A stretch of 64,000 nucleotides of DNA, taken from the NCBI GenBank assembly GCA_004194705.1, contig SADC01001204.1, positions 1,364,001-1,428,000 of the forward strand, given 5' to 3'. Below are positions 1 through 64,000 of the stretch, in pieces. Under the pieces are notes generated by a model, which was given only the letters and a program-made list of their open reading frames with translations, searched no databases and was not told the origin of the DNA. A program made the translations under genes and the position numbers. Numbering within the stretch: the stretch's first letter is position 1; each line of letters begins with the position of its first letter. This stretch comes from Ditylenchus dipsaci (taxonomy: Eukaryota; Nematoda; Chromadorea; Rhabditida; Anguinidae).

Positions 1-548
1 TACAGTTTTTGTAAATCTTGCAAAACGTAATTTAAATAGTGTCAAACCATCTTTAGAATGATCTAATTAGTGCAGAAAACAGGTTTTGGAACCTAAAAAG
101 CGCGAACTTTTCTGATTTAAATAGACGACCATTTTTAAGCACCACCCAAGTACCATTATCTAGACACCTCCACCTGAGTACGGATAGATGGTCTGTGCCT
201 TGGTATTACCACCTAAGTACCACTTTCTCGGTACCACCGCCTCCGTCTACCATCTGGATACACTACGGGATACGAAACTATTTCAGAACTGATCTTCCTG
301 TCAGTCAAGTCGATGTTTTAGCGTTATCAAATCATGTTCAGGGCTCGATTCTGGATAGGGTAAGGTAATTTTTTGCGAAACGTCGCGGACCCAAGAGAGC
401 GATATAGAGAAACTTAAAAAGTGTCACATCATATCAACCTCCCTTACACAACACTAGCTTTCTCAAAATCCAATGAACAACATGGAACGACCTCGAACAC
501 ACAATTTATTTAACATTCAAACAACAAGGTTAACAATTTTTCTGAAAT
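1..548. other. non-coding, repeat-derived stretch
   Basis: No open frame resembling a protein is visible. The stretch at 120-260 carries repeated CACCTGAGTACC-like words that recur near 42780-42830, which suggests a dispersed repeat. Nothing else is recognised. Confidence 0.4.
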
Positions 549-1290
549 TTAATAGCCCTTGTGGTTGGGATTCTTGAAGTAAATTCAACCTGTTGTGTTC
601 AGACCAAGCTTGGAGTCAACAATTTCCTGAACAGAACGTACCACTTCTGGCTTGCAGTCCGCAATTCAAATCGAGATCTTGTCACCATGCGAGCAAACAT
701 TGAGTAATGCGCCACTGATATGTTGGTTTAATTCATTGAACTGTCCTCCAAGAATGGCCATGAGAAGTTCCAGCCAGTAGCGATTTAACTTGGTGTGCTA
801 CAAACAATAGACGTGAAACGAGATAAAAAAACACAAAAGAGAATTAGGCGAACCTTACAAGCTCTCTTCACATCTATGAAGAGCATCTCATTGTTGATAT
901 TCTTCCCAAATTGGCTTGATTCCCTCTCGAAAGAAGATGTAGTCGGTTCCTAAAAAGGTAAACTTCAGTAGGTGATCGCAACAAGTGTTCAAAATAATAC
1001 CATAGCGAAGCTGGTTAGCGGCGATTACACGATGCTAGAGAGCCCAGAAGATTTCGATTGTATTGATGGAGCACAGCTTGTGAAGACAAACCGACCATTC
1101 GTTGCCCTAAGAACAATGAAGAAGTGAATTTTCTTTGCCGAATACAGACGAAGCAAGAGATGTAATTTGTGCGAGGCAAAGAAAGACATACCGTTCGCTC
1201 ATCAACTGGCTTCCACTTGTCGGAATCTGGCTTCTACACCCAAAACAATCAGGCTGGCACAAGCGCATGCTCGCCTTCCAACTGGTTAAG
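549..1290 (-). pseudogene. decayed eIF4E-family (cap-binding protein) gene copy
   Basis: Reading the minus strand gives an ordered series of eIF4E-like blocks. About 1290-1190 gives HALVPA-stop-LFWV-stop-KPD, where eIF4E has its HxL..W.LWYxKPD start. About 1110-1010 gives SINTIEIFWAL-stop (family SFDTVEDFWALYNH). About 950-860 gives DYIFFREGIKPIWE (family DYSLFKDGIEPMWED). 797-549 gives NRYWLELLMAILGGQF, then GALLNV and GDKISI-stop-IADCKP (family NVRAKGDKIAIWT). Introns are still present, for example an acceptor at 798-800, so this is a duplicated rather than a retro-copied gene. Several conserved Trp codons read TGA, a conserved Tyr reads TAG, and the block near 880 is also frame-shifted and missing residues. 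eIF4E binds the mRNA cap and eIF4G in the cytoplasm; this copy could not make a functional protein. The assignment to the family is fairly secure, the exact paralogue is not. Confidence 0.7.
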
Positions 1291-1689
1291 CTCCATCACA
1301 CCATTTTTATTTTGACAGCACTGCCTACCTATTCCTTTTCTTCGTGAATAGATATATTCAAGCGTTTGCAGGTTACTTGTAGAGATAGCTGTAAATAATT
1401 CATTGTAAATTACAATTTGTAATGCTGTCATATGTAAAAGCATTGATGTATTAACGTTCTTCTACAGGGTTGGCCAAATATTTTGGAACACTTTGAAGGC
1501 GCACAAATTTTACTTTCAGCTGAGTCCGAAATTTCGGATGCTGGAGGTACCAGGAGGTTCTCTTCTACATTTCAGAAATTTACACATAAGCATTCGACTT
1601 TTTGAATCGAAAAAAACTAGAAGGCAAAGTGCTAGTATGGAATAGTTAAAAGATTGACCCGAAGACTAGACTGAGAACCTGAGCTATTG

Positions 1690-1835
1690 CTGTCAATATA
1701 TCTCTTGGCATTTTTGCTGTTGGCATTTTTGCGTTGGCATTTTTGTCTTGGCATTTCTGCTCTTGGCATTTTTGCTCTTGGCATTTTTGCTCTTGGCATT
1801 TTTGCTCTTGGCATTTTTGTCTTGGTATTTTTACT
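1690..1835. repeat. minisatellite, unit about TTGGCATTTTTGCTC
   Basis: Head-to-tail copies of a roughly 15-base unit (CTTGGCATTTTTGCTC and variants). No inverted partner array is seen nearby, so it may be a single remaining arm of one of the array-armed elements described elsewhere in this window. The apparent repetitive peptide it encodes on the minus strand is an artefact of the repeat. Confidence 0.6.
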
Positions 1836-1849
1836 GACCCCCATCTAAT

Positions 1850-1900
1850 AGCGAATAGATGATCTCTCAGGTTCGACTCCCAGTGGGTGCATAACCTATT
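1850..1900 (+). other. tRNA 3'-half-like fragment (B box)
   Basis: Contains CAGGTTCGACTCCCAGTG, which matches the T-arm/B-box consensus GGTTCGANTCC. It is followed by a short acceptor-like tail. No matching A box lies at the right distance upstream, so this is a fragment or SINE tail, not a tRNA gene. Confidence 0.35.
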
Positions 1901-1942
1901 TTTTACTCTATATTTGTTAGTAAGTTTACTTTACCTTGGTCC

Positions 1943-2654
1943 CCGGGCAGGAGCAGCCGGTGCCATGGCATTTCGTCCAAAATTCTTTTCGTCCAAAGTC
2001 AATTCGTCCAAAGACAATTCGTCCAAAATTCAATTCGTCCAAAAGTTAATGTGTCCGAAATTCAGTTCGTCCAATTTTGAATTTCAAGTCAAAATTTTTG
2101 CGAGAGAACCATTTTTACGGTCACAGAATAACTCCCACCGCTCAGAAGGCCCTGCCAGAGTGGCCGAGTGGCAGTGCCTACATATTGGTACGCAGGTGGG
2201 AGTGGACCAATGGAGATTTAGACGTACTTAATTTTGCCCAAGTTTGGACGAATTGCAGTTTGGACGAACTGACTTTTGGACGAATTGACTTTTGGACGAA
2301 CTGAATTTTGGACGAAATGCCATGGCACCGGAGCAGCCTGTGTCAAATCACATTGTGCCACCGCAAATTGTGCCAAATTCAAATTATGCCACCGCAAGTT
2401 GTGCCAAATTACACTGTGCCAATTTGAATTGTGCCAAACTCAAATTGTGCCACCGCAAATTGTGCCAAAATCAAACTGGACCAGAATAAAAATAAAAAGT
2501 AAAAATAAAAGCAATAAAAATTTGATGATTTTTACAGTGAAATGTATCAAAATCGCGGCACAATTTGCGCTGGCACAATTTGCGGTGGCAAAATTTGAAT
2601 TTGGCACAGTTTGCGGCGGCACAATGTGATTTGACACAGGTTGCTCCTGCCCGG
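1943..2654. mobile_element. non-autonomous element B with tandem-repeat arms, host of element A
   Basis: The terminal inverted repeats start CCGGGCAGGAGCA(G/A)CC and run into arrays of TTGTGCCA-type units: the left arm resumes at 2339-2490 after an insertion, and the right arm is about 2560-2654. The core (2480-2560) is AT-rich and non-coding. The left end is separated from its arm by element A (1959-2329). No convincing target duplication is seen. The open frames across it are repeat artefacts. Confidence 0.7.
1959..2329. mobile_element. non-autonomous element A (array-armed MITE) with perfect 9-bp target duplication
   Basis: Ends are GGTGCCATGGCATTTCG on the left and its reverse complement on the right. 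Both arms consist of TTCGTCCAAA-type tandem units facing each other. It is flanked by the exact direct repeat GGAGCAGCC at 1950-1958 and 2330-2338; removing the element and one copy of that repeat restores element B. A 9-base duplication and long inverted repeats are typical of Mutator-like elements. The centre (2150-2190) includes GAGTGGCCGAGTGGC, resembling a tRNA A-box region. Confidence 0.85.
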
Positions 2655-3776
2655 TCCTCCAAGTCAAATAGTCAACTTTTGGTCAAAAAAAAAATTTTTT
2701 TAAATGGTCGGCCGCGCTGTAAAAACATGATTTCTGTACGTTAAAAGTGCTGAAACGTCGAAAAAACATGCTTTTGGGTGCTTTGGGAGGACGGCCAATT
2801 AGTCAAAGCTCACCCCCGATATAACGACACTCTTGGCCCATCACCGACGAATAAATCACCCTTGATATAACGACATGTCACCATTTTTGCACAAATTTTT
2901 TAAATTTCCACCAAAATTTTCTCAAAAATTTTAAGCGAGGTTTTGTAACTTTGAAGCACACCTTGTTACTTCAATTTCTTACCCCTACATATTTTTGGCC
3001 TATCGTGGAAAGAGCTATTTTTTACGTTTTTGTCTCACGGAACAAAAAGTTTAACTTTCAGGGATTAGTTTTTTTGACGATGTTAGTTTTTTATTATCGA
3101 AATGTACATTTAGGGCTTCCTACATACTTTCAGTCTTTTACCATGTGGATTAAAATATCCAGAATTATTTGTTGCATCATGATGCACTATTATTGTATTC
3201 CAAATGCATGTTTCCCTCTGCACGAGTAATGGAAAAGTGAGTAATTCAAGATTATTATTCTCTGCCTATCAATTCAATGGCTTTTCCTGGTGTTATTGCA
3301 TAAACAGAAGAGGCAGCCTGTTCCCCTGCTGCAGTTATCGATAATACTAAAGTAGTATTGGGATGATGATGAGGTTGGTGATGATGGCCTCCTCCCGTTC
3401 CCCTACCACCCTTTCAACAGGGATCCCTTGTTTTTTTGTTCTAGTCCCTTTGTTGATGGCCCGATTGATGAGAGGGCAGGGGGCTTCTGTGTGTTATTTG
3501 TTTGCCAGAGTATACATGTAACAACAATAATAAGCAGCAGAAGCAGCAATAGTAACATAAGCTAGTATTGAATGAGACTATATTATTGCAAAAATTTACC
3601 AAATAAAAGGCTATTTGCGTTACTTTACAATTGTTGTTATTGAAGTTGACATTGATGTGGTTGCTTTGAGTATTTTATTTTATCCCTTATTAGTTTTGTC
3701 CACTCTATGTGCTCTATTTGTAGCTTTTCAGATTTTGTGCTAGCAAAATAGAGAAGGTGTAATAACAATTTGATGT
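2655..3776. other. no gene recognised
   Basis: AT-rich sequence with low-complexity CAG/AGCAGC and AATAAT tracts around 3300-3560. The open frame at 2951-3229 has no family features and I regard it as chance. Confidence 0.35.
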
Positions 3777-4103
3777 TACAGTTGAACTTGGATAAATCGC
3801 CATACTAAAAGTTTGTTCCCGCCTAAGGTCCGACACTTTTTTACCCAATTTTGCCAGTTGTTTTATCTATAAGGTCCTAAATATCACGAGGATTCTAATT
3901 TTCTGATAATTTTTCATAAAGATAATAATTTTTAGAAAAAAATTATCTTTTTGAAAAACGATTGGTAAAATCGGAATCCTTGCGATATTTAGGAACAGAT
4001 TGATAAAAAACTGGGAAAAAGTTCAAAATTGGGGTAAAAAAAGTGTCGGACCCTAGGCTGAAACGAACTTTTAGGGGTGGCGGTTTATTCAGGTTCGACT
4101 GTA
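3777..4103. mobile_element. palindromic MITE, TACAGT(T/C)GAAC ends
   Basis: Starts TACAGTTGAACTTG and ends with CAGGTTCGACTGTA; the two arms are reverse complements with an AT-rich loop near 3940. The same end sequence recurs at 7061, 15185, 20525 and 27193. Ends of CAGT...ACTG bounded by TA suggest a Tc1/mariner or pogo-type TA-targeting transposon, so this is probably a deletion derivative. It is non-coding. Confidence 0.75.
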
Positions 4104-5008
4104 TTCAGAAACATCTTTCTCGTTTCTCACGTTATTCTATTCGGCTGTATTGGTTTCTGCAGAACTAGTTTGGAAACGCGCGAGTTTCGAAAATGTCGGT
4201 ATAACGGCATTTGCCATTTCCGTTTACTGTTACAGTGTCTAAAGCCAATTAAAAATATTGTAGTTTAAAACTCTTAGGCGATACTATATTATTTTGAACA
4301 TTCTTAGCGCTTTAATAAATCTGTATCTGAAAATTAAAAAAAAAAAATACAGCTGCAGTGGATTCTTGATTTTAGGTACCGTAAAGGCTTAAATTATGGC
4401 CTTTGGACTATGGGTCTTCGAATTGAAAATTGCGTTTGCAGTAGCCCTCATTAAACATACACATCAAAAAAAGTTAGATCTAGCAAATTTGACCTTTTTT
4501 GGATTTGCTGAAGGTAAAATACTTAAAAATGTAATTGGGAGACTCTGCTGCATGCCGTTTTTTGTTTAGGTGCCTCCATCTATCACTAACAAGAAAGGAT
4601 GCTTTTTCTAATATTTTTAAAATACTTCTCATTGCGTTTTTGAAACCCTAATGAACCAATAATAATTGGGCGAAATTTCTCTCTGTCTCAACCCTTTGTA
4701 CTTCTACTTTAAAGTGAACGAAAAAAGACTAAGACAATGAAAGGAGAGAAGGGTTGGCCTAACAGAGTTGCTCCACTACCTTCATCACCCACATAATCGA
4801 TCATTGCGACAGCAATAGTGGAGGAGGTGTTGTCTTTGTTGTCTGCCACACGCACGCATTACTCGATCTTTTTTATTCGCAAATTATTCCACAAGATTTT
4901 TTTTCACATTTTATCTGGCAATTTGTTCAAAATTTTTGGCTAAAGAACTTATTTTTTACACCTTGTTTGACTATGTGTAAAATGAAAATCTCAAGAGCAA
5001 TTAAAAGT

Positions 5009-5360
5009 AGAGCTGACGATTTGCCTTTTTGCGATGTTGCGATGCGATGTATTTGGACCTCCCTGGCTTGCGATGCGATATGCGATGTTTTGAAAACTTT
5101 GCGTGCGATGTTGCGATGCGATGTTTTTAGCCTAAATTTGCTGCGTGCGATGCGATGTTGCGATGCGATACATAGCATCGCAACATTGTTGGGACTAAAT
5201 AAAATTTGAAAAAGCAAGGCGAGGTCATTTAAAATTTGCGATGCGATGTGCGATGTTTTTTGAAAGTTTGCGTGCGATGTTGCGATGCGATGTTTTTAGC
5301 CCAAATTTGCTGCGTGCGATGCGATGTTGCGATGCGATACATCGCATCGTCGTCAGCACT
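5009..5360. mobile_element. array-armed non-autonomous element with 10-bp direct repeats
   Basis: The body consists largely of GATGCGATGTTGCGATGC-type tandem units in two blocks. The ends AG(A/T)GCTGACGA are inverted (5009 and 5360). The flanks AATTAAAAGT at 4999-5008 and 5361-5370 are identical direct repeats, as expected of a target duplication. The organisation parallels elements A, B and the Mutator-like element at 22342. Confidence 0.7.
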
Positions 5361-5370
5361 AATTAAAAGT

Positions 5371-8300
5371 TATGAAAATTACTAAATGATTATTTTTCAT
5401 TTTTTTCAATTTAAAGTTTTTTAATTTTTTTCCCGAAATCTCTCTGTTTTATTTAAAAAATCGCCTTTCGATATTTTGGAGCTTCTTGTGTGTAATTATG
5501 CTTTATTTGAAACGAAATTAGTGTAAAATTGTGTTAAAAATTATTATAAAAAAATTCAGTATGATTTTCCAGGGGAAAATATCATTTTAAGACCCGGTTC
5601 TAAATTTCCTGGCTGCGCCGAGAATATCGCTAAGAAATAAGCGGCCCAGCGAGAATGAGAACAAGGATGTCAAGGTTTTTGAATCTTTGATCGACACTCA
5701 CCTAGATTTTACGCTACTGGTATATACCTTCTTCTACCCCAAAATTTTTCGTAAGGTACCTGAAAGTACCATTTTTGAATTTGCAGATATCAGTAATGGC
5801 CAGGCCCTCAGCCTAAGACCCACAGGCCTAAGCCTAAACTATTGGAAGATGAGGAGGGGATGTGGTTTATTCCAGTAGTGTTTTTTAGAGAAGAGGGTGC
5901 ATATTCCAGTAGCGACGATTTTTTATAATTCGAGAAGTACCCCAAGCTTTTTTGATTAAAATTTAAAAAGCAAGAAAAAATTTTGGACAATTTATTATTT
6001 CCCAGCTGGTTGTATGCCCAGTGTTGTTTGTTATTTTTGTCCGTGTTTTGGACTTTTAAAACCGGCTTGTTTATGTGCATTTCGAAAGTGAATGAAATCC
6101 CAATCGAGCAGCCGTAGCAGAAAACAAATATCTCGTGTTTTCCACTTTTCTGCAAAAATTCTTGCGCTGCGGCACACTCATTACTCCTCGTTGCCCCATT
6201 GCCCGCCTTCTAAATAAAAGTGCATTTGTGTGACAAGTGTTTTCTGATCCTCTTGCAAAATGCCTAAAAAGGCACTGTTCCCACACCCCTTGTCCAACAG
6301 GCCCTCCACAAATTGGACAGCATCAACAACACAATCGGAATAAATAAAAAAACAAAAACATCTTCCAACTCAATAATATTTTTGTTTTGGATGCTGCTGC
6401 TGCCAAGGTCATCCATCCAGGCTAGAGGGGGTATGTTTGCATTAGGCAACCGGCCTCCAAACAAGTAAAAGAGGAGGACAAAAACAGGCAAAGACGGTGG
6501 GTAATGCGGGAAATGGAGGGGGACTTGTTTTGCCCTACCCTCCAAATACATTTCTGGATGGCGGAGAGGCCAAAGTTGAGGTGTTATAGGTCGGCCGGAT
6601 TTTTTTGTTTAGTTTTGTTCTATTGTGTGCGTCGGGAGAAAGCAGCCTTAACCCTCTGGTTTTGGGGTGCTGTTTGCTCACTGGCAGCAGCAGCCTCCTT
6701 TCCCTCTTTTTTATTTTCCTGTTTGCGCAAGAAGGGAGAAAAAAAACAAACAAATCCTAGCATTTTTTGCTTTTTTCTTCTTCTTGCCCTCTTTTATTTT
6801 GGGCGATTGAAGAGGTGGCGTTCAGCTGGCCTGGGCCTACCTATATATCTAACTGCCTGCGTACTGCTAGCTAGGGTGCTTGCAGACTGCAGCAGCAGCT
6901 ATATATGTATGTGATTGGTGGGTATATATGTCTTGCTGTTCTGGAAAGTCTGCATTAATATGGTGCCAGAGCCCTTTTTGCTGCAAAAATATTCTTATTT
7001 CTTCACTGGGCTTCAAATAGGCTATTTCATCTGAAAACATATGCTGACTCGATTGCTTGATACTGTTGAACCTCGATTTAAGAACCGCCATCTCACTTTT
7101 AAAATCAGCTTTAAAAAGTGTCGGAGCCTAGGTGGGAACGAACTTGGGGAGGGGTCGTTAAAGCGAGGTTTGACTGTATCTCAAAAGTTAAGCTTGAGTT
7201 AAATCTATCTAATGCTCTATTGTTTTTTCTAGGCATGTTTTGTCCCGTTGATTATTTTTGGTTAAAAAGATCCCGAATAACCCCTCATCCATTCTGAGTC
7301 AGAATGAGTGGGGGTCTCATTCGGATTCCTTTTGACCAAAAAAAGCGAACGGACAAAAACATGTCTAACCCCACTGAATCTTTATTTTTCATTCATTTTT
7401 AATTTTTCCATTATTGAATGATGTGTCGATTTATTTGCAATTTTTAATTTTTTACTTTTTTATTTGACCAATTGAATTACTTTCTGTCGAAAAAAGAAAC
7501 TAATTCAAGTTTTTTGTTTGATTGATGGAGTAGAACCATGATACAATAATGCCTAAATTGAGATTAAAGAGCGAGTTTTGTAGTTTTTTTTAGAAATAAG
7601 TAATTGTGAAAGAGTGGGTGTTTAACAATTAAGGCATTTTAGAAAATCAAAAATCGCAGCAGCAGTGGCAATAATGTTTTCAAAATACATTTGTAAAGCG
7701 TAAATAACTTGTTTGAAAGGATAGCTATCTGAATTTTATTATTATGATTTGTACTTTATTTGGGGCTCCGAAACATTTTTAGAATTTGCGTCAGAATTTT
7801 GGTGCTCAAAACTCAAAAATCACTTCTTGGCTTAACTTTTTACCCGTCTTCTAAAATTTTCCTATCGGCGGCGGCATGCCCCGTTAAAAACAAAAAAATC
7901 TCTTGCCTTATCGAATGTTACTTATTTGCCATTAACTGTTTATTTTTTATCTAATTCCTGCAAAAAAGTAAAAAAAACTGCTCCCGAAACCAATAATAGC
8001 AATGCAGCACACACACACATGTGTTTGCCATTAAACACAGCAATAATGGCCAAATGCGTTGTTGAAGTTATATTTGCTGCTGCTTTCGAAACCGTTGGTC
8101 TCCTCGTCAAAAACACTCACTCACGTTGCAAGTGATCACAGGCAGGCAATGGTGGTGTAATGTTGCCATGTCTCTGACTCTCTGCACCATCTAGTTAGTC
8201 AGAGGGCAAGGCCCCCCACGCCATCCAACCAGTTGTTTGTGCCGATTGCGTAAACAAGCCTGCCCGCTCTAAAAGGCAGACACACACCTAGATTCTCTGC

Positions 8301-10070
8301 TGCTACTGCCCTCTTAACACTCTTTTTATCTTTAGAGAGCTCCCACCCTATTTTTCGGGTGTTCTCTTAAATAGGGGAACACTCCACTGAAATATCAAGC
8401 ACACAGAGAAACAGAGAAGAAAAAAATATTTGCTGCCTTACCCTACTCTTGATGACTGCAAAATATATTTTTAGTGCTGTTGCTTTTTTGGGGCTGCTAA
8501 AGTTAACAAAAAAGTTGTTTCTTTCTTGTTTTAGCTGGTGATGGTGATAATAAGCTGCTTAGATGTTTCACCTTTTTTTAGTAAATGTCAAAAAGGGTGG
8601 ATCACTAATTTTTCCTTGGTCCCCTGTTGATTTTTTTTTTTGCAAAAAAATTTAGGGCGGATTTAAACCATACGTTTGAGACAGTCACAGCGTGCCTTGG
8701 CCCACACTTCGTCTAAAGCTTTGCCTTTGTTTGAAAAAATTAACAGGGGGATGGGGGTCTATCCAACTAGTTGTTGAGGGCAAGACGAAATTCGGCAAAT
8801 ATTTTTCTCGGCACTAATGGAGAATCCATTTCCGTTTTTTTCCCTTGGTCCTCTGTGTTGTTGTTTTTTTCAAAAAATGTGTTGGTCCCCCTGTTGTTTT
8901 TTACCAAGGGAAAAAAACGAAAACGGAGTCTTTATTAGCGCTTTTTGCTATTTTTTACATAGAACTCATTTTGAGAGGGACGTAGATCAGCGGGTCCAAG
9001 AGATAGGGCTTTGAAAAAATTGAAAAAGGCCAGAAACGTGACTCGCGTTTCTTCTCCGGGCACAAAAGAGACTTGCGTTTCTGCCCCCTTTTAGATTAGA
9101 GAAGTACATACTCTTTGTTCCCGGTGGGGCAGAAACGGGAGTCACATTTTTGGCCCCATGTTGCCTTTATCTCTCGGACCACCATTATCGATGTCTGAAA
9201 AAGTTTTTTCGAGGCGCGTTATATAACAAAAAGGGTGAAAAGTTCTTTTACCGATAATAATAGAGTCACTGCTAATACAGGCTGCAGAAACAACCAGAAA
9301 TAAACAAGCTAGCACAATAGCTTGTTGTTGTAATTGTTACTGTTGTTGTTGTCCCACCTATTTATTAGCATTTGCGGGTGTTTACCTCTCTCCAACCCCC
9401 GCTTTGTTTCACTGCCTTTTTGTTGTGGGAAAGAGAGGGTGCAAAAAAGTGTTTGGGGCAGAACAAAGAGGGCCAACAACCACTTTTTTTCATTCTCCCG
9501 TCTTTGTTGTGGGACAGAGAGCAGAGTTCTGCTATTTTCTCTCTCTTCCCCAATTTCGCCGGTTGGAAAATTTTGGTAGTACCTATTTTGCTGGCTGTTT
9601 CTCTGTGTGTGTGCTTCCGCTTTCCCTTTCTCCCTCTGTCCATCTATATTTGAAAATCACGTTCCAATTGGTTGTATGTTCAGCCTTGCGCAATGCCTGC
9701 TCATCGATTTAATGAGCGGGAGGCCGAGGATTGGAGTTGAGACCCTACATCAAAAACAACATTCGCTCAATGACGTTCAATGAAAAACCTTTTTGGCTAT
9801 TTTTAATATATTTTCGATTTTTTCACTTTATTTTCTGACTCAACTGTATACTGAGTAAGGGACAAAAAAAGACCGACAGGTTTTGACCCTTTTTTCGTAA
9901 ATACACATTTGGACACAAGACTTTTGATGAAATGCTTTTCTCGACGATGAGACACACTCTGGCAGCACCTCTTTTTTCTTGCTTTGACTTGATTCCTTTA
10001 CTGTCATTTTAATTCACGAAGCTCAGGCTGAGAAAACTTAAAGGTATTTGAAGAAGCGGAGCTGAGGTAA
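5371..10070. other. intergenic, low-complexity and repeat-rich; no gene recognised
   Basis: About 4.7 kb without any frame I can support. It contains one MITE (7061-7179) and inverted blocks containing AACGTGACTCGCGTTTC and AACGGGAGTCACATTTTTGG near 9035-9155. GCAGCAGC-rich tracts lie near 6670-6900. Several words such as CCTTGGTCC recur elsewhere in the window. The open frames here lack family features. Confidence 0.35.
7061..7179. mobile_element. short palindromic MITE, TACAGT-type family
   Basis: The left end GTTGAACCTCGATTTA pairs with AGCGAGGTTTGACTGTA at the right. It is related by its ends to the copies at 3777, 15185, 20525 and 27193, but smaller and more diverged. Confidence 0.55.
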
Positions 10071-10412
10071 ACTGTAAATTCAACAATCCTCACTTAGAAA
10101 TGGCCATACCTTTTTTTAGTTTGCCGAAAATTATTCTTTTGGTGCTATTTTGTGGCTGAAATTCAGGCTACCAAATAAGCCACTGGTAGAATTGGTATGT
10201 ATTACAAAATGTTGAAAAAGTCAACAATCCTCACTCGCCCGAGAGTGAGGATTGTTAACTTTTTTCAACATTTTTTATTCATTTCTACTATACCAATAGC
10301 CTATTTGGTAGCCCTGAATCTCACCTGCAAAATGGCATCGAAAAAATAAATTTTAGAAAATTAAAAAAAATTACGGCCATTTCCGAGTAAGGATTGTTGA
10401 ATTTACAATCCA
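10071..10412. mobile_element. palindromic MITE, TGTAAATTCAACAATCCTCA family
   Basis: The left arm (ACTGTAAATTCAACAATCC) and right arm (GGATTGTTGAATTTACAATC) are inverted, with further pairing of the word TGGCCAT and the centre (ACAATCCTCACTC). A second member of the same family lies at 41960-42430. Non-coding. Confidence 0.7.
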
Positions 10413-10935
10413 CCATTGTAAACAGGGCCTGACACTCGATTCGCATCTAATTTTTTTTAAATTTGAAATTTAGTTTATATCAGTATTTTTCTATGGATAC
10501 TTTTACTTTAAAGCTTTTGACTTTTCAGCTGTTTAACCAGCACACCTAATACAATACTTTTTTTTCAATAATATACTTTTTTAATACTTTTTATTTTTTC
10601 AATACTTTTTTTACTTTTTTTTCATGCCAACACTGACGTATTTCCAATGTGAAAATTTCATCAACAGCTCTAATATAATTTTTAGATCTAGATTTCTTTG
10701 CACCAGACAATCATAAAAATACAACACGTACTTTTTGTGCAATAGCTTTATTTTTACTAAAATTGCAGTCACTAAAATTTGTAATATTTATAAAAAAAGT
10801 CTGGAGCTGCTATAACACTAAAAATACGTTTTTTCGAAGCCAAAATTAGGGCAAACCTTTTTTTGCAGCTGATTTGCATTTTTGCAGCTAATAAATAGGA
10901 GACCAAGCACTTTCAAAAACATTCCAAAAATAGTC

Positions 10936-11196
10936 TACTGCATATTCTCTATTAATCCCCGTGGGGATTATTTTTCAACCCTTAAAAATCGGAAAATTTG
11001 AGGTCGATTTTGAGATTTTCGGGCAGTCGATCAAGATCTGAAAATTGGAATCAGGAGAGCTCGTGCTAATTAAGAAAATGCAAAAAACAGATTTATGAAA
11101 TCTTTGCTCTAGACTGAGATATGAGGTCCGTGGGGTGGGGATTACTAGGGAGTGGAGGTTTATTAGAGAGTGGGGGTTAATAGAGAATATACGGTA
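10936..11196. mobile_element. MITE with TAC(C/T)GTATATTCTCTATTA ends
   Basis: Begins TACTGCATATTCTCTATTAA and ends TTAATAGAGAATATACGGTA. The same ends define the elements at 13248-13530 and 29628-30429. The interiors of the first two share the words GAGCTCGTGCTAAT or its complement, so they are one family. Confidence 0.7.
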
Positions 11197-11928
11197 ATAC
11201 TTTTTTACGCGGTTTTTATTAATCTCGATTAGAGCATTTTCAAGAAAAAAGATTTTTTTTGCAAAAAAAGTTACCTTGGACGACCAAGGTCACATTTCAG
11301 ATGCCAAATATTTTGGGCTGCCTTGGGCTGCCTTGGGCCCCCAGGTATTTTTCTTTGGAATTTTTTTTTCGCGAAAATGCTCGAACCGTGATAAAACCCC
11401 GTCGAAAAGTATTACACTAATTTCGGGATTTTTTTGAAAGTGCTTGCCCGCCCCCTGTAGATCAGCTGCAAAAAGATGTGAATAAGCTGCAAAAAAAGTT
11501 AGCCCTCAAAATTATATTTCGCTCTATATGTGTCTACGGGACTTTGGCGAATAATTTTTATGACTACATATTAAAAACATTAGTCCTGATTTTATGCAGA
11601 TAGCAAAGCCTTACTCACAACGCCAGAAATCTCATGGCAATTTGTTTTAAAAATTTTAAATTCCGGGAAAAAACATCAACTGATAATATCAGTAGAAATT
11701 GTTCTCCAATAATTTTTTGTGTTCTTCCTTGTTTTCTCATTCTTAGTTGTAATACTAATATTTTCTCCCGTTTTCACTTGCTTATTTTTTTAACAAAACA
11801 AAAAATATTTTGTTTTCAGGTGTCATCACTACTAATATATTATTGCCTACCTACCTACATACCCCTACTTGTTATCTATATATATATATATATATACTCC
11901 AGGATTCCTATCTTGTTCTCTGTAAATA
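11197..11928. other. upstream region of the ZCCHC24-like gene
   Basis: Non-coding. It includes inverted words around TTTTTTCGCGAAAA and a (TA)n microsatellite at about 11878-11895 just before the first recognised coding exon. A CCAG just after the microsatellite could be a splice acceptor for the first coding exon. No core promoter can be named with confidence. Confidence 0.3.
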
Positions 11929-15149
<3,221 letters not shown>

Positions 15150-15184
15150 GCAAAAGATATTTGAGACTCTCACTCTCTCTTGCT

Positions 15185-15797
15185 TACAGTTGAGTCCCGC
15201 ATTAGTGTACACCCCAAAAGTTCGTTCCCGCCTAGGACCCGACACTTTTTTACTTCAATTTTTGCAGTATTTTTTAAATTCTGATTCGTCAGTCTAGTGC
15301 GAAATATCGCAGGATTCCGATTTTACCAGTCGTTTTTGATAAACACGACATTTTTTGTATTTATGCAGTCGACTCTCCCAATAAAGAACCCCCTGGGGAC
15401 CGGCTCTAGGTGTTCGTTATTGAGAGAGAGAGTTATTGAGAAAGTCCGTTATAAGTACTTTATCGAAAATCCAACCAAACCAAAAAAAAGTGTTCGTTAT
15501 TGAGAGAGTTTGTTATTCAGGGGGTTCGTTATTGGGAGAGTCGACTGTACCCGCAAATCCCGCTTTAGTGTACACCTTTTTAGAATTTAGGTGTACACTA
15601 AAGCGAGTTTTGCGGTTATAACTATAAAACTGTCATGTTTATCAAAAAAAGACTGGTAAAATCGGAATCCTGCGATATTTCGGACTAGACTGACGAATCA
15701 GAATTTAAAAAATACTGCAAAAATTGAAGTAAAAAAGTGTCGGGCCCTAGGCGGGAACGAACTTTTGGGGTGTACACTAATGCGGGATTCAACTGTA
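15185..15797. mobile_element. palindromic MITE containing a second nested MITE
   Basis: The outer arms begin TACAGTTGAGTCCCGCATTA and end TAATGCGGGATTCAACTGTA, with further pairing of GTTCGTTCCCGCCTAGG and CCTAGGCGGGAACGAAC. An inner element at about 15364-15549 has arms CAGTCGACTCTCCCAATAA and TTATTGGGAGAGTCGACTG. A third short inverted pair (GTGTACACC / GGTGTACAC) lies at 15551-15617. All share TACAGT-type ends. It begins 36 bases after the stop codon of the ZCCHC24-like gene and could affect its 3' UTR. Confidence 0.75.
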
Positions 15798-17573
15798 CTA
15801 ATAATTGAAAATTTTGGCAAAAAAAATCAATCAACATTGTTTGCACTGATCACTTTGCCTCCAAACACACAAAAATATGCCTTTTATTAATGTCTCTTGT
15901 TGTACCTTTATTGTAAACAATGATCTACCAATTTATTCATGTATATTAACTGGTCTGTATTTGAAATGATGACGGAAGTGACGAAAAACTCGAATAATCG
16001 GAAAAAGTGCATATTTCTTAGTAAGAAATCGAAGAAAGAAAATTCAGTGTTTTAGAACTCATTTTTTTGTCTCATAACATTTTAGACTTGTTTTTATTTA
16101 CTTCTTTGTGTTGAAGTTGACAATTTTTTTCTGAAATAAGTGGTAAAACTGTTGACCTAAGTTGGATTACTGACATAAAAGAAGTTAAATTTGAAGTAAA
16201 ATAATAAAAAATTCAAATTTCTGCTTTTTATGTCATATTTTGATTTTTGAAGATATTCTAACAGAAATCAATAGTTCCACCACAAAAATTTACTTACATG
16301 TCAGCTGAAAAAAGTTAGTCTCACAATATGTCTCACAAAGTAAAAAAGAACAGTAAAGGCGCGTCCCCAAGGAGTGCACTGTAAAATGCGATGTAAATTG
16401 CGAAAAACAGCTGTAGATTTTTTTTCTCGGCCGAACTTTTTTTTCTGTTGATACCATTTTGTAGCTGAGATGCAGGGCTACGCAATAAAAAAGCCACATA
16501 TCGCTGAAATTTTTTTGATAAAAATGCGTTTATTTGCACTGTACATCGTACTCTACATTGCACTCATTTAGTGAGATGTAGAGTGCAAATAAACGCATTT
16601 TTATCAAGACTTTTTCAGAGATATGTGGCTGGAAAAATTTTATTTTGTAGCCCTGAATCTCAGCTACAAAATGATACCAACAGAAGAGAAAGTTAGGCCG
16701 AGAAAAAAATCTACAGCCGTTCCCGCCTAAAAAAAGTCAAAAAAATCGCTCACTCATTGGGGACTTAGCTTAAGTTTAAAAAAAATCGCGAAACCAATTG
16801 GAGCAGCAATCGGAATCGGAAAATTAAAATTTTAGGAAATATTGCTGAAAAACATTAAATTTTCCTTCCAACAATAGCCTACTTTTCTCAAAAGTTTATT
16901 CTTTTTTTAAAGACAGAACTTTTAACGAAAAATATCGGGAATCGGAATCTGAAATTTTATCCGATCCCTAGCGTGAGACAAAAATATGGGTTCTAAAAAC
17001 AGTGCTTCATCCATCCAAGTCATTGTAAATATTTTATCACCCATCTTGTATTGTATGTATATATATACTTAGTGTGTGTGTGCTAGTCTTCAAAATCGCT
17101 TCTTCTGTAAAATACTTGTTTTCTTTATTGTATGAAAGAAAAAGAATGGAAAATTTTCAAACAAAAATATTCGACAGTGTAAATGCGTGTATATTACCAC
17201 CACACCGGCTGATTTTACATCGTTTCTACAGGTGTTCACTTTGTAAATCCTTGTCAAAACTAATTTTGTGTTTGAGAAAAAAAGAAGAAAAAATGATACT
17301 TCTAAATGGTTAACTGTGTATATAGTTAGATTGGAGAGCAAGATTATAGAAAACAGCTTTTAGCCAATTTTGTATGTAAATTGTGTATGTGCAACAACAA
17401 ATACTCTGTCTCTATTATTGTTGGCTCCCCCTCGCCCAGTGTGGATATTGGTGTTAGTGATGAGTTTGGACTGTTTGCCTATCTCCCTAGTGCTGTTCTT
17501 ACTCGCTACAGCAGCTGTCTAATGTGGACAACAGCAACACAAGAGTATTAGAGAATACACTCCAGAACTGCGT
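15798..17573. other. no gene; one palindromic element
   Basis: Mostly AT-rich. A long palindrome runs from about 16365 to 16763 (TCCCCAAGGAGTG against CACTCATTGGGGA, centred on TTGCACTCATTTAGTG). Nothing coding is recognised. Confidence 0.4.
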
Positions 17574-17858
17574 GTGTGTAAAATTATGAAGAAAACATTG
17601 TGCTTTTGTTTGTATTTGGCTTGTTTTATAGCAGTAATAAATATTGCAGACCCAACACTTTTTCAAATTACTCAAAAAGGTGTTTACAAATTTAAAGAAG
17701 GCGGAAAAGTTACTTACAAGGGAACCTCACATAGTGTCCGTGGCCTATTGACAAACGGTATATACCATTCGATAGCTCTTCGAAAATTCTTATTAGACTC
17801 AGACATCCGTTTTCGCCCTGAGCTAAATTCAAGGGTTGAAAATGCGTTTGATATATGA
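17574..17858 (+). CDS. possible small secreted protein, unrecognised
   Basis: An open frame of 94 codons. Starting from the second Met (residue 5, 17586) the product is about 90 residues and begins with a plausible signal peptide (KKTLCFCLYLACFIAVINIA) followed by a hydrophilic, Gly/Lys/Ser-containing segment. No introns, family motifs or neighbours support it. In sequence this AT-rich an open frame of this length can arise by chance. The function is unknown and I would not rely on it. Confidence 0.2.
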   Translation: MCKIMKKTLCFCLYLACFIAVINIADPTLFQITQKGVYKFKEGGKVTYKGTSHSVRGLLTNGIYHSIALRKFLLDSDIRFRPELNSRVENAFDI

Positions 17859-18358
17859 CCTGGTGTGCAGTGGGTAGTGGGTTAGTGTCGAGGTGATGTT
17901 CTCGAGTCCGACTTCCACCAACTGCTTTTTGTTTTTTTTCTATTTTTGTTGTTTGGGGTTTTTGCTTTGTTGTGTTTTTTATGTACTTTTAAGCTTCAAA
18001 TGCTTTTTGCATGAAATTTAATTTGCTACTAGGGTCAAAAATTGAAAATTTTAATGACATGATGATACTGGTCACCAGCGAAAAATTGAGTGAAGCATAA
18101 TGAAAGCTCACAGCGAGCTAAAAAAATTTATAGCGTGTTTAGTTTTTTCGCTTTAATATAAATAAATTTATTATGGTCAATCTCTTTGTTCTTGGACAAT
18201 ATATAATCTGAAAAATAGCAACAGTTCAAATTTAATAAAAATTTGCAAACTTTACAGCAAACAATCAGGCAGTTGTAAACAATAATAATAGCAGTAATAA
18301 GAGGAGGGAGAATGCCCGTAAATTAAATCAGCAGGCCAGCTTTGTTCTTTGAAAACCA
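17859..18358. other. 3' flank of the CAPS gene, with a tRNA-like fragment
   Basis: Just downstream of the small frame is GTGGGTTAGTG, with GTTCTCGAGTCC some 15 bases later (17880-17920), resembling a degenerate A box plus B box of a tRNA-derived SINE. The rest is AT-rich. On the minus strand this is the 3' UTR/downstream region of CAPS; an AATAAA word on that strand near 18170 is a possible poly(A) signal but not decisive. Confidence 0.35.
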
Positions 18359-21300
18359 TTAGCAATTATTTGAATAAAGCAAACATTTGGCGCCAGCACC
18401 CTCCACCATGCTGCCTACGGAAGAAACAGCTTGAGAGGCATTGCCTAGGTAAGGCATGTTTGCATGGCCGACCAGGTTGTGCGAACTGCTTGAATTGTCG
18501 TTGAGAGCACAATTGGTCTCCTCCAACTGCAATCGACGGGTGATCGACTGGTAGACCTTGCTGTTCAACCGTTCCTCGTCAATGCCATGCAGTTCAAAGT
18601 CGGAGTAGACTTTCTAAAATTAATGAGCTTTTAAATACCCTTTTTAAAATTTAAGCCCCTAGTTCAAAATCTAATTTTTGGCATTGTGTTTCTTGCACCA
18701 TTTTTGAGGAACTTCTCTCGGGCAAGTTACCACCCATTTTGCAGCTCATCTCAATTACTACAATTTGAACAGTAACTTGCTTGAGAGCAGTCTTAAAAAA
18801 GTGTGTCAAAAACACAATGCCAAGAACACGATTTTGAATTAAGAAAGGGGCTTAAATTAAAGAAAACGCTCAAACTTAGAATTGTGGTCTAAATACCAAC
18901 CTTGACAATGAAAGACAGACAAGTGAGCTGGTAAGGCGACAGAGACTGTTGAAGACGTTCTGTTAGCCAATCGTTGATCAGCTTGACTTGTCCGTCATAC
19001 CAGTGCTGCAAATCATTGGATATAGTTTTGCCAAATTTGTTTGTCTTACAAGAAAATCGCCCGAGGTGTAAAATGCAAACCTCTTAAATTTTGAATATTC
19101 AATGAGCTGAGTATGAAAAATATACGTATATTTATCCTAGCTTTGACCACGAAAATTTTGTATGCTTTGGATACCTCGATCCGTCAAGCTGATTTTTTGA
19201 CTATTTTCGAAAGACGAAGTCGGAAGACGAAGGCATTTAAAAATAAAATGTTTGTGGTCAAAGCTAGGGGTGGCTTTTTTTAATTCAGCGCATAGAAAAC
19301 GTTGAAGCAAATAAAAGTTGGAGAGGTTTACATTTCACAGTTCTTGCGGTTTCCATGTTTTTGTTGACAAGTTAATAATTCTTTTTTTCATCGGATCAGA
19401 ATAATGACCGGAGTATTAAACAGTGCTTTTGACTGGCTAGCCAAACCAAAAATAATATAAAAAACTCACTTCAAATAGTCGGTTGACCCAGACCTCATCG
19501 ATGACCACTTGCTGGAGCTGCTCTGAAGAGCCTCGCATGAAGCCCACATAAGATTGACCCAGATGGGCAGCGTTCTGTTGGGTTTGGTTGGCTGCTGCAG
19601 CTCCACCCTTCTGATTAGCTCCAGTAGGAGAAGCACTAATGGCATTGGTGGTGCCTGCTTGATCTCCAACCAGGTTCTTCATTTTGTTGAAAATTGAGTT
19701 TGGTTTGGGGGCCATTGAAAGCAGAGCACCAATGGGATTGCCCTCATCGTATCTGGCCAGTTTGGAAAGAGTATACTCTAGGATAGAAATCAGCTTTTCT
19801 AGTGTGCATGTTTCCATGTCTCCGAGCATAGTCTCCAGTGTCTCGTCTAGCTTTGACTGGTATTTGTACTGAAAAAATCCTTATTAAACGGCAGTTTACT
19901 CTCATTGTAAATGGTAATTACTATTTTTGAATCGTGCTTGTCTTGACTGAAAATTTTAAAAGTCAAATACAAACTTCTATGATCTAAGAACAGGGCTGCC
20001 ATCTTAAAAATAAAAAGGGACATTTGTGTAAAAAAAAGATATTTTGACCATTTTCGAAAAAAGGGTTATTTTATTTAGTGATTATTGCCACTCTAAGCGA
20101 AACAAAAGTTTTTGACTAAAAATTCCAAAAAAAAAGTTTTTTTTAAAGGGCAGGTGGCAGCCCTGTTTAAGAAAATTTTCATGCTCATTTTTTTATTAAA
20201 ATTTATTTAGTCTAAAACATACAAAATCAAAGTATCTCAAAACATTTTTAGATTGAAAAGGGATAAATTTCGGAATTCACACCCAGTCAATTTCGGCATA
20301 CACACCCATTCAAAAATCAGCTTGGGGGACCAAGGCAATTTTTTTAACTTTTTTATGAAAAAAATTAAATTTTTTCAAAAAAAAAATAATTTTATAAAAA
20401 AAATTAAATTTAAAAAATTTTGCCTTGGTCCCCAAGCTGACTCTTGGCTGGGGTGTGTATACCGAAATTGACTGGGGTGTGAATTCCGAAACTGGTCCTG
20501 TAAAAGCCTAGCGCTTATTTGCCATACAGTCGACGCTCTCTATAACGACTATCGAGGGACCGGCTAAACTGAGTCGTTATAGAGAACGTCGTTATAGAGA
20601 GCGTCGTTTTGACGTAAATGATGCCGTTCGTGACCAAATAGCTGTCTTTTTCCGGGTCGTTATAAGAAGCGGGTCGTTATAAAGAGCGTCGTTATAGAGA
20701 GCGTCAACTGTACTTATAATGACTAGAAATTTCTAGTCAGGATTTAAATGTAGCCTTTTTTAATTCCTAAACTAGAATAATAGGGCTATTTTATGATGTT
20801 ATTGCTTTTACAAACAGTTATTTTAGAAATGTTAGTGATCAAGTTTTAAAAAATTAAAGACAAAAAGGCGAAACAAAAATTTGCTTCTAAATTCCGATAA
20901 TCCCAAAAAGACATAAAATCACGAACTTCTCCAGAATCGATGGTCAGACGAGTGGCTCTGGCTTTGGAAGAGAAGATGACGTTGATCATGACACACACTT
21001 CACTTGGAAGCACATAGTCAGTGGACTTTCTGGCTCGTTGCATGTAGTTGTCAAAGCACTGGTAGGTGCTGAATAAATACAAACAGTTAGTATTTGTCAT
21101 ATTTTATGCATCCACCAACCAGTTGGCACATTTGGAGATCATCTCAATGGCTAGCGACTTCATTCGGACTTGCAGGTATTTGGCAAACTCCTCTTCAGGC
21201 CAGTTGAGGTCGTGGATGAAGCCCTGCAAGGCATCTAATTTCCAATAGATGTCCTCGGAGGTGGAGCACCCATCTCTATTCAGGGACAATATAGATAAAT

Positions 21301-24300
21301 GGATCAGCTAATAAGCAGTGTATATAAAACAACTTACTTCCTAACTTCCCATTTTTCCTTGGAGAAATTCTTCTCTATTGACTGAGAAATGGAGTGCTCC
21401 ATCAAATCCACATAGCGTACTACAAGTGGCGAGAATTGAGTGACTAGTTTAGTGTGGAAAATCCCGTTTTTCAAGGTGGCTGAAATTTGTTTGTGTAAAT
21501 TGGAAAAATAGATTACTGCAGCCAAAGTACTATTAACATGAATCCAAATATATATTTTTTGACACCGATGCTGAGCCATTTTGCTCAGGCATTTCAGCTG
21601 CGGGATTTCGCCCTAAAATCGGTCAAAATATGCCATTTATTCCCAATCAGCCTTTTAGAAGGTTTTTTAGGCCTTTCAGCGAAAAAATTCGACAGGTAAA
21701 ATGCTCCTGGTCATTTTAGCATAAACAAAATTACCCAGGCAAAATATACCAATTACCTCCGAATTTGCCTCGATTGAATTCTTTTTTATTTTTAGGAGTA
21801 CTACCGTATCGAAAATTGTGAAATTTACATAATTTTTCTGAGAATTTTTACAAGTTGGCTGAGTTTGAGTTCCCGTTTTGTTTCCGAAAACTGCAAAAAC
21901 AATATTTTACTTGTTATTTCCTGTGGTTTTACAAGGGTTGTAGAATTGACCAGTCAACCGGTCAGTTCCACTACAATTTGGTGCATTTAACGTCAATTGA
22001 CCAGTGTAAAAAGGTCGATTCCGCAGGGTCAGAAAATTTTCTTCAAATACTCATATTTTGTCTGGATTATTTCACAGGCTTTTTAAAATCATGATCTTCA
22101 AGACACCCGTGGGTGTAAAAACTCACGTTCAGTGCACAAGAAGTCATTGATCAATTGAAAAAGTGGAAAAGAGTCCCAAGAATCAGGTGGTTGCACTTCC
22201 AGCGCTGCATCCAAATCCACCGAGTAAAGGGACCAAAATATTTCAGAATGGTCGGACAACAGGTCACTGAACCAGGCAAATGCCTGAAATGCAACATTTT
22301 AAAAAAGTACTTAATTGTGCTATCTTTAACAAGTGAGGTGGGGGTACATGACACTTCTTTCCCGGACATTTCTTTCCCGACACTTCTTTCCCGACACTTC
22401 TTTCCCGAACAGTTCTTTCCCGGACAGTTCTTTCCCGACAGTTCTTTCCCGGACATTTCTTTCCCGGACATTTCTTTCCCGGACATTTCTTTCCCGGACA
22501 TTTCTTTCCCGGACATTTCTTTCCCGACATTTCTTTCCCATTTCCAAATTTTATTATAAGTTAAATTATTGCATGAATTTTTAATTGTACTTTTTTGCTG
22601 TGTTTTATTATCTGTAGTAAGCAACTGTATTATATTTTGTTTCTTTCAGTCATGGCTTTTGTTTATCGAAATGGTAGCTTTTTTCGGGTGCCTATAGAAG
22701 CTGCTCTGGAACCAGTTGTCAGCTGTAATCGTCAGGTACAATGGTTTAATTATTTGCTGCCTTCTTTATGTAATTTTTAAGGTGGATGATCTTCTTGAAC
22801 GTCCGCATGCTAGAAATTCGAGCAAAGGAATAGAAAATATGTGCATGATGGCAGGATGTACTGGAAGCATCGATCCTTGTCTGGAGCCAATGTTGGCGTT
22901 ATCTCTGCGCTATGTGACAAGTCTGGTGAGCATGGCTGCAAAGGACGTGCATGGTTCCGTGAAAACGAAACATTTGTGAAGTATGTATTTTGTACTTTTT
23001 ACGAATATTCTTATCTGATTAAGGATTGTTACTGCGCATAGCTGTGATGCTGATCCGTCTCACATTGTGACAACAGCGATTCGTAACGAAGAGAATAATT
23101 TAGCAGCTACAACGACAATGGTATTTTTTCAAGCAAATTTCGTTTAATTGTGTAGTTTCAGCGCACAGGTGATATCGTCGTGCAAGTCCGTGATCAAGCA
23201 AGGCTTTCGGAATTCAAGAAACATTGCCTCCAATTGCTAATCGAAAGCGTGCTATTCAGCGTGTCAGATTTAATGGTGATGAAGCAGTCAGGCCTCCTCC
23301 GGTTCCAACAAATCTGCGCACTTTTGTAATTCCTAAGTCATTCCGAGAATACACAGTGATCAATGGAAGGCGTCCGGATGAATGGCTGCTGGCAGATTCC
23401 GGCTATGATGAAGCAATATCAGGCAGAGTATTGATCTTTGGGCGCAAAAGTTACGAGAAATGGATGCATATGGTTAGAAGAGTCTTCGTCGATGGCACAT
23501 TCAAGATCGCTCCGCCTCTATTCGAACAGGTATATTTTTTATCATGTGAACATCATTTAGTAAGATTATTAAGGTTTTCGTTGTTCTTGCTGAAAGAAAT
23601 GGTTTTGTGTTTCCAATTGCTACGGCTCTGCTTCCGAATAAGCGTATGGTCACGTATAGAAAGTTCTTTGCACTACTTCAGGATGTCTTTGAAACACTTA
23701 CTCCAACAGCGTTGTCATGTGATTTTGAGCTTGGAATACAGAACGCAGCAAAGGAAATATGGCAGGATGTATCGATTGATGGCTGTTACTGGCACCTCTG
23801 CGCGAATCTTTACAAGCACTTACAGGACGAAGGACTATCTACTCGCTACGATAATGACGCTATGTTGCTCATGAGGTATGGGTATTTCTTATGAACTTCA
23901 TATACTTTCAATTTGTTTTAGTGCCGTAAGGTTGTTGCAATGGCCTGTGTGCCGATACCGAATCTGAATGTAGCTTTCCAAGCGCTTCGAGAAAATCTTC
24001 CCGATGAACTTGCTCCTATCATGCATTGGTTCGAGAACAATTATTTGGTTTAGTGGACTGATTTAAATAGAAAAGAATTTCGTTATTTTACAGGTGCAAT
24101 GAATCCTAACGGGCAGAGAAGGACTGCGCGTTTTCCAATCGACTCCTGGAATTTGGTGGAAAGAATTATGAATGATGAAGCAAGAACAAATAATTACGCA
24201 GGTATTAGTGAGTAGTATCAGTTAGCGACAGTATCTTTTAATTTATAGAAGCTTACCACAAGAAAGTAGCCAATCAACTTGGCATTGCTCATCCAACATT

Positions 24301-27300
24301 GTGGAATTTTATCGATGCTATGAAGGTGAAATGACTTTTAAATGCGTTTTGTTAATACAATTGGTTCAGCTTGTCCAGAGGGTGTTGATGGTGTGTACGC
24401 TGAAATGACTCTGGGTCGAGATCCTCCAATTAAAAGGCTAAAATATCGCAAGGCGGATGACAGGATCAAAAAGAATGTGGTCAAAGCCTCTTGTAGTTGG
24501 CACCTTGTTGTTCCATTTGAGTATCTGGGCAGCATCGCAAGCAACTTCCGAATGGCACAAGGTCCGTATGAAGAACCCGTGGGACAAGCAGCTGATGAGG
24601 AAGAAGTAGATGGTGGCGATGCATTCTACCAGCAGGAAGGTAACCAAGAGGAAAATAATTTCGAGTTATTTTATGATTAAAATCTGTTGTCTTTGGTTGT
24701 CATTAAACATTTGTTATTGTAATGTTACTGTACTCGCAATAAAAAAAATTTGGTTTAATAGTTTCTCAGATGTTGCAGCTAGAGATAGAAAGAGACCTTC
24801 GGGCGGGATTTCGGGACGTGAATTTCGGCCGAAAAAAATCGGGAGGTTCAAAAAAATCGGGGGTTTAGAAATGATCAGGCGAGATTTCGGGACGCGATTT
24901 TGGTCCAGAATCGGCTCGGGCGGGATCGGGATCCCGTCCCGTTTCTGTCTCTAGTTTCAGCTTTCGAAATTAAATTTCGGATAATATGCAAAATATAAGA
25001 AAATTTGGAAATGGGAAAGAAATGTCGGGAAAGAAATGTCCGGGAAAGAAATGTCCGGGAAAGAAATGTCCGGGAAAGAACTGTCCGGGAAAGAACTGTC
25101 CGGGAAAGAACTGTCCGGGAAAGAAGTGTCGGGAAAGAAGTGTCGGGAAAGAAATGTCCGGGAAGGAAGTGTCCGGATCCCGAGGTGGGAATATACTTCA
25201 AACGGTGTCTGTTAGTTTGCAAATTGATTAGAAAATAAAATTGGTGCGAAAAAGTGATGGAAACGGATGAAAAGTGCAGCAAAGTGTAACATTAGTGGTG
25301 TTTGGCAAGCAAAAAAGTTTTGAAAGTTGTAAACCAACTCACTTCGCGAAGTTGCTGAAAGAAAAGAAGTTTTTTGGTGGACAGAATAGAAAGTAAGAAG
25401 TTGCGAAAAAGAAGAGAAATAGAAAAACTCGCGTACCCTATTTATTCTAATGAATGCCTCCCCAAAAGTGAAAAATGTCCAAATTTAATTTTGGAGCACG
25501 GTTCCGAATTGACCTGATTTCTCAGCATTTTCTGATTTTGACCTAAAATTCTAATTTTCCTACGTCCCAAACTAAAATAAAAAGAGCATGCCCTGTCAAA
25601 ATACAATCCAAAAATCTGATAAGTATTCCTAACCCAGTGTTTCTAGTATTTCTAATCAAACTTTTAATTTCGCGTGGGCTGTTGACATTGCTAGCACTAG
25701 TCTATCATTTAAAAAATATATTTTACACTGTGTTGGATAAATTTTGTCACTTTTGATGAGGGGAGCCATTAGAAAGATAAGGTAACTTTATAGCAAACTC
25801 GCAAACCTCGCCATGGTGCTCCTCATTTTCCTTGAGCAGATCAATACACAGTTCAGTTACGCGAATCATGTCTTCAATCCTTTGCTGGGGAGACACGTCT
25901 ATCCCCATTCGTTCTGCAACAATTTATAATCAATAAATTACATATGTATACCAATGGATATAGGAATCTTGTAGCATTTGTGAAAAAGCTCTCCTGGTCG
26001 GAAAAATTTTCGTGAGCTTTTTAACATTTTCAAAAAATATTTGTTGGCAAACTCGCAAACGTTCATACCCAAATATTTATGTATAGGGTATGTGAAAATT
26101 ACACGGCCACTCAATTTTTTTGGATATGTAGCCCATCACCCGGTTGATTTCAGAATTTTCGGATCCTGACTCACGGGAATCTACGACTTCACTAGGAATC
26201 TTTAAAAAACTGTAAAGTCACGTAAAAAGATTACAATGCCAGTCACAAAAAATTATTCGGAAATCAACTGGGCAAAGGGCTACATACCCAAATTTTTCAG
26301 GAGTTGCCGCGTAATTTCAACACCCCTGTACTATGCGGTGGCCACAATGGAGGTGCAAAGTCTCTGACCACCCAGAGCTCACTAATTTTGGATCATAATA
26401 GTGGTCTTAAAGCTTCCCATTTTCGTGTCTTTTACACTATAAAACATAAATCTCAGTCATTGGCATTCACAACTCAACTTCGCACTTCGAATTTTCATTG
26501 TGGCCAAGACTTTATAAAATAAAACTTTACGTTCTATTTTGGCTTCATTGCATATTCTAGTGTAGTTAACTAAGGCAGCGTCTTCTAGGCACTTTCGGAT
26601 AACTGCACGCACCTCTTCTGGAGGCACTGGACTGACCACATCTTTCATCAGCACCTAACATTACTCATAATATCATTTACTATACAATTTTGACTTGTAG
26701 TACTGACCCTTTCCAACAAAGAGAGTGTTCTTTCAGAGCTCCCTCAGGACGCCAAATGGAAAGCAGTATCTAAATAGAACTTTTTTTATTTATTATTTGA
26801 AACAAATAGTTTACCGAAAATTGGTGATTTGCTTTTCCAGCAATACTCTTAATCTTTCCTTGACTTCTTGAAACTTCTCTTTTTCTTCTAGCGTCACTGT
26901 GCCCACTCCATCGGGTCTTAACAATTCATGTGGTTATACAAATTATTATTATTTTTTCCTACTAGAACTGACCTATTTCCATGCACATGGGACGCGCAAA
27001 AGGCAAAACTATAGTGAATTAAGGTAGGATCTATTAAGTGACCGTCATCGGCTTTGTTGAGCAAATCATTGAGCAGGGAAACATGGCGATGGCACCCTCT
27101 CACCATATATCTCGCACAGTATTCATCCAATACAAACACCATTCCTGGAGAAAACCAGCCCTTAAAGTGAAAAAAATAGTAAAAAACATTGTACAGTCAA
27201 ACCTCGATTTAGTGGCACCCCTAGGGACCAAGCCTTAGGTGCCACTAAATCGAGGTGCCGCTAAATCGGGGTAAACTTTGGCCAAGTTTGGCCAACTCTG

Positions 27301-30300
27301 GCCAACCAAATCGCCCTCAGGGTGCCACTAAATTGAGGGTGCCACTAAATCGGGGTGCCACTAAATCAAGGTTTGACTGTAATTGACATGGGAGAGTAAG
27401 ATATTTTTTCATAAACAAGTACAGGAAACCCTACTTTATTTTGGTAGCCGCTAGGATTTGTGCAAAATAACTGTTATTTCACGTGTAATGGGCTGTACAC
27501 AATGGATCCGTGTCCGCGTCCGTGTCCGTAAACGCGGGCCGTAAAACGGTCCGTGTATTTCCACACAATGGGCCGTATCCGCGTCCGTAAAACGGTCCGT
27601 GTTGCGGCCCGTTTTACGGACTACAACACGGATAGTTCATTTTTGACCTGTTTTTTCCTAAAATCGAGATTTGTAATATTATAGAATACATTGTTACTAG
27701 GGTCTGCAGGCGCCTATCGGCGCCTATGCCGTTCGGGAACCTTAGTTGTTCGGGCACTGTTCCTGTGGTTCGGGAACATTAGTGGTTCATTACATTAGTA
27801 GTCCGGGTAGATGAATCGTTCGAGTACATCAAGGGTTAGGGTAGAGCATCCACCCTACCTGTGAACTCACCTACTCTACCTCGCCTATCCTCGCCTACCC
27901 TTGCCTATCCTCGCCTATCCTCGCATATCCTGGCCTATACAGGCCTATCCTCGCCTTCCCTTGCCTATCTTCGCCTATCCTCGCCGAACCTCGCCTAACA
28001 TTTGCCTCTTTTCGCATATCCTCGCATATCCTCGCCTACCCTCGCCTACCCTCGCCTACCCTCGCCTACCCTCGCCTATCCTCGCCTACAAATGTGGTTC
28101 TGAATTCATTCAAAATTTTAATGTGAGAACAAAATTTGTGAAAACTATGAGATTTTAGTTTTCCATGGTGCTATATTTTTCTTGTTTAGGGTAATCAGTA
28201 ATCAGATTCATCGATTTTCCCATAAAAACACGAAATTTCAACTTCAAACTCAAAAATCTCGAGTTTTTGATAATCAGATCCTGTCGTAACCATATAAAGG
28301 GCAAATCTACACTAAAAGAGCTTTCGAATGAGTACAAACTTGCCTATAAAATTATCGCAAGGAAAAAAGTTTTCCTTTGTGACCAAATGTGCGCTCATTT
28401 AGCGTTACGGACACATGCCAAATACTATATAGAGATGCCGTAAACCAACAAAAAACGTAATGTTTTTCGTCGGAAACCCCTAGCCCAAACTAGCCCAGAT
28501 CTCTCCAATAAAGAAGCCCTGTAAGCTCATTTTGGTTCCTTCTTTTTCTTTTCGTTCTGAATTTGGTTTTTTCTACGTAAATGTCACTCCTGACATAGTG
28601 CTTTTAAATTATAGCCCTACCGAGTGGTAGCAAATGAAAAAGTCCAATTGGTCGTGGCATAAAATGCCGAGATGCCTTAGGAACTATTGGCTCTGAACCT
28701 AATGAAGAAGTACGGTAGGCGTAAGCCTAAAACCCGGTGCCTAGTGTTAGTCTCGGTAGCAAGAACATTAAAACATTTAGGGTGCGTTTTTTTGCCCTCT
28801 CACTCGGTAATGGCTATTATTATTTTTAATTTTTGAAAAATCATTTAGCTAAGATTCAGGGTTGCAAAATAAAGTACTGACCAAGTCACTGTGGGTTTGG
28901 AAATTTTGATGAGTCGAGATGCACGCTGGAACAGCACTAGGCTGGCGTTTGCCGAACACGACAATTGGGCGGATGCGGCATTGGCCCGAGTAGATCAGAT
29001 TTAATCAAGTTTTGAGACCGTTTTAAGCCGAGAAACATGATAGAAAAATGATTTAGGGGGTGCTCGATTATTTTTGACCAAAAAATGTTGACCTAAAATC
29101 GACTTTTTGCCTCAGGTTACCAAGGTAAACCACCCTAGAAGGGTATCTAGTGACCATAATCAGGAAGGATTTGTATATGGTTTTGTTTATTGAGGACTAC
29201 CGCATGGAGAAAACCTGGTATGCACACTCCTTTTTTCCCAGCTCTAGTGACCAAAACAAAGAAGAATACTCTTATGTAAATAAAAAATAAGGTATCCAGC
29301 TCCCTCCAGTACTATTTTACTGTGTCCTAAGGCGAAAAGTCCATTTGCGATGAAATTTTTCGTTGACCGAAAATGTAAAAGCACTCGTTTAAAACATGTT
29401 TATTTTTATTGTTTGAAAGGCTTAAAACGCTCTTAGAAGTTAAGACGCAATTTTGGCCCATTGTGGGTGGGGATCCGTTTCGTTTCACGGACCGTTTCGC
29501 GGCGCGGTTTACGGACACGGACACGGTCCATTGTGGGCGGAAACACGGTCCGTATTACGGACCGTGTTTCTTTGTTTGAGCTGTCTTACTTTGGCCATTT
29601 TATGGCGTTTTTGACACATTTTATAATTACCGTATTTCTCTAATAGCTCACCCGTCTCTATTAACTCACTCCCCCCTCTACTTTGAGGATCTACAGTGTT
29701 GCCCAAAATTTCGTGCATTTTGTACCCTTTTCCTTTGAAAAATCGATATTTTTTGTCGGCAAAAGTGATCATTTCCTTCACGAGGCAGAACTCCGGAATG
29801 GCCAAAAGGCCAAAATTATTGGTTTTTAGGGGTTTACTAAAGGGGGGTAAACTTTTTGAGAAAAATCGATTGAGCGGATCAGATTTCGGGTCAGATGGGT
29901 TAATTGCTCACAAATCCACCCTGAACCACTCAAAACCACCATAAACCTGTATTTGTGAGCGATTAACCCATCTGACCCGAAATCTGATCCGCTCAATCGA
30001 TTTTTCTCAAAAAGTTTACCCCCCCCCTTTAGTAAACCCCTAAAAACCAATAATTTTGGCCTTTTGGCCATTCCGGAGTGGGTCCTGAGCCATCTGGTCT
30101 TTGCCCACTCCTGAATTTCACACAAAAAAATTAAAATTTAGGCCTTGGCGTTCTGCCTCGTGAAGGAAATGATCACTTTTGGCGACATCCGTTTACTGTG
30201 TTTTGGGTACAAAATGCACAGACTTTTGGGCAACACTGTATATCTCAGCTCTAAGCAAATATTTTCCATCATTGTTTATTGCATTTTCTTAACTCCCACG

Positions 30301-33300
30301 AGCTCTATCGATTCCTTTTTTTAGATTTCGTTTGAGCACCCGAAAATCTCAAGATCCACCTCAAATTTTTCGATTTTCAAGGGGTTGAAAAATAACTTAC
30401 CTGGGTGAGCTATTAGAGAAAATACGGTAACATGACATTTTCTGACTTGGATTTCGCAATTCTCTCGTCATTTTTAGCTTGGCAATTTTTGAGTAGAAAA
30501 ACAAATTTTTGAGTAGCAAAACAAATTTTTGAGTTCGCGCATTATATAGAAGTTACCAAACGCCTATGCACCAAAAGAATAATCTTACGCACCTTATCTT
30601 GGGCAGTTATAGAGTTTCACTGAGGCTCAGTCATACTCCCGCGGGTCACGGGTCACGGGTCATCATTTGACCCGCCACTTTTGCACCGTTAGCCTGACCC
30701 GCGGGTCACTCGATAAAATTGACTAGTTTTTTGCACCGTGACCTGTGACCCGCGACTCCAAAATGTGACCCGCGGGTCATTTCAAATTTATAAGTAAATT
30801 TTGACCCGTGACCCGTGACCCGCGGGAGTATGACTGAGCCTCTGGTGATGCTAATCAATAAAATAATTCACGATTTTTACGTTTTCAGTGCTTTGCTTTC
30901 TTTTTGGTGTTCTTCTCGCCTTGAAAATATGTCATTTGGGTGCGAGAGATGCCTGATCGTGCTCTTCAGTGCTCTCCTTTTGGCTGGTTTTGCTTCTAGC
31001 GCGTTTGCTTTTGATGAAGATGGATTTGCCACCAAGAAAGACGATCTGGGAAACTTGGGACATCACGCTAAAATTGCGGCTTCCGATGATATGTATTCTT
31101 TTTGATTCTCGTAATTCACTCCATTGGTACCTGAGCTTTTTAGCACGCTTACTTGGAATCAGAATAGCCGTTTGCCTCCGCTCGATCTGTATTCGACTTT
31201 TGAGGATGAATTGCATTTCACTCTTACTCGTCCCATCGACAGAAAGTCCAAGGAGAAGTGCTCGTAAGAGTTTTGTTTTTGTTTGGCGAGTCGTTCCAAA
31301 ATATTTCCCATTATTGAGGACTCATTTCTCGTACGGTGACTGCTCTTTCGACATCACGTGGGATAACAGCGGAAAGAAGGGGCCGGCTCTGAAACTCGAC
31401 GATAGTGAAGGCGAAATTGGTTAGTTTGCAGACTTACTGAACAGGCTTGAAAAAGTTATATTAGGTCTCTGGCAGTCTGAAGAATTCCTCTCTGTTGCAC
31501 TCAAGCGTAACAAGGTGTTTATCGATGGCAAGGAAGCTCCATTCGAAAACTGTGCGGTCAAGACGAAGATGGAGAGAGCTCAGGACAAGTACAAGAACAT
31601 TATTTCGATGCACGCTCGCGCTAAGACGCTGGAAGAGCAAAAGAAAGACAAGGAGGATGTGAAGCCGGCAAGGGACACGAAGAAGAAAGATGATCCGAAG
31701 GAAGCTTGTGAATTTTCCATTGAACTGGTATCACTTTTTTCTGCTTATTCACACTTTTCATGGGTCATGTTTTTTAGGATGGCGCTAGCTACAAGCTCTT
31801 GAAGGCAGATGTCCCCAAAGTGGTCGACCCGACTCCTGACATTTTCGAAGTTTCTACTCAGGCTCCAGTTGAGAATGCAAGTGCTGATTTGGAGCCGTGG
31901 GCTATTGCTCTGATGGTCATTTCTGGTGTCTTGTAAGTGTTTGATTTTAAATCCTACGTCTCAATGTTTTTTGTATAGGCTGATTCTCGTCGTCATTGGC
32001 TTTGTATGCACTTATCGCATTTTTTAAACAGTCTCGAACTCCATTGTTTTAGATCGTGTTCTGTTGCTGCCGTGCGCACTATGCTAATGAGGATATCGAG
32101 TCGACCGGCTATTCGATGGTGACCGTTGGCGTGGATGAGTAATTACTGTGGTTGCCCTATTTAACCATCACCTGCTCTGTTTTTAGTCCGGTGTCGAGAA
32201 GTTCTGAGCGCTCTGTGAAGAAGCCGTCTACTGCTGTGCAGAAGAACCTGGAGACTGCTCAACCGGAGACGGACGTCTAGCTTCAGTGATATGCAGCCGT
32301 GAAGAAGCGAGGTGCATTATTGCATATCAAAAATCTATGTTGATTGCGTTATATGTGTATAATGTTACGTATAATAAAGTGTAAATAGTTATCTTCTTGT
32401 CTTTGTCTGACTAGTGGCTTTATCTTTTAATTTAAGTAAATTTTTTGACCATATGACAGATGCCTAAAAGTCGCATCTAGTGATCGTTTATTTCTCAGCC
32501 TTGCTGGTCGGAGCATCAAGGTTGAATATAACCGGGGTTTAGCCCCGCTTAGTTTTTTTTTGGGAGAACAGTGAAAAATTATAAAGTTTATTCTAGTTAC
32601 CCGGTTTACTTTATTTTTATTCACCACCCTTTGCTGTTTCTTCTTAAAAGGCACCTACCAAAGAGCAAATAGCTTCTCCTAGACGGTACTCTAGTGTCAA
32701 ACTCTGCAGTTTGGCAAACAAGTGGTCATGGTTCAGTACCACTGGGTCGGCTTGTATCAGTTCGTCCAACCCGTGTTTGCTGGCCTTCAATTAAAAATTT
32801 GAAGAATATCAAAACATGAGTGGAATGCAAAGCATACCTTGTCCTGAAAGCCTTGTGCCTTGGACGGAATTAGGGATTGTTTTGGAGGCACAGGTTTGTA
32901 GGCTTGACCTGTGGCCCGGTAGAGCGCCTAAGACATTAAGCTTCATTAATTTCATGTATCTTCTAAAATACTTACCTGAACCCACAAATGACGTTCATTC
33001 TCGTCATCGGTAGCAAACTTCAGTTCATCTCCTTCTTTTATAGCAGTGAAGAAATGTTTGCCACCTTGGTTGTAGAGGTCCGGATCTGGTTCGGGCATGT
33101 CTGAAGTTTGATTTAGCAATCTCTCATTAATTCCATTTCGTCTCAAAAAACATTGAGTTTTAGCAACAACTTACAGTCGATCGTAAATCCATCCAACTGA
33201 ATGAACTCGGTAGGATCAGATTTCTTCTCCCTGTAGCTGCACATGGCAAAGGCATATTGAGACACCTGATCCACAAAATATTATCTTCAAAGAAAACAAT

Positions 33301-36300
33301 TACTGAAATAAACAAAATACTGACCTGAACAAGACAAAAGAACCTTCTTTTCCACTTTTTCCAAGCTATCCTCCCGATTCCATAACAATACCCGCAGTAT
33401 TTTAGATTGGGCGGTTTCTCAACTCTGATCGCAATTCGGATTTTCAACTGGTCAGAACTACTTTTCGGTCTTCAAAACAGCAGTATTATAGTCTGTTTTT
33501 GAACAAAATATTGCGAAATGTCCACTTACACCGTCATCTTGTACCATTCGGGGCTTTGGCACAGTTGGGGGTGGGCTGGATAATCACCTTGCCTAGCTCC
33601 TTGTCTTCAAATGATACTATGTTTTTCACCTCAGCGTACAACTTGACTTTGACCGTTGGTAGGGGGTGCTTTGTAGTAAAGTCTCCCTGAGTGTCCCATC
33701 TGTAATCTCAACTTTAGCTAAATTAGCCTAATATCTTGTAATTTACGATGGTTTAGAGGCTTCCGCATGGTCAGTCTGTAGTTTGGAACAGCCATCAACT
33801 TCCATTGTGCAATATACGATCCTGTTTGGTTGGATGGATTTTAAGCCCTGTACCTCCATGACCACTACCTTCAATTAAATGAATGTTTAGAAAATAATTA
33901 GGTAAACGAAAAAGACACCTCCATATTGAAGGTGAGAATGACATCATGTTTTGTCAAAGTCACCTCGTCGTCTGCATTTTCGTTCTTGTTCAAGGACATT
34001 GAACTAGTCCTCCTTTTGAGGCTAAAAAGTAACTAGCTTGATTGAAATAAGTAGGCAATCAATCACAAACGATTTTACAAAATTAGTTCTTTTGACAAAA
34101 TTCAAAATGTCTAGTGTTCGTCATTATTAATCAACTTAAATAATTTGTCATAACTTTTTTTGACACTCTTTCACATTTTTTTATTCTTTAGTAATAAAGC
34201 AATGATCAATCAATTTGAAAAGGCCAGTTTGCAAATCACTCGTGAACAGTCTGCTCTCGAAATGAGAGTGCTCCAATTAAATTTTTTATCAGTAACACGT
34301 TGCCCAATTTTCAAATTTAAGGCTTCAGACTAATAAAAAATAAGCAAAAATGTGAAAAACCGTCAAAAGATGCTATGTTTATTTTAATTATACTACTTCT
34401 GTTGTTTACACGAAATAAATAAAACCATAGTAGGTCAAAACTGAACAATAGTTTTTATATTTGAAATAAGCTGAATTTTGTGAATAGTCTAAACTAACTT
34501 TTCAATAGATTAGTTCAACAAACAATATAAACGTAAAAAGTCACACTTTTCTAGTAAATTTTGAAATTAAAAATTATTATTTTATTACAGCCGGGCTTTG
34601 ACATAAGATCACCATCTCAAATCCCCACCTATTGTCTGACGCTTTTTTATTTCTATTATAAAAGTTTTTTTTCCAAACCTGGTCCGTCAGTCTATTGCTA
34701 CAATATACAAAAAACACCTGATCGTTTTGGATTTACCTGATCGTTTTGGATATGCTTAAAGTTTTGCCGTTAAGACTCGTATGTTTCGCTATAACACCAT
34801 CGCTTTCTAGCGGCATACCAGCGCGTTGTACGGAGAAAAGGCGGCGGACCAGCGGCTCTTTTCTTTCTCGCAAATTTTTACACGCGTTCTTATCTAGATT
34901 TTTTAATTTTTCTGCCTAGTTTTCAAAAGTAGTATAAGGTCGTCTGTATCAGATTTGATGCGAAACGAATAAAAAATATGATGGTTCAAAAAAATTTGTT
35001 GGTCTCCGCCTTAACTTTCTGCCATTTTAACAAAATCCTACCTCTTATATGAAGATACGCGGTTCTTAGCGGCAAAAAATTTTACAGCATACAAAAGGTT
35101 AGTAAAACCGGAACCCTTTCGACTTTCTGACTAGACCGAACAAACATGTTTGGCAAAAAAAATATGAAAATAGATGTAAAAAAGTGTTGAACCATAGGAG
35201 AGAACCTGAGAGGTGGTGGTCTTACATGGAGACTCGACTGTATAGTGGTTAGTCTTTGTGTAGTATTTGAAATAAAAACTTGTCTACGTCTAATATTACT
35301 GTTCTACTTGTTTTCTAAGATTAGTCTTAATCTTCGAAAAAATAATGAAAGTGCACGCTTTTGTATGGACCAGTTGGAATGGAAGTAAAGCTACAAAGTT
35401 TCACCTGTTGAACAAAGACAGGTCTTCGATGCTGCGCGATCTGAACAAATGCATTACTTGCAGTACTCTTTCTCAACCTTAGCCGCTGAAATTTGTTAAA
35501 AGAAGCACACAAGCGAAAGAATAACACACACAATGGTTAATAGGAAACAAAAAATAGAAACTTAAAAACTGTTAGTTACTGGTCAAATTAGGATGGAAAT
35601 CTAGGGACAGGCAACTAAATTAGCACAATGAAAGAACAAAGGTTTTTGGGCAAGTTTTTTGTCGTAAAAATGGCAATGTCGCATTTCCACCAGTTTTTTA
35701 AAGAACGCATCGACAAAAGCGCTGTTTTGAGTGTCTTAGCGACATAAAACTAGGGTTGGGCAATGGGCATATGTCCGGGCATTTATTATGAAATGCCCGG
35801 CCGTATAATTTCGGGCATTTTCCTCCTATATATTTTTGAGATTTGGTAGTCTCCAAAAGGTTCAAAGAACAGTTAGTGGTAATTTTTTTTATAATTTTAA
35901 TTTTTTATTTTCTTGTAACTTTTAATAAAAGTACAATTTTAAGCTTAAAAGTTTCATTCTGAGGCATACAAGTATACAAAATGTCCTAAGTAATTTGAAC
36001 AAAAACTGAAAAATATTTGTCGGTTTCCGAGATATGACCTGGAGTTGGTCAGTGATTTTTTAACATATTGACACTTCAATATCAGATCCTATCTCGAGAA
36101 CCAAGTATTATTTTGAACTTCTGTTAATTTCTAATTTATTCGAATTCCGGAGGAAATTTCGTATACTGAATTACTAGGTGCCTCAGAATGTAAAATTTCA
36201 GCTGAAAAAAGGGGTATTTTTTTTATTAAAGTACGAAAAAGTTCACGAAAATTACCATTATCTGTCTTAAGTTTCTCAAAAAGAAGTTAAAGAAAAGGAG

Positions 36301-39300
36301 TGCCAAATGTACTGTTAACTGTGAATGAATAGTCAACTGTGGATGTACTGTTAACTGTAGTTTCCTACTTCATATCTATAATTCCGATTATTTTATTTTT
36401 GATGATGTTGTGAATTGCTGTTATTAAAAAGGTGCATGCCCATGCGTTTCAAAAAGTTAAGGCGGGGACCACCAAACTTTTTCGAGCCGTTCCATTTTTC
36501 ACTCGTTTCACTCGTTTTTCACTAATTATTAAATGCCCGGGGCATAAGTCAACCCTACATAAAACCAATTTACAAATTGAAAGTACCTGACCCCGCACCG
36601 ACGAAAATCGCGCCACAAGCCACCGCACGTGGCACCAATGATGCCTTTACCGCACCGAATTTTATGGGGTTTTATGTGTTCACCTGTTTACTGACGACAA
36701 TGGGGTAATCCTTTTTTCGGGCAAATATACTTTTTTGTGGCAAATTTCACTTTTTTGGGGCGAATTTTTATTTTGACTGATTTTATTAAAATTTCGACGC
36801 TAGTAGCGAATTTTCAGAAAAGAAGCCGGGAGATTTCAGACATTAGCCGGGACATTTTAGTTACATCTGTTTTAAATGAGGTATCAGTTGCTGCATCATC
36901 TTTGCAGAATGTAGCACAAAAAGGTTAAAGTATTCGCCAAATTGTTTTTCTGACTTGCTTCATACTTTTACCATTTTGTGCTATATTTTGCAAAGATAAT
37001 TCAACAACTGATACCTCGTTAGAAACCATAATCCAGGGCTACATGATAGTTATTGATTTTCAAAAAAAGATGACAAAAAGTGACAACAAAATCAGTCAAA
37101 ATAAGAATTTGCCTAAAAGAAGTAAAAATTGCCCAAAAAGTATATTTGCCCGAAAAACATTATCCATTACAATTACAGGCTTAAGATGACAAAATTTTCA
37201 TTGTATATTTTTCCTAAAACTAATCCCAAAATTTATATAATAGCGTCTTTGAAGCAGGGATTTCAAATGTTCTTTATTTAAAGATTCATCCCTTTTTTGG
37301 AACTTTTTATTTATATATTGTAATTAACTTCGCAACCTTTATTTTCGGCGCTAAAATGTCAATAGGTAGTAGATAAACTGAAACTTTTCTGCAAAAAAAG
37401 ACCAAATATTTTTTCTTTAAAAATGCTCTTTACTGCCAAATTTTGAATCGAGAACAATGCTTTAAAACCATCTTGTAGCCATTTTAATTTTCTTCAAGGC
37501 GCTGTAGATTTTAGGTGCAATTTTGTCTCTTTACTAGGATAAGACAGATTTAAACGTGTGAGCCAAACTGCCAAAATAAAAGACACGGAAAAAGTTGAAC
37601 ATTAAAAATGTAAAAATGGGAGAAAAAGAGGAACTTATATGCAAGTGTTCTAAAAATGACGGCTTAATCCAAAAAGTCGAGATTTTAGGCCAGCTAAATG
37701 AAAAACATGATCGTGTGCAAGGGTTGGAAAGGGTGGAAAAGCGACAGTAGGAAAAATTGTTGCCAGTAATTGGTGAATAGGTCAAAAGAGAGCACCCAGT
37801 CAAACCAATTGTTTACCTTTTGATTGTGAATGAGAATCTGAAAAGCAAATGTAGAAGTTCAAAATCACAGAAAACTTACAATAATAACAACTCAAACAAA
37901 AGCACTAAGAGAAAGTTTTAGGAATTTGAAAAAATGCCTTTCTACAAAGTAGAAATGCTCAAATATTCCTTTTTCCAAAAACTTATCAATAGCGAAAGAA
38001 ATGAGAAAATTGTTTAGAATTAAAACTGCTTGAGAAGGAGGAGGATTTGCCAATAACTAGCAAACCTTTTTCTTCATGCAATTTTTGACCCTAGTAGCGA
38101 ATATCATCCACCCCACCAATTTTTTTTGTCAAAGTCTTGTTTTAAGCAATTCTAAGTAATTTTTATGCCTTAAAACCACTAAAAAGGGTGTTTTCAGGCA
38201 TTATCTGACCTGAAAAGTCGAATTTTGAAAAAAGAACCAAAATTTGACTTTCATTTGCCTTGGGGGACCAAGGTAAGCCACCTTATTTTAGGGTATTCTA
38301 CCCCGTTTCGGTCACTGGACTTAGGCAAGATTCATTAGCCTTGCGAATTTTGAAAAGAGGATACATTGAATATAATTGGTTTTGTGCATCAAATGAATTA
38401 TTTTTGGCACTAAATGAGTACTTTTTTAGAAGGATTTGTACTTTTTGAGACCCCAAATCTTTATAATTTTGAGGTTTTACGTCAAAATCTTTTCTGTGAT
38501 AAAATGGCATTTTTGAAGAAAAATGATCAACTTGTAATTCTTTTTGGCAAAATGCACTTTTTTTCAAAATTTTGAGTTACGTACCCTACACTAAATCGAT
38601 AAATTCTTAAAACTTTTTTGTTCTAAAAGACTAGAAACTAATCTTTTTTGATGTTTTCTAGAAGTTGATAGATGGTACTCATGCTGTTTACCCCTCAGCC
38701 CTAAATTTTTTTAATAAATAGATAACAAATAGACGTTCTAAACTACTTTTTTTTTTTGCTAAACACGATAAAAAAAATTAAAAAGATGACTTCTCAATGG
38801 TAAATGGTTTTTACGGGTATTTTCGACTAAATGTTGTGTTTTAGGCTCGGGCAAGGTTAGGCCGGCGTAAACTAGGATGAGCTCAAACATGTTTCTCGAA
38901 GATTATAAAGGTAAAAAAAATGCTTTAGCTCGTTCTAAAATACGCTGGCCTACCCTTACCTAAGCCTAAAAACATATAAATAATTAAAAAATGACTCTAA
39001 AATATCCTAAGAAGACCATCTAACCTTGAAAACTTGAAGTCCACGGGATAAGTAAAAGCAGCATAAGTACCTAAGACCTTATGAAAAATTATAAGAGCAA
39101 AGTTACACCCTAGTTCAAAAAAGTAAAAATAATAATTGAAATAATAACGAGAACAATGATTTTTCAAAGTTCATTGCGAAAATTGGGATTTAGTGCCAAA
39201 AAATCATTTATTCAGTGCTGAAAACTAATTATATGTTTTTAAAAACTCTTCTTAACTATTATGTCAGTGCTGACTATGAAAGTTCTTAACACATGTAAAA

Positions 39301-41884
39301 ATTGCATTAGAAAAGGTTTGCCCCAACAAGCAGCCCACACCATCACCAACACTTCAAGGAATAATGCTGCAATAGCTGAGACCACTGACTAACCTGGAGC
39401 GACTCTTGCCCTCTTTTTTCCTGCCTCCTGCTCCACTCTGACCTCCTCTTGGAGCTACAGGCACTGACTCCAGGTTGGAGATGAGCAGATTGATGGATTG
39501 TCGAACCTCATCAATAAATAGGGTCTCCATGTCTTTCACTACAAATTTGGGCATGATTCTTTTGAGCTGAAATTGGCTGGTTTGGTTGAATTTAGAGCAG
39601 GATTTGCCTACCTTAGGGATTTCACGCAATGTTTCTTCTCTAGTAGCCACTTCTCTGAATTTGTTATTGATAATTATAAATTTATTATGCCACAATTAAA
39701 AACCTTCTAATAGCAGCTGCCTGAATTGGGGACTTTTTACACTGAATTCACAGTTAATTAGATAATTATTGCCTGTTCGTCGGGGTTTTCCAGCTGGAGG
39801 GCGTTAAAAATAATCTGATGCTCAAACTTTTTCACATTTAAAATGAACTGAAACATTTCATAGAGCTGCTCTTTGGACTGGATTAGATCCGCGTTGGCTT
39901 GGTTGGCTCCTCGTAATCTTCCTCTGTAACAAAAATTATGAGTTTTTTTACAATTTGAGTGTTTTCGCATTTGAGATTTTTTACGGAACCCAGATTTTTT
40001 CTCTTTCGATTTTTTCTTATTGCATTCCTAATTACAGTTTATTTATGTCTTTAATGCCTTGGCCACAATGGAGGTGTGAAGTCGAAGTGGGTAATGAAGA
40101 ACCCCTCTACATTGAGCGTCTATATCTTGCGAATCTGCATTTTTTAACTCTTGCGAGCTCTATTGATAGATTTTGGTTAAGTGCTCAAAATATTGAGATC
40201 GAAATCAAATTTTTTCGATTTGCAAAGTAGCGGAGCTTCTATTAGAGGAAATACGATAAACTTAAAAAAACAATGTCTTGTGACAAAAAAACACCAAAAT
40301 ATCGTTTATCCAGTGGGTCATGGCTATTGCCGGCAATTTCTAGATTTTGACTATAAATGGGGAATTTCGACATGGAAATTGCAAAAAAATTGGATATTGC
40401 AATCAAGCATCCCTATTCTTCAGTAAATTTTGGGGCGAGGAGTAATCTAATACTTGAAGGGTTTCACCTACCTTGCTTGCCTATTTTGCACCGCATCTTC
40501 GTCCCCTTTCATGATCAGGTCAAACTTGGACATCCAGCTGGTCAGCACTGTCTCCTTACTCAACCCATCAATCTCTGGCAAGGACCGGATGCGCTTCTCT
40601 ACATTGCACCTGAACACTTCCCGAAAATCATGAGCTGAGAAGCCACCAGCCTGGACCACTTTGGCCACTCTCTCACTTTTGAGGAAAATCTCAAAGTAGG
40701 ACTCAATGGCTTTGGTGAATGCTTCATCTGCAGGTATTTGCGTTTCGCCTTTTAGGAAGGACTATAATTTTTAGATTGAAAAAGGGATATTGAATTAGTA
40801 AATTTACTTGAAATCTGTCCTTCATCCTGGCTAACTCCTGTTTGGTCACTTTCAGCTGTCGTCTAGCCATGTCTGTGGGCTGTTTGGCATTGAAATGATA
40901 GGCTATGCATTTGGCGACGAACACATAAAGTTGCAAGGTCCTTTTGCGTTCTTCCTCCTCTTCTTCAGCCCTTCAAACAAAATATTATTGCAGTCAAAGT
41001 AGCTGATACCAAATGAGCGCCCCCGAAATAGGGTCACGTGTTCCTGTTGCGTTCCAAATGAACGTGCCACCAGGGGAGGCTGGGTTCAATTTTTTTTGTT
41101 TTATTTATTGTTAGGTCCCTTTTTTGGAGCCGAGCTTGCATTTTTTTGCTTGTTTTTTTCCTAAGTTGAAATTTCGCCAATTTTTGTCAAATATTTTTTT
41201 TTCCAAATTGATATGCAAAGACTTAAGACTCCTACTTAATTCTCTCCAGTTCCTCTTTGCTCAGTTTGCCCATACCATCATTGCCTGTTCCATGAGCACC
41301 TGAACAGCATCAGTCACTAACACAAAACCCAAAGTTAAAGTGTCTAACCAGCTGTTTCGTTGGACATGTTGTCTCCCCCTCCTGGTCCACACATATTGTC
41401 TGCCTCATCCTCTGATAGATCCTGAGATGATTGAGCTGTGTTCATGAGACCTGAAGTGGCTCCTGGCCTTGGACTGATGCTGTTGTTGTTGGTGACCACA
41501 CTTGACGGTTTCTAAACACACCAACAACTTGTATTAGTGACCAAAAAGGGAGAACTGACTTTCCTGGATGGAGTGCCAGCCGCCCTGAAAGATCCCTGCT
41601 GCTGCCGCCTGTGCACATTTGAACTGTCGCTCCGTTTAAGTGAATTTGCCTGACTAATACTGTTGTCTGAGGAAGCGGGAGACTCAGCCCTAGGACTAGT
41701 GGCAGAGCCGTGAAGCACGTGGTGGTGAAAACTCTTTGGCACTCCAAGTATCTGCAATTGTGGTCAAGTTGGTTTGTAAAAGAGAACAGACACTTACTGC
41801 TGAGACATTGTCATTCTCCACAGCTTCGTGGTAGTGGTGGTTGTGCCTGTCGTCATCTTCGTCGCTACTCGACGCACCCAACAT
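18359..41884 (-). CDS. Cadps: CAPS / UNC-31, calcium-dependent activator protein for secretion (30 exons)
   Basis: CAPS primes dense-core vesicles for Ca2+-triggered exocytosis at the plasma membrane, binding PI(4,5)P2 and SNAREs. Exons, in order: 41884-41798, 41751-41560, 41511-41349, 41299-41236, 40970-40808, 40761-40472, 39923-39773, 39720-39704, 39654-39612, 39566-39394, 34012-33919, 33868-33747, 33699-33530, 33469-33325, 33265-33175, 33100-32976, 32927-32838, 32784-32659, 27160-26973, 26916-26816, 26770-26708, 26654-26531, 25913-25807, 22283-22127, 21479-21338, 21275-21120, 21068-20927, 19868-19470, 19005-18901, 18613-18359. These give about 1415 residues (vertebrate CAPS1 about 1350). 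Visible hallmarks: acidic/His/Ser-rich N terminus; [34 protein letters not shown]2-like exons 11-13; PH domain in exons 14-17 ([30 protein letters not shown]); then the MUN-containing half ([33 protein letters not shown]). The start codon directly follows a CAG acceptor, suggesting trans-splicing or an upstream non-coding exon. One-base losses break frame in exons 13, 20 and 21 (two in 21). Confidence 0.93.
20268..20491. mobile_element. palindromic element in a CAPS intron
   Basis: TTTCGGAATTCACACCCAGT on the left is inverted against ACTGGGGTGTGAATTCCGAA on the right. The inner arms carry AGCTTGGGGGACCAAGG and CCTTGGTCCCCAAGCT. Half of the same element appears at 44388-44460. Non-coding. Confidence 0.7.
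20525..20712. mobile_element. palindromic MITE, TACAGT-type family
   Basis: Starts TACAGTCGACGCTCTCTATA and ends TATAGAGAGCGTCAACTGTA. It has tandem CGTTATAGAGAGCGT units within. It is in an intron of CAPS and related by its ends to the elements at 3777, 15185 and 27193. Confidence 0.75.
22342..22555. repeat. left minisatellite arm of the Mutator-like element
   Basis: About 13 copies of a 14-16 base unit, TTCTTTCCCGGACAT or TTCTTTCCCGACAC. The units run in the opposite orientation to those of the right arm. The repetitive peptides readable in several frames are artefacts of the array. Confidence 0.85.
22652..24680 (+). CDS. MULE-type transposase with N-terminal FLYWCH-like zinc finger
   Basis: Exons as read: 22652-22735, 22782-22980, 23042-23120, 23162-23529, 23574-23875, 23922-24047, 24094-24201, 24249-24325, 24370-24680. 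The N-terminal part has the FLYWCH pattern (GRMYWKHR, then [18 protein letters not shown]). The central part has the MULE DDE domain order: [11 protein letters not shown] (first Asp), [32 protein letters not shown] (second Asp), then [14 protein letters not shown]. The C-terminal part includes [18 protein letters not shown] and a family-like tail ([21 protein letters not shown]). It cuts the element at its terminal repeats. The start ATG follows a TTTCAG acceptor by two bases. Frame is lost by one base near 22835 and 23218 (A runs) and near 23930, so it is either recently inactive or, as I favour, indel-damaged sequence. Transcribed opposite to CAPS. Confidence 0.8.
25000..25181. repeat. right minisatellite arm of the Mutator-like element
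   Basis: About 11 head-to-tail copies of GGGAAAGAAATGTCC(G), the reverse complement of the left arm units. The inner boundary AAAATTTGGAAATGGGAAAG matches the left arm inner boundary when reversed. Confidence 0.85.
26120..26290. repeat. imperfect palindrome in a CAPS intron
   Basis: TATGTAGCCCATCACCCGG is inverted against AACTGGGCAAAGGGCTACAT, with GATTTCAGAATTTTCGG pairing loosely with the other arm. It lies between the CAPS exons at 26531 and 25913. Confidence 0.5.
27193..27381. mobile_element. palindromic MITE, TACAGT-type family
   Basis: Starts TACAGTCAAACCTCGATTTA and ends TAAATCAAGGTTTGACTGTA. It carries tandem GGTGCCACTAAATCG units inside both arms. It lies in the 5.5 kb CAPS intron just upstream (in CAPS orientation) of the exon at 27160. 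Confidence 0.8.
27490..29570. mobile_element. candidate non-autonomous element with CG-rich array arms
   Basis: The left arm at about 27500-27625 contains CCGTGTCCGCGTCCGTGTCC and further GTCCGTAAAACGG units. The arm at about 29467-29570 contains the inverted version (CGGACACGGACACGGTCC, ATTACGGACCGTG). Both have CACAATGGA or its complement next to the array. The 1.8 kb between has no gene I can support and includes a minisatellite at 27870-28090. The exact ends and target duplication are not clear. Confidence 0.45.
27870..28090. repeat. 10-bp minisatellite CCTCGCCTAC / CCTCGCCTAT
   Basis: About 20 head-to-tail copies of a 10-base unit (TCGCCTAYCC), most uniform at 28030-28085. The Pro/Tyr/Leu-rich peptide it would encode is a consequence of the repeat. 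Confidence 0.8.
29628..30429. mobile_element. nest of three palindromic elements
   Basis: The outer element has ends TACCGTATTTCTCTAATAGC and GCTATTAGAGAAAATACGGTA. Within it lies a middle element, 29692-30240, with ends TACAGTGTTGCCCAAAATTT and TTTTGGGCAACACTGTA. Within that is an inner near-perfect palindrome at about 29791-30078 (CTCCGGAATGGCCAAAAGGC against GCCTTTTGGCCATTCCGGAG). Arms of the middle element, CATTTCCTTCACGAGGCAGA and TCTGCCTCGTGAAGGAAATG, flank the inner one. Non-coding; in the 5.5 kb CAPS intron. Confidence 0.8.
30622..30842. mobile_element. array-armed palindromic MITE beside a nested gene
   Basis: Starts GAGGCTCAGTCATACTCCCG and ends CGGGAGTATGACTGAGCCTC. The arms contain tandem GGGTCAC units in opposite orientations. 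It ends 46 bases before the probable splice acceptor of the nested membrane-protein gene at 30929, so it occupies the position of that gene's promoter. Confidence 0.75.
30929..32280 (+). CDS. type I membrane protein gene nested in a CAPS intron, family not recognised
   Basis: Exons: 30929-31092, 31144-31263, 31319-31419, 31465-31727, 31778-31932, 31979-32003, 32053-32138, 32187-32280. All phases fit and give 335 residues with no frame damage. The product begins with a signal peptide (hydrophobic [19 protein letters not shown], residues about 9-27). An ectodomain of about 230 residues follows, with few cysteines and a Lys/Glu-rich coiled-coil-like stretch (residues about 150-195). Then comes one membrane segment ([20 protein letters not shown]), a CCC cluster and a 60-residue cytoplasmic tail. 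It lies on the strand opposite to CAPS within the intron between 32659 and 27160. A TTTTCAG acceptor 40 bases upstream of the ATG may be a trans-splice site. The surface or secretory-pathway location is inferred; the function is unknown. Confidence 0.8.
32373..32378 (+). terminator. poly(A) signal of the nested membrane-protein gene
   Basis: AATAAA about 93 bases after the stop codon, in a T/G-rich context (followed by TTGTCTTTGTCTG), as expected for a cleavage and polyadenylation site. It supports 30929-32280 as a complete gene. Confidence 0.6.
35751..36558. mobile_element. element with TAGGGTTG...CAACCCTA ends
   Basis: Ends are inverted (TAGGGTTGGGCAATGGGCAT and GGGCATAAGTCAACCCTA), each followed inwards by AAATGCCCGG. 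The 700 bp interior is AT-rich and contains no protein I can recognise. Confidence 0.5.
36699..37168. mobile_element. palindromic MITE
   Basis: AATGGGGTAATCCTTTTTTC and CGGGCAAATATACTTTTT on the left are inverted against AAAAAGTATATTTGCCCG and AAAAACATTATCCATT on the right. Inner words GTTGCTGCATCATC and ATACCTCGTT are partly paired as well. Non-coding. Confidence 0.65.
38841..38969. mobile_element. small hairpin MITE, TTAGGCTTAGGCAAGGGTAGG family, copy 1
   Basis: TTAGGCTCGGGCAAGGTTAG and the inverted CTACCCTTACCTAAGCCTAA enclose about 90 bases. Other copies are at 62470-62600 and 63364-63480; a half copy is near 47338. Confidence 0.65.
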
Positions 41885-41959
41885 CTGCAATATTGATGAG
41901 ATTATTTTTGAACAAATCCGTATTTTTTTCAAAATCAAAGTTTGATAGGCCTTGTTCAC

Positions 41960-42430
41960 AATGGTGGACTGTAAATTCAATAATACTCAATCGAAAATGA
42001 CTATAACTTTTTTTTTTAATTTTCCATAAATTATTTTTTTGGTGCTATTTTGTAGCTTATATTTAGGGCTATCAGATGAGCCATTAATAAAGTTATTGTA
42101 AATTAAAAAATGTTAAAAAAAGTCAACAATCCTCACTCCGCCGAGTGAGGACTGTGAGCATAGTGGTTACCCCGTCCGTCCTTATTTTTTCATCGCCTTT
42201 AAAAGCTTTTTTTAGGTGACCGTCCAGGTTTCATTCACTTTTATTTCAAAAAATGAGGCCGTCCTAATTTCTCTGATTTTTTTGAACTTTTTATGTAAAC
42301 TCTACTCGACCAATAGCCCATTGGTGGGCCTGAATCTTAGCTACAAAATGACACCAAAGAATAATTTATGGAAAATTAAAAAAAAGTTATGGCCATTTCC
42401 GAGTGAGAATTGTTGAATTTACAGTCCATT
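41960..42430. mobile_element. palindromic MITE, second member of the TGTAAATTCAA family
   Basis: The left arm GTGGACTGTAAATTCAATA is inverted against TTGTTGAATTTACAGTCCAT. The interior words CAACAATCCTCACTC and GCTACAAAATGACACC match the copy at 10071. An unrelated tract at 42150-42300 appears inserted in the centre. Confidence 0.6.
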
Positions 42431-44523
42431 ATTATGCGCGAGGTTATATCCAGTAAATTCGAAATATATAAGAATCATAACACATAGAATATGCAATAAG
42501 GTGAGCAAAAGCTGCAAAACGGAATTTCCCTGAAAAAATTACATTCATAAAAAATTGTGAAGTTTTACAAACTTTATGCAGCGCTATATTTTCTGGCTCC
42601 GAGATGGCTCCAAATTTCTTTTAATTTTTACATTACTTTTTGCGTCATAATTAAATTCTGAAAAACGCTTTTTCAGAGGAGGAGGAGAGGTATCTCTAGT
42701 TGGTCAAAAAAGTAACTATTTAAAAAATATGGATTTATGTCGCTTTTAACATTTTTGTTGGCTACAATTTCTATCTACTACACCACCTGAGTAGCACATT
42801 TTCCGGACACTACAACCTGGGTACAAAGACGTAGTCAGAATTTTTTCAGTGGGTTAAAGCTCTCTACATATCTACTTTACATACACCGTTTTGGTTTTCA
42901 CATTGTTTCAATTTTGCGAGAAATTCAAATGCTACTTAAGCACCTTAATTTTTGGAAGAAAAAATGTTAGCATATTGGGCTAAGGACCAAAACAAATTTT
43001 TGTTTTGTATTTTATTTTTGTAAAATGTGAGACAAAATTGTTTTTAAGCAGCTTTTTACACTCAAGAGCTATTTTGAAACAAATATTTACTAACTTAGTT
43101 GCTTAAAAGTACTCGTCCTTGTTTTTACCAAACTTTGATAGATATGTAGGCATTTTACAAAAATTTAATAATTATAAAGAAAAAATCGAAGTACTTTAGT
43201 TCTTTGCTCAACCTGAATTCGATTCCAACAGCAATTGTTCTCCATGACTATGTAAAAAGGTTGAAAAATTAAAGATAAAAATTTTAGACAAAAATTTTTA
43301 TTCGAGCAAAAACAACAAAGATAAAAATATGCCTGTTTTGAAAATATTCAATAATGTATAACACGCAAATAAATTAATAGCATATATGAAAGCAAAGAAA
43401 ATAAAAGTAAAGATACAAGTTGCCTAAAACACTTCTAAAGAAAAAAATTTGCTTCAATATTTTTTTTCAGCTGCAGAGCAAGCAAATTTCCATTCCGAAA
43501 TAGTCTTGTAAAACTTCATCCTCCTCTTTCCTCCTCCCAAATCTATCAATAATGCATAAATGAGCATGTCTTGTCAGACTACTAAAATCCCCGCCACCAC
43601 AAAAAGCGAAAGAAACTCAACACCTTTCTATTCCCCCTCCACTTCCAGTAACAACCAAAAACAGCTATGGCAGTAGCAGCCAATTAAGTATTTTGACGAA
43701 GGATGTGAACACTGCTCATACACAATTTAATTTCCGGCCAACTTAAGTCGCACCTTGATTAGCCTGCGGGGCAAAAAGCTGAACTAAATGTTTGAAAAAT
43801 TTGTTAAAATATAGCTGAAGACCAAGATTTCTGGCACTGAATTCGTTGACTTCACTTTTTACAAGTTTAGTCCCACTTGCAGCACAACGAAAATCAACAT
43901 ATGGATTGGTCGAAACCGGCCGATCTCTCTATTTAAACTTTTGGTCATAGTGTACAATCGGGATGTTGTTTTGCCTTGGTCCCCCATGTTGATTTTTTCA
44001 AGGTTTTTTTTGAATTTATTTTTTTCTTTTTTCACCATTTTTAAAATATAAGAGGTACTAGGACCACATAAGGACCACAAATCGAACGACTGTATGTAAT
44101 AACAAATGATACCATGCTAGATTTATATATTGCTCATTCGGTATTTCGACAAAACTGTGGATCTGAAAATAAGAATTGTTTTGACCATTTTTTGTGCAAA
44201 TTGTCAAAATTTGAACGCAGCATTACACCTTGCACCATCCTTTCAAATTTAACTAAAATGTTGAATTACTAAGCTTTCCAAAAAAAATTGAAAAAATAGA
44301 CAAAAGGATTAAGGAAAAAATATCTCGATTCTACACTAGGGCCGAACTTTTTCTGAGCTTCAGACTGTAAAAATTTATGGACCATTTCGGAATTCACACC
44401 CTAGTTATTTCGGTGTACACACCCCAGTCAAGAATCAGCTTGGGACCGAGGCAAATTTTTTAAATTTTATTTTTTATAAAATGTTTTTTGTAAAAAAAAT
44501 TAAATTTTATAATAATAATTTTT

Positions 44524-44948
44524 TGATTTCAGACTGTAACTATCTTTTATTTTCAATTTTCTGCTCTTTAACGGACCATGAAACTTGATAAGCACAGCAA
44601 TTTGCGGAATTCGAATTCGCGCGGACCACCCTAATTTTGTCCATAATGTTTTTGAATTAATTCTTTTGTGTGCATTGAAAATTTGAATTCCATTTATGGG
44701 TAAATTTTTAACAGAAATAATTATGGTGCAGCATAAGTGCGTCCGATCTGGCAATGTCGGGCAAGGTTGGGCTCGACTAGTAAACGGTTCTATATTTTGA
44801 AAAAATTTTACATACAAACAAAAAACAATTTGAAAACATTATTGACAAAATTAGGGTGGTCCCGCGCGAATTCGAAATTTCAAATTGCTGTGCTCATCAA
44901 GTTTCATGGTCCTTTAACTATCCGAAAAAAATCATAGTCTGAAATCCG
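44524..44948. mobile_element. palindromic element related to that at 62653
   Basis: GATTTCAGACTGT on the left pairs with ATAGTCTGAAATC on the right. Inside, GACCATGAAACTTGATAAGC faces CATCAAGTTTCATGGTCC, and GCGGACCACCCTAATTTTG faces AAATTAGGGTGGTCCCGCG. The centre contains CGATCTGGCA and GGGCTCGACTAG, shared with 62653-63227. Confidence 0.65.
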
Positions 44949-45699
44949 AAAATTTCACACTGTTGAACCCCACTGTGAACATGTTTTTGGAGGTTCTAGC
45001 TAGCCAGGGTCCACCTACATGCCTGCATGTTCGCCGAAAAATTTCTTTTCTTGGTTAACTACTACCACGCAAGATTAAAAAGGAGGGTGGAAGCAAAGAG
45101 AATGTTATTATATGGCGGCGGCCTTTGGAACAGGCAGAAGAAGCCAATATACTGCTAGCTGACACAAACATACAAAGCAGCAACAGGAATAATGCATCCT
45201 CCAATACATATATATCTTCTTTGGAGCTCAACAATTCTGCGAATAATTTTTGGGGTAGAATGGGGGTAGGCCTTATTTTGTTGTTCAATTCCTCATCTTT
45301 TAAATCTCACCGTGTGCTTTTTCTCCTCAAGGATAGATTAAAAAACAGGCGTGGAGAGTTGGAGGAACCATTTTGGTTAAATATCGAAACTGAGCCTTTG
45401 GAAGGTGAATCAATACAGGGCTGCGGCTGTACTTTTTCAAAAGTTTTGCACTTTTTACGACCCCAACAGAAAAATAAACTGGTTTCTAGTATGGCTTTTA
45501 CCTTTTTTGCTGTTTCATGTCTTCATTTCACAATACGTGGTTTGAGGAATATTGAGTTTTAAGATAGGGTTGGTCTCCCTTTTTAGGGTGCGGGGCAGCA
45601 AGCTGGGAGCGGGGGCAGTGGCGGGTGGGGACAGGTGCGTGATTAATTTTCAAGCGTCGTGACTGAAAATTTTTAAAACAGTAATTCAGAATGAACCTT

Positions 45700-45870
45700 G
45701 AAAGCTTTTGCCACCTATCTGTCGTCAAAGTCACGATATTGCCACTAATCTGGTTCGATAAATCCTGACCCATCTTTGCTTCCATCCTGGAAATGATCTC
45801 ATCCGAGAGAGTTTTGCGACTGGGCTTTTTCGCGGTGGTTGACGGCGGTAATTTTGGACAGGAGGGGGGG
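45700..45870 (-). pseudogene. fragment of a hAT-type transposase
   Basis: The minus strand reads KKPSRKTLSDEIISRMEAK followed by a short spacer and NIVTLTTDRW. The pattern PSRKTL...LSxxxxVxLTTDxW is the well-known block just before the first catalytic Asp of hAT transposases. Only this block is recognisable; flanking sequence on both sides is unrelated low-complexity DNA, so it is a relic. Confidence rests on one motif block. Confidence 0.5.
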
Positions 45871-47102
45871 GGAGAGGACAACCCTAGTTTAAGGCATATA
45901 AACGTAAATATTGACAGTGTTAGATCCCTCGTACTGTCTTTTGGTGGTAGCAAATGAAGGCAGAAATGAATGGTTAAAAGAAGTCGTAAGATTTTCCCCT
46001 CCATTTTTGAAATTAAAAAAAACAAGTGCTGGTAATTGAAAATGCCCGAAAATTTTAAAAAGCCATTTGCATGCACCTTGCCCTACACAGCCTCAGAGCA
46101 TCGCTCAAAAAGTAAGAGTTTGTTGTAATGAAAGAGCAACAAAGCGGAAACAACCCACAGACAACTGGCAAGCAAGCAATCTGCCCAAGTGGAAGAGCAC
46201 TAATTGAAAGCACAAAACTTCTCTTCCACAATGCTGGTTTACTGATTACTACTGCTTGTTGGCTATCTTTTTTAAGCCAACCATTTTTTCCTCTCGACTG
46301 TTAGGAACAGAGATAACAGGCATGCAAATTAAAGCAACTATTTTCAAAGTCACACCTTTATGGCAGAGTGGGACGGTGCCTAAACCGTCTCATCATCACC
46401 TATAAATGAAATCGGGTGGTAATTAATTTTGACCCCTAATTCGTTGAAAAATATATCCAAATTTTTAACTGAGTTTTTTTCGTAATTTCCGCTTTTATTT
46501 TACTATTTTTCAAAACTATTGTGTAGCTTAGGATCTCAGCTTTCTATTGATCCATCAATATCCATTTAATGACTTTTAAAATATAGATATTCAGAGGTTT
46601 TTAAACAAATCAATGATTTAAAAAAAATATCGCAATCTGTATATTTGAGTCGAAATCTAAACTCATACAATAGAGATTGATAGCTTGATAGAGAGCTGAG
46701 ATCCTGGGCTACATGATAAATTCAAAATTTTTTGAAAAATTAACGCAAAAGTTAAGAAAAAAGTCAATTTATCATTAGGTGATATTTGTCAGCTATTTGG
46801 TGTCAAAACTGAATATTACCGAATAAAATCGTCAATCATGGTTCAAAATCGAAACTTTTAAAACTAAATGGGTGGGATCGCTTACTAGCATATAAAAAAG
46901 ACGGATACTAAAGTAAAAACCGGTAACCCCTTGGGTTTAAGTTTTAGCAAGACTTAAATATTTTTTAGACTTTTTAAAAAAAGACTTGAATGTATCAATA
47001 AAAAAACTTTTTTTATGTTTCTGTGCAATATAATTGTAGTTAGTTACAGCCTGTGGGAAACTAGGACAGCTACACAACTGGCCAAAAAAGGCTAAAATAA
47101 TT
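45871..47102. other. no gene; imperfect palindrome
   Basis: AGCTTAGGATCTCAGCTTTC at 46527 is inverted against AGAGAGCTGAGATCCTGGGC at about 46690, suggesting a further MITE. The rest is AT-rich and non-coding as far as I can see. Confidence 0.4.
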
Positions 47103-47715
47103 TTTAAAGGGGCATACCAGCGCGTCACATCGACAATTTCAAATTCGAAAAAAAGCGGGGACCATATATATTCAAATGAGAATTATTTTTAAATGCAAAT
47201 TTGGACCCTAGTATAGAATACCCCCCCCCCCCCCCCCATGAATTTTTCCTTTTAAAACTTTAGTAAAGATTACCCAAATATATGTCCTAGACCCAGAAAA
47301 AGTGCGTAAACTATTTATTAGTCACAAATTCCATACGCTGGCCTACCATTAAGCCTAAGGGCTGAGTCTAAACTTATTGTTTCAAAGGGTAAATACAGCG
47401 ATTTTGAAAAGGTCCGATTTATGGGGGGGGGCGTGGTATTATATACTAGCGCCCAAATTTGTTATTTTGTAAAGAGCAAGAAGTAATGAAAAACAGAGAT
47501 TAGTAACATGGGTAGCAGCTACCCGGTAGCTCATTTGTAAAGCAGGATATAGTCCGAACGTGGTCGGGTTCGCTTCCAAGAAGGGGCATACCTTTTTATA
47601 AAAAATGACAAATTTGTACATAAAAATAATTCTTGTTTGAATATGTATAGTCCTCCCTTCCGCCTTTTGCTTATTTGAAATTGCCACTTTAAGGCGCTAG
47701 TATGCCCCTTTAAAG
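47103..47715. mobile_element. element with AAAGGGGCATACNAGCGC ends carrying a tRNA-like sequence
   Basis: The left end AAAGGGGCATACCAGCGCG (about 47107) and right end GGCGCTAGTATGCCCCTTT (about 47693-47712) are inverted. Inside at about 47515-47590 is a tRNA-like stretch: GGTAGCTCATTTGTAAAGCA (A-box-like) and, about 30 bases on, CGGGTTCGCTTCC (B-box-like). A run of 17 C lies at 47221-47237. This could be a Pol III-transcribed SINE within or fused to a TIR element. It abuts the element that hosts the Polinton. Confidence 0.5.
47515..47590 (+). other. tRNA-like (SINE) sequence with A and B boxes
   Basis: TAGCTCATTTGTAAAGCA and GGGTTCGCTTCC are at tRNA-like spacing. The acceptor stem pairing is poor (no clean 7-bp stem), so I do not call it a functional tRNA. 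Confidence 0.4.
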
Positions 47716-47734
47716 GGCCATTGCCACCTGTTTT

Positions 47735-47920
47735 GAATTGTCCCCCGTCAATTAAAATTTTTTTAACCTAATGATTGAACTTCTGTACGGATTTTTCAGC
47801 TTGGTTTTTAACAAAACAAGGCCTAGAATTTAATTTTATGTATAGTTTTGATAGAAACCAAGTTGAAAAATCAGTACAGAAGTTCAATGATTAGGAAAAA
47901 ATTGAATTGGCGGGGTCAAC
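47735..47920. repeat. palindromic MITE beside the Polinton left end
   Basis: ATGATTGAACTTCTGTAC at about 47770 is inverted against GTACAGAAGTTCAATGAT at about 47875, with outer pairing of CCCCGTCAATT and AATTGGCGGGG. The Polinton terminal repeat begins about 20 bases further on. Confidence 0.65.
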
Positions 47921-47939
47921 CGTTGTCGGAGACGGTATA

Positions 47940-48573
47940 CAACCGATCGTTACAAAAACTGATTCGTTACACCGATTCGTTACATTGACGATTCGTTACA
48001 CCGATTCGTTACAGAAAAAATATTTTTTTGACCAAAAATCGACTTTTTGCCTTGGAGGACCAAGGTAAACCACCTTATATTATGAGCAATCAAAGGGTCA
48101 GCCCTTGGCCCGGACAATGTACCCCCGAAGGGTCAGCCCTTGGCCCGGACAATGCACCCCCGAAGGGTCAGCCCTTATCCCGGACCATGTACCCCCAAAG
48201 GGGCTTCCTATTAGTAGTATAGTATTACTATTTCTAGGACACCCATTCCACCCTTCCCCAAATTAAAAAACCCCCTTTTTTAAGGGCTTTTTCGACATAA
48301 GAAGCGGGAAATTCGTCAATTTGGTGGCAAAAAACGCTAATTATACCAATTTTAGACACCACCCATTTCAAAATTTCACAGGACAAAATTTCCCCCGTTT
48401 TTCAACGCGAAATTTATACCTTTTTAGGGCCCTTTTTAATATAAAAATCGGCAAATTTTAAAATTTGACAATAAAAAATTCAAAATTATACCAAATTTTA
48501 AGCAAATTTTTAAAAAGTCAGGACAATAATCCACCCATTTTTAAATTTAATCAAAATTTCAATTTTTAGCTAC
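47940..48573 (+). repeat. left terminal inverted repeat of the Polinton
   Basis: Begins near CAACCGAT and includes four CCGATTCGTTACA-type units (47957-48014). A CCTTGGAGGACCAAGG palindrome follows, then three tandem units of about 35 bases starting AAGGGTCAGCCCTTGGCCCG (48094-48200), then about 370 bases of AT-rich sequence ending at TTTTTAGCTAC. It pairs with 59898-60531 with few differences. Confidence 0.9.
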
Positions 48574-48920
48574 TATTCGCAAATTTTTCGCTAAAATTCG
48601 ATATTGTAAGTTTTCACGTAAAACGACTCGAATTTCGACTGTTTTTCGCCTTGTGTTCCAAAACAAAAAAAACAGTCGAAATTTGTGTACTGAAATTCGC
48701 ATGTTTTTCATCGAAAAAAAAAAGAATGATATTATATGGTCTCGACACGATTATCAGTCTTTCGACTTAAAATCGACTATGATATCAAATTTTCAATTTT
48801 TTATCTAGAGTAATAATCTTTATAGTTTTACTGGGTTTTCAATTTTTAAAGCTAAATTTTTTAAATTTTTAATTTTTATGATTATAATCTCAAGTGCTTA
48901 TTATTGTTTTTAAAATATTT

Positions 48921-50525
48921 TCATTCGCTATAATTTAGCGAATTAATCGATGGTACCTTTTTTATAAAAATTCGATCAGAATGCTTTTTATATTCGACAC
49001 AAAACTCTTTTTCTTCCACTAATTGTTTTGATTTTTTTCGAAAAGCTAGTGGTGAAGTCAAATAAACTAAAGTTCGAACAATTTGCACGGTTATAAAAAC
49101 ACAACAAATCGTGACATAAATGCGCCAATAATTAATTAAATACAGCAGAAAGTATTCGGTCAAATCGCTCGAAAAATCGTGAGGATCCGGACTTTTTTCT
49201 TCTGAAAACTCAAAATTTGCAGTCGAAAGTTGTTTGATTTCATCGAGTAGATCTTCCTCGATATACGTTTTATTCTCAGAATGATGTCGAAATATCAATT
49301 TATCATCTAAAAATTTTAAATCGTAGGTTCTTTTTATATCGAATGACTTTACGTTTTTAATCAAATTATTTTGGTCATTTTTGAACTCAATTTTATCATA
49401 AATGACATCATTTTGTTTGTCAAAATAAAAGATTTTTTTACCAAAACCTGTTATTTTGACTGGAATGAATCCATACATATCATTTTGATTAGCAAACTCG
49501 ATCAAATTCGAATCTAAATTTTTACAAAATCGAACTTCTAGCAATGTATTGTTGATCAATTGAACATCAATATATGTATAATTGAGTATTTTTTGCACAA
49601 ATTTTGTCGGACTGGTTTTTAACAAAATTTCGATCAATTCGTTTTGATTATTTAACATATTGCAAAAAGTTTGAGTTATTTGGTGCAAATTTTTTGAATA
49701 TGGTTTTCTAAGTAATTAAGTTTACTAATTTCTTCAATTTGATCAATCGATCTTTTATTTTTTGCGGTAATCAGTAACCTTCTTCGCTGACTATTATAAG
49801 ATCGTTACAGCTATTAGTAACGTTATATTTGGAATGAAAATTTAGAGCTATTTGCTCATTATGGTTTACCCAAGTTAATTCGGAATAAAAACCATCGAAA
49901 ATTCCGATCGAAATATACTCGCATTTATACTCATTATTCACATCCCAAATCATGATTTCATTAAGTTTTATTTCGCAAACTCCCCTCTGATAGTTGCAAT
50001 TTTTCATATCAGATAATACGTTTTTCGGTTGAGCAGACCCATGGTGTGCAAAACACTCGTTTCTATCAAAATGCAATTCTTTTTCAAAAATTTATCACTT
50101 TTTAGCAAGCTGGTGAATCTATTGGGATATTTGTCGGTTACTCGATTATTCGTTCTGAAAATATTGTCAAATTTTGACAATGAGCCGAAAACACACTTTT
50201 TACTTTCAATCATTTCTCGACACTCTTTTTCGCTTATTCGTTCCAAATTCAACTCTTTTTTGCTAAATTGCTCGTATCCTGATAGATCCGTATGTAAACT
50301 TATTTCGGACACTAGTTTTTTACATAAAAATCCCTTCGATTTATATTGAATATCGTTCGGTCTGAATAGCTCATATGTCCGTTTTTCGATAGTCTTATTC
50401 GAATTTATTTTACATTTATTCAATTTAGGAAACTTGAAAAATTGTTTCGGACTATTTTCGTCGCAAAACATAAGGCAAGTCGAATAATCGACCAAAAAAA
50501 GCACAAATATTATTAAGACTTTCAT
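48921..50525 (-). CDS. virus-like membrane glycoprotein, candidate envelope/fusion protein (frame-interrupted)
   Basis: Three consecutive minus-strand open segments (50525-50004, 50076-49771, 49688-48921) appear to be one gene of about 530 codons interrupted by one-base losses, at least one at an A run near 50085. The first segment starts with a clear signal peptide (VLIIFVLFLV, Cys at 17) and has well-spaced cysteines and GFLCKK followed by ISEKECREMI. That spacing recalls the N-terminal lobe of mononegavirus-type (rhabdo/chuvirus-like) glycoproteins, though this is a weak resemblance. The last segment ends with a membrane anchor (YLINYWRIYVTICCVFITVQ) and a basic cytoplasmic tail of about 50 residues. 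A type I surface protein in a Polinton would be consistent with reports that some nematode Mavericks carry viral fusogens. Alternatives: an unrelated secreted/adhesion protein. The interrupted reading frame is described, not reconstructed. Confidence 0.6.
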
Positions 50526-50562
50526 AATTTATATGTCGAATTTTTTTACCTAATAAATCGAA

Positions 50563-51423
50563 ATGTCAAGAAACGGCGAAATTGATTTTTATGAAATTTA
50601 TGATGATAAAAAACTAGAAATCATAATTAATGAAAATCTGAGACTTCGAAATGAACTAAAACGAAAATTCGACAAAAACGACCAAACTAAAAAAATAGTC
50701 GAATTTCAACAAAATGAGTTTTTCAAACCGATTTTAGTTGCAAATAAAGAAATTCAAAACGAAATAAAAAATGAAAAAGAAGAGGTAGTTAGCCTACTAA
50801 AAAATTTTCAAATAAAAAATGAAAAAACACAAGAAAAAGTGGTCGAAAACACCGAAAAAAGTAACCTTATTTCGATCTATTTTAGAGACAACAAAGATCG
50901 AAGTAATGCCGGATACTCAGTCCGTTATAATAAAGAATCGGATACATACACTATTGGTAATAGAAATATCGAAATAGTCAATAATTGCTTGAAAATCGGT
51001 GACAAAATTTATCAGCCGAATACCGGACTTTTAGAGCTATTAACAAAAAAGTCACCGAATATGTCGATTATTGATGAATCCGACAAGCAGAATTACAAAG
51101 AAATTTTGACCGATTCGAATGCCATATATAGAAATTTCGACTCAGAAACATCATTTTACAATAGCGACTCAATTGATAAGTGGAGACTCATAAAAACTTT
51201 GTTTGAAAATGAATCTCAATCTAGAAAATCTGATAATGTTGATATACAGAATCAAGATGCAAACAGTTTGACCGAAATGCTGCAAAAATCTATTCAAATT
51301 TATAAATCGGGTAATAGACAAGAATTTGTAAAAATCAACTTCATAATCAGTCGACTGACCGAATTGAATATTTTAAAAAAAGACGATATTGAGAAAATTT
51401 ACGCCTCATTAGAAAAAATGTGA
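50563..51423 (+). CDS. 286-residue coiled-coil protein of the Polinton, unnamed family
   Basis: A single intact frame starting at the first ATG, 37 bases from the divergent glycoprotein start. Residues about 20-105 are Lys/Glu/Asn-rich and predicted coiled coil. Residues about 110-195 carry a compact region (YSVRYNKESDTYTIGNRNIE, then KIYQPNTGLLELLTKKSP and QNYKEILTDSNAIYRNF). This pattern resembles proteins I have seen beside F54H12.2-like capsid genes in invertebrate genomes (GTxGLxELLxxKxP motif), but I know no assigned function. No membrane segment, signal peptide or catalytic motif. A structural or virion-associated role is a guess from context only. Confidence 0.75.
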   Translation: MSRNGEIDFYEIYDDKKLEIIINENLRLRNELKRKFDKNDQTKKIVEFQQNEFFKPILVANKEIQNEIKNEKEEVVSLLKNFQIKNEKTQEKVVENTEKSNLISIYFRDNKDRSNAGYSVRYNKESDTYTIGNRNIEIVNNCLKIGDKIYQPNTGLLELLTKKSPNMSIIDESDKQNYKEILTDSNAIYRNFDSETSFYNSDSIDKWRLIKTLFENESQSRKSDNVDIQNQDANSLTEMLQKSIQIYKSGNRQEFVKINFIISRLTELNILKKDDIEKIYASLEKM

Positions 51424-51433
51424 AAGTTAGTCG

Positions 51434-51566
51434 TATAAAACGGATACGTTTAAAACGTACAAATTATTTATATGAAACGGTACTCGTTTAAAACGTTACC
51501 GTTTAAGACGTACATAACATCCGTTTAAAACGTACTACGTAAAAAACAGTACTCGTTAAAAACGGC
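51434..51566. promoter_or_regulatory. array of CGTTTAAAACGTAC repeats between convergent genes
   Basis: Near-identical copies of the partly palindromic CGTTTAAAACGTAC at 51447-51460, 51485-51499 (one base longer), 51500-51513 and 51522-51535, with degenerate ones at 51433-51442 and 51554-51565. The array sits between the 3' ends of the coiled-coil gene (plus) and the ATPase gene (minus). Its position suggests shared transcription termination, protein-binding iterons or an origin; the sequence alone cannot decide. Confidence 0.6.
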
Positions 51567-51613
51567 TAATGTAAAATACTCTACTCATGTAAATTTAAAC
51601 TACGGAAATAATA

Positions 51614-52353
51614 TTAATCAGTTGAATACAGAAAATATTTGAGCTCTTTCCGATATTTACCTCTGTTTTTCTCGCTCGTTTTGTCGATAGTAACAAAACC
51701 ATACTTATTTACCCAACTTTTCATACAAAAATCAGAAAATTCTTCCTTTTTTAAATCAAAACAATGATCTTTGTGAAAATAGTTCAAGTTAGCCCGATCT
51801 TGTTCAAAAATTATAAAAAAGTTTGCATTCTCACGAATAGTATTTTTAGGTAATTTTACATAATTTTGTGAAATATAGAAGCAATCAACATTATTATGAC
51901 GACCCCTAGTATAGTACGACTCGATTTTAGTTTGTTTTTCATCTAAAATGTCGTCAAAAATGACTAAGTTTTTAAATTACAATCGATCTCGCTCGGATCC
52001 GGTACATCTTCAGCTGTTGAAAAACAGTGAATCTGTATCGGATTTTTACATTTTGAAGTTTTTGTAAATGTAAATTTTTTCTTTCGAATGCAATCCAAAA
52101 TTTCGTTTTTTGTCAATCCGTTTTCAAATCCGTTTTTTAGTAATTGAAAGTTTTTTTGATGCAAAGTTTTTGAAAAAATTAAAAGATTATTGTAGTCTAG
52201 GTAATTATCGAGCAGTAAATTCATCAAAAGATTAGTTTTACCGCAACCTGATTTACCTACTATTACAGCTCGAATCGAACTTGGTAATAGTTTGTTATTT
52301 TTACGTTTTTGTTCACAAAAAATATCATCGAGTGTCAAATTTAAAAATGACAT
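51614..52353 (-). CDS. A32/FtsK-HerA-type genome-packaging ATPase (one frame break)
   Basis: The first segment (52353-51964) has the Walker A motif VIVGKSGCGKTNLLMNLL at residues about 30-47. In the next frame, from about 51980 to 51614, the family continues with the Walker B motif LVIFDDIL and the conserved SYYTRGRHNNVDCFYISQNY, then KLPKNTIRENANFF. These are the signatures of the DNA-packaging ATPases of Polintons, poxviruses and adenovirus-like elements, which pump the genome into the capsid. Frame is lost by one base at an A run near 51973. The combined length (about 245 codons) is normal for the family. The start codon lies 15 bases from the divergent integrase start. Confidence 0.85.
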
Positions 52354-52368
52354 TATTTTTGTATTTAA
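52354..52368. promoter_or_regulatory. 15-base divergent spacer between ATPase and integrase starts
   Basis: The two start codons face away from each other with only TATTTTTGTATTTAA-like AT-rich sequence between. Promoter elements must therefore lie within the opposing coding regions or be shared. No motif is assigned. Confidence 0.3.
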
Positions 52369-53427
52369 ATGACTGAAGTTTTTTGTGTCAAATGTCGAAA
52401 AAAGACTGAAACGAAAAATTCAGTCGAAGTTTTGTCAAAAAACGGTCGAAAAATGTTGAAAGGCGAGTGTATAATCTGCTCGACCAAAAAATCGCAATTT
52501 GTAAAATCATCTGAAAATATACTAGAAACGACATACTACAATCCAAAAACCGGTTTTTCCGGTATAAACGATTTACAGCGAAAAACTGGAAAATCAAAAT
52601 CCGAGGTCGAAAATTTCTTGAATCAACAAAAAACATATTCTTTACATAAGCCAGCTCGTCGACATTTTGAAACTGAACGAGTTTTTGTACATGACATCGA
52701 TGAGCAATGGCAATCCGACTTGGTCGAAATGATACCTTATTCTCGCCAAAATCAGAATTTTAAGTATATTTTGACGGTAATCGATTGTTTCAGTAAATAC
52801 GGATGGGCTATACCGATAAAAAACAAAACAGGTGATGAAACAGTTCGAGTTTTTAAAAAACTGTTCGAATTTCGAAAACCGAAAAAAATTCAAACTGATA
52901 AAGGCAAAGAATATTACAATCAAAAACTCAATAAACTATTTAGAACTGATAATATTTTGCACTTTTCGACCGAATCGAGTAAAAAAGCGTCAATAGTCGA
53001 ACGTTTTAACCGAACTTTGAAAGAAAAAATGTGGAAAATTTTTACACAAAATAACAATCATAAATGGTTAGATATTATAGATGATCTTTTGATCAACTAT
53101 AATAAATCTTACCATAATTCGATCAAAATGTCACCGATCGAGGCTAGTAAAGCGGAAAATCGACAAAAAGTTCATGCCAACTTATTTCCTATGAAAAATT
53201 TGGAAAAATTACCCAAATTTGATATCGGTGACAAAGTCCGGATAACAAAATATAAAAAGATTTTTGATAAAGGATATTTACCAAATTGGACTACTGAAAT
53301 TTTCGTCATTAAAAATGTACACAAAACGGATCCACCGAGTTTTGACTTGAAAGATTTAAAAAATGAGGATATTTTAGGCAAATTTTATACCGAAGAAATA
53401 TCGCTGGTCGAAAAAAATAAGAATTGA
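52369..53427 (+). CDS. DDE integrase (rve) with N-terminal zinc ribbon fusion
   Basis: An intact 352-residue frame. Residues 6-45 form a zinc ribbon (CVKC ... GECIICSTKKSQFVK) of the kind known as DUF5679, which in related elements is often a separate small protein; here it is fused to the integrase. The retroviral-integrase core runs from about 105 to 255, with catalytic candidates D117 (QWQSDLVEM), D167 (IQTDKGKEYYN) and E201 (SIVERFNRTLKEK). The C-terminal SH3/chromo-like module follows (KVRITKYKKIFDKGYLPNW, then IFVIKNVHKTDPP). It inserts the element copy into chromosomal DNA by joining the inverted-repeat ends. No frame damage. Integrases of this sort are a hallmark of Polintons. Confidence 0.92.
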   Translation: MTEVFCVKCRKKTETKNSVEVLSKNGRKMLKGECIICSTKKSQFVKSSENILETTYYNPKTGFSGINDLQRKTGKSKSEVENFLNQQKTYSLHKPARRHFETERVFVHDIDEQWQSDLVEMIPYSRQNQNFKYILTVIDCFSKYGWAIPIKNKTGDETVRVFKKLFEFRKPKKIQTDKGKEYYNQKLNKLFRTDNILHFSTESSKKASIVERFNRTLKEKMWKIFTQNNNHKWLDIIDDLLINYNKSYHNSIKMSPIEASKAENRQKVHANLFPMKNLEKLPKFDIGDKVRITKYKKIFDKGYLPNWTTEIFVIKNVHKTDPPSFDLKDLKNEDILGKFYTEEISLVEKNKN

Positions 53428-53438
53428 AAAAATTTAAA

Positions 53439-53639
53439 ATGTCGAAAATCGCGTTTTTTAACGTTTTACGGAAGCGTTTAAAATTTGCGTTTAGTGCGTT
53501 TGCACAAAAAAAAATTGCAAAAACCCCCTGGTTTTTACCGAAATATGCCCGAATGGGAGAGAGTAACTTCTCTATCCCATTCAGGGGTGTTGGAGTCTGT
53601 TGCGCATCCCGAAGGAAAGGTTGCAGCAACCGCCTTTGA
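53439..53639 (+). CDS. possible 66-residue basic protein after the integrase
   Basis: From the ATG at 53439, a short Lys/Arg/Phe-rich frame (ten basic residues in the first 35) starting 12 bases after the integrase stop. Its second half runs through a stem-loop and GC-richer block, so the end is doubtful. No family recognised; it may be chance. Confidence 0.2.
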   Translation: MSKIAFFNVLRKRLKFAFSAFAQKKIAKTPWFLPKYARMGESNFSIPFRGVGVCCASRRKGCSNRL

Positions 53640-53754
53640 TCTGCTATAAACCTTAGAATCGGTCTATATCAGAAAGCGGAATTACAGCCACTGCGCCATC
53701 CACCCACCTATCGTTTTATAGCTAAAAGATATGCTTTAAGCTATGAAACGATCG
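53552..53754. other. structured, GC-richer block with stem-loops and tRNA-like minus-strand sequence
   Basis: Three hairpins: GAATGGGAGAGA / TCTCTATCCCATTC at 53552-53583, GGTTGCAGCAACC at about 53619-53631, and a long one, ATCGTTTTATAGCTAAAAG / CTTTAAGCTATGAAACGAT, at about 53710-53752. On the minus strand, about 53695-53640 reads GGATGGCGCAGTGGCTGTAA, resembling the 5' half of a tRNA. The composition differs from the AT-rich genes around it. It could be an untranslated RNA, a 3'-end/terminator region for the integrase gene or a tRNA-derived insertion. Confidence 0.5.
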
Positions 53755-53982
53755 GATTTACAGGGTATTCTGCTTTTTTCGATTACAGGGTGATCTGATC
53801 GACATAAAAAATTTGTCATATAAATGACTACTATTTCTTTAAACATAAAATCGAATGAAAATAGTTTTAATATCGTATTACCGGATATTTTCCAATCAAA
53901 AAATTAAAAATCGGAATAACTAAAATAGATGGGTCGATTATTTTTCAAAAAATAAAGATAAAAACAATAATTTGCAAGAATT

Positions 53983-54234
53983 ATGCAAAAAAATAATACT
54001 ATTTTTGTTAAAATAAATTTAATTAATTCGACATATATTAACAATAGTCGATTTCAGTCGATTTTTCGACTAAAAGTTACCGAAAATATCGATGAAAAAC
54101 CTAATTATATTATTTATCATAATCTAAATCAAAAACCCGACCATTTGAGTATAATGTTGGTCGATATCAATAATCGATTGATTGAAAAATCGATTATTGA
54201 TTTGTGGATTGATCTCCACTTAATAATTGCTTAA
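53983..54234 (+). CDS. small Polinton protein, 83 residues, unrecognised
   Basis: An intact frame with ordinary amino-acid composition for the element (Asn/Ile/Lys-rich), no Cys, no membrane segment. It overlaps the end of the convergent small frame at 54220-54426. Polintons usually carry short unnamed genes near the capsid gene; that is the only support. Confidence 0.45.
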   Translation: MQKNNTIFVKINLINSTYINNSRFQSIFRLKVTENIDEKPNYIIYHNLNQKPDHLSIMLVDINNRLIEKSIIDLWIDLHLIIA

Positions 54235-54426
54235 TAAAATTTTTATTTTTAGACAATTTTTAGTATTATTTTTTTTGCTTTTGGCTTTTAAAGTAGCCTC
54301 TTTTTTTTCATTTTTTGTATCATTTTTTTCGAAATTATTATTTATGAGGTCGATTTCTTTATTTTTTTCGACTTTTTTTTCGACAATATATGATTTTTTG
54401 TCATTGTCATATATGACAAGTGACAT
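54220..54426 (-). CDS. small Lys-rich Polinton protein, 68 residues
   Basis: Begins 28 bases after the stop of the capsid gene on the same strand, so the two could share a transcript. The product is very rich in Lys, Asn and Glu with no hydrophobic segment, in the manner of small DNA-condensing or scaffold proteins, but no family is recognised. Confidence 0.4.
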   Translation of the reverse strand: MSLVIYDNDKKSYIVEKKVEKNKEIDLINNNFEKNDTKNEKKEATLKAKSKKNNTKNCLKIKILLSNY

Positions 54427-54453
54427 TTAATTAGAAAATTTTTTACTTATTTT

Positions 54454-55722
54454 TCATAAAACGTTAACTCGAAAATCTTCCGAGCTAATATTCACTACAG
54501 AATTGGACAAAATCAAGCTAAAACATTTTGTATTTTCCGGTATAGGTTTCGAAAATGTCGCTCTAATTGTGATATCGGGTTTCGAACTGATAATTTTATC
54601 GTTTTGACGAGTCAAATTGAATACGAATATTGGGTAGTACTTTATGTACTGATCTTCTTCCACAAATACATTTTCAGTAAACTTTTGATTGAAATAATTT
54701 TCGCGAAATTGTTTTGCGAAGTTGTATTGCTGTACTGCATTATAATTATCCATATCGCAGCGGATACAACTATAAGGATACTGAATACTATTCAGTTCGA
54801 CAAAAATAGTTTCTAATGAACAATGGTCAAAACGAGCAGCATTATTGTAATTATTTTCTCTATTTGTTTGAAATGCGACTATAATATATGCGATTTTTTC
54901 ATATTTCATACCAAGTCGCCAAGTAAATTCTTTGGAAGCAAATGGTACATCAACATTTTCAAAATGCCGCGAAAAAAATGGTAATTTGAAAATCGGTTTC
55001 TCTTTTATAATTTTCATTAGTCGATTTTCCATTTCTAAACTTGGAATTATACTAGGTACTAACCAATTCATTTCAGTTATACGAAATTTAGCAGAAAACT
55101 TGGTCAAACTGTCAGAAACTATTGAGTTTTTACTAAAGTCGTTTCGATGTAATACAAATGAATGTTTTACGCCGTAAATTACTTTACTAAAATTTTCGCA
55201 AAATCCGAATATATGAGACAGAGGTATATAAAAACTACATTTTCCGTTTCTCAAAGTATTGTATTTCAAAATTTTTACAGCCATATTGCCTTCAGTTATC
55301 CATCCAAATGTATTTCTACGACCCAAATTCACAGAATATGTCAAAATTCCTTTCAAAAGTGTAGCTCTACCCGGGTCATTTACATTTTCAATTTGCTCAC
55401 CGTTTAAGTAATATCCTACCCGATTAAATAAAAACATCGGTGCATTATTAGTTAATGAAACTTGATCGCCTTTTTCTGATTCTGTATCAGTTTTCAGTTT
55501 ATTACCCTCTAAATCGGTTAAATTACCTTGTACATACAGATAACTTTGACTCGGTAAAATATAGTTATCACAAGTTTCAATCACGAAATTGATATCGCCA
55601 TCATCGTTTAAATGTGAGCCATAACTCGGCGAAATTTTTATAATTTTATCATATTTGATCGAGTTATTATATACCGGATCATTTTCAATAGTCAAAATTT
55701 TGTCAATTACGAAGTTCTCCAT
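54454..55722 (-). CDS. major capsid-like protein, F54H12.2-like / double-jelly-roll type
   Basis: An intact 422-residue frame. Features seen: an early strand-rich segment (GDINFVIETCDNYILPSQSY, then LYVQGNL), the segment APMFLFNRVGYYLNGEQIEN, followed by RATLLKGILTYS, the mid-protein CSFYIPLSHIFGFCE and GVKHSFVLHRND, and a second strand-rich half ending in TIRATFSKPIPENTKCFSLI. This order (IEF/LPSQSYLYVxG ... LFxxVxxxLNG ... LLxxLLxYS ... IPLSxIFGFCE) is that of the proteins annotated F54H12.2-like across invertebrate genomes, interpreted as double-jelly-roll major capsid proteins of Polinton relatives. It would form the icosahedral shell. It is divergent from the polymerase gene, with an AT-rich spacer of 124 bases between start codons. 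Function by family resemblance, not proven. Confidence 0.75.
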   Translation of the reverse strand: MENFVIDKILTIENDPVYNNSIKYDKIIKISPSYGSHLNDDGDINFVIETCDNYILPSQSYLYVQGNLTDLEGNKLKTDTESEKGDQVSLTNNAPMFLFNRVGYYLNGEQIENVNDPGRATLLKGILTYSVNLGRRNTFGWITEGNMAVKILKYNTLRNGKCSFYIPLSHIFGFCENFSKVIYGVKHSFVLHRNDFSKNSIVSDSLTKFSAKFRITEMNWLVPSIIPSLEMENRLMKIIKEKPIFKLPFFSRHFENVDVPFASKEFTWRLGMKYEKIAYIIVAFQTNRENNYNNAARFDHCSLETIFVELNSIQYPYSCIRCDMDNYNAVQQYNFAKQFRENYFNQKFTENVFVEEDQYIKYYPIFVFNLTRQNDKIISSKPDITIRATFSKPIPENTKCFSLILSNSVVNISSEDFRVNVL

Positions 55723-55846
55723 TTAAAAATCAAAATTTTTTATTGAAAATTTTTTGTTGAAAATTTTTTAAAAATTTTTTTGAAAATTTTTCGATTTTTG
55801 TTTTTCAAATTTCTATGGAAATTTTTTGGTATATAAATTATACAAA
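55723..55846. promoter_or_regulatory. divergent capsid/polymerase intergenic region with repeated GAAAATTTTTT words
   Basis: At least four near-identical GAAAATTTTT(T) words occur in 124 bases between the start codons of the capsid (minus) and polymerase (plus) genes. TATATAAAT lies just before the polymerase ATG at 55847 and is a possible TATA-like element. Inference from position and repetition. Confidence 0.45.
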
Positions 55847-58800
55847 ATGAATTGTCTTGAAAAACTTTCACGGGACAATTTAAGATCCCAAGTATTGAAA
55901 TTAAAAATTAAAAAATATGACGAGGTAAAAAAGTTGACAAAGTCTCAACTCGTCGAAATTTTACAAAATTCGAATCAAAATGTTGAATTACCCGAAACAT
56001 CGAAATTGAAAATTAAAAAATCGAACCCGAAATTGTATTGAGCGAAATTTTCCCATTTAAAAAATCTATTTTTGATCGTACAAAGAATTTAAAAAAGTAA
56101 CCCGAGAAATTGTATTTGATAATGAACACCAAATTAAAGATTTAGACAAATTTTTGAATAAAATTGAAAATCAAGTGATTTCAAATATTCGAAAAAATGT
56201 AAAAATCGGAATAACACTCGAATTTGAAATGGAAAAACCCGGATTTGACGAAATTTCGCTTTTATATGTTCGAACTAAAACTGTAGAATTTTTGCAAGAA
56301 GATGATCCGATTATATATTTTCAAAACGCTTGTTCTGAAATTCGTGATAAAATTGAAACTTTAGCCCAACAAGGTTCCGGATGGTCATTTTTACGACCAA
56401 TCAACTTACTTATGTCGCAAAATGTGTATAAACCGTACCGAGGTGGTTTGTATATCGAGTTACCCGAATGGATAAAAAATAAGCGAGCTATCATAAATAT
56501 TAAAAATAATGATGAAAAATGCTTTTTGTATTCGATTCTAGCTGCATTAAAAAAATTGAAGTACACCCAGAACGAGTAACACACTACAAAAAATTTGAAA
56601 ATGAGCTAAATTTTGAAAACATCAATTTTCCGGTTAAAATAAGCGATATTCCGAAGTTTGAGAAACTTAACAATTTAATAGTGAATGTTTTTAGTAACAA
56701 AGAAAAATCGATTATTCCGATATACATATCGAAACAAAAAGTTATATCCGAAGATCGGATCGTCGACCTGTTTTTGATAAAAGATGGTGATAATTCACAC
56801 TATACTTATATCAAAAACATAAATCGACTTTTAAATAATGAAATTAGTCAAAATAACAAAAAGTATGTATGTCGAAGATGTTTCGGATATTATACTGTGA
56901 AGTCGAAATACGACCAACATATAATCGATTGTTCAAAAATGATCCGGTTGTATATCACGAACCAAAAGACGATTATGTTTATTTCAAAAATATACAAAAA
57001 ACTCAAAAAATTCCGTACGTAATTTATGCCGATTTTGAGTCGATTATCAAAAAATTTGATTCGGCAAGTTCAGATTCTTTGAAATCTTGGACCGAAAAAG
57101 TCGGTAAACATATAGCGTCAGCATTTTGTGCAATTGTGGTCGATTTTAACGGAAAAATTGTTGATATTGAAATTTATAGGGGTTATGATGCAGGTCGACA
57201 TTTTAACGACTATATTATCAAAATTTGCGATTATTTGATCAATCTCGAAGATTTGAACATGAAAAAACTTACACCTAAACAACAGAAAATTTTTGATAAA
57301 AGTCGAAATTGTGCCGAATGTCGAGAAGAATATACGATTCAAAATCAAAAAGTTCGAGATCATGATCATTTTTCTGGTGAATTTCGACGCGCATTATGTA
57401 ATCGCTGTAATTTAAAAGCGAAAAAAAGTCGATTTATACCGGTATTTCTCCATAATCTCAAAGGTTATGATTCCGAACATATTTTGGGATCACTAAATCA
57501 AGAAATTATCGACTTTTCCGACATATCAGTTTTAGCCAGCAATTCTCAAAAATATACCAGTTTTAGCTACAAAAAACTTCGAAATTCGGATTCAAAATTA
57601 AAGTACGAAATTCGATTTTTAGACAGTTTTTCGTTTATGACATCAAGTTTAGATGCCTTAAGCAAAAATCTATCTATTGATGAATTCGAAATCACAAATC
57701 AATTTTACGGAAATGTCGAACTTTTCGAACTTTTAAAACGCAAAGGCGTTTATCCATATGAATATATGGATTCTTTCAAAAAATATGATGAAAAAAATTT
57801 GCCACCAAAAAACAGTTTTTTCGACCAACTTAATAACAAAAGTTGTACCGAGGTCGATTATTCGTATGCTAAAAAAGTTTTCGAAAAACCGGGTGTAAAA
57901 ATTTAGGCGATTATACCGACATATATTTGATAAACGACGTACTTATGTTAGCCGATGTATTCGAAACTTTTAGAAAAACTTGCTTAAAAAACTATAAACT
58001 CGACCCCTGTTGGTATTATACGTCACCCGGATTAGCGTGGGACGCAATGTTAAAAATTACCGAAATTAGGTTAGAAACGATTAAAAACTATGATATGTAC
58101 CTATTTATCGAAAAAGGTATTCGAGGCGGTATGGTTAACTCGATAAAACGATATTCGACCGCAAATAATAAATATATGAAAAATTTCGACCCTAAAATAG
58201 AAAGTCAATATTTAGTATATCTCGATGCGAATAATTTATATGGTTGGGCAATGATCCAAAATTTACCATATGACGAACTAAAATTTGAAGAAAATTTCGA
58301 CCAAAATATGACATTCGACCAAGTAAAAATTATGTCGACAATTTGAATAAAAACGGAAAAGGTTGTATTTTCGAGGTTGATTTAGAATATAGTGCCGAAA
58401 TTCACGATTTACACAACGATTTTCCGTTTTGCCCCCAAAATACAAAGGTCGACAATCAAAAAACTTCGAAATTAATGAACACATTTTTCGACAAAGAAAA
58501 ATATGTTATACATTATAAAAACTTAATTCAAGCTTTAGAAAAAGGTCTAAAGTTGAAAAAAGTTCACCGAATTTTGAGTTTCCGGGAGTCGAACTGGATG
58601 TCGAAATACATATCTTTAAACACAAATTTGCGAAAAAATGCAAAAAACGATTTTGAAAAAGATTTTTTTAAATTAATGAACAATAGCGTTTTTGGTAAAA
58701 CTATGGAAAATATTCGAAATCGAGTCGACATCGAACTGGTAACTAGCGAAAATCGCGCGTTAAAATTAGTTAAAAAAGTACATTTTAAACATAGCGTCAT

Positions 58801-59466
58801 AATAAACGAAAATTTGACGAGTATTGAGATGAATAAAACTAATTTAGAATTCGACAAACCGATATATGTCGGATTTAGTATACTCGATTTGAGTAAATTT
58901 TTGATGTATGAGTTTCATTATGACGCTATGTTACCGAAATACGAAAAAAATATTACTTTATGTTATCAGGATACCGATAGTTTGATTTATGAAATAAAAA
59001 CGGATGATTTTTATCAGGATATAGTCGAAATCAAAGATTGGTTCGACTTTAGCGATTATCCTAAAAATCATCCGTTATACGACATTTCGAACAAAAAAGT
59101 AATCGGCAAATTTAAAGACGAACTTAACGGTAAAATAATGACCGAAATAGTCGCGTTAAAACCAAAACAATACGCATTTCGGGTCGAAAACGGCGAAGAA
59201 ACAAAAAAATCTAAAGGTGTGAAAAAAAGCGTGGTAAAAACGCTAACCGTTGACGATTATAAACGGTGTATTTTAGAAAATAAAACATTCCGAAAAGAAC
59301 AATTTTTAATCCGAAAGTCGACCGATGAAATCGACACCGTTATTTATATACAATTCGGCAAAATAAAGTCGCTTTGAGCGACGAAAATAAAACAGAATTT
59401 AAAAGATTTATTTTAAAAAATAATATAAGCACTTTAGCTTATAATCATAACAGTATAAAAAATTAA
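55847..59466 (+). CDS. Polinton DNA polymerase B polyprotein (SAP, zinc finger, endonuclease VII, PolB), frame-interrupted
   Basis: Open segments in the order 55847-56041, about 56100-56579, 56519-57022, 56869-57906, 57927-58346, 58343-59377 and a tail to 59466 read as one protein of about 1200 residues. Domains: N-terminal SAP-like helix pair (LEKLSRDNLRSQVLKLKIKK); a conserved block (YRGGLYIELPEWIKNKRAII); a CxxC-H-C zinc finger (CRRCFGYYTVKSKYDQH); exonuclease start (YADFES); endonuclease VII-type zinc module (CAECREEY, RDHDHFSGEFRRALCNRCN); PolB motif A (LDANNLYGWAM), motif B (KLMNNSVFGKTMENI) and motif C (YQDTDSLIYE). It replicates the element, probably by protein priming at the inverted ends. 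About six frame breaks occur, each one base short, mostly at A runs; motif residues are all conserved, which argues against decay. The interruptions are described, not repaired. Confidence 0.88.
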
Positions 59467-59694
59467 AAATTTAAAAGATTTACAAATAGTACGATTAGAT
59501 CATTTTTTACGGTTATATAAAAAGTTTTAGCTTAAAAAGGCGAAAAACCTAGTAAAACTATAAAATTTATTATTTTAAATAAAAAGGCCGACAGTTTGAT
59601 ACCGAACTCGATTTTTATGTCGTGTACTGAATTTCTTGTCGAGACCAATATTTGTGAAAATAAAGTCGAAAATTTTGAAATATTGCAAGCTTAA
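59467..59694 (+). CDS. possible small protein after the polymerase
   Basis: In the frame ending at the TAA at 59692-59694, about 50 codons are open (GEKPSKTIKFIILNKK ... ICENKVENFEILQA). A preceding segment in another frame (DLQIVRLDHFLRLYKKF) resembles a SAP-like helix, so one small SAP-type gene with a base missing is possible. Weak evidence. Confidence 0.25.
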
Positions 59695-59897
59695 TGTCGA
59701 TAAATTTAATAAAAAAAACTTACAGTATAGTACTGAACCTATATGTAAAATTTAATTAGTATGGTATAATGAAATTTTTTTAAAAATATTCACTTGTGGC
59801 TACCATGCCTAAAATATATAATGTTAATTTGTAGATCGAATGTCGAGTTATTATGCAAAAAACTCACACTTATAACTAGCTTTATTTTTCTAAAAAA

Positions 59898-60531
59898 GTA
59901 GCTGAAAATTGAAATTTTGATTAAATTTAAAATGGGTGGATTATTGTCCTGACTTTTTCGAAATTTTTGTCTAAATTTGGTATAATTTTGAATTTTTTAT
60001 TGTCAAATTTTAAAATTTGCCGATTTTTATATTAAAAAGGGCCCTAAAAAGGTATAAATTTCGCGTTGAAAAACGGGGGAAATTTTTGTCCTGTGAAATT
60101 TTGAAATGGGTGGTGTCTAAAATTGGTATAATTAGCGTTTTTTGCCACCAAATTGACGAATTTCCCGCTTCTTATGTCGAAAAAGCCCTTAAAAAAGGGG
60201 TTTTTAATTTGGGGAAGGGTGGAATGGGTGTCCTAGAAATAGTAATACTATACTACTAATAGGAAGCCCCTTTGGGGTACATGGTCCGGGATAAGGGCTG
60301 ACCCTTCGGGGGTGCATTGTCCGGGCCAAGGGCTGACCCTTCGGGGGTACATTGTCCGGGCCAAGGGCTGACCCTTTGATTGCTCATAATATAAGGTGGT
60401 TTACCTTGGTCCTCCAAGGCAAAAAGTCGATTTTTTGGTCAAAAAAATATTTTTTCTGTAACGAATCGGTGTAACGAATCGTCAATGTAACGAATCGGTG
60501 TAACGAATCAGTTTTTGAAATGAATCGGTTG
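59898..60531 (-). repeat. right terminal inverted repeat of the Polinton
   Basis: Reverse complement of 47940-48573. It carries the same three units with GGGCTGACCCTTCGGGGG and the four TGTAACGAATCGG units at the outer end. Differences from the left copy are few and concentrated at the very tip (ATGAATCGGTTGG against CAACCGATCGTTAC). Confidence 0.9.
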
Positions 60532-60548
60532 GCAGTCGTCGGAGACGG

Positions 60549-62469
60549 CAATGGCCCTTAAAGCAATAAATCAAATGAACAATAGAAATAAAACATTAAA
60601 AAGTTTAGGTTAATTCAAAAAGTTTCGTTTGATTTCAATTAAAAAACATAAAATTACTGCTCAAAAACATTTTAGCCAAAGTACCTTAATTAGCTGCAAA
60701 CGGTGAAAAAAACAACTTGACTGATAAATACGAAAAATAATTTAGCCAAGCATGAATAACATAGACACGCAAATTAAAGGAGATTAATAATTAACTTGAG
60801 CAGATAAATACAACCCAAACAAGGTGGTTTTGAAACCATAAAGCAATTTTTGTAGCAAGTTTCCACCACTACTAAAATAATTATCATAACATGAACCAGA
60901 GACCCAAAAACTTTTGGTTTTACGGTTTTTAGTCATTATTTTTCGGCTAAAGCGCTTTTAGTTCAAGGCCTTTTTGGCTATAGTGTCAGTGCCGAAATTT
61001 CCCAATCCCCCCCCCTTTCGGGGCGGCCGCAGGCCCGAAGGGGCAAAAAAAATTACCCCTCTCCCTTGGCCGGGAAAATTAGCAAAAATTATCCGCCCTC
61101 CTCGAGAAAGTTGAAGTTGAGGCTCTGTATAGTATCATATATTCCCTATTTTTTTCAATGATTTTTATGGATTATTTTTAAAGTGGATAAAGGACTGTAT
61201 GGAGATGTAATGGTGCAAAAACGAGCCATTTTGTGTTTAGACTAACCATGAAAAGTTTGTAGAATTTTAATGGCTCTTTAAGGCTCAAAATTTAGGCACA
61301 CTGCTAATTGAGTCTTAAAAATAAATTTGAGCTAGAAAAAAATTACCCGTCACAAGATAACAGGGTTAAAAAATACAATGAATAAACACCTTTGTTACAG
61401 CAGACCATTTGCAAGTCAAACAGATCCCCGCACAGCCATAAAAGTGTAGGCGTATTTTTAATTTGGTTAAGGTCACACCCCCGATTTTCCCAGGCAATAG
61501 CTCAAATTGGAATTGAAATAGAGCAGCAGTAAATAATCTGCGGCATAAAATATGCGTCCAACCTACCCAAAAACAACAGCATTAATGCCTCCCAAACTAG
61601 GGAGGGCAATGAAAGATGATGGCCAAGACAAAACACCTCTTCCTCCTCTTTGCTGCCAGTTAATATCGACGACTAGCAAGCCGTTTATTCCATTTTTGGA
61701 GCAAAGACATCAATATGTGAGGGTAGAGAGGGGGGAGCATGGCCAGCAAAACGACCAGCCGTCAAAGAGTGGAATTAAAATCGATATGTTAGCAGAGAGC
61801 AGTCATTTTTGAAGCCATATAGATAGCTGCTGCTACACTTTTGCGAAACACCCCTTTGTAACCCCCTTACAATTTTTTTTTATCTTGGACTGGACTCTAT
61901 GAAATTTCAATATTTTTGGGGAATAGACAGAAAAAAATCCAATACGGCGACTCGAGAAATATCAAACTTAAAACTGCCTTGGTACGTCCTGTTGATTTTT
62001 GAACAAATATTTTTCTGTGGTCAAACCTCGATCTATGGACATATTTTTAAAGTTAGATCCCCAGCTGGGTTCGACACTTTTTTAAACCATTTATTGAAAC
62101 AACCGTTTATTAAAAAAAGGTGTTAGACTCAGGTCGGGATCGAACATTGAGGGCATTGAGGTATGACTGTGGAAAATATGTTTCGAAAATTCACAGGACA
62201 CAAATATTAAAATTTCATATAGTTAATCAACTATGCTCTACAAGATAGCGCTGCCAGAATTTTTGAATCGAATCGTAAAGTTCGATATGTTGCCTTGTTA
62301 GAGGTGGCCATGAAATTAAATCAAGCAATGTGAGCAAAAGAAAATAAGAGGTTCAGTCTGGCTATTATTCTCCTGGTACTTCTTGAGTTTACGCCTTCTC
62401 TCCCCCGATTTTCGAAAAAAAAATCTTGACACTTATGTACTTCAGGGGGGGGGGGGGCTAGGTAAGGTA
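60549..62469. other. no gene recognised
   Basis: CAATGGCCCTTAAAG at the start is inverted against CTTTAAAGGGCCATTG at 47707-47722, so the Polinton may have inserted into another inverted-repeat element. A diverged TACAGT-type MITE spans roughly 62019-62170 (GGTCAAACCTCGAT to ATTGAGGTATGACTGTG). Frames at 61552 and 61899 lack family features. Confidence 0.4.
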
Positions 62470-62600
62470 TTAGGCTTAGGCAAGGGTAGGCTAGCGTATG
62501 TTAGAATGTACTCAAACGTGTATTATTAACTAGAAAGACGTAATAAGAACATTTTTGAGTCCATCCTAACATACGCTGGCCTACCCTTGCCCAAGCCTAG
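62470..62600. mobile_element. small hairpin MITE, TTAGGCTTAGGCAAGGGTAGG family, copy 2
   Basis: TAGGCTTAGGCAAGGGTAGG and CCTACCCTTGCCCAAGCCTA are inverted around about 90 bases, including TTAGAATG and CATCCTAA. Copies 1 and 3 are at 38841 and 63364. A run of 12 G precedes it. Confidence 0.75.
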
Positions 62601-62652
62601 GAGCCCTCCGAAGTATATAAGTACCGAAATCTTTTTTTGCTTAAGAGATGTT

Positions 62653-63227
62653 GCTTAAAGGACCCTGTCTCTTCCTTATCATGGCAATTTCAAAGGTTTG
62701 AATGCGCGCGGGACCACACACATTTTGTCAATGATAATTTAAAATTGTTTTTTTATTTGCGCTCATTGTTTAGAAAAGAAATTTGTAAATTCGTTCAAAA
62801 TATAGAACTATCACTAGTCGAGCTCATTGTTGCTTGAATATGCCAGATCGGACAACTCATCCGACATCCACTGCTCGACAGATACCCAAGTGCAAGTTTT
62901 TTTTCAAATTCTGCTTCGTCATTCGGATTGCTGAGGAATTTTGCATACTAGGGTGCCTCAGAATAAAATTTTCAGCTAAAAGTGGGTACTTTTCTTTAAA
63001 AGTACAAGAAATTTTTCGAGGGGGGGGGGTGCACTTGGGCTTTTACGCCACTGCTCCACAGCTATCACTGTGTGAGATTAGATTAATGTCGTATAGAACA
63101 TAACGTTCAAAATGTTAAATGCAAACAAAAAAATAATTCGAAAACATTATTAACAAAATCTATGTGGTCCTGCGCGCATTCAAACCTTTGAAATTGCCAT
63201 GATAAGGAAGAGACAGGGTCCTTTAAC
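62653..63227. mobile_element. palindromic element related to that at 44524
   Basis: AAAGGACCCTGTCTCTTCC and GGCAATTTCAAAGGTTTGAA on the left are inverted against TTCAAACCTTTGAAATTGCC and GGAAGAGACAGGGTCCTTT on the right. The centre shares CTAGTCGAG and GCCAGATCGGAC with the element at 44524-44948. The rest of the interior is AT-rich and non-coding. Confidence 0.75.
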
Positions 63228-64000
63228 ATTTCCAGATCAAATAATGTGTAAGACTTTTATAGACCCATAACATTACGAAACGGGTAAAACTTTTGGGTTC
63301 TGTTCCACAATGGTAAGGTTTTTTTGCCTTGGTCCACCTGTTGTTTTTTGGGACTTTTTAAGCTTAGGCTTGGGCATAGGTAGACCAGGGTTTGTTAGCA
63401 TTGGACTCAAACATATCTTAGACTCAAGTTTAAGTTTATTCTAACATACGCTGGCCTACCCTTACCTAAGTTTTAGCCTAAAAATTGCATTGAAAAAACA
63501 ACAGGGGGACCAACGAAAAACCCTCCCACCTCCATTGTGGAATAGGCCAAAATTTCATTGAAAATAAAACTTTAAATGGAAACAAAAATAACAATTAAAA
63601 AAAAACATTTTTACATATTTAAGCTAGCTTGAAGCTTTAACTATTTCAAAGATAAATCAGTGTTATCCAAGGTGAGGCAAGGTAAATAAGAAGCTAAAGT
63701 CAGTGCTTCAACAGGAAACAAAGGAGGCAGGCAGCATTCATAATGCAGAGGCAGCAATAGGCGTTTGTAGATGGTGCTTTGCAGCTGTCCAAACCATAAA
63801 AGCTGTTTGAGCAAAAGATTTTAGTGGCAGCCAGCCCTGTGGGCAGACACTGTCTCTTCTGGCGGCAAAATTTGCTCGAAGCTCTCGCCTTTTTATTTCT
63901 TCCTGCTGCCCGTTGGCATTTCCTTTTTGGGCCATGAAATTTTTTATTCTGCTGCCGATGGCACAGCTACTCTGCCCTTGTATAGATATTAACAAAATAA
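63228..64000. other. no gene recognised; one hairpin MITE
   Basis: 63364-63480 is copy 3 of the TTAGGCTTAGGC hairpin family. CCTTGGTCCACCTGTTGTTT at 63330 is inverted against AACAACAGGGGGACCAACG at about 63500, so the hairpin lies inside a further inverted repeat. The 85-codon minus-strand frame at 63738-63995 has no family features. Confidence 0.4.
63364..63480. mobile_element. small hairpin MITE, TTAGGCTTAGGC family, copy 3
   Basis: TTAGGCTTGGGCATAGGTAG faces GGCCTACCCTTACCTAAG with CTAACATACGCTGG shared with the other copies. Confidence 0.65.

What the first reader, a model, noticed from the sequence alone, without database searches (positions are those of the whole stretch)
47940..60531. 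Polinton-type element that may encode a complete, possibly enveloped, virus
Replication (PolB with SAP, zinc finger and endonuclease VII modules), integration, packaging ATPase and a capsid protein are all visible, with about 630 bp inverted ends. It also has a signal-peptide and membrane-anchored glycoprotein-like gene. All catalytic motifs I can see are conserved. I know from the literature that some nematode Mavericks carry viral fusogens; a different glycoprotein type here would be a new variant.
Basis: partly seen in the sequence, partly recalled or inferred. Interest (0 to 1): 0.88.

Follow-up and report, generated by a model that had tools for sequence, protein, structure and literature searches.

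The report
Nematode Maverick carrying a viral fusogen
A virus-like mobile element in a worm's genome carries replication, integration, packaging and capsid genes plus a cell-fusion protein of a kind already known from such elements in other worms, so it is a good new example rather than a new kind of virus.

Summary
The element is real: a Maverick/Polinton in a genome whose statistics resemble Ditylenchus dipsaci. Integrase and double-jelly-roll capsid have whole frames; ATPase, polymerase region and glycoprotein lie in pieces in different frames. The 638-bp inverted ends are composite: the Maverick proper is 48213-60257 with ~365-bp ends, and the outer ~273 bp on each side are arms of another repeat with its own 9-bp target duplication. 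The glycoprotein is not a different type: its three main pieces align in order with a Caenorhabditis briggsae protein, in a family I take to be the published nematode Maverick fusogen. It is a short form lacking ~290 central residues; a relative's model resembles class III fusogens, both herpesvirus gB and rhabdovirus/nyavirus-like G. New details: an apparently mosaic fusogen (96-99% against 74-89% identity to two close copies), 22 places in this genome with fusogen near capsid, and a distant homologue fused to a gag-type zinc knuckle. Frame breaks may partly be assembly errors; not proven.

The parts
47925..47933 (.). 9-bp target duplication (left) of the outer repeat
   Evidence: read; the same 9 bp follow the right end; L013, L015 and L020, other copies of the outer repeat, have their own 9-bp duplications; joined-flank empty site at 1300 places with up to 3 mismatches
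47934..48212 (+). left arm of a MULE-like (9-bp duplication) non-autonomous repeat, not Maverick
   Evidence: main matches to 17 other places at 93-98%; one such repeat is ~474 bp; absent from the ends of the nine other Maverick copies read
48213..48577 (+). Maverick terminal inverted repeat, left (starts AGTAGTATAG)
48921..49688 (-). fusogen, C-terminal piece with membrane-anchor-like segment (255 aa)
   Evidence: 33% identity to CBG24837 residues 547-790; 55 matches in own genome
49679..49804 (-). fusogen, short piece in another frame holding a K-x-K-R basic site
   Evidence: an R-x-K-R site stands at the matching junction in 13 of 18 rows of A2
49771..50076 (-). fusogen, middle piece (101 aa)
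   Evidence: 49% identity to CBG24837 residues 162-256
50004..50525 (-). fusogen, N-terminal piece with signal-peptide-like start (173 aa; the alignment to a relative ends at residue 158)
   Evidence: 49% identity to CBG24837 residues 1-164; weak PF00974 match E 0.019, under cut-off
50563..51423 (+). 286-aa protein, function not identified, kept in the close copies
   Evidence: no family; 97-98% DNA identity to close copies
51617..51976 (-). packaging ATPase, C-terminal piece
   Evidence: PF04665 6.7e-5, 22.9 bits, just over cut-off
51964..52353 (-). packaging ATPase, N-terminal piece
   Evidence: PF04665 4.4e-5, 23.5 bits, just over cut-off
52369..53427 (+). rve integrase with DUF5679 N-terminus, whole frame
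   Evidence: PF00665 2.6e-14, PF18930 6.5e-14
53424..53639 (+). small basic ORF, unassigned
   Evidence: no Pfam match
53824..54234 (+). two small ORFs in different frames, candidate minor capsid (inference)
   Evidence: related small ORFs stand in the same place in the C21 copy; the 83-aa ORF has no Pfam match
54454..55722 (-). double-jelly-roll major capsid protein, whole frame (422 aa)
   Evidence: PF21738 1.6e-36; 101 relatives
55847..56038 (+). SAP-like N-terminal piece of the polymerase region (by eye only)
   Evidence: no SAP family at E <= 1
56154..59377 (+). B-family polymerase region in pieces: endonuclease VII-like, Exo I (57025), Exo II (57451), Exo III (57936), motifs A (58218), B (58670), C (58964), in three frames
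   Evidence: motif names recalled; no Pfam polymerase match for any piece
59894..60257 (-). Maverick terminal inverted repeat, right (ends CTATACTACT)
60258..60537 (-). right arm of the outer repeat: left-type sequence in inverse orientation with a right-type tip
60538..60546 (.). 9-bp target duplication (right)
   Evidence: read

Best explanation
A Maverick/Polinton of a multicopy nematode family, inserted into an older MULE-like repeat (~474 bp in one other copy) that sits in a high-copy host repeat. By established Maverick biology (recalled) it would replicate through its own protein-primed B-family polymerase, integrate with its rve integrase (5-bp duplications in two other copies) and package DNA into a double-jelly-roll capsid with the A32 ATPase. 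The fifth module is a ~520-residue, probably cleaved, membrane-anchored class III-type fusogen of a family also present in Caenorhabditis; I infer that it lets particles or packaged DNA enter cells of the same or another nematode. Shown: gene content, homology, copy number, a step in identity inside the fusogen gene, third-position bias in capsid and integrase. Inferred: particle formation, envelope, cleavage, recombination, function in entry. The frame breaks of this copy are at least partly explicable as assembly errors, but real decay is not excluded.
For: Integrase, ATPase, endoVII families; capsid family, 101 relatives and model; fusogen family including six Caenorhabditis proteins (16 hits) and collinear piece-by-piece alignments; one C. 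briggsae relative, P0116, begins with sequence resembling this element's integrase (by eye; one of 18 members each matches DUF5679 and rve at E 0.024 and 0.14); class III fold matches; 22 of 27 Maverick-type fusogen places lie within 6 kb of a capsid match (my reading); ends and 5-bp duplications in two other copies; mismatches at third codon positions against three close copies: capsid 36/55, 36/55, 35/47, integrase 25/39, 26/43, 15/29.
Confidence: 0.86

Rival explanations
1. The window copy is a decayed relic: its frame changes are true mutations and it makes no product beyond capsid and integrase.
For: At least three genes broken; many other copies also have stops or frame changes; missing Maverick target duplication.
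Against: Whole capsid and integrase frames; third-position bias against close copies. The terminal arms differ by about as many gaps as substitutions (8 and 7 over 632 aligned bases), and one integrase copy at a contig end (L009) differs by 5 substitutions but 17 gaps over 810 bases, a ratio I would expect of uncorrected long-read consensus. The D. dipsaci paper describes PacBio contigs with no polishing step mentioned and 133 fragmented and 312 missing of 982 BUSCO genes (PMC6929663, whole text). But only 4 of 8 terminal-arm gaps and 6 of 17 L009 gaps are single bases next to runs of 3 or more, so the error reading is not clean; and the window's own breaks were not tested.
Confidence: 0.35
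2. The 638-bp inverted ends are one genuine Maverick terminal repeat.
For: Both arms are about 97% alike over the whole 638 bp.
Against: The nine other copies whose ends I read begin at or within a few bases of the equivalent of 48213, two with 5-bp duplications there. The outer 273 bp recur without the inner part at 17 other places; three of these show their own 9-bp duplications, and a 9-bp duplication flanks the outer arms here.
Confidence: 0.08
3. The glycoprotein is a different type from the known nematode Maverick fusogen.
For: Short form without the ~290-residue central part of the Caenorhabditis proteins; the branch of the window type is long in the tree (1.16). The 2023 paper itself was not available, so identity with its fusogen is inferred.
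Against: Collinear 33-49% identity with CBG24837; members of the family alignment are 43-66% identical to the short form P0104.
Confidence: 0.03

Closest known systems
Nematode Mavericks with a fusogen (Widen et al. 2023; paper itself not held; mentions of it seen as passages in PMC10680173, PMC12451028, PMC11071296 and PMC11623301)
   Same: Maverick core genes plus a fusogen; homologous capsid (C. briggsae and C. angaria relatives of 46% and 45% identity over 99% of the query) and homologous glycoprotein.
   Different: Short glycoprotein (~520 aa against ~800), an apparently mosaic gene, another host lineage, composite outer ends.
Class III fusogens: herpesvirus gB, rhabdovirus G, nyavirus and chuvirus glycoproteins
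   Same: All 50 listed PDB rows are herpesvirus glycoproteins, gB where the row names it; rhabdo-like, nyavirus and chu-like glycoproteins lead BFVD.
   Different: No meaningful sequence match to solved structures; Pfam matches to Rhabdo_glycop_FD and gB stay under cut-off.
Mavirus and other double-jelly-roll capsid viruses
   Different: 6-14% sequence identity in the listed matches to solved capsids.
MULE-type non-autonomous repeats
   Same: Long terminal inverted repeats and 9-bp duplications in three other copies.
   Different: Assignment to MULEs rests on duplication length (recalled); no transposase was linked.

Membership tests
Maverick/Polinton | terminal inverted repeats shared by copies | tested here: met
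Maverick/Polinton | 5-6-bp target duplication | tested here: inconclusive
   5 bp in two other copies; none at the window copy, where the flanks are inverted repeats of each other
Maverick/Polinton | protein-primed B-family polymerase | tested here: inconclusive
   six motifs in order in three frames (motif names recalled); no Pfam polymerase match
Maverick/Polinton | retroviral-type integrase | tested here: met
   PF00665 2.6e-14
Maverick/Polinton | FtsK/A32-type packaging ATPase | tested here: met
   both pieces just over the PF04665 cut-off
Maverick/Polinton | double-jelly-roll major capsid protein | tested here: met
Maverick/Polinton | minor capsid (penton) protein | tested here: inconclusive
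   candidate ORFs 53824-54234 only
Maverick/Polinton | maturation protease | tested here: inconclusive
   no protease among the Pfam matches of the 18 pieces scanned; other frames were not scanned
Nematode Maverick fusogen family | sequence homology to Caenorhabditis glycoproteins of this family | tested here: met
   that these are the published fusogen is inferred
Nematode Maverick fusogen family | gene lies within a Maverick | tested here: met
   window map; 22 of 27 places near a capsid match
Nematode Maverick fusogen family | long central insert of Caenorhabditis members (not taken as defining) | tested here: not met
Class III fusogens | three-dimensional fold | tested here: met
Class III fusogens | two hydrophobic fusion loops, low-pH or receptor trigger | not tested
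   -
Enveloped virus | membrane-bearing particles | not testable with these tools
   -

The most novel reading that the evidence does not exclude
In this nematode one class III fusogen family circulates between unrelated kinds of mobile element, DNA Mavericks and gag-bearing retroelement-like units, and is reshuffled by recombination inside the gene between Maverick lineages. Its ultimate source may be a negative-strand RNA virus (Monjiviricetes) rather than a herpesvirus.
Probability: 0.3. Interest if true: 0.68.

Novelty: new member of a known kind. Interest (0 to 1): 0.45.

Why it matters
If the host inference is right, it extends fusogen-bearing Mavericks to a plant-parasitic nematode, with 22 fusogen-capsid places in one genome, and offers natural material (short and long forms, an apparently mosaic gene, a gag-linked homologue) to test where the worm Maverick fusogen came from and whether its exchange drives spread between species. 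It also warns that terminal repeats read from one copy can include an unrelated nested repeat.

Tried and rejected
Three scans of IMG/VR with integrase, capsid and capsid profile gave no relative. The scan of prokaryote genomes gave one contig labelled Balneolales MAG with a 31% capsid and a SAP-polymerase-like start, read as contamination. PDB sequence searches with two fusogen pieces, a whole fusogen frame, the fusogen profile, the capsid profile and a polymerase piece gave nothing meaningful. PHROGs and NCBIfam added nothing beyond transposase-type integrase matches and weak matches, mostly to P-loop families.

Herpesvirus or RNA-virus origin of the fusogen stays undecided. PDB rows are herpesvirus glycoproteins, but BFVD is led by rhabdo-like, nyavirus and chu-like glycoproteins, with gB first at rank 7. 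The gB Pfam profile gives 4 sub-cut-off matches in the whole genome (E 0.016-0.48), 3 of them at Maverick fusogen places and the fourth at C89. The rhabdovirus fusion-domain profile matches 6 of 18 family members at E <= 1 (best 0.023), but in the genome it finds C118 and C420 instead. The Monjiviricetes profile passes its cut-off at C89, C866, C420 and C118, none of which is in the capsid lists, so a Maverick with a second fusogen type is not shown. The tree could not place the retroelement-like homologues, which sit on very long branches.

Dating the insertion in years was dropped: no rate, and gaps are as many as substitutions. Ten paper searches were made; the one for 'polinton' with 'ditylenchus' found 0 papers ('Maverick' with 'Ditylenchus' was not searched), and Widen 2023 itself was not found. 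PMC13269885 was looked at in passages only and was not relevant.

Full report
What is there. The window is G000:C1177:1364001-1428000 of a 226,978,389-base, 1,359-contig genome. The Ditylenchus dipsaci assembly paper gives 227,234,012 bp, 1,394 scaffolds and 37.5% GC (PMC6929663, whole text): close, not identical. The capsid's best named relatives are from Caenorhabditis briggsae and C. angaria. I therefore infer D. dipsaci as host; no marker gene was tested.

Ends. The two arms 47940-48577 and 59894-60531 align with 626 of 644 columns identical. Searching the left arm in the genome gave 66 matches, with 40 of 2007 candidates scored, so counts are lower bounds. Besides the window's own arms they are mainly of two sorts. 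Matches to arm positions ~273-638, at 85-91% identity, lie partly on contigs with other Maverick gene matches (C111, C369, C64, C1292, C580, C1260, C274, C860); the rest were not checked. In the seven I inspected the AGTAGTATAG start stands at or within a few bases of the match's outer end, next to unrelated flanks. Two further copies whose ends I fetched have 5-bp duplications directly outside AGTAGTATAG...CTATACTACT: CGGAC at C274 and ACACT at C1260. Matches to positions 1-273, at 93-98%, stand at 17 other places and belong to another repeat, ~474 bp in L013, with inverted termini. L013, L015 and L020 show 9-bp duplications; in L015 the two ends lie about 1.4 kb apart. In the window the same kind of 9-bp duplication, GTCGGAGAC, flanks the outer arms. 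The joined flanks occur as an empty site at 1300 places (635 forward, 665 reverse) with up to 3 mismatches, 2 of them exact, against 0 for the reversed control. So the Maverick proper is 48213-60257, nested in a MULE-like repeat (label recalled) that is itself in a high-copy repeat. The window Maverick has no duplication of its own, and both outer arms are left-type. My inference is that the right arm was converted by the left after insertion; a chimeric assembly is not excluded.

Copies and selection. PF21738: 34 matches at 23 places by my grouping. Of 33 places with a match to the N-terminal fusogen piece I left out six (C1195, C1248, C210, C710, C921, C1328: retroelement-like or unclear). 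Of the 27 left, 22 have a capsid match within 6 kb; C536, C598 twice, C783 and C937 do not. In 4 of the 22 (window, C21 twice, C295) fusogen and capsid lie about 4 kb apart with the integrase between them; in the other 18 they lie within about 1.3 kb. Against three close copies, mismatches fall mainly at third codon positions in capsid (36/55, 36/55, 35/47) and integrase (25/39, 26/43, 15/29), but not in the 286-aa gene (p 0.21-0.65) nor in integrase copy L009 (2 of 5), and the N-terminal fusogen piece has only 4-8 differences from close copies (29 comparisons run, several of them of the same copy). Along the fusogen gene, identity (gaps left out) to both C21 copies is 0.74-0.85 up to 49,878, 0.89 in the next 100 bases and 0.96-0.99 from there to the gene's start. 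I read this as recombination between lineages inside the gene; uneven rates are not excluded.

Frame breaks. The arms differ by 7 substitutions and 8 gaps; one integrase copy at a contig end (L009, C536) differs by 5 substitutions and 17 gaps over 810 bases. Such ratios fit long-read consensus error, and the assembly paper mentions no polishing. But only part of these gaps are single bases beside runs of 3 or more (4 of 8; 6 of 17), and the window's own breaks were not tested with reads. Neither intactness nor decay of this copy is shown.

Side finding. Distant fusogen homologues lie in open frames at C1195, C210, C1248, C921 and C710. At C1195 the frame begins with a gag-type zinc knuckle (PF00098 3.3e-5, over cut-off), and the profile comparison with the Maverick family gives probability 99.1, E 7.7e-19 over 205 columns. 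This supports sharing of the ectodomain between element kinds, direction unknown.

Verdict. A real Maverick with a fusogen of a family already seen in nematodes; short form, apparently mosaic gene, composite ends, probably a new host. Interesting, not categorically new.

Noticed in passing
L082 (G000:C1195:162500-166500), also L083-L086: Open frames with a distant homologue of the Maverick fusogen; at C1195 it follows a gag-type zinc knuckle in one frame, with a gag-like ORF upstream and no pol in between in the 4 kb seen.
   Followed up: partly
G000 C89:35832-36203, C866:98080-98415, C420:45186-45437, C118:51546-51788: Monjiviricetes_fusion (PF24664) matches over cut-off; C89 and C866 also have integrase matches about 11 kb and 3 kb away but no DJR capsid match.
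   Followed up: partly
47710-47935: Left flank is part of a repeat with about 1300 empty-site copies in the genome.
   Followed up: partly
23224-23874: ORF resembling a MULE-type transposase by eye; possible source of mobility for the 9-bp-duplication repeat.
   Followed up: no
L001 (JAKSCW010000326.1, labelled Balneolales MAG): Contig carries a Polinton-type capsid and a SAP-polymerase-like start; probably contamination of a bacterial MAG.
   Followed up: no
53824-54234: Two small reading frames in different frames recur, as related ORFs, in the C21 copy: shared error, two genes, or a programmed frameshift.
   Followed up: no
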